Positions 1-27,135 of a stretch of 27,135 nucleotides of DNA are shown here, piece after piece. The DNA lies in IMG/VR virus record IMGVR_UViG_3300009375_000026, positions 1 to 27,135 of that record; one strand, 5' to 3'. Position 1 is the stretch's first letter, and every line of letters starts with the position of its first letter. This stretch comes from a virus. A program made the translations under genes and the position numbers. The notes beneath the pieces were generated by a model. The model searched no databases and had not been told where the DNA came from. It saw only the letters and a list, made by a program, of their open reading frames with translations.

Positions 1-2445
1 TATTGTCCAATCACCAATGTTACCAGCAGTTGCAGTAATTGTACCACTCATGGTTACATCACCCTCTGGTGTTAAATGGAAGTTACTTGAACTTATTTCT
101 ATATTACCACTACTACCACTAACAAATTGTGATGTACTACCTAAAAAGAACTCATCGGTTTGAACTTTAAATGTACTTGGATTGGTTTTAAATTGTAAAA
201 ATTTATCTGTAGAACTATGAGCATCTACTATCTCTAATCCAACACCATCATAATTTTCACTTGCAGATAATCTTGCACCTACTGAACCACTCCATATTAA
301 AAATCCACCACTTCCACTTGCAATAGTTTTATCAAATCCATCATACCCAATACTTCTCAAATAAGCAGAACCACCATGAACCTCAATACCACTCGATTCT
401 GTACCACCAAGATATAATGAACCACTTAATAGATTCCCATCACCCTCAATATTTACAGGAGCTCCTGCAAAAGTTACATTTTCCTTAATTGAAATTGTTT
501 CTGCAATATTATTATTTAAATCATAAAACTCTACCAAGAAATCATATTGATCTGGTTTCTTCGGTAAAGGATGTTCCATTGGAACTACTGTTCTAAAATA
601 AGAAGGATTAAAGTTTGTTTCACTATGTGGTCGTAATAAAATATCTTGAATTATCCAACGACCTGAAGTTGCTTTAAATTTTAAATGTGTATTTGGTGAA
701 CCAGAACCAGCAGTAGTAAATGTATTGTGTACTCCGAGTACTTCACCTTCATTTTCGGTATCCGAAACTGTAACTTTACCTAACTTATAATCTTCCTCTG
801 TACCACCTGTTATAGCAGAACCACTTAAATATACTTCTAATTCTGCTTGTTTGGTAACATCTCCATTTTCATCTGCTTTATTTTCTTTGTAATAATAAGC
901 ATTAAATTCAATTGTATATGGTACTGATTTTTCTAAATTATAACTATGTGAAGTATTAAATTCTACCGTATTTACAGTTGAATTTTTTGGTGTAAATCCA
1001 GCATTAGAACCACTCAATAAAACACCATCAATAAATTTTGAATTGTCTTGAGTTGCAGTACTATTGGAAGAAGTAACCCAATAATTATCAACTATTGATT
1101 GTGTATAAAAATAACCTGTATTCTTAAATCCTGTTGCACTAAACGCGTCTATCAATACTTGTGGTGCTTCTATAGACGCATCATAAACTGGTTCAAAATC
1201 CCCAAGTGTTCCTTTACTCTTTGCATAAATTTTTGCCTTATAAACATCTCCACTAAATGTATGTAAATTACCAACCGTAATATCAGCATATGAACGATAG
1301 TGTGTTGTACTAATTACTTGTGGTGGTGTTGGTACAACCGACATTGTAACATTATTTGAAGTCTGTTCTATTTTAACTGGTATCTTTTCGCCAGTATCTT
1401 TTTTTGTTATTACAAAATCATCAAGTGGTACAAGTGTATTCTCATTATTAACTTTTTTAATTGATGATTTATATTGAGATGGAATTGTGTATTCATCACT
1501 TGGATATTTTGTAGAATCTACAGTTGGATTATTAATTGTTATTTCACCACCAATAAAAGCACTCGTTACTGTATCACTTGTGGTATTCTCTGGTGAAGTT
1601 TCCATATCAGTAACATTAATAGTAAACCTATCTATTTCGGGGGATGCTCTTCTTGTTATTCTACCACTTTTTGCGAACTTATTATTTCTTAATGGGTCAA
1701 TTTTAGATTTTCTTCTATTCTTAAATATTTCTAATTGAGCTCCAACTTCATCACGAGCACCATCTGACATTCCTGTACCATATCCATCTATTGGGTCTGG
1801 GTCAGGATCTTGTGGTTCTAATCCTTGAATTGGGTCTACACTTACACTACCAGTAACTTCATATGAACTCGAAACAGTTGTCTCTACAACATATCCCTTT
1901 AAAATTTCATTAATAGTAATTCGTGGTTGTTGGTAGAAAAATATTGGTTCGGAATTAGGAATTACCGTATTTATAAAAATAGGTCTAATATATCTTACAT
2001 TATATACATTTTTAAATTCATTCGGTATATCATTTCCACTAAGACCAGCTGGTAAAAAATTATCTGTTATTTCTATATTATCTTGTTGTTGACCAGAAAC
2101 ACTTCTATAGTTATCTTTTAACTCCCCAACAATATAAAGAAATCCATCACCAGGAGCAGTATCATCATATACCTCTACTGATATTCTACGAGCATTACCC
2201 TCAAGATAATTTGCTACTGGTTCTGTATAAACTGTTTGTCCAGCAGAGTCTAATATCTCTACCTTTAGTTCTACAAAATTTTTAAGATATGGTGAACCAG
2301 CTAATAAGAATGAAGACCTACCCTGCGGTATATTGGTAGGAACATCATAGATATTAAAGTATTGTGAAGATAATCCACTTTCTTCCTTCAATACATCTAT
2401 ATCTTTTAATCCTTGATATTTGTTGATTCGTTTTAATATTGCCAT
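1..2445 (-). CDS. Large tail/fibre-type virion structural protein (3' end outside window)
   Basis: An uninterrupted minus-strand frame runs from an ATG at 2445 to the window edge, giving 815 codons with no stop, so the C-terminus is missing. The start follows a GGGAA ribosome site. The N-terminus (MAILKRINKYQGLKDIDVLK) is followed by beta-rich, Ser/Gly/Thr-rich modules of roughly 100 residues, consistent with stacked Ig-like or fibre domains. Residues about 645-815 read like a repetitive fibre or adhesin region, and the last visible residues (ATAGNIGDWTI) match a motif I know from phage tail tip and fibre proteins. It lies downstream of replication genes, with its own putative promoter. Role inferred: extended tail or baseplate-attached structural protein, possibly host recognition. 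The exact T4 counterpart is not recognised. No signal peptide or TM segment is seen. Confidence 0.8.
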   Translation of the reverse strand, partial: MAILKRINKYQGLKDIDVLKEESGLSSQYFNIYDVPTNIPQGRSSFLLAGSPYLKNFVELKVEILDSAGQTVYTEPVANYLEGNARRISVEVYDDTAPGDGFLYIVGELKDNYRSVSGQQQDNIEITDNFLPAGLSGNDIPNEFKNVYNVRYIRPIFINTVIPNSEPIFFYQQPRITINEILKGYVVETTVSSSYEVTGSVSVDPIQGLEPQDPDPDPIDGYGTGMSDGARDEVGAQLEIFKNRRKSKIDPLRNNKFAKSGRITRRASPEIDRFTINVTDMETSPENTTSDTVTSAFIGGEITINNPTVDSTKYPSDEYTIPSQYKSSIKKVNNENTLVPLDDFVITKKDTGEKIPVKIEQTSNNVTMSVVPTPPQVISTTHYRSYADITVGNLHTFSGDVYKAKIYAKSKGTLGDFEPVYDASIEAPQVLIDAFSATGFKNTGYFYTQSIVDNYWVTSSNSTATQDNSKFIDGVLLSGSNAGFTPKNSTVNTVEFNTSHSYNLEKSVPYTIEFNAYYYKENKADENGDVTKQAELEVYLSGSAITGGTEEDYKLGKVTVSDTENEGEVLGVHNTFTTAGSGSPNTHLKFKATSGRWIIQDILLRPHSETNFNPSYFRTVVPMEHPLPKKPDQYDFLVEFYDLNNNIAETISIKENVTFAGAPVNIEGDGNLLSGSLYLGGTESSGIEVHGGSAYLRSIGYDGFDKTIASGSGGFLIWSGSVGARLSASENYDGVGLEIVDAHSSTDKFLQFKTNPSTFKVQTDEFFLGSTSQFVSGSSGNIEISSSNFHLTPEGDVTMSGTITATAGNIGDWTI

Positions 2446-2469
2446 ATAGATTTTCCCGAAATTAGGTTA

Positions 2470-2481
2470 CATCTATAAATA
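2470..2481 (-). promoter_or_regulatory. Putative phage promoter motif (TATTTATAGATG)
   Basis: On the minus strand this 12-mer lies 24 nt before the ATG at 2445. It fits the pattern TAYTTATNNWTG found before four other minus-strand gene groups in this window. Read on the plus strand it contains an exact T4 late -10 box (TATAAATA, 2474-2481), which could instead serve the plus-strand gene at 2541. Orientation is therefore uncertain. Confidence 0.35.
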
Positions 2482-2504
2482 TTAAAATTTGAAAAATTAA
2501 TACT

Positions 2505-2512
2505 TATTTATA
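2505..2512 (-). promoter_or_regulatory. T4-type late promoter box TATAAATA
   Basis: An exact copy of the T4 late -10 consensus TATAAATA reads on the minus strand about 60 nt upstream of the tail-protein start at 2445. It is the only perfect minus-strand copy I noticed in an intergenic region. T4 late promoters are read by host polymerase with the phage sigma gp55; use here is inferred. In such AT-rich DNA a chance match is possible. Confidence 0.35.
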
Positions 2513-2540
2513 TATATGAAGTGTGTATAAAGGAAGTATA

Positions 2541-2729
2541 ATGAAGAAAAAACTAAGATATAACTTTACATTAGATAAAGATTTAATGGAATGGTTTAAA
2601 TACTGGTGTAAGCAAAACCGAGTATCTTGTTCTTCGGTTTTAAATCAACAGATTTTTAAGATGTATAATGATTCAAATAGTAATCAAAACAGACCGAAGA
2701 TGCCATCAGTCTCTACTAAAACGAACTGA
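2541..2729 (+). CDS. Small ribbon-helix-helix-like DNA-binding protein
   Basis: A 62-residue protein on the plus strand, opposite to nearly all other genes. I use the ATG at 2541 because AGGAAG lies 5-10 nt upstream; an in-frame GTG at 2523 has no ribosome site. Residues 6-13 (RYNFTLDK) look like the beta strand of an Arc/MetJ-type fold, followed by two helices joined by a turn (EWFKYWCKQNRVSCSSVLNQ). The C-terminal 20 residues are polar and probably disordered. Possible sigma70-like elements TTGAAA (2489) and TATATA (2511) precede it with a 16-nt gap. Its 3' end overlaps the convergent nuclease gene by 24 nt. Inferred role: transcription regulator, possibly of the flanking genes. The fold is a judgement from pattern only. 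Confidence 0.6.
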   Translation: MKKKLRYNFTLDKDLMEWFKYWCKQNRVSCSSVLNQQIFKMYNDSNSNQNRPKMPSVSTKTN

Positions 2730-5700
2730 ACTCAAACCACTAACTTTTTTAATCTCTAATAAAGTATCTACAAAATCTCTCATAGATTCAATATGAGAAA
2801 CAACTAATGAAAACTGAAATTGTGATTTCAAGTATTGGAATAGTTGAGCAACTGAATTTAGATTCTCTGAATCCATTGTTCCCCATCCCTCATCAATTGC
2901 TAAGAAATTACTTCGTGGTAAATTACTAACATTCATTAAACCAACTCTTATTGCAAGAGAACTAATAAATCGTTCCATACCACTTGATAATTCTAATGGC
3001 CATACTCTATCGTCATCATATACAATATGAGTATCAATAACTTTACCATCCATATTAAACACAATACTAAAGTCAACTATTTGAGCCAAGATATCATTTA
3101 CTGCACCCTCAACGGTTGGTAATGATTTACTGATTAAATCATAAGGAACACCATCTCGTTTAATTGCTTCTAATAGATATTGATATGCTTGATGTGAATC
3201 TTCAAGTTCTTCTACTTTATTAATATTATCATTAATTTGTTTTTCGTTAGTTCTCAATACTTGAATCTCACCATGTAATGTAGTTAGTTTTTTACTAACC
3301 ATATCTAATTGATAATCTAAATCATCTTGATTATTTTGTAGTTTTTCTATTTCTATTTCTACTTGTGAATTAAACATTACATCTTGTTCTTGTGATTTTG
3401 ATTTTGATATATCACTTGTTATTAAATTCAATTGATTCTGTATATTAGATTTCTTTTCTTTCATCAATTTAATATCTGAACTAACTCGTGATTCATACAT
3501 TTCTTTTTGATTATATTGTTCTGTTAATTCATCTAAATCTTTTTTAAATGCACGAACCTTAAATCGTTTCTGAATCTCGTCTTCCATATTTTGTTTTTTA
3601 CTTACATAATCTTGAGCAAGTAATTTATCTTTATTGAGATTCTTTTTAGTCTCTATAGCATCCAATGTAAATGGATTACTCATACAATCATCACAATCTT
3701 CATCATAAGTTAAATCACCAAGTTTTTCAATCTTATCCAATTTAACTCTAACTTCAGATTTAAGTTTATCAATTTCAATTTGAAATAAGTCTCGTTCTTC
3801 CTCAAGTTTTTCTAATTCATAATACTTGTCTTGAACACCATCTCTTTTATAACTTGATATCTTCTTAGTAATATCTTCTATTGCTTTTTGTAAATCATAT
3901 TCTTCAACTTTTAATTCGTCAAGTTTTAAATTCACATTACCAAATATACCTTTAAGTTTTTTCTCTTCTTCTCTCAAATCTTCAATATCTCTCAAACTAT
4001 CATCAACTGGTTTTAATCGTAATGTTTCTTCTTTTATTTCTGATAATATTTCTTTAATTGATTTTTTTAAGATTCGTTCATCTTTTTTGAAATCTTTTTG
4101 TTTTGCTGTTAACAAAATCAAATCATTTGTTATTTGTGCTAACTCACTATCATAATCAGATTTCTTAAAGTCTTTTAATAGTGTATCCACTTCTTTGATA
4201 TCTTCTGCTGCTTGTGTATACAATTTATCAAATATCTTCAATCCCATAAACTGAGATAATAACTCTTTTCGTTCTTTTTGAGTTTTGTCAATAAATACAG
4301 TTGAGTTATTTTGTGAACTCATTGAAGTTAAAATAAAATCATCATAACTACCAATTACTTTTTGAATATTCTTTTGTGTAGTTCTTCTTTGGTCTCCATT
4401 TAATGATATTTCTTCACCTGTATCATCTACCATCCAAAAGTCAATATCAACTTTAACATGACCTGTTCTTAAATTCTTCTTACCTCGTTTCTCAATATAA
4501 TAATCTATACCATCTATCTCAAAATTAACTCTACAATGTAAATTAGATTTTGAATTATTAATAATTTTATCTGCCTTATATGCTCGAGAACTCATATCAA
4601 ATAAGTTAAAACATAGAGCATCTAATAGTCCCGATTTACCTGCAGCATTAGGTGCAAATAATCCAATCATTCCATTTAGTTTTGTAAAATCTACAACATT
4701 ATCTTCACCATAACTAAACAAATTACTAAATTCAAATTTCTTTAATTTCCAATGTACATTTCGTTGAACATCTGCTTCTGGTATAACTGCATTTAAATCA
4801 GTAAGTACTTTTTTTATTTTTATCATGGTGTCATCATCCACAATATAATTGTTACTTAAATACTCACTAATTAATTTATATTGATAATCTACACTATTAA
4901 CATCTCCAATATTAATTTTCTTATCACGAATCTTTTCCGTTGATAATCCATCTACTCTCGTAACAACTGATTCTTGGATTTTAGTCATTTTCTGTAGTTT
5001 AGTTAGTAATCGTTTTAATTGAGCAGGTTTTGTATTACTTACCCTAATACGAACTCGTGGTTTATTTGGTAAGTTTGGTAATTCTGGTAATTTACCATTA
5101 TCTATATCAATTGTATAATAACCAAAATCATTGTGTATTTCTACATATTCGGATTTTCTATTTGGTACATCCCATAGTAAATAACCTTTACCAATATCTT
5201 CACCATGATTTTGTTGTACTAATGAACCACAATAAGAAATTGTTTCTTCTTTATTCAAATGTTGTCTTTTGTGTATATCACCAAGTAATCCTAAATCATA
5301 TCCTTTGAACATTGACATCTTAACTTTACTTGGTAGTTTGAATCCTAAATCAGTTTCACTTCTATCTACCGTTCCATGAAACAATACAACTTTAGTTCTA
5401 TCACCTGGAACATCTTTTGCTTTAATATAATCTTTTTCTTTATCCCAAACATCCCATACGATAAAATCCGTATCAGCACAAGTATATATTCCTGTTCTTT
5501 TTAGATAGTGTAAATTAGGATGATTTAAATTTTCTACAATTGGTGTTAAACAATCTAAACGATTTAAATTATTTAGATTACAATCGTGATTACCTGCAAT
5601 AATAATTGTAGGTACGATATCAGATAAGTTTTTAAATAACCTTGATAACTGGTCAATCAACTCAGGAGACATTTCTGTCTTACTATGAGCAATATCACCA

Positions 5701-5864
5701 CCAATATAGGCAACTGCATTCTTAGGATATTTTTTTACTTCCTTATATAGATTATTGAATACTTCTTCGTATTCTCTGTGTCGTTTTAGATTTCTGATTT
5801 GTATATCAGATATGTGATGTATGTGTTTTAATTTCCTAAAAGGAACTTTTATTTTATTTTCCAT
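2706..5864 (-). CDS. Mre11-Rad50 (SbcD-SbcC, T4 gp47-gp46) single-chain fusion nuclease
   Basis: This 1052-residue protein joins both subunits of the recombination nuclease that in T4 are separate genes 47 and 46. Residues 15-200 hold the phosphoesterase motifs: SDIQ (D20), GGDIAH (D57, H60), GNHD (N92-D94), HGT (H163) and GDIH (D196, H198). Residues 372-570 begin the ABC ATPase, with Walker A at 401-411 (GLFAPNAAGKS). Two long coiled-coil arms flank a CDDC zinc hook (C724, C727). The signature LSSGM is at 959-963, Walker B FLAIDE at 987-992 and the H-loop at H1024. Its role in the family is end resection and recombination-dependent replication. In motif I the usual metal-binding His of DxH is Gln22. 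It overlaps the primase gene by 11 nt, so translation is probably coupled. A sequencing-error fusion is unlikely because the reading frame is continuous through the linker. Confidence 0.92.
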   Translation of the reverse strand: MENKIKVPFRKLKHIHHISDIQIRNLKRHREYEEVFNNLYKEVKKYPKNAVAYIGGDIAHSKTEMSPELIDQLSRLFKNLSDIVPTIIIAGNHDCNLNNLNRLDCLTPIVENLNHPNLHYLKRTGIYTCADTDFIVWDVWDKEKDYIKAKDVPGDRTKVVLFHGTVDRSETDLGFKLPSKVKMSMFKGYDLGLLGDIHKRQHLNKEETISYCGSLVQQNHGEDIGKGYLLWDVPNRKSEYVEIHNDFGYYTIDIDNGKLPELPNLPNKPRVRIRVSNTKPAQLKRLLTKLQKMTKIQESVVTRVDGLSTEKIRDKKINIGDVNSVDYQYKLISEYLSNNYIVDDDTMIKIKKVLTDLNAVIPEADVQRNVHWKLKKFEFSNLFSYGEDNVVDFTKLNGMIGLFAPNAAGKSGLLDALCFNLFDMSSRAYKADKIINNSKSNLHCRVNFEIDGIDYYIEKRGKKNLRTGHVKVDIDFWMVDDTGEEISLNGDQRRTTQKNIQKVIGSYDDFILTSMSSQNNSTVFIDKTQKERKELLSQFMGLKIFDKLYTQAAEDIKEVDTLLKDFKKSDYDSELAQITNDLILLTAKQKDFKKDERILKKSIKEILSEIKEETLRLKPVDDSLRDIEDLREEEKKLKGIFGNVNLKLDELKVEEYDLQKAIEDITKKISSYKRDGVQDKYYELEKLEEERDLFQIEIDKLKSEVRVKLDKIEKLGDLTYDEDCDDCMSNPFTLDAIETKKNLNKDKLLAQDYVSKKQNMEDEIQKRFKVRAFKKDLDELTEQYNQKEMYESRVSSDIKLMKEKKSNIQNQLNLITSDISKSKSQEQDVMFNSQVEIEIEKLQNNQDDLDYQLDMVSKKLTTLHGEIQVLRTNEKQINDNINKVEELEDSHQAYQYLLEAIKRDGVPYDLISKSLPTVEGAVNDILAQIVDFSIVFNMDGKVIDTHIVYDDDRVWPLELSSGMERFISSLAIRVGLMNVSNLPRSNFLAIDEGWGTMDSENLNSVAQLFQYLKSQFQFSLVVSHIESMRDFVDTLLEIKKVSGLSSVRFSRD

Positions 5865-6774
5865 AGATTTTCATTCTCATTAGTTCTTTAAAGTTTACTT
5901 CGGTTGAAGTATCTAATTTGTCAATCATTTTTATATACCCTAATTCACTTGGGTCGGTTTCCGTTAGTTTGACAAAGTTTACGGAAATACCAGAGTCAAA
6001 GAATTTTTTTATCATCTTTAATGAGTCGTCAAATGCGTCTTCATCCAAAGAAATGATTATATGTTTAACCCGATTTTTTATTATCTTTTCATAAAGTTTA
6101 GGTAATATGGTTTTACCGAATAATGGTATAGAGTTATTTTTAATAGCAATGGCATCAAATACTCCCTCACAAAGAACAATCGGTTGACTCCAATCTATAT
6201 ATAAATCGAATCCGATAATATCTTTAGGTATAGGGGGATTTTTGTATTTCATTCCACCTTTATAAAAATCTCTCCCTACGAAATAATTCAATACTCCATC
6301 TTCATCATAACTCGGTATAATGATTCTATTCTGATACACACCGCTTAAACAATAGTGTAAATTATATCGTAGTATATCTTCATCTGATAATCCTCTTTCA
6401 TATAAAAACTTTAATGCATGTAACTTCTGTACCGACTCACTCTCATCATATAATGGTTTAGCTTCCTTCGGAAGATTTAATACAATATCTTTCTTATCTT
6501 TTTTATCTGAAGTATAATAAGTAGAACCGACTGCATCACTCAACTCTTTAAATAGACTTCTATTTGCATTTACTTGTTTTAATAATTGGAACAGATTATG
6601 TCCACCTTGATTTGAAACCCAACAATGCCATTTACCAGTTTCTATATTAACTTGTAATTTTGGTTTGTGATGAGATATAAATGGACTCCACCACATATAC
6701 TCATTTGTTTTCTTTAATTTATTACCTTTAGATTTTAATGCTTTATCTAATATATTAATTACCAATTGACTCAT
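5854..6774 (-). CDS. DnaG-type DNA primase (T4 gp61-like) with degenerate zinc domain
   Basis: A 306-residue primase-like protein that would synthesise RNA primers on single-stranded DNA at the fork. The C-terminal half carries a TOPRIM core: LCEGVFDAIAI with E203, and SLDEDA with D244 and D246, the usual acidic metal ligands. Residues 26-62 align in spacing with the N-terminal CHC2 zinc ribbon (SPF..H.....F.CW...GG), but only H35/H36 and C51 remain as possible ligands; positions normally Cys are S30 and S54. The zinc site may be lost. The start overlaps the upstream nuclease stop by 4 nt (ATGA), and the 3' end overlaps the gp47-gp46 fusion, forming a compact replication-recombination operon. 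The helicase partner is not in the window. Confidence 0.85.
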   Translation of the reverse strand: MSQLVINILDKALKSKGNKLKKTNEYMWWSPFISHHKPKLQVNIETGKWHCWVSNQGGHNLFQLLKQVNANRSLFKELSDAVGSTYYTSDKKDKKDIVLNLPKEAKPLYDESESVQKLHALKFLYERGLSDEDILRYNLHYCLSGVYQNRIIIPSYDEDGVLNYFVGRDFYKGGMKYKNPPIPKDIIGFDLYIDWSQPIVLCEGVFDAIAIKNNSIPLFGKTILPKLYEKIIKNRVKHIIISLDEDAFDDSLKMIKKFFDSGISVNFVKLTETDPSELGYIKMIDKLDTSTEVNFKELMRMKIYGK

Positions 6775-7106
6775 TTAATTAAATCTACAAACTCCTTAAA
6801 CTCTATAACTGCGTAGGTTTTACTACGATTTCTTTTAAACACTAATACTGGTATACCTTTCTCACCATTGGATTCTGCTTGTTCTAAAGCACTCCATACA
6901 TTTAATTTTTCTTGATTTTTACACTCGAATGCATAAGGAATGAGTTTACGAGCGGCTGGTGATAACTGAATATCCTCACCACTTTCTCCCATTGTGGTAG
7001 ATTTAACATCATCTTCTTCTAATTGATTTTTGAAAGTTTCGAGAAGTATGTCTCTAACTGAATTTTGAAGGCGTTTACCTTTATTTTTTGCTGAGCGTGT
7101 TTTCAT
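6771..7106 (-). CDS. PD-(D/E)xK-type endonuclease, possible Holliday-junction or repair nuclease
   Basis: A 111-residue protein with a restriction-endonuclease-like active-site pattern: D45 in GESGED, then E61 and K63 in AFECKNQEK. Catalysis in this fold needs the Asp and the E-x-K pair to bind metal. A Lys/Arg-rich N-terminus (MKTRSAKNKGKRLQN) and a conserved-looking FKRNRSKTY stretch near residue 90 probably contact DNA. It is the first gene of the nuclease-primase-recombinase run, which supports a role in replication or recombination. I would call it a putative junction or repair nuclease rather than a restriction enzyme, because no methylase is nearby. No Shine-Dalgarno sequence is visible close to the ATG; an AT-only stretch (TATTTATATATAG) lies immediately upstream, so the transcript could be leaderless. 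Confidence 0.7.
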   Translation of the reverse strand: MKTRSAKNKGKRLQNSVRDILLETFKNQLEEDDVKSTTMGESGEDIQLSPAARKLIPYAFECKNQEKLNVWSALEQAESNGEKGIPVLVFKRNRSKTYAVIEFKEFVDLIK

Positions 7107-7139
7107 AACTATATATAAATATAACCTTTTTTTTCCAAA

Positions 7140-7529
7140 TTAAAATTTATTTTTCCATCTTCTATTATATTCTTGATTGGCCCAATTTTCTGCTTTCTTT
7201 TCCCATTTATTATCATCATATCGATTAAAACCATCCCAATTTGCCATATCACCAGCTTGAATATATTTCTTTAAAAACTTCTTTTTACCATACTTCTTTA
7301 CTTGAGTTGCATGATGTATCTCGTGTAATACTGTAATTATAAAATCTTTGACATTTGGATAACTTCTTTTTAATCTAATTATATCATTATCAAAATCATA
7401 ATCTGCTTTATTACCTATAGCACCAAATTTAATCTTACTTCTTAATTTATAATACTGAACTAATTGTTGGGCAACATATTGAAAGTCTGCTCTCTCATCT
7501 AATCGGTATACTTCTTTAAGTGTTATCAC
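7140..7529 (-). CDS. HExxH zinc metallopeptidase-like protein
   Basis: A 129-residue protein with the zinc-peptidase motif H69-E-I-H-H73 in VLHEIHHATQ; E113 in the WEKKAENWANQE helix is a likely third ligand. The order of elements, a short domain with a gluzincin-like helix, resembles SprT or ImmA/IrrE-type minimal metalloproteases. Translation starts at GTG 7529, with AAAGGA about 9 nt upstream, and overlaps the PAP2 gene by 14 nt. The N-terminus (MITLKEVYRLDE) resembles that of the adjacent PAP2 protein and contains L-D-E, a possible T4 gp21 prohead-protease site. If so, the enzyme would be packaged in the head and injected. The substrate is unknown; it might act on host proteins or on peptide cross-links of the cell wall. 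Confidence 0.7.
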   Translation of the reverse strand: MITLKEVYRLDERADFQYVAQQLVQYYKLRSKIKFGAIGNKADYDFDNDIIRLKRSYPNVKDFIITVLHEIHHATQVKKYGKKKFLKKYIQAGDMANWDGFNRYDDNKWEKKAENWANQEYNRRWKNKF

Positions 7530-8163
7530 TTTTTATCAATCCTTTAAATAAAACTTCTGCTACCTTACTACCAAATTTCTTATCACTTGGATAATGGGAT
7601 TTAGCATTTATTCTTGAGTGTGCAATTTTCTCACCTATTGAACGATATTGTTTTGAATTCCTTGGGTCTACGAATGAAAATAATTCTGCAACTAAGTATC
7701 CTTGAATTGCATGTCCACTTGGATAACTTGGTGTTTTCATACTATCTAATTGAGTACCATTTAAATCCATACCATAAACCTCTGCAACCTGATATGGTCT
7801 TGGACGATTATAATGATATTTCATCTCCATAACAAATTTTGCACTTTCTTTAATAACTCTCTCTACATATGTTTTAGAAATTGGTATATCATTCTCTTCA
7901 ATTAATGGTATAAAATTTTCTTTGATATCATCACCCTCTTCTACTAAATCTTTATTAGTTTTTAATCCACTAAGATATTTTAATTCTCTCATTGTGGTTG
8001 GTGAATCATTATCAGGTTTTAAAGAAGTACCTAAACTATAAGGTAATTGTAAATCTTCACGAAATACACTAAGTTTCATATCTATTTTATCTTGATGTTT
8101 TGGTTTTATCTCTTCGGTATAAACCATAGATTTTAATTCTATGAGTTCTTTTAATTTAATCAC
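7516..8163 (-). CDS. PAP2-superfamily phosphatase (soluble, phage-encoded)
   Basis: A 215-residue protein with all three PAP2/class A acid phosphatase motifs: KYHYNRPRP (K115, R122, P123), YPSGH (148-151, with H151) and SR-x5-H (S183, R184, H190) followed by D194. The family hydrolyses phosphate monoesters, lipid phosphates such as undecaprenyl or phosphatidyl phosphates, or uses vanadium as haloperoxidases. No TM helices are visible, so it is closer to soluble acid phosphatases and haloperoxidases than to membrane PAP2 lipid phosphatases. It starts at GTG 8163, overlapping the previous stop as GTGA, with GGAG upstream. No signal peptide is seen; instead the N-terminus (MIKLKELIELKSM) resembles a T4 capsid-targeting leader with L-I-E. 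Function inferred: hydrolysis of a host phosphoester during infection, or phosphate release. Confidence in fold is high, in substrate low. Confidence 0.85.
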   Translation of the reverse strand: MIKLKELIELKSMVYTEEIKPKHQDKIDMKLSVFREDLQLPYSLGTSLKPDNDSPTTMRELKYLSGLKTNKDLVEEGDDIKENFIPLIEENDIPISKTYVERVIKESAKFVMEMKYHYNRPRPYQVAEVYGMDLNGTQLDSMKTPSYPSGHAIQGYLVAELFSFVDPRNSKQYRSIGEKIAHSRINAKSHYPSDKKFGSKVAEVLFKGLIKSDNT

Positions 8164-8309
8164 GAATAAACTCCATATTTTGGTTTTGGTTTACCACCGT
8201 TTTTCTTCAACCATTTTTTATGTTGAACGGCAGTACGACATTCTCGTTTCCATTTTTCATTTAACTTCTGTCGTTTAGCTTTTCTATCTTTTGCTTTTCT
8301 GTTTGGCAT
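8160..8309 (-). CDS. Small highly basic protein (49 aa)
   Basis: A short frame encodes 49 residues beginning MPNRKAKDRKAKRQKLNEKW and ending KPKPKYGVYS. About a third of residues are Lys or Arg. A near-perfect ribosome site (GGAGGTAAATAA-ATG) and its exact fit between neighbours support it: the ATG follows the upstream stop directly and its TGA overlaps the GTG of the PAP2 gene. No TM segment or signal peptide is seen. Possible roles are nucleic-acid binding or ribosome interaction; neither is shown by sequence. Confidence 0.75.
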   Translation of the reverse strand: MPNRKAKDRKAKRQKLNEKWKRECRTAVQHKKWLKKNGGKPKPKYGVYS

Positions 8310-8570
8310 TTATTTACCTCCTGTGCATCTCATTACACCCTTTTTATTCTTTTCGTGTTTAAACCAAAAGTCTACTACTTTACCAAAGGATGCTAAAAAC
8401 CCACCAACAATAATGTTAAGTAAGTCTCTAAACTGAGGGTCTAATGTAGAATGGAATAACAACCAAATTATCCATATAAACAATCCAAACATTGCAACCG
8501 TAATACTAAATTGCATCCAATCGGGTAGTCCATCACCACCATGTAATTCATCGTAATCCGTAACAGCCAT
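8310..8570 (-). CDS. Two-TM membrane protein, holin-like
   Basis: An 86-residue protein, taking the ATG at 8570, which lies 10 nt after the upstream stop with GAAGAAA before it; a longer reading from GTG 8594 would overlap the thioredoxin-like gene. Residues 20-39 (FSITVAMFGLFIWIIWLLF) form a clear TM helix. A second, Gly-containing hydrophobic segment spans 49-70 (LLNIIVGGFLASFGKVVDFW), followed by a basic tail (KHEKNKKG). Small size, two TM segments and a charged C-terminus fit phage holins, particularly the gene-transfer-agent type, which end similarly. Its position among envelope proteins supports a lysis or membrane role. No endolysin is recognisable next to it, which weakens the call. 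Confidence 0.6.
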   Translation of the reverse strand: MAVTDYDELHGGDGLPDWMQFSITVAMFGLFIWIIWLLFHSTLDPQFRDLLNIIVGGFLASFGKVVDFWFKHEKNKKGVMRCTGGK

Positions 8571-8580
8571 TATTTCTTCT

Positions 8581-9015
8581 TCAAAATACATCACCTGCTA
8601 ATGCATTAGTTATTTCTTTTTTAATATCCTTATGATCAATACCTAAATTACCATCCATGTCAGGTTTCCAAACTTTCTTCTTTGCACCATCATGAAATAA
8701 GGCTATGGATGGATAATTTCTTAACCTTAATTTTTTTACAACTGCTTTAACATTATTTTCATTTACAATTATAACTACTGCTTTTTCATGACCTTCAATA
8801 GCTTTTATCATCTTTGGGTCGATATTTGTCATTTGATAATCTGCATTAAATATCACCACAACAAATCCTTTAGATATTGCTGACTTAAAAGTTTTATCTG
8901 TAATTTCTACTTTAGTTGGTGTTCGTGTAGGTATATCTTGGCCCCATACTAAATCTGCCCAACCACAAAATAACATGAAACCGACAACCCAACTAATCAT
9001 TTTTAATTTTTTCAT
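8581..9015 (-). CDS. Exported thioredoxin-fold protein lacking the CxxC active site
   Basis: A 144-residue protein with a signal peptide (residues 1-25, MKKLKMISWVVGFMLFCGWA then DLVWG) and Gln26 after the likely cleavage site. The mature part follows thioredoxin order: a beta strand FVVVIFNAD at 51-59, helix PKMIKAIEGHEK, strand AVVIIVNEN, then RLRNYPSIALFHDG at 97-110 with the cis-Pro (P102) and the following strand. Where thioredoxin has WCGPC, this protein has YQMTNIDP, so there is no redox cysteine. It should therefore be a binding or scaffold protein in the periplasm rather than an oxidoreductase. Its ATG overlaps the MshEN gene stop (ATGA), with GGTGGGAAG upstream, so expression is probably coupled. 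Confidence 0.75.
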   Translation of the reverse strand: MKKLKMISWVVGFMLFCGWADLVWGQDIPTRTPTKVEITDKTFKSAISKGFVVVIFNADYQMTNIDPKMIKAIEGHEKAVVIIVNENNVKAVVKKLRLRNYPSIALFHDGAKKKVWKPDMDGNLGIDHKDIKKEITNALAGDVF

Positions 9016-9572
9016 TTGCTTCCCACCTTGATTCTTAATTCTGTAACTTGTTTCTCTAATTCTTCAATCTGTTCTTCGTATTTATCTAATTTATCAAATA
9101 CATCATCCATGTCTTCTTGAAGTGAACCAACCTGATCCTTATATTGTTCATAAGAACGCGGCCAGTTATAACCTTCTGGTTTTGATGGATATTCATTTGA
9201 GTATAAATTCTCTAATGATGGTAATTCTTTTGCTTCTTGAATCTCTCCCATCATCATATAATAGAATCCTACGAGTGTTGCAATACCAACTGCTGCACTA
9301 ATCATAGTTTGTATAGATAATGAAAATTTTGTATTTTCACTTAATTCTTTAGGTTCTTCCTTTTCTACAATTGATATTGGATCAGGCTCACTATCACCAT
9401 TCTCTAACAGAATATCTGTTAAATCTTCCATAGTGAGAAATCCCTTTTCAATTAAGATTTCACCAATTTTTCTATTATCACCTTTAATTTGTGCTTGTAC
9501 AGCTGATGCTAATTGTCTTTTAGTTATTACATCTTTATCGAGTAATATCTGACCTAACTTTTTCTCGTCCAC
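9012..9572 (-). CDS. MshEN/GspE-N-like domain - TM - coiled-coil protein
   Basis: A 186-residue protein with three parts. Residues 2-58 contain two copies of the L-G-x-I-L-x-x-K-x-x-I/L-T pattern (LGQILLDKDVITKRQL and IGEILIEKGFLTMEDL), as in the N-terminal domain of type II secretion/type IV pilus ATPases, which in MshE binds c-di-GMP. An acidic linker follows, then one TM helix at about 88-108 (MISAAVGIATLVGFYYMMM). Residues 145-183 form a coiled coil (heptads in YEEQIEELEKQVTELRIKV). Start is GTG 9572 with GGAG 8 nt before. A cytoplasmic sensor or docking domain tied to a periplasmic coiled coil is inferred. No ATPase domain is present. It might intercept secretion or pilus machinery or respond to c-di-GMP; alternatively it is an inner-membrane spanin-like lysis component. 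Confidence 0.7.
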   Translation of the reverse strand: MDEKKLGQILLDKDVITKRQLASAVQAQIKGDNRKIGEILIEKGFLTMEDLTDILLENGDSEPDPISIVEKEEPKELSENTKFSLSIQTMISAAVGIATLVGFYYMMMGEIQEAKELPSLENLYSNEYPSKPEGYNWPRSYEQYKDQVGSLQEDMDDVFDKLDKYEEQIEELEKQVTELRIKVGSK

Positions 9573-9589
9573 TTAATATCTCCAAGTGA

Positions 9590-9649
9590 TTAACAATCAC
9601 AATTTTTACATTTGCAATTTTCACATTTGCAATCTGGGTTATTACACAT
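9590..9649 (-). CDS. 19-residue cysteine-rich, metallothionein-like microprotein
   Basis: A tiny frame between two larger genes encodes MCNNPDCKCENCKCKNCDC: seven cysteines in 19 residues, arranged as repeated C-x-C and C-x-x-C. The ATG follows GGAGAAAATA, a strong ribosome site, and the TAA is 17 nt before the next start. The spacing of Cys matches metal-thiolate clusters, so binding of zinc, copper or iron is inferred. The deliberate placement in the operon and the ribosome site argue that it is translated. There is no signal peptide. Function in the phage is unknown; metal storage, or a zinc ligand delivered to another protein, are options. Confidence 0.65.
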   Translation of the reverse strand: MCNNPDCKCENCKCKNCDC

Positions 9650-9662
9650 TATTTTCTCCAAT

Positions 9663-10925
9663 TTAATTCTGTACGAATTGATAATTTAACCCTAATCGTA
9701 CATCATATGTAGGGCGTTCCCAATAGTATAAATATTTACCTTCAGCATAAAAACCTAAATTTTCTTTTAATTTAAATCCGATTACTGCACCAAAGTCATA
9801 ATCATACCATTGTTCTAATTCTGCATCTTTAAATTCAAACTCAAGTGGATCTCCACCTCTTTCTTCATGTTCTTTAAATGAATATGCATTATGGAATGAA
9901 TATTTATCTAAACCATAATGAATAGGAAATAAAGTTCCCCAAGCATGTATCCAAAAATTCTCTGTATACTTATAATAATCTAAACCGAATGATAGTGATA
10001 TTTCTTTTTGATTTCCTAATCCTCTTGTTCTATCTTCAAACCAATTTTCTAATAAATCAGGAAAATGATATTGATAAAATTCTCTATCACTCATTGCCAT
10101 TAATTCACCATTGGCATCAAACCATCTAAAGTCTTGTCCTACCCAACCAACTGCTTCTCCTGTAGCTGCATCGTATATAGCCATTCCACCATCTGGTTGT
10201 CCATCTCCGTCTGTATCACCCCAATAAAATTTATCTTCTACACCAAATTCATCTGCTGCAAATTCCCACCATGCTCCTGTATACCAAGATGTATCTATAA
10301 CGGTAGGGGCAAATCCATAAACTGGGTGTTCTCTTGCACCAATACCAACTGATAGATTTAAACTTGCATCCTCTAATAGAAATTCTTTTCTAAATCTTAA
10401 ATCAGCCTGTGAATATTTAATGTCTTCTAATTGTAAATCATGGTATTTAATTTTAGCAATAAACCAATCACCAAGATATCGTAAATTATATTCCTGTGAT
10501 GTGAATTTCTCATCCCATCTACGATTTTCTTCATACTTTACTAAATACTCAAATCCTTTAACTCTACCAATTGTGGCAGCATCATTTGGACTTGATTCAT
10601 TTCCTTTATACCAATCTCCACCAACTCCAGCATTTTTAATTCCTCGTTTTGGTTCATATTGAAATCTTCCGATTTTTCTTATACCAAATGAGAAATCAAA
10701 GTCTGGGTCTAATTCCCTGTCTTCTTTATTTACACTAATTGTTCCATTATACCAATCTGGGTTTCCATCTTCATCTAACAATGATAATCTGTATCTATCG
10801 TCTTCCCACTTAGGTGAAGATAAATTAAATCCAGCATATACAGTTGAATATTTAAAGAAGTCTGTTACTATGTTTTGTGAAAACACAAAACTAAATAACA
10901 ATGGTATCATCCATAATTTTCTCAT
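9663..10925 (-). CDS. Phage-encoded outer-membrane beta-barrel-like protein
   Basis: A 420-residue protein with a signal peptide (MRKLWMIPLLFSFVFS, cleavage before Gln17). The mature chain is rich in alternating aromatic/polar strands (for example YNLRYLGDWFIAKIKYHDL and LGFYAEGKYLYYWERP) and ends DVRLGLNYQFVQN, close to the aromatic-terminated last strand of outer-membrane barrels. A calcium-loop-like motif DTDGDGQPDGG lies at about 237-247, probably in an extracellular loop, and DEDGNPDW at 51-58 is similar. GGAG lies upstream of the ATG, though with a long gap of about 12 nt. Inferred role: altering the infected cell surface, for example superinfection exclusion or nutrient uptake. No T4 counterpart is known to me. 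Barrel assignment is by pattern only; a soluble beta-rich secreted protein is possible. Confidence 0.7.
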   Translation of the reverse strand: MRKLWMIPLLFSFVFSQNIVTDFFKYSTVYAGFNLSSPKWEDDRYRLSLLDEDGNPDWYNGTISVNKEDRELDPDFDFSFGIRKIGRFQYEPKRGIKNAGVGGDWYKGNESSPNDAATIGRVKGFEYLVKYEENRRWDEKFTSQEYNLRYLGDWFIAKIKYHDLQLEDIKYSQADLRFRKEFLLEDASLNLSVGIGAREHPVYGFAPTVIDTSWYTGAWWEFAADEFGVEDKFYWGDTDGDGQPDGGMAIYDAATGEAVGWVGQDFRWFDANGELMAMSDREFYQYHFPDLLENWFEDRTRGLGNQKEISLSFGLDYYKYTENFWIHAWGTLFPIHYGLDKYSFHNAYSFKEHEERGGDPLEFEFKDAELEQWYDYDFGAVIGFKLKENLGFYAEGKYLYYWERPTYDVRLGLNYQFVQN

Positions 10926-10952
10926 ACTTCGTTCACTCTCTCCTTTTGAATG

Positions 10953-11321
10953 TTATTTTGTTGGTCTACTTGGCCACTTTTTGTGTCCACCTTTACGATG
11001 ATGTTTTCTTTCATTTACACCAATGTAATATCCTATTCCACCTATCACAACAATTCCTACAGCCTTACGAACCCAACCACTTCTATGTTTTTTGCATTCT
11101 TTACAGGGTTGTTCACCTCGTTTTGAATGAGCTCTTCTGTGAGCTGCATCAAATTTCTTCCATTCAGCATCTTGGACTCCCATCCAAACTCGTTTGCCAA
11201 AAGATTTTCTCTTTTCTCGTTGTTCAACATTCTTTTTGTCTTGTTTCTCTTCTTGTTCTGGTACTACATCTTGTGCCACTAATGGTACACATAGTGCCAA
11301 AATCATTAATAATTGTTTCAT
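10953..11321 (-). CDS. Secreted/membrane-anchored basic protein with Cys pair
   Basis: A 122-residue protein; I use the ATG at 11321 because AAAGGA lies 6 nt upstream and a signal peptide follows at once (MKQLLMILALCVPLVA, cleavage before Gln17). An in-frame ATG at 11354 would hide the signal. The mature part has an acidic then basic helical region (EQEEKQDKKNVEQREKRK), a CKEC pair at about residues 71-76 in GEQPCKECKKH, and a Gly-rich hydrophobic segment AVGIVVIGGIGYYIGV at about 86-101, long enough for one membrane pass, then a His/Lys-rich tail. The role is unknown. Its place directly before the barrel gene suggests an envelope function, perhaps as its partner. Confidence 0.7.
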   Translation of the reverse strand: MKQLLMILALCVPLVAQDVVPEQEEKQDKKNVEQREKRKSFGKRVWMGVQDAEWKKFDAAHRRAHSKRGEQPCKECKKHRSGWVRKAVGIVVIGGIGYYIGVNERKHHRKGGHKKWPSRPTK

Positions 11322-11359
11322 ATTCAATCCTTTCATGATTGAGTTATTGATCATCTATC

Positions 11360-11371
11360 CAATAATAAGTA
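11360..11371 (-). promoter_or_regulatory. Putative phage promoter motif (TACTTATTATTG)
   Basis: Minus-strand TACTTATTATTG, followed by GAT, lies 38 nt before the ATG at 11321. It differs by one base from the copies at 11874 and 26315 and heads the envelope cassette. Assignment as a promoter is inferred from recurrence and position. Confidence 0.3.
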
Positions 11372-11399
11372 TTAAATTCTGGAAGATTTGGTTAAAACC

Positions 11400-11825
11400 T
11401 TATACCTTTTTTCCCTTATCTACAACCGATTTTTCTGCTGCAACCGCATGTAATCCTTGTTTTTGTGTATCTGATAGTTTGTCAGTTGACTTAGGCAAAT
11501 AGCCACCTTTAGCCCTTCTTGATCCAGGCGGTAATCTCTTTTCTAATGTTAGGTCTTTTAGTTTTTCATTGGGTACTACCATCTTACTCCCTCTATCAGT
11601 CATATAAAAAACGGTTTTTGTGAATCCGACTCTTACGACTCTGGCTTCTCGTCCACTTATATAAACAACATCATCATTATTGAAATTGTTATCCATAAAG
11701 ACTTGCATGCCTTGTATCCAACTCATAATTGATTCCTTAAAAAAGAAACCAATTGCAAATGTAACTACTATCCAACCATAATGTCCTATAAGGCCTTCTA
11801 CTATGCCTTGAACATCGGTTTCCAT
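11400..11825 (-). CDS. Mini MscS-like membrane protein (one TM plus beta domain)
   Basis: A 141-residue protein. Residues about 14-36 form one TM helix (YGWIVVTFAIGFFF). Residues 47-91 resemble the beta domain of MscS channels: DDVVYISGREARVVRVGFTK, then TVFYMTDRGSKMVVPNEKL, with the typical V-I-x-G, x-G-x-V, T-x-x-x-T-D and VPN-x-x-L spacing. Full MscS has three TM helices and a C-terminal cage domain, both absent here; the remaining 50 residues are basic and probably disordered. The ATG has GGAG 6 nt upstream. Inferred: an inner-membrane protein that could assemble with, or poison, host MscS channels, or a structural oligomer using the same fold. Family resemblance is moderately strong; activity is not known. 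Confidence 0.65.
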   Translation of the reverse strand: METDVQGIVEGLIGHYGWIVVTFAIGFFFKESIMSWIQGMQVFMDNNFNNDDVVYISGREARVVRVGFTKTVFYMTDRGSKMVVPNEKLKDLTLEKRLPPGSRRAKGGYLPKSTDKLSDTQKQGLHAVAAEKSVVDKGKKV

Positions 11826-11873
11826 CGTAGTCTCCTATTTTAATTTATAAAAATTACTTTCTATCGTAATATC

Positions 11874-11885
11874 CAATAATAAATA
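11874..11885 (-). promoter_or_regulatory. Putative phage promoter motif (TATTTATTATTG)
   Basis: Minus-strand TATTTATTATTG lies 48 nt before the ATG at 11825. The identical 12-mer occurs at 26315-26326, ahead of the baseplate block, and in both cases GRAT follows it. A TATAAATT box also sits closer to this ATG (11842-11849). Confidence 0.35.
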
Positions 11886-11910
11886 GAATATATATTTAAT
11901 TTAAGGTGTG

Positions 11911-12924
11911 TTATACATCAAATCTTACAACAATAGATGTATTTGCATCTTTATTTAACTTCAATGCTTTACTTAACTTACCTATCGCCATAAGTTCATT
12001 ATTATCATTATATAATCCAATTGTACTAACATATGGTTGGAATTCTGAATGTGTTACAAAACCTTCAACTTTAGAAGCTGCATTATAAAATGAATTATAA
12101 CTTCCCGTACCCATTCCTGTTGGTTGATCACTTGGTGGAAAAAATCTTGACATTGAAACCGTTCCTTCTGCTGCTGATATACTACCACTTCGTTGAAATG
12201 TAGTACTAATGTTAGTACTTAAATTAAATTCACTTGGTGTAGCATCCACAACATACTCATATTCGTATAATGTAGAAGTTGCTTTATATTCTAAGGTGTG
12301 TCCTGTTGAAGTTCCTGCATCTGAATATGAACCTGTATCTGTTACGATTACTTGTCCATGTTCATAAAAAACATTTCCTACTTCACTACCACTTCCATTT
12401 GATTGGACACCTTGTGTTCTGTCAAAAGAACTTGACTTGAATGCTGCAAAACTAGCAGAATGTGCATAATCATATAAATTACCATCTCCATCATCACGAA
12501 TGTCAAAGGTCTGTCCACCCGTAGTTACTGATAGTTTTATACTTTCTGGTTTTATTTCTTCACCGAACATTTGTCTTGGTACAGAAAAGATTCTTGCTGT
12601 ACCATTTAGTTCTCGATTAATCTTCTTAGGATTATTTCTTCCATAGTTTCCATATGGATCAGAACTTCTTTTGTAATAGAGTTGGTTTATTGTATGCCAA
12701 TTAGGTAAGTCATAAAATGTACCATATTCAAATGCACTTGCAGAAGGAACATAGCTACCAAAACTCTGTGAAGATGCTGAACCTGTTATGAAATTATATG
12801 TAGAACCACTAACTGCTTTTAAAACAAAGTGTCCACTCCCACTATCATTATTAGATAGTGTAAATGACTTATATGCCTTAAAAGGTTTAATTGACTTGTT
12901 CGATGGGTCAATGTTTTTTAACAT
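11911..12924 (-). CDS. Virion structural protein, paralogue 2 of a tandem pair
   Basis: A 337-residue, Ser/Gly/Thr-rich, beta-predicted protein with no signal peptide or TM helix. Its last 45 residues (containing ISTIGL-like VSTIGLYNDNNELMAIGKLS and ending SIVVRFDV) match the C-terminus of the upstream neighbour, so the two share a terminal domain. Such endings occur, in my memory, in structural proteins of T4-like marine phages. AGGG lies about 8 nt before the ATG. It is the last gene of a three-gene structural group under the putative promoter at 14865. Likely role: baseplate periphery, collar or fibre component. A specific T4 counterpart cannot be named. Confidence 0.75.
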   Translation of the reverse strand: MLKNIDPSNKSIKPFKAYKSFTLSNNDSGSGHFVLKAVSGSTYNFITGSASSQSFGSYVPSASAFEYGTFYDLPNWHTINQLYYKRSSDPYGNYGRNNPKKINRELNGTARIFSVPRQMFGEEIKPESIKLSVTTGGQTFDIRDDGDGNLYDYAHSASFAAFKSSSFDRTQGVQSNGSGSEVGNVFYEHGQVIVTDTGSYSDAGTSTGHTLEYKATSTLYEYEYVVDATPSEFNLSTNISTTFQRSGSISAAEGTVSMSRFFPPSDQPTGMGTGSYNSFYNAASKVEGFVTHSEFQPYVSTIGLYNDNNELMAIGKLSKALKLNKDANTSIVVRFDV

Positions 12925-12935
12925 TACAGTTTCCC

Positions 12936-13955
12936 TTAGAAGTCAAGTTTTACTTTTATAATAGCTTCCCTTGAGTATGATTTCAAAATAGGTTTACTTA
13001 GTTTAGCGACAGCCAACAACTCATTATCATCATTGTACAAACCTACAGTTGTAATATAAACTTTAGGGTCTTTGAAGAATGTTTGTTGTACTAATGCTCC
13101 ATCAGAACCTGTAAAGAAAGTTGGATTAGCACTAAAGTTGTATTTTTTATTATTCACTCTACAGAAAAAGTTTGTTGAAGTTATTTCTTCTTCTCTACGA
13201 ACTTGAACTTTACCACCATCTGCTAACTTTTGAAAAAACTTCTTACCATTATCATTAAATGTGTCTGAAGCTCTTACTGTTCCCATAGATACTTTAGTAT
13301 CTAATGATGCGGCATTAAATAGTATAATTCCTAAATCTGGATAGAATGAACCAATTGCCCCACCTGTTTCAGATGCTGCTGCGGTTTTAATTACTCCAGT
13401 TCCAGTTTCTAATGAACCACTCACTACATTATATACTCGTCCACCCTCATTAACAGTTGGATTATTAGTTGCTCCACTATCATCAATGAACTTTCTTTTA
13501 GCTGCTCCACTACCCATATGAATTTCCCAATTACCTGGGTCAATCTTTTCTCTCATACGAGCTCTGTTGAATGAAACAAAATAGAAATCATTCGATGCAC
13601 TTGGTGCACTTGTGAATGTAAATTTCTCGGTGTTTGGTGATAACAAAACATTTCTGAATTGTCTATACATTCCAGCAGTCTGTCTTCCACCACTTGTTAA
13701 TTTAGTTGTGTTTCCAGCACTTCCACTACCACCATGATTTGCATATCCAATATCAAATTGGATTTCAGATGTTGCATCAGAAGTTACTTTATTATATATT
13801 GCATAATAAGAACCACTAACATCACCCACTGCTGAAGCAGTGTAGAATGTGGCTAATGTTCCACTTCCACCACTAAAAATACCACTTGATACTTTAGTTC
13901 GTTGGTTTTCAACTACATCATTTTCAAAATCGAATCTTGTAAATACTGACATCAT
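12936..13955 (-). CDS. Virion structural protein, paralogue 1 of a tandem pair
   Basis: A 339-residue beta-rich protein opening with SVFTRFDFENDVVENQRTKV. The C-terminal segment (ITTVGLYNDDNELLAVAKLS, ending AIIKVKLDF) corresponds residue by residue to the end of the following protein, while the N-terminal parts differ, which suggests a shared attachment or assembly domain on different bodies. AAGGAG is 3 nt before the first ATG and 6 nt before the second in-frame ATG (13952), so the second may be the real start. No catalytic motif is seen. A phage tail or baseplate structural role is inferred from context. Confidence 0.75.
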   Translation of the reverse strand: MMSVFTRFDFENDVVENQRTKVSSGIFSGGSGTLATFYTASAVGDVSGSYYAIYNKVTSDATSEIQFDIGYANHGGSGSAGNTTKLTSGGRQTAGMYRQFRNVLLSPNTEKFTFTSAPSASNDFYFVSFNRARMREKIDPGNWEIHMGSGAAKRKFIDDSGATNNPTVNEGGRVYNVVSGSLETGTGVIKTAAASETGGAIGSFYPDLGIILFNAASLDTKVSMGTVRASDTFNDNGKKFFQKLADGGKVQVRREEEITSTNFFCRVNNKKYNFSANPTFFTGSDGALVQQTFFKDPKVYITTVGLYNDDNELLAVAKLSKPILKSYSREAIIKVKLDF

Positions 13956-13962
13956 TCACTCC

Positions 13963-14823
13963 TTATAATTTACTTGGATCGGCTTTAACAGTAACTGCAA
14001 CATTATATGTTGCCCCTGTATCTAAACCAATCACGGTTACATTTGTTGAAGTGTCTGTAGTTACAGAACGAGAAACAACATTAACAGATTTTCCTGTAAT
14101 TGTTATTGAACTCTTTCTTTCTTCCTCGTTTAAGAATACTGGAGTAGTTGCACCTGTATTCACTTGTAGGTCAGCGATATCTCTTTCAATATCTGCTAGA
14201 AAGTCTGGTTCGAGTAGTCCACCTGGTAAGAATTTTCCTGCAGCCTCAGCACTAAATGCACCTAAGCCACCCATTTTACCCATTCTACCTTTCATTCCTC
14301 TTCCTAAAATACCACGCTTTCTTTTACTTCTTTTCTTCTTCGAAGCAACGATTACTGGTGTCAAATTAGCTATAACAGCATCATGTAAGATGAAGTTATA
14401 TCCACTTTCATTATCACTACCGTTTCGCGTATTTGGTGATATAGTTTGTGTAATGCCAGGACCATTGAAAGTCAATGTTGGTGATGGAATTTCAAGTATA
14501 GGTAATTTAGCAGTATTCTTAGGTAAGGATACTAACTTATATCTCATAACTTGGTTTTCATCTACAAAGGCTTCCAACAATGGCATATTTTCGATAACAG
14601 CACCATAATAGTTTGAACCATTTGGATGTGCTGTATCCCATAAACTATAATCAATCTCATCATCTGCTAATGCAAATTTTGTGATTTTGAACTCGTCTTG
14701 CCCCCTTGCCAATAATTCTCGACCTTTCTTGGTAAGAATAGCATCAACGGTTACACTTGTATTGTTTAGAAATCCCATTTTTACGCGTCTTGGGGATGTC
14801 CAAACGACTGATTTTTTATTCAT
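13963..14823 (-). CDS. Virion structural protein with conserved GFLNNTSVTVDAILTKKGRE start
   Basis: A 286-residue protein. AGGAG 7 nt before the ATG at 14823 supports that start; an in-frame ATG at 14778 begins the conserved-looking stretch GFLNNTSVTVDAILTKKGRE but has no good ribosome site. Residues 17-120 form a compact domain. Residues 162-182 are very basic (KKKRSKRKR then GRGMKGRMGKMGG), like a flexible nucleic-acid or membrane-touching linker. The last 60 residues look Ig-like (SITITGKSVNVVSRSV). First gene of its group, 41 nt after a putative promoter motif. I recall similar N-termini in marine T4-like structural genes, but the exact role is unknown. Confidence 0.75.
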   Translation of the reverse strand: MNKKSVVWTSPRRVKMGFLNNTSVTVDAILTKKGRELLARGQDEFKITKFALADDEIDYSLWDTAHPNGSNYYGAVIENMPLLEAFVDENQVMRYKLVSLPKNTAKLPILEIPSPTLTFNGPGITQTISPNTRNGSDNESGYNFILHDAVIANLTPVIVASKKKRSKRKRGILGRGMKGRMGKMGGLGAFSAEAAGKFLPGGLLEPDFLADIERDIADLQVNTGATTPVFLNEEERKSSITITGKSVNVVSRSVTTDTSTNVTVIGLDTGATYNVAVTVKADPSKL

Positions 14824-14864
14824 TTAAATACTCCTAATTGAATTGTATTTGAGATGGAAAACCT

Positions 14865-14876
14865 CATAGATAAATA
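14865..14876 (-). promoter_or_regulatory. Putative phage promoter motif (TATTTATCTATG)
   Basis: Minus-strand TATTTATCTATG, 41 nt ahead of the ATG at 14823, fits TAYTTATNNWTG. It lies in the only real gap between the gp7-like gene and the next structural group, where a new promoter would be expected. Confidence 0.35.
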
Positions 14877-14892
14877 TATACTTACTCATTTT

Positions 14893-17800
14893 TTATTCAA
14901 CTTTAAGTTTAGAATCACCAGGTTCTTGAGTTACAAGTTTAGTTGGTGATGTTATAGTTATCTCGACAGGTTCTTTTCCATCAATTGTATTTTTCTTTGT
15001 TAATAATTGACCTTTATAAAAAAGTCTAAAAAGCTTTGAGTCATATGCCATACTCTGGTATTCCGCTGGTTCAAATGATGAACTAAATGAATTATCTTGA
15101 AATGCATCTAACGAACTCGTATAATTCTTGTATTTTATTTCATTGTGTTCTGATATCCTTGAAGAACTAATAAATGGTTGTAATGTTTCAGTAAATACTC
15201 TGGATACAGCTCCTTGTGAAGTACTTGCTGTTGCATATGTGGCACCAAATTCAGTTCGTGGGTCTATCTCTCCCAATCTAACTAATGATGGTAATGCTAA
15301 TGTTCCAAGTGAACCTGATTCATTATTATGTACATTTAAAACTCCCTCATAGTTTGGATATTCCCCAGTAATAACTATCAACCTATCATCAGAACCACTT
15401 ATAAAATTAGTCATATTTATTCCATAACCAAAATGGTCTGCATTCTCAAAATATTGATTATCAAATTCTGGAATTTTACCAACAACCGCTTTACTTCTTT
15501 CTAAAATATTTGGTTCAATCAATACACCAAGAGTTGTGTTTGCTCTTGCAGGTGATAGTTTTCTAAGTTGAGTCCAAATACCACTATCATAAAAATCTAT
15601 AATTCTTAAATAATCCCAAAAACTATTTGTTTTTGAATATTTTTTCCAATACTTTCTTTGTGTATGTTCTAATCCACGATAACTATCTTCATAAACATCT
15701 CGTGGGTCTCCAACCAAATCATTAAAATCAAAATCCGCTATGGAATACATTATATCTTCATTCACCACATCAGTCGGTGAAAAGTAAACACCAAGTTTAT
15801 TACTATCTATTGGTGCAAAATCTTGTGAAGATTGTTCTCTCCTAATATTAGATGATAGTGGGCCGTTTAAACTTGTTCCCTCTAATCTTATCTTGGTTGC
15901 ATTTCTTCTACTCGGACCGAGATTTGGAACTCTTAATTCTTCTTTATCTACAAGACTTCTAAATTGATTACCACTAAAACTCTTAGCACTACCAGTTGCA
16001 TTATATGTTTGTGAAAAACTATTATCAGTAAAACTTGAAGTCGAATGTAAAGTTACATTATCATTCAATTGTGTTCTATGTATCAAATTATCAAAGAAAG
16101 ATTCAGTAGTATTTCCATTATATGACTTTGGTGCCTTTACATGATTCTCAAATACACTTTGTGATAATGGTTCACTCCATAATCTAAACTCCATTACAGA
16201 ACCACTAAGTTGTGTTGCATAAAAACCAGTTCCACTTCCACCAATACTTAATGTACCATCTGCAGAAAATTTAGCATTTGTAGCTGCAGTATTTGTTGAA
16301 AAACTTTGACTATCTTTAAATAAAACTACTTCCCTACTTGAATCATATTGTTTTGTTGTTAATTCATATTTTATATTTTGTGAAGTTGTATCTGCAGTCA
16401 AGTCAGCTCCACTTGCTAATTTTCTCGTCAACATAACACTCCACATCTCATCATTATAAACTGGTAATAAAGATGAAGTAACAAATTCAAGAGAACTACC
16501 ACTAATAGCAAATTCTAAATATCCATAATCATCAGTTGCTCCATTGTCTTGTAATGATATTGCCCAATTAGTTCCTTGATTCAATATAACTTGGTCTTTT
16601 GATTTTGGACTTCTAAATCTAAGTTCTACTGTTTCAGGTTTTATTCCACTCGTTCCATCATCTTTCCATTCCACATCAACATACTCTGAAGATTTAAAGT
16701 CTAATGCATATGTAAACTTTCTCTTTACCTCGTGTGTAACTCTCGTTCCTTTATCAGGACCACCATATTCTCTAATTCTTAATATTGAACTTGGAATACC
16801 ATAACAATTTAACAATCCTTTCATTGCTCTCATAGTACCTTTTGTTTTCATAAAGTACGGCATATTTGCTAAAATTCTTTTCCATATTTCTTCGGTTACT
16901 TGTTCTTGTGGTGATTCATACTTTGAAGTACCATCTGGGTTTTTACCCAACAAATAATTTGGTAGTATCATTAAATCATTACCCTGAACTACACTAAATC
17001 CCATAGTTTTTGCAACTTCCCTTACAATATCTTTTGAAATACCCTCTGATAATTTATTCGTTCTTTCATTCATATCTGTAAAGTGTCTCAAGTAAACAAA
17101 TATCTCATCAAATTGTTGTCCTATCATATCCATAAAATCTAAGAATACATTATTTTCAGTATCGGTTGTTATATGAAGTGGTAAATTATTTACTAATCTA
17201 TTTCCATTTCTTTCATCATAATTTTTTGCATACCCACCAAATGTACTATACCAATCTGTTGCTGCTGAACCTGAAGTATGAACTAATGTATATGGTGAAG
17301 TTGAATTTTCTTTTGGCCAACTAGCAGAATAAAATTCTCCAACTGAACTTGTGGCATATGATGAACTTTCAAAATATAAATAATGTTCATAAGGATCAAA
17401 ACTATTTATTACTCTTCGTTTTTTAGCATTAAATGCTCCAACTGTTTTCTCTGAACCCGTTACATTCCCAAACGATAAACTTGATGAAGTATATAATTCA
17501 ATTAACTCTAATTTCTTTTTAAAATTATCAATTCTTTTTTCAGCACTACTGAAGTGTGCAAAATTACTAAACCCATAATCTGAAATATCTTTTCCAAATA
17601 CATCTTTTCTTTTAGAATAATCAACATTAACTTGAGTATCAAGTAAACTTTGAGAAACTAATTTGTTTTGAATATCTTCTTGTACACTTGAATCAGTACC
17701 TATCAATTGAGTATAATTATTAAATTTTGTTCCTCTAAAATTTATAGGATTATTAGTTGAATTAAAATCTGGTAATCTTAAAAATAATATCTCATGGTCT

Positions 17801-19671
17801 TCCTCATTAAATGGAACTAAGGTAATGGTATCTTCGTATGGCTCCATTTTCTCTTCTACGAAATAACATAAATCCATTTCTTCCGTTTCATCAGTTACTT
17901 TATCATACAACTTTACTAATCTTGAAGTCTCTTGTCCATATGGATTTTTTAAATAATTAAGTACTAAATGATAATTTCCATTACAAACCATATAAGTATT
18001 TAATCGTTCAATTTGTCCTTTTTTAAATTTAACAAAACACTCATCAAATATTGATTTTGAGTTATCTTCACCACTATGTTCAAATTTATTTGCACCCTCT
18101 TCATATGATGTATCAACTCTAATTCTATTATTATCCAACACCTCAACAATTGTTCCAACATAATCAATTGGTATTTCAATTGTTGGTTCTGGTATTGGAA
18201 CAGATGGTACTTCAGGAGCTGCCTGACTCACTGCTATTGTCGTTCTAATATTTTCTGGAGTTACACTTGGTGGTGGGTCATTAACTACAACTTCATTATT
18301 AGCAATATATGGTGTACTATAAGTCATTCCCTCATCATCGCGACCTAAATTATCGTCTTCCTCATCAAAGGTTCTCAACATAGTGATTTGTTTTTCTCTC
18401 CACATTTCAAACTTCTTCATTGATTCCCACTTACCAAGAGTAGCACAAACAACATTGTTTGCAACTATTGTGTGGTGTTTATCAAGAATTAAATTATAAA
18501 CATTAAGTGGTTTAGATTCAAACAACTTACCAATCTCATGAGCCTTATACCATTTACCACGATACTTCATTGGATGGTTATCTGTAGTTATTAGATTCTT
18601 AAATTTAGAAAGTGTATCACCGTATGGTCTTTCATCTTTAATTAATTTTAATATTTTTGCATAACCAATTTCTGTTTTGACTTTCATTCCTTGTCTTAGA
18701 TATTTTATTGGAACTTGTCTACCATTACTTAATTTTACTTTTGTATCTCCTGTAAAACAAACACCTGAAAATCTATCGTATTTTTCCATACCTCGTTCTT
18801 CTTCATCTGCAGCTCTTTCTTGAATCTGTTCATCTACAGATGGTTGTTCTTCTCCTGTAGTTACACCAGCAAAAATATCTATATTTGACAAATCTTCTGG
18901 GGTAAAAATTGGTGGAAGTTCTACAGGTACAATATTTTCTAAAATCTGTTGTCCAGTAACACTATACATACCTTTAATTGTTATTTGTCCACCAACCATT
19001 GCATCACTAAAACCTGGTTCTTTATCATGTGGTGTTAATATCAAAATATTAGGGTCTGTTAAATCAAATCTTATTTTACCTGAAGTAGAATTTGTAAGTG
19101 GTGTATAAGTCATCCATGAATTTATTTCTTTTATTCTTTTTCTATAAAGTGAATTTTGAATATTTTGAGTATCTACTTCAACTTCTGATTTATCGGCTGA
19201 TATTTTCTTTACAACATATTTTAATTCTTTTGCAAATATTTCTTTTAATTCTTGTCTTGATTGTCTTTTACCAAATTTTTTAGTTGAAAAATATTTAGTT
19301 TTACCATTAATAACTTTTGTTTGAACTTTACCAACATGAACCTCACCAAACTCATTTACAAATACAGTTTGTTGTTTACCAGCAAGTCTTTTTAAAAATA
19401 AATACTTAACTTTATAAGTACCTTCTGTGAAACCCATTTCTCGTAGGTGGCCACCAATATCTAAATCAACTTTTCTATCATCTGGAAATATATCTCCTGT
19501 AGGAAATATTTCATCACCAACTAATACATCGTTTTCATCAGTAGTTAAGTCGTCTGATTGATAAACATAGATATGAATATAATCTTCACCTCGTCTACCA
19601 AATCCAGAAGGCAGAAATCCAGGAAGTTCTAATTGTTCTTTATCTTTTTGATTTAATCCATATTGTAACAT
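14893..19671 (-). CDS. gp7/gpI-like baseplate wedge protein with embedded Hint and LamG-like domains
   Basis: A 1592-residue protein. The N-terminus (1-260) is beta-rich and starts in a TAATG overlap with the previous gene. Residues 305-413 form a Hint domain (described separately). Residues about 850-970 resemble the P2 gpI/T4 gp7 wedge core, with helices ending in MPYFMKTKGTMRAMKGLLNC and YGIPSSILRIREYGG, the usual KGT-x-x-A pattern. Residues 985-1180 look like a LamG/concanavalin sandwich (YVDVEWKDD, ELRFRSPKS, MEFRLWSEPLSQ). The C-terminal 400 residues are extended and Ser-rich. The order gp25-gp6-[two genes]-this protein fits the T4 wedge genes 25-6-7. In T4, gp7 is about 1030 residues, so this one is larger through insertions. 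Role: wedge ring of the baseplate, with possible surface binding by the LamG-like part. Confidence 0.8.
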   Translation of the reverse strand: MLQYGLNQKDKEQLELPGFLPSGFGRRGEDYIHIYVYQSDDLTTDENDVLVGDEIFPTGDIFPDDRKVDLDIGGHLREMGFTEGTYKVKYLFLKRLAGKQQTVFVNEFGEVHVGKVQTKVINGKTKYFSTKKFGKRQSRQELKEIFAKELKYVVKKISADKSEVEVDTQNIQNSLYRKRIKEINSWMTYTPLTNSTSGKIRFDLTDPNILILTPHDKEPGFSDAMVGGQITIKGMYSVTGQQILENIVPVELPPIFTPEDLSNIDIFAGVTTGEEQPSVDEQIQERAADEEERGMEKYDRFSGVCFTGDTKVKLSNGRQVPIKYLRQGMKVKTEIGYAKILKLIKDERPYGDTLSKFKNLITTDNHPMKYRGKWYKAHEIGKLFESKPLNVYNLILDKHHTIVANNVVCATLGKWESMKKFEMWREKQITMLRTFDEEDDNLGRDDEGMTYSTPYIANNEVVVNDPPPSVTPENIRTTIAVSQAAPEVPSVPIPEPTIEIPIDYVGTIVEVLDNNRIRVDTSYEEGANKFEHSGEDNSKSIFDECFVKFKKGQIERLNTYMVCNGNYHLVLNYLKNPYGQETSRLVKLYDKVTDETEEMDLCYFVEEKMEPYEDTITLVPFNEEDHEILFLRLPDFNSTNNPINFRGTKFNNYTQLIGTDSSVQEDIQNKLVSQSLLDTQVNVDYSKRKDVFGKDISDYGFSNFAHFSSAEKRIDNFKKKLELIELYTSSSLSFGNVTGSEKTVGAFNAKKRRVINSFDPYEHYLYFESSSYATSSVGEFYSASWPKENSTSPYTLVHTSGSAATDWYSTFGGYAKNYDERNGNRLVNNLPLHITTDTENNVFLDFMDMIGQQFDEIFVYLRHFTDMNERTNKLSEGISKDIVREVAKTMGFSVVQGNDLMILPNYLLGKNPDGTSKYESPQEQVTEEIWKRILANMPYFMKTKGTMRAMKGLLNCYGIPSSILRIREYGGPDKGTRVTHEVKRKFTYALDFKSSEYVDVEWKDDGTSGIKPETVELRFRSPKSKDQVILNQGTNWAISLQDNGATDDYGYLEFAISGSSLEFVTSSLLPVYNDEMWSVMLTRKLASGADLTADTTSQNIKYELTTKQYDSSREVVLFKDSQSFSTNTAATNAKFSADGTLSIGGSGTGFYATQLSGSVMEFRLWSEPLSQSVFENHVKAPKSYNGNTTESFFDNLIHRTQLNDNVTLHSTSSFTDNSFSQTYNATGSAKSFSGNQFRSLVDKEELRVPNLGPSRRNATKIRLEGTSLNGPLSSNIRREQSSQDFAPIDSNKLGVYFSPTDVVNEDIMYSIADFDFNDLVGDPRDVYEDSYRGLEHTQRKYWKKYSKTNSFWDYLRIIDFYDSGIWTQLRKLSPARANTTLGVLIEPNILERSKAVVGKIPEFDNQYFENADHFGYGINMTNFISGSDDRLIVITGEYPNYEGVLNVHNNESGSLGTLALPSLVRLGEIDPRTEFGATYATASTSQGAVSRVFTETLQPFISSSRISEHNEIKYKNYTSSLDAFQDNSFSSSFEPAEYQSMAYDSKLFRLFYKGQLLTKKNTIDGKEPVEITITSPTKLVTQEPGDSKLKVE
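18433..18759 (-). other. Hint (hedgehog/intein) autoprocessing domain inside the wedge protein
   Basis: Residues 305-413 of the wedge protein. Block A is C305-FTGDTKVKLSNGRQVPI, with the catalytic first Cys; block B is TTDNHPM with T363 and H366 (TxxH); block F is VYNLILDKHH then TIVANNVVCATLG. There is no homing-endonuclease insert, and the typical terminal His-Asn is replaced by Val-Val-Cys-Ala, so full protein splicing is unlikely; N-terminal thioester chemistry remains possible. Flanks are charged helical stretches (EERGMEKYDRF before, KWESMKKFEMWREKQ after). Confidence 0.85.
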
Positions 19672-20171
19672 TAATCACCCTCTGTTGCTACTTTTTCAAG
19701 TTCTACTTGTAATTCATTTATAGTTTCGTTTAAGGTTGTATTTAATTCATCTTGAGCATCTATCTTGGATTGTAATTCTATTCTCATACCTTCAAGTTCA
19801 GGAGGGGTTACTTCTGGTTCTTCAGGTGGTATTTCACTAAGTAACTCATTGAACATTGATGCACCATTTCCACCCAATTCTTCAGGACCAAAAAACTTTA
19901 TAAATGTTTCTTTATTAGAAGATTTTTGTACTACTGGAAGTCTAACATATTGATGTTCTTTTTCCATTGAACTACCTGGATTTTTAGGGTCTTCGTATGA
20001 TAACAAATATCCATTCTCATCTCGTAATGGGTCTGTCGCGTCAAGTGCTGAACCAGATATGGCAGCTCTTTTCTTTTCTTCTTCTAAAGATTTTAAAAGT
20101 TTTTGTTCATCTGCATCTTGTACATTTTTATAATAATCGGAAGTTCTAGCTTTACTATATCTATAAGGCAT
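19671..20171 (-). CDS. Small baseplate-region protein with C-terminal coiled coil
   Basis: A 166-residue soluble protein between the surface-type structural protein and the gp7-like gene. The first half is charged (RTSDYYKNVQDADEQKLLKS, EEEKKRAA). Residues 88-98 read FIKFFGPEELG. A Pro/Glu-rich hinge (PPEEPEVTPPELEG) leads to a 40-residue coiled coil (IELQSKIDAQDELNTTLNET then INELQVELEKV). It overlaps the next gene by one base (TAATG), so the two are translationally coupled. A connector or chaperone for the wedge protein is a guess; the family is not recognised. Confidence 0.7.
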   Translation of the reverse strand: MPYRYSKARTSDYYKNVQDADEQKLLKSLEEEKKRAAISGSALDATDPLRDENGYLLSYEDPKNPGSSMEKEHQYVRLPVVQKSSNKETFIKFFGPEELGGNGASMFNELLSEIPPEEPEVTPPELEGMRIELQSKIDAQDELNTTLNETINELQVELEKVATEGD

Positions 20172-20172
20172 T

Positions 20173-21351
20173 TTATCTCACCACTTTAAATTCATAACCA
20201 TCATCATATACTATTGAAGATTCATCTGATCCACTCCCACTTACTACTTTAATTTCGAACTTGTAATGTCTTTCTGACTGAAACCCGTCCATCCAAATAT
20301 TAAAATAATTACCTTGTGAATCACAACTAACTATTGAACCTGTTCCAAATGGAACTATCACATCATCAGTTAATGAATCCTTTACTGAATAGTAAGTTCC
20401 ATGTCCAAGTGATTGACTACCACTTGGTAAAAATTTTACAGTTAAAGCTGCAGGTGTTGTATCAAATCCTCTTGTTGGATATAATTCTCTACCTACTAAT
20501 CTGAATTTTACTTTTGATTTTTCTTTATATTCTGGTTTAAGATTTTTAAAATAAACAGTTAAATTATCTAAATCGGTTGAACCCAATTCACTTAAACTTC
20601 CTGTACTCCAAGAACTATCATCCCACTCAACTTCTAACTTTGGTGGAAATATTGTATTTGTTTCTCGTGAGAAAAATTTTAAATGTCCATAGTGTGTAGC
20701 ATCACCTTCAGCCGAACCAGTTGCGGTTGTTGGATCAAATATAGAATACATACTTTGTGATGTTGCTACATTTTCCCTCTTAATAATAAATCCATTATTT
20801 GGAAATACTGAACTTGAATAGATATGATTCTTAACTAAATCACTTACATCCATACGAATATCTGTTGTCTCGTATACTAAATTTTGTGAAGAACTAACTT
20901 CATACTGACTACTGATACTTGATGTGAACCAAGTTCCACCTTGTGTAGTACTACCACTAACCCATTCAGTTTTTGTTGTATCATTATCACGATACTTCCA
21001 ACTTGCTCCATCACTCAATACTGGGTCTCTACTATAATATCCAGTTCCACCTGTCCAACTTCCACTAACAATATATGAATGTAAAGATTGTTCTACTGCT
21101 AATTCACTTGAAGCCGCATCATAAAGATTTATATAAAATTTTGCATCACTTGGAATCACTCCACTCTGTACAGAAGATGAAATGTATCCATAATCAAACT
21201 TCATCAAGATTCGTGATACTCCAACTGTAGTTCCTGTTGAATTAACTTCCTTTCTAACTTCTAATATTTGATCAATTCCTGTATTAATAGAAGAACTTAT
21301 ATTACCTTCATAAATTGTTGAGTCTACTATAGGATATTCAAAATAATACAT
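20173..21351 (-). CDS. DNRLRE-like beta-rich virion structural protein, baseplate-associated
   Basis: A 392-residue protein starting MYYFEYPIVDSTIYEGN, with GGAG 8 nt upstream and a one-base overlap with gp6. Residues 1-240 follow the pattern of DNRLRE-type modules seen in surface proteins: D-S-T-I-Y near the start, then SRILMKFDY, WTGGTGYYS and a long beta segment ending PKLEVEWDD. Residues 250-392 form a second beta domain (LTVYFKNLKPEYKEKSKVKF through FNIWMDGFQSERHYKFEIKV). No catalytic motif is evident. By position, between gp6 and the gp7-like gene, it should belong to the baseplate wedge or bind to it. Function is inferred from context. Confidence 0.75.
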   Translation of the reverse strand: MYYFEYPIVDSTIYEGNISSSINTGIDQILEVRKEVNSTGTTVGVSRILMKFDYGYISSSVQSGVIPSDAKFYINLYDAASSELAVEQSLHSYIVSGSWTGGTGYYSRDPVLSDGASWKYRDNDTTKTEWVSGSTTQGGTWFTSSISSQYEVSSSQNLVYETTDIRMDVSDLVKNHIYSSSVFPNNGFIIKRENVATSQSMYSIFDPTTATGSAEGDATHYGHLKFFSRETNTIFPPKLEVEWDDSSWSTGSLSELGSTDLDNLTVYFKNLKPEYKEKSKVKFRLVGRELYPTRGFDTTPAALTVKFLPSGSQSLGHGTYYSVKDSLTDDVIVPFGTGSIVSCDSQGNYFNIWMDGFQSERHYKFEIKVVSGSGSDESSIVYDDGYEFKVVR

Positions 21352-23315
21352 TATACATCTCCTACTACTCTACCCTGAATATCTGTATTCGGAAATTTTA
21401 ATTCGAAGATACAAGGGTCTAATGATGGATATATTACACCATCTTTTGTTGCTGATTGTAAATCATATACATGGCCACTATATCCACTTTCTGTTTGCCA
21501 TTCATTCTCAATAACTACCATTTGTTTTTGTGGATTATCATCTCCTGGTGGAACTATACTTGCCACACCATCAACTAATGAAATTGCATAAGCAATATCA
21601 CTCAGTATAATTGGTTGTCCAATTTGCCATTTCTTAATATCAAAATATTTCTTAACTGATTCTATTGCCTTTAACAATACTTCATTTTTATTATATCCTC
21701 GTTGAGTAATAATTGAAAATCTACAACTAATATTTACAGTATAAGCATCTTTAATATTAATTGCATCTGTTAAAATTCTATATTGTGATAAATAAGTTTT
21801 TAAATTTTGTTTAACTGCTTGATTTAATGCTACTAAATGTTGATTAGCATCATAACCCAATACATAAAAGTTTAATGCCAATGGATTAGGTAAAGTACTT
21901 ATAGCTGTATTTTTTACAATCTTACCATTCTTAACTATCTCTTTAGTATTTGCTTCTAATTGTTCATCTTGTACAATAAAACATTTAGCAATATTACCAT
22001 ACTTTTGTGGTAATGAATAAACTCTAATAATATAATCTTCTTTAGTAACTGCTCTATTTTGAGAATTAAAATATGCTAATGCATTTTGTCTAACTTCTTC
22101 GTTTGATTCACCACCAGAACCTCCAGTTGCTGGGCCCTCATTAGTAACAATTAAACTTGATTTCATATCACTTACTTTTGCACTATCTAATCCTGTATCA
22201 TCGAATGTCCAACTAACATTATCAAGATTTGTAATTGTACCAGAAAGTGCATTATCTTTAACTGAACCACCATAAGTATAAGTTACAGTCAATGTAGTAT
22301 TACTTGGAGCCAATCCAAATGTTCTTGTCTTTAAAAAATTACTTGGGTCAAATGAATCATCTAATTTACTAACACCCAACGATAACGATGAACCAACATT
22401 ATCTGGATTTGGAATTATCTCCTCATCCGCATTTGCACTAATACCACTACCAAATCTTATTTCTGTTTTACCATCACTACGAACATACTTTGTAAATCTT
22501 TTAGCCGTTTTAATTAACTTTAATAAGAATGGTGATTCCTTTTTATGTGTTGATAAATCAGGACTATTCAAATCAGAATTTTCCATTGAAGCAAAAACAG
22601 TATCTTGAGCCAAAAATGGAACTTCATACCACTTATCTTCTTTACTATCTGTTATTGAGATAATATCAATTATTTTATCATTACTTAAAATCACTTTATC
22701 AAATTTAGTAGAGTTTCCAAATGTAAATTCTTGTGATGTTTTAGTTCCTGATTTACAAATTCCTTTTTTAGTTAATTTAAAATGAGATGGTGTATCATCT
22801 GAATATTGTGAAATCTCTTGTTCCATATCATCTAATGAACTTGATACTTTAAAATTAATATCATCCGTCAATCTAAATGTTATACCATTAGTAGATGAAA
22901 ATGTACTATCACCTGCTAATATTGGTGCATAATCTAAATTTGGTTGATAAGTTTCTCCAACTTGTAATGCAGGAACTTCTACACTAAAATCACATATTGC
23001 TGTGGAAGGACTTGAAAGTTTAGGTTCATATCCAAATGATTGAGCAATTTTATAAATATTTTTCTTTTCTTCTGCTGCATGTAATAATGATTCACGATAT
23101 TGATTATCAACATAAAATGATAATACATCACCAACATATGCTGCCATCTCTATAAACATCATTCCCGGACTTGCCTCATTAAAATCATTATAAGATTTAG
23201 GAAAATAAGATTTTGCAAATTCAATTAAGTTACTTCTTATATCACTAAATTCTCTACCGAGATATTGGACTTCCCTTTTCTCTACTTTTTGATTTGTATT
23301 ATAATCGACAGCCAT
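21351..23315 (-). CDS. 6: Baseplate wedge protein gp6 (gpJ-like)
   Basis: A 654-residue protein matching T4 gp6/P2 gpJ, the wedge component that forms the inner baseplate ring and passes the contraction signal. Family features seen: the N-terminal FPKSYNDFNEASPGMMFIEM helix and AAYVGDVLSFYVDNQYRESL at about 37-73, a variable beta middle, then the baseplate-J core ESNEEVRQNALAYFNSQNRA followed by VTKEDYIIRVYSLPQKYGNI, and a C-terminal part resembling the gp6 dimerisation domain (IKKWQIGQPIILSDIAYAIS-like). T4 gp6 is about 660 residues, so length agrees. AGGAGG precedes the ATG and the gene abuts gp25, as in many contractile tail gene sets. Confidence 0.92.
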   Translation of the reverse strand: MAVDYNTNQKVEKREVQYLGREFSDIRSNLIEFAKSYFPKSYNDFNEASPGMMFIEMAAYVGDVLSFYVDNQYRESLLHAAEEKKNIYKIAQSFGYEPKLSSPSTAICDFSVEVPALQVGETYQPNLDYAPILAGDSTFSSTNGITFRLTDDINFKVSSSLDDMEQEISQYSDDTPSHFKLTKKGICKSGTKTSQEFTFGNSTKFDKVILSNDKIIDIISITDSKEDKWYEVPFLAQDTVFASMENSDLNSPDLSTHKKESPFLLKLIKTAKRFTKYVRSDGKTEIRFGSGISANADEEIIPNPDNVGSSLSLGVSKLDDSFDPSNFLKTRTFGLAPSNTTLTVTYTYGGSVKDNALSGTITNLDNVSWTFDDTGLDSAKVSDMKSSLIVTNEGPATGGSGGESNEEVRQNALAYFNSQNRAVTKEDYIIRVYSLPQKYGNIAKCFIVQDEQLEANTKEIVKNGKIVKNTAISTLPNPLALNFYVLGYDANQHLVALNQAVKQNLKTYLSQYRILTDAINIKDAYTVNISCRFSIITQRGYNKNEVLLKAIESVKKYFDIKKWQIGQPIILSDIAYAISLVDGVASIVPPGDDNPQKQMVVIENEWQTESGYSGHVYDLQSATKDGVIYPSLDPCIFELKFPNTDIQGRVVGDV

Positions 23316-23316
23316 T

Positions 23317-23751
23317 CTATCCTCCTGTATTAAAATTAAATGTCATTGTTTCAAGTGCATCAGGGTCATCTGTATCTACTCTGAACTCAAGAGAAACCGT
23401 TACTTGATTAGGATTGGATTCATCCTGTAAAGTAAAAATATTTTCTGCTGTAATATAAGGTAACCATATTGCTAAAGCTTCTCTAATTGCATTATCAATT
23501 TTTTCTCCAATTGTACCATCAATTGGTTCAAATATAATTGCAGGTAAATCACTACCAAATTCAGGTTGAGATACTCTCTCACCTTTCATTGTTAATAAAA
23601 GATTTTTTATATTAGATGATGCTTGTTCTTTTAATGTTGTTGAGCGGGGAAAAAATCCCTCTCCACCTACTCCATATGTTAATGGAAAGGTACATCCAAA
23701 GAAACTATCTTCGTCATCATTTAATGCTGCTACTGATGGGTTATCTGGCAT
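23317..23751 (-). CDS. 25: Baseplate wedge protein gp25 (GPW/gp25 family)
   Basis: A 144-residue protein with the family signature at about 47-78: IKNLLLTMKGERVSQPEFGS then DLPAIIFEPID. It forms the core bundle of the wedge with gp6 and gp7 and contacts the sheath. It starts in a TAATG one-base overlap with the previous gene and ends just before gp6. An N-terminal extension of about 30 residues (DNPSVAALNDDEDSFFGCTF) exceeds the shortest family members; T4 gp25 is 132 residues. No lysozyme activity is expected despite the old family name. Confidence 0.92.
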   Translation of the reverse strand: MPDNPSVAALNDDEDSFFGCTFPLTYGVGGEGFFPRSTTLKEQASSNIKNLLLTMKGERVSQPEFGSDLPAIIFEPIDGTIGEKIDNAIREALAIWLPYITAENIFTLQDESNPNQVTVSLEFRVDTDDPDALETMTFNFNTGG

Positions 23752-24233
23752 TATCTATTACTCTTCATTTTATCGTGTTTCATTAACTTACTATAATCCT
23801 TTGTTAAAGCATCTTGTACATGGTCTGGAACTTGATTTGCTGTAACTCCAGCTTCTTTCATAGTCTGTACTGCTCCAACTTCTCTTTGTGTTTGTTTATC
23901 ACCACCAAAATTAGTATCACTATATCCTAATAGTTCTGATGCTCTTGCAGTATCAAATGTTCCGCCTCCCATAGTTGGGTATTCATCCATTTCGCCGTTT
24001 CCTTCAATTCCACCAACCGTTTCATTTAATATATCATTCAAAGTTGAATTTGATGTATAGGTAACCTTCTCTCGTTTCTTATACTTTTTTCTAATCGGTT
24101 CTTTGAACTCTTTTTCAGTAAGTGATTTTAGAGAAGTAGATTTCTCCTCGTTTATAAATATCTCGTTCACCTGTTTTTTAACTTCAATCTTAACGACTTC
24201 TCGTATTATTTTTACTAACTCTTTTTTAGTCAT
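23751..24233 (-). CDS. Unrecognised small hydrophilic protein in baseplate operon
   Basis: A 160-residue protein with a strong ribosome site (AAAGGAG) before its ATG. The N-terminal helix (MTKKELVKIIREVVKIEVKK) is like the opening helix seen on several small T4-like marine phage proteins; it contains I-R-E, a possible prohead-protease pattern, though this may be coincidence. Residues 40-60 are basic (RKKYKKREK), the middle is Gly-rich (TVGGIEGNGEMDEY, TMGGGTFD) and the C-terminus is charged. Mostly disordered by appearance. It lies between an unknown gene and gp25, so assembly or head/tail accessory roles are possible. Family not recognised. Confidence 0.6.
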   Translation of the reverse strand: MTKKELVKIIREVVKIEVKKQVNEIFINEEKSTSLKSLTEKEFKEPIRKKYKKREKVTYTSNSTLNDILNETVGGIEGNGEMDEYPTMGGGTFDTARASELLGYSDTNFGGDKQTQREVGAVQTMKEAGVTANQVPDHVQDALTKDYSKLMKHDKMKSNR

Positions 24234-24244
24234 GTCTAACTCCT

Positions 24245-24763
24245 TTACGCACCACTTGGTACTTTATAGCCTGTAAATACAGTTGGTACAGTTCCCAATG
24301 GAACTCCAACTCCCTGTACTTGTTTTAAATGTGTATCAAATGCTTTTATCAATTGGTCAATAAAATCATCTACACTTTTGTTTTTAATTCCTTCTGCGTC
24401 AATAAATGCTCCAGTTACACCTGGAACTACTACAACACACATATTACTTGAAACGGCTCCAGTCCAATATATTTTTAATGCCGTATCTAATGCTACTGAA
24501 AATGGTGGGAATGGTAATGGACTTTTTAAACACCAATTTAACATTCCTGCCATTAATTTTTTTAATGGTGATTTAACTATTATTCCTGGAACAGTTGCAC
24601 TTCCTTGTCCTTTTTGTGTTCCACCAAAGTATGGTATACCAGGTACTGCGGTTTTAACTGCTTTATCATATGAATCAGCAATTGCTGTTCCTACATCATC
24701 ACCCTTTTCTAAGGCTGCTTTATATTCAACTCTAAATAATTCCCAACCTATTTTTTCTGCCAT
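24245..24763 (-). CDS. Unrecognised baseplate-region protein (172 aa)
   Basis: A 172-residue protein directly after the gp5-like hub gene. The sequence has a short helical start (WELFRVEYKAALEKGDDVGT), a Gly/Pro-rich middle (PGIPYFGGTQKGQGSATVPG), a hydrophobic but Pro-broken stretch (SPLPFPPFSVALDTALKIYW) and VVVVPGVTGAFIDAEG near 110-125, then a helix (VDDFIDQLIKAFDTHLKQ). There is no signal peptide, and the hydrophobic parts look like a buried core rather than TM helices. Gene position in contractile tail clusters often holds spike-tip or hub-assembly proteins, but no PAAR motif is evident. The ribosome site is weak (GGTAGAA). Confidence 0.6.
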   Translation of the reverse strand: MAEKIGWELFRVEYKAALEKGDDVGTAIADSYDKAVKTAVPGIPYFGGTQKGQGSATVPGIIVKSPLKKLMAGMLNWCLKSPLPFPPFSVALDTALKIYWTGAVSSNMCVVVVPGVTGAFIDAEGIKNKSVDDFIDQLIKAFDTHLKQVQGVGVPLGTVPTVFTGYKVPSGA

Positions 24764-24764
24764 T

Positions 24765-25904
24765 TTATTCTACCGTATTCTTTGGACTTTTTATTGATGG
24801 TACACCTAACGCACTTTTTAATTTTTGTAATATTGGTTGTCCTGCAACAACTTGTACAGGACCTGTAGGTGCCAATAATCCAGTTTCTATTAATGTTAAA
24901 ATATCATTCAATACTGCTTCTAATTTATCACCCAACACCATTGGTTCAGTTGCACCTGAACTACCAATTTTTGTTACTGGTGATTCAATCACAACTTCAC
25001 TAACTGCTCCTATAGAGACATTGTTATGACTAAACATTCCAATATCTCCACCGTTCTTAGTATTAAATATAATCCTATCCGAACTTAATAAAATATTTTT
25101 ACCCTCATATGGAGCTGTAACTACTTTACTTTCTATTCCTGGAGTAAACTCTAATTTTTGATTTGTAGTCAAGTAAATACTTGAACCATCCGTATCAATC
25201 TTTTCTTCTACTGGTTGTTTTGGTTCAGGAAACTCATCTTTACTTTGTCCAACATTTAAAATAATATTTGGTGAATCTTCATTTTCATTCTTTATATCAC
25301 TACCAATTCTTATAGTGTTTCCATGTCTACCTTCAAATATTACATCACCCTCGTGTGGTAATAATTTGCGAGAATCTTTTGTCTTCTTTAAATAATATCC
25401 AAGTTCAGCACTTTTATCATCTGTATTTGGTGTGTCTAAACCAAACAAAGATTTAAGTGTGTTCTTTCTTTTTAATCTACTAATTCCATGTTGTGAATTA
25501 AAATTAGGATTACCAAATACATTTAATTGTGTTGTATAATAATATTGTCCAAGATACTGAACTCCTATCACAATCTCTCCAACTGCTGGTAAATTGTTTA
25601 TACTTGGATTCATCGGTTTAAAATTTTTACATTTATCTATTGTCTTACCTTGTTCCGAATAAACAAACCTACCAAGAATCCCACCAATAAAAGCATAATC
25701 TGGTTTATCTTCAGATGTTTTTGGAAATGATGGTTTACTCTCATCTAAATGTACATCCAAAATTTCTACTGGTTCTAATTCATAAAATTCTTCCGATTGG
25801 ACTAATTGTTTAAATAGTCTCATCGTTGATTCTACATTTTGTATTCTATTAGATTGAAGTGGTCCTGATTGTGCCCCACCCTTCTTTTTCATTTTTACTG
25901 GCAT
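24765..25904 (-). CDS. 5: gp5-like baseplate hub/central spike protein without lysozyme domain
   Basis: A 379-residue protein. Residues about 70-125 fit the OB-fold of T4 gp5/VgrG (GGILGRFVYSEQGK, PAVGEIVIGVQYLGQYYYTT). Residues 180-310 repeat short beta strands with D/N-rich turns (GDVIFEGRHGNTIRIGSD, IYLTTNQKLEFTP, ILLSSDRIIFNTKNGG, IGMFSHNNVSIGA), typical of the spike beta-helix. Then VTKIGSSGATEPMVLGDKL leads to a C-terminal helix. T4 gp5 has 575 residues with a lysozyme domain between OB and helix; none is visible here, so wall digestion must come from elsewhere or is not needed. It begins immediately after the preceding stop (TAA-ATG). Confidence 0.85.
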   Translation of the reverse strand: MPVKMKKKGGAQSGPLQSNRIQNVESTMRLFKQLVQSEEFYELEPVEILDVHLDESKPSFPKTSEDKPDYAFIGGILGRFVYSEQGKTIDKCKNFKPMNPSINNLPAVGEIVIGVQYLGQYYYTTQLNVFGNPNFNSQHGISRLKRKNTLKSLFGLDTPNTDDKSAELGYYLKKTKDSRKLLPHEGDVIFEGRHGNTIRIGSDIKNENEDSPNIILNVGQSKDEFPEPKQPVEEKIDTDGSSIYLTTNQKLEFTPGIESKVVTAPYEGKNILLSSDRIIFNTKNGGDIGMFSHNNVSIGAVSEVVIESPVTKIGSSGATEPMVLGDKLEAVLNDILTLIETGLLAPTGPVQVVAGQPILQKLKSALGVPSIKSPKNTVE

Positions 25905-26285
25905 TTAATTATCTAACTTGGATGTTATATTATCTGAATGATCCTGTAATTCATTTACTGTATGTTCTATACTTGTCATCAATTGTTCTTTCTCTTTATC
26001 AGATAAACCGAATTCTTCATCCGAATCACCTGATTTAGCAGCAGTAGCCAACCTCTGAACTATTGTTGCTAACTTAACTAATTGTTCATCATTCTTAACA
26101 TTGATTTCCAAATACTCTTTTAGCATTGGAATTATTTGCACAGCTGTATCACCATCTTTGATGAATCCAACAACTTCTTTCATTAACACTTCTAATTGTT
26201 TTTTGTTAGTTACTGAATTATCATAGATGTCTTTGAATACATCTGAAAGGGATTTTCCCTCAAAAACTTCAAAATCGATTGCCAT
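25905..26285 (-). CDS. Small helical protein heading the baseplate operon
   Basis: A 126-residue acidic, almost wholly helical protein (MAIDFEVFEGKSLSDVFKDI, then helices with LEVLMKEVVGFIKDG and VKLATIVQRLATAAK, and a coiled-coil-like end EQLMTSIEHTVNELQDHSDN). I use ATG 26285, with AGG 8 nt upstream, rather than an in-frame ATG at 26330 that would cover the putative promoter and has a non-conserved-looking extension. First gene of the long minus-strand baseplate block and just before the hub gene. Tail or baseplate assembly factor is a guess; the family is not recognised. Confidence 0.65.
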   Translation of the reverse strand: MAIDFEVFEGKSLSDVFKDIYDNSVTNKKQLEVLMKEVVGFIKDGDTAVQIIPMLKEYLEINVKNDEQLVKLATIVQRLATAAKSGDSDEEFGLSDKEKEQLMTSIEHTVNELQDHSDNITSKLDN

Positions 26286-26314
26286 ATTATTACCTATTTT
26301 TGATTGATTTGATT

Positions 26315-26326
26315 CAATAATAAATA
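26315..26326 (-). promoter_or_regulatory. Putative phage promoter motif (TATTTATTATTG)
   Basis: Minus-strand TATTTATTATTG lies 29 nt before the ATG at 26285 and is identical to the copy at 11874-11885. It would start the 11-kb baseplate operon. Confidence 0.35.
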
Positions 26327-26350
26327 TCAAATTCTCAAAAAATACCGATA

Positions 26351-26358
26351 TATAAATA
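26351..26358 (+). promoter_or_regulatory. T4-type late box TATAAATA on the plus strand
   Basis: An exact TATAAATA about 100 nt before the plus-strand gene at 26461, in a divergent intergenic region. A second candidate -10 (TATACT, 26395-26400) lies nearer the gene without a clear -35. Which one is used cannot be told from sequence. Confidence 0.3.
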
Positions 26359-26374
26359 TATACACTTGTATATA
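26357..26374. repeat. 18-nt inverted repeat, operator-like (TATATACA-CT-TGTATATA)
   Basis: Two perfect 8-base arms separated by CT, overlapping the TATAAATA box in the divergent region between the baseplate operon and the small membrane-protein gene. A dimeric repressor could bind here, but AT-rich palindromes also arise by chance. Confidence 0.4.
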
Positions 26375-26401
26375 CCCATTAATTTTTTGAAATATATACT
26401 A

Positions 26402-26444
26402 TAGTTATTAATGTCGGGTATAAAATCCGACTAATTGATAACTA
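26402..26444 (+). promoter_or_regulatory. Nested hairpin in the 5' leader of the 73-aa membrane-protein gene
   Basis: An outer stem TAGTTAT/ATAACTA (7 pairs, 26402-26408 with 26438-26444) encloses an inner stem GTCGGG/TCCGAC (5 pairs plus a G-U, 26413-26418 with 26426-26431) around the loop TATAAAA. It ends two bases before the ribosome site GGGAG at 26447. This could protect the mRNA or control access to the ribosome site. Confidence 0.55.
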
Positions 26445-26460
26445 ACGGGAGATAAAAACC

Positions 26461-26682
26461 ATGAAGGAAATCATAACACTCGTAAAAGGATGGGTCGATG
26501 ACATTGCTCATTTACTATTATCCTTTGTTGCCATTGGTGCTGTTTCCGAAGTGATATTTGGAACTGGTATCTTCGGTGTTAATGTTATTGGTAACCTAAC
26601 AGCTATAATCAACAACTTCGGCGAATCGGGTTTCGCTGGACTCGTCGCATTGTTAGTGTTAGTGGGTTTATTCCGTAAGTAG
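26461..26682 (+). CDS. Small two-TM membrane protein, independently transcribed
   Basis: A 73-residue protein on the plus strand, opposite to its surroundings. GGGAG lies 9 nt before the ATG, after a nested hairpin leader, and a strong terminator follows 20 nt after the stop. The sequence opens with an amphipathic helix (MKEIITLVKGWVDDIAHLLL), has a first membrane segment at about 15-34 (AHLLLSFVAIGAVSEVIFGT), a Gly/Asn-rich turn (NVIGNLTAIINNFGESG), a second membrane segment at 58-71 (FAGLVALLVLVGLF) and ends RK. Codon choice is less AT-rich than the neighbours, which together with the strong signals suggests high expression. Holin, antiholin or membrane-modifying roles are possible; I do not recognise the family. 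Confidence 0.75.
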   Translation: MKEIITLVKGWVDDIAHLLLSFVAIGAVSEVIFGTGIFGVNVIGNLTAIINNFGESGFAGLVALLVLVGLFRK

Positions 26683-26702
26683 TACTATATCGGATAGATA
26701 AT

Positions 26703-26739
26703 AAAAGGGGGTCAATTGTAAATGGCCCCCCTTTTTTTT
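26703..26739. terminator. Bidirectional rho-independent terminator between convergent genes
   Basis: AAAAGGGGG pairs with CCCCCTTTT around an inner part that can extend with TCA/TGG, followed on the plus strand by eight T residues. Read on the minus strand the same stem is followed by TTTTATTAT, so it can stop transcription from both convergent genes. It is the clearest terminator in the window. Confidence 0.9.
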
Positions 26740-26750
26740 ATGATTTTTTT

Positions 26751-27135
26751 TTATTTTTTTGGTTGATTAAACCAACTACCTGTCCATCTTGTTTCAATTG
26801 AACCAGTAGCCAAATATGACTTCTGTAATTGATGATGGTGTTTCTTCATCACATTAATTACTCGTGTAATATGTTGTGTGTTTGAACCTGTCATCTCACG
26901 AATCAAGATATACAAAGCCTTCTTATTGAAGTTATCAATATTATCTTTCATATCAATCAACTCAACAACTGCATTTGCAACATCTAAATCTTTCTTCCGT
27001 TTAAAAACAGTAGTAAGATTATTTCTCCAATAATCCGCTAACTGAGTTAAATACTCAATTTTAACTTCACGATTTTCTTTTGCACTTTCTTCTGAAATTG
27101 CATCTCGTTTGTAATCCGTAACTTCTTCACCATCG
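26751..27135 (-). CDS. Unrecognised phage protein, 5' end outside window
   Basis: The minus-strand frame is open from the window edge (first whole codon at 27134) to TAA at 26751, giving about 127 residues of the C-terminus. An in-frame ATG occurs at 26951, but the frame stays open and protein-like above it (DGEEVTDYKRDAISEESAKE, then VKIEYLTQLADYWRNNLTTV), so the gene most likely starts beyond the window. The visible part is helical and charged, with IREMTGSNTQHITRVINVMK and KKHHHQLQKSYLATGS, and ends RWTGSWFNQPKK. No catalytic motif, TM helix or signal is seen. It shares the terminator at 26703 with the convergent small gene. Confidence 0.7.
   Translation of the reverse strand, partial: DGEEVTDYKRDAISEESAKENREVKIEYLTQLADYWRNNLTTVFKRKKDLDVANAVVELIDMKDNIDNFNKKALYILIREMTGSNTQHITRVINVMKKHHHQLQKSYLATGSIETRWTGSWFNQPKK

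Follow-up and report, generated by a model that had tools for sequence, protein, structure and literature searches.

Gene order and layout of the Hint-bearing protein

The window analysed here is the whole of a 27,135-nucleotide stretch of viral DNA (positions 1 to 27,135 of IMG/VR virus record IMGVR_UViG_3300009375_000026). Positions 14893 to 19671 on its minus strand encode a large protein of 1592 amino acids that carries a Hint domain and that we refer to, from its open reading frame and gene order, as a baseplate-cluster protein. It is the third gene after that of a gp6-like baseplate wedge protein (21351 to 23315, minus strand; phrog_6, E 6.1e-27), the product of which also scores 20.8 bits with Pfam Baseplate_J, slightly below the cut-off of 21.1. 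A second baseplate wedge subunit, presumably gp25-like, is encoded at 23317 to 23751 on the same strand (phrog_261, E 2.3e-18). It is only the gene order beside these wedge genes that speaks for the label and for a baseplate role. Elsewhere in the window, positions 2706 to 5864 (minus strand) hold an open reading frame of 1052 amino acids with a Metallophos match at the N-terminal end and SMC_N/SbcC-like matches further on; the predicted product is a fused SbcD-SbcC-type nuclease, which we take to be T4 gp47-gp46-like.

The preliminary description of this locus called the large protein gp7/gpI-like. The gene order agrees with that proposal as far as a baseplate role is concerned, but profile kinship was not detected, as hhalign comparisons of alignments A2 and A4 with T4 gp7 and of A2 with P2 gpI, all against single-sequence targets, gave probabilities of at most 0.2%. 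The order also differs in detail, since in T4 and P2 the gp7/gpI gene directly follows the gp6/J-like gene. The 1592-residue protein had no PHROG match at E 0.001 and matched no Pfam tail family at E 1; among relatives that do not carry the Hint domain (Hint-less relatives), four were compared with the tail PHROGs at E 0.1 and three of these with the Pfam tail families at E 5, in both cases with no match. Comparison of the core profile with the PDB returned no relevant chain. A model of 1010 residues had a mean pLDDT of 58.6, was poor outside the N-domain, the Hint domain and the D2 domain, and fell below 50 at residues 821-1010; all 50 matches listed in each structure search with this model were Hint folds.

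The protein is laid out as an N-domain (residues 1-241; 18949 to 19671), a variable site, a D2 domain (residues 503-620; 17812 to 18165) and the rest, which includes a conserved core (residues 807-1004; 16659 to 17253) that was the query for Hint-less relatives; these and the following features are all on the minus strand. The variable site comprises a hypervariable linker of low identity and low pLDDT (residues 242-298; 18778 to 18948), a conserved stretch ahead of Cys305 with the pattern D-x-[FY]-[SG]-x-[VT] (residues 299-304; 18760 to 18777), the Vint-type Hint domain (codons 305-413; 18433 to 18759), an invariant K414-W415 with a C-terminal helix (residues 414-435; 18367 to 18432) and a second hypervariable linker (residues 436-502; 18166 to 18366). 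The predicted nucleophile, C305, lies within the Hint domain together with T363/H366 and H400. The residues named in the preliminary description were found exactly where it placed them, with FTGDT running from residue 306 directly after C305, TTDNH from 362 (T363, H366), the block-F-like VYNLILDKHH from 391 and VVCATLG from 407.

Family, predicted fold and C-terminal end of the domain

Vint (PF14623) was the sole Pfam family above its cut-off in the whole 1592-residue protein and matched residues 304-413 with 64.5 bits (E 1.3e-17; cut-off 27). A genome search with Vint gave 69.3 bits, and one of 14 control genomes matched, with none of the 14 above the cut-off. Each of the 22 sequences in alignment A3, that of the window among them, matched Vint at an E limit of 1 (best E 1.6e-21), and the cut-off was also passed by six further virus records. 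The AlphaFold prediction made with A3 for residues 290-445 is a confident Hint fold. Its mean pLDDT is 82; the value is 78 around Cys305 and reaches 84-96, block by block, between residue 310 and the end of the domain. The solved structure nearest to this model is Tetrahymena Vint 8r2c (Z 15.9, 1.9 A over 115 residues), which was also the only significant chain (E 1.5e-7) when the sequence profile was compared with the PDB. The other best structure matches were BIL domains, inteins and hedgehog 1at0 (Z 13.0), the alignment with 1at0 starting with C305 against residue 258 and those with many inteins with C305 against residue 1. The structure search with the 1010-residue model ranked nearly the same structures at the top. 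Vint score and predicted fold both agree with the earlier proposal of a Hint domain, for which a structure prediction had been suggested as a check, and the domain is free of an endonuclease insert as described. The intein features present are the predicted Hint fold, an N-terminal Cys and the TxxH of block B; among the Vint motifs scored, A and B are conserved and there is a little similarity at block F.

The T-x-x-H, the H-T and the C..LG end of 8r2c align with the phage domain, which covers positions 1-114 of the 166 in the Vint profile. The setting differs from that of Vint, as the phage domain is internal to a tail-cluster protein and has no VWA domain upstream (a Pfam scan of all 1592 amino acids at E up to 1 found none). 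At the site of phage Cys305, 8r2c carries Ala, presumably because the construct had been mutated to inactivate it; the paper on this structure (FEBS Letters 2024) is said to suggest ligand-regulated cleavage. The hedgehog C-terminal autoprocessing domain 1at0 has the same Hint fold starting at Cys, and the score of the phage domain with the hedgehog family PF01079 is 15.0 bits, far under the cut-off of 29.7. The bacterial intein-like domain 2lwy and the ciliate BIL2 domain 6y75 likewise have the Hint fold (Z 14.3 and 15.4, respectively). BIL domains of type A are defined by a His-Asn end, which is absent from the phage domain.

At the His-Asn site of inteins, all 65 Hint rows examined have A410-T411-[LM]412. 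The preliminary description was right that the His-Asn and nucleophile end is missing, and because of this splicing is not expected; a splicing intein was rejected as a candidate on the same ground. Its further statement that a splicing C-terminus had been lost is not supported. Nothing need have been lost, since PMC2362128 reports that Vint domains keep mainly motifs A and B together with a little of motif F, and the C..LG end of 8r2c lies at the equivalent place. From these comparisons, Ala-Thr in place of His-Asn looks typical of Vint domains.

Hint domains are already known in viral proteins, and in phage genes as inteins; PMC3556154, PMC5526547 and PMC5259590 treat those in terminase and reductase genes as splicing elements. 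In contrast to the inteins described there, the domain considered here has no splicing end and adjoins wedge genes. Hint-bearing phage and giant-virus proteins in BFVD have the same predicted fold, and none of the 50 matches listed was named a baseplate-cluster protein. In a literature search largely outside subscription journals, none of the papers listed describes a phage baseplate protein with a Hint domain.

Conservation, origin and insertion site

Two Hint scans of IMG/VR gave 53 loci, to which the core scan added three; with the window these represent 57 distinct contigs, some of them near-identical, and eight of the 65 rows examined are repeat fetches. The carriers are a group of uncultured tailed phages with the domain inside the large tail-cluster protein, and with the most distant of these Hint domains as query, only its own contig was matched. 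Invariant in the 65 rows are C305, T363, H366, D397, H400, T401, A410, T411, K414 and W415. C409, the Cys of VVCATLG, is variable (Cys in 23, Ser in 42), and D309 is replaced by Asn in 13 of the 65. The pattern ahead of Cys305, which was picked after viewing 22 rows and then counted, is present in 57 of 57 contigs. Because 40 of the 111 Hint columns are invariant in 22 rows, the four predicted catalytic residues would all be invariant by chance with P about 0.015, which is suggestive only.

The linkers on both sides are hypervariable. Mean pairwise identity among 16 Hint-bearing rows was 15% for residues 242-298, 59% for 299-304, 72% for the Hint domain and 19% for 436-502, and pLDDT in the 1010-residue model was below 50 at residues 242-302, 428-457 and 481-496. 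Nei-Gojobori dN/dS in ten pairs was 0-0.45 for the Hint domain and 0.24-3.2 for the linkers, with the Hint value below that of both linkers in nine of the ten; single values are rough owing to few synonymous sites and to low dS in some pairs. Synonymous divergence of the Hint coding region (18433 to 18759) is low in several pairs (0.13 between the window and L011, where the conserved regions have 0.30-0.50). Recombination or a constraint at the nucleotide level may lie behind this. Frame breaks are present in otherwise normal Hint-bearing genes, near residues 290-299 in L006 and near 864 in L023 and L068, and are likely sequence errors.

The core scan, which is blind to the Hint domain, matched at least 600 stretches, of which 594 were confirmed and the best 80 kept. 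In these best 80 of at least 594 matches, the 12 nearest all have the Hint domain, although the frame of L068 is broken, and the remaining 68 lack it; among the matches listed, all 12 loci of the Hint clade thus carry it. A first tree was built from 88 core sequences, of which 26 have the Hint domain, 55 lack it and seven were left unassigned; on it the Hint rows form one side of one branch, with support of 99/91 and recovery in 98% of 200 bootstrap trees. The 88 were taken from 130 core ORFs by dropping identical rows and those with a joined core match shorter than 170 or longer than 320. As this removed some fused relatives, the tree was repeated quickly with best matches only (94 rows, after 33 identical and three short ones were dropped); on this second tree, built from fewer columns, the Hint domain again requires one change (SH-aLRT 94). 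In the trees the domain looks to have been gained once, inside Hint-less relatives, and then kept. The relatives in named phages, Microcystis phage Mel-JY01 and Flavobacterium phage immuto, are without the Hint domain, as is one in an uncultured phage. A pattern search of genome contigs gave 44 matches and no confirmed relative. The phage collection held no Hint relative at E 1e-3 and, at E up to 10, weak matches only (best 0.02 and 0.2); the separate N-protein had no match there at E 0.1.

Among 71 Hint-less loci, a count that leaves out the Hint-bearing rows L023 and L068 (both broken), L065-L067 and L137, the N-domain and the remainder are encoded by one gene in 40 (fused) and by separate genes in 24 (split), and seven are left unassigned; L106, where the downstream frame is interrupted, is a less certain split. 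The 20 nearest loci (at least 60% core identity to the window) comprise ten of each kind. In split loci an upstream gene of its own encodes the N-domain, and D2 is part of the downstream gene. The N-protein has 299-314 amino acids in the ten nearest split loci, the piece ahead of Cys305 has 268-313 residues in 56 Hint-bearing contigs, and the 14 more distant split loci have a longer N-protein of 319-733 amino acids. In eight of the 24 split loci the stop codon of the first gene shares one base with the start codon of the second, and 0.9-1.1 kb separates the two genes in six. In L125 the intervening stretch is another ORF, and in L071 a separate proline-rich gene of 334 amino acids (3518 to 4522) lies between the N-gene and the downstream gene.

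The flanking domains can also be joined almost directly, as in L081, where the N match runs to residue 202 and D2 starts at 204, which bears out the expectation that the Hint domain is an extra module missing in some homologues. The other fused Hint-less relatives have about 90 to 1270 residues between the two domains, many of those in L093-L135 having several hundred to about 1270, and three proteins with a long insert at the site gave weak Pfam matches only. Weak Laminin_G-like matches below the cut-off follow the conserved core in L069, L071, L088 and L103. Homologues of the gp6-like gene and of a 392-residue neighbour lie upstream in all 27 loci compared, and those of a 166-residue neighbour in 19. 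Split and fused states alternate on the first tree, where seven switches are needed and four are forced by well supported branches; the second tree needs five and forces two. By gene layout and phylogeny, the Hint domain sits at a recurrent fusion/fission point. Likeness between the tails of split N-proteins and the linkers of Hint-bearing proteins does not exceed chance, except in three of 31 fragments, closely related to one another, which beat all 200 shuffles.

Predicted cleavage, its alternatives and their meaning

As the Hint domain occupies the place where related phages split the gene, it probably cuts the protein after synthesis. We consider it reasonably probable that autocleavage at Val304|Cys305 generates two chains for which related phages have a gene each. 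A Vint-type Hint domain fixed in the linker between two domains would most likely stop after the first half of the Hint reaction. Cys305 would attack the Val304 carbonyl in an N-S acyl shift assisted by T363/H366, and the resulting thioester at Val304/Cys305 would be hydrolysed or otherwise resolved. An N-protein of about 304 residues would be freed from a 1288-residue chain that retains the Hint domain at its new N-terminus. Cleavage may be triggered during assembly, and its benefit may be that both chains are supplied in equal amounts and can afterwards separate, as they have to; we infer occurrence, timing and benefit alike. According to PMC7664689, the first Cys opens Hint chemistry through an N-S acyl shift; hedgehog domains use this step only, and BIL domains yield mostly cleaved products. 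A nick at this position is sensible because the product chains are separate genes in relatives. The cleavage reading also draws on the Vint match, the confident fold prediction, the invariant residues and the pattern ahead of Cys305, the low dN/dS of the domain, its single apparent gain, the similar length of the N-proteins in the nearest split loci and the preserved gene order. The preliminary description had proposed that the protein either cleaves itself at Cys305 or attaches its N-terminal part to another molecule; cleavage ahead of Cys305 is the reading to be preferred, and the separate-gene relatives strengthen it, whereas attachment gained no evidence.

The 40 fused Hint-less loci indicate that cutting is not generally required, and because separate chains are not always needed, a silent role or a transfer is possible. 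Also counting against the cleavage reading are the tails of split N-proteins, mostly unlike the linkers, the longer N-proteins of the more distant split loci, Asn in place of D309 in some rows and the smaller number of split/fused switches on the second tree. The Hint domain might be catalytically silent and kept for its fold or a partner, as a structural spacer or binding module. This is unlikely, though it has some weight: Hint-less relatives carry other spacers at the same site, from 1 to more than 1200 residues, and many of the 40 conserved columns have no catalytic role, but the predicted catalytic residues and the stretch ahead of C305 are kept in all 57 contigs. Less probable again is a transfer in which a nucleophile on some molecule of the virion or host takes over the thioester-bound N-terminal 304 residues, in the way that cholesterol accepts the hedgehog signal; this would give a covalent baseplate link. 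The first chemical step would be identical, hedgehog transfer is known (PMC7664689), and the site follows a long linker that is probably flexible; however, no acceptor was identified and split relatives encode a free N-protein. Hedgehog-like ligation in a contractile tail, with a specific acceptor in the virion or on the host surface during assembly or infection, is doubtful to the same degree. That the domain is a decayed mini-intein, either still splicing or being lost, is very improbable. Blocks A, B and F are intein-like and intein structures are close fold matches, yet neither His-Asn nor a +1 nucleophile is present (Ala-Thr in 65 of 65 rows), dN/dS is well below 1, inheritance is vertical and the nearest family is Vint.

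If the protein is indeed cleaved, then a tail-cluster protein has taken on a Hint domain as a fixed device for its maturation, and gene fission would be carried out at the protein level. Vint domains would gain a setting with a clear product prediction. Related phages with one uncut gene, with separate genes or with the Hint domain are natural controls, so that the benefit to a phage tail of cutting one protein in two is directly testable.
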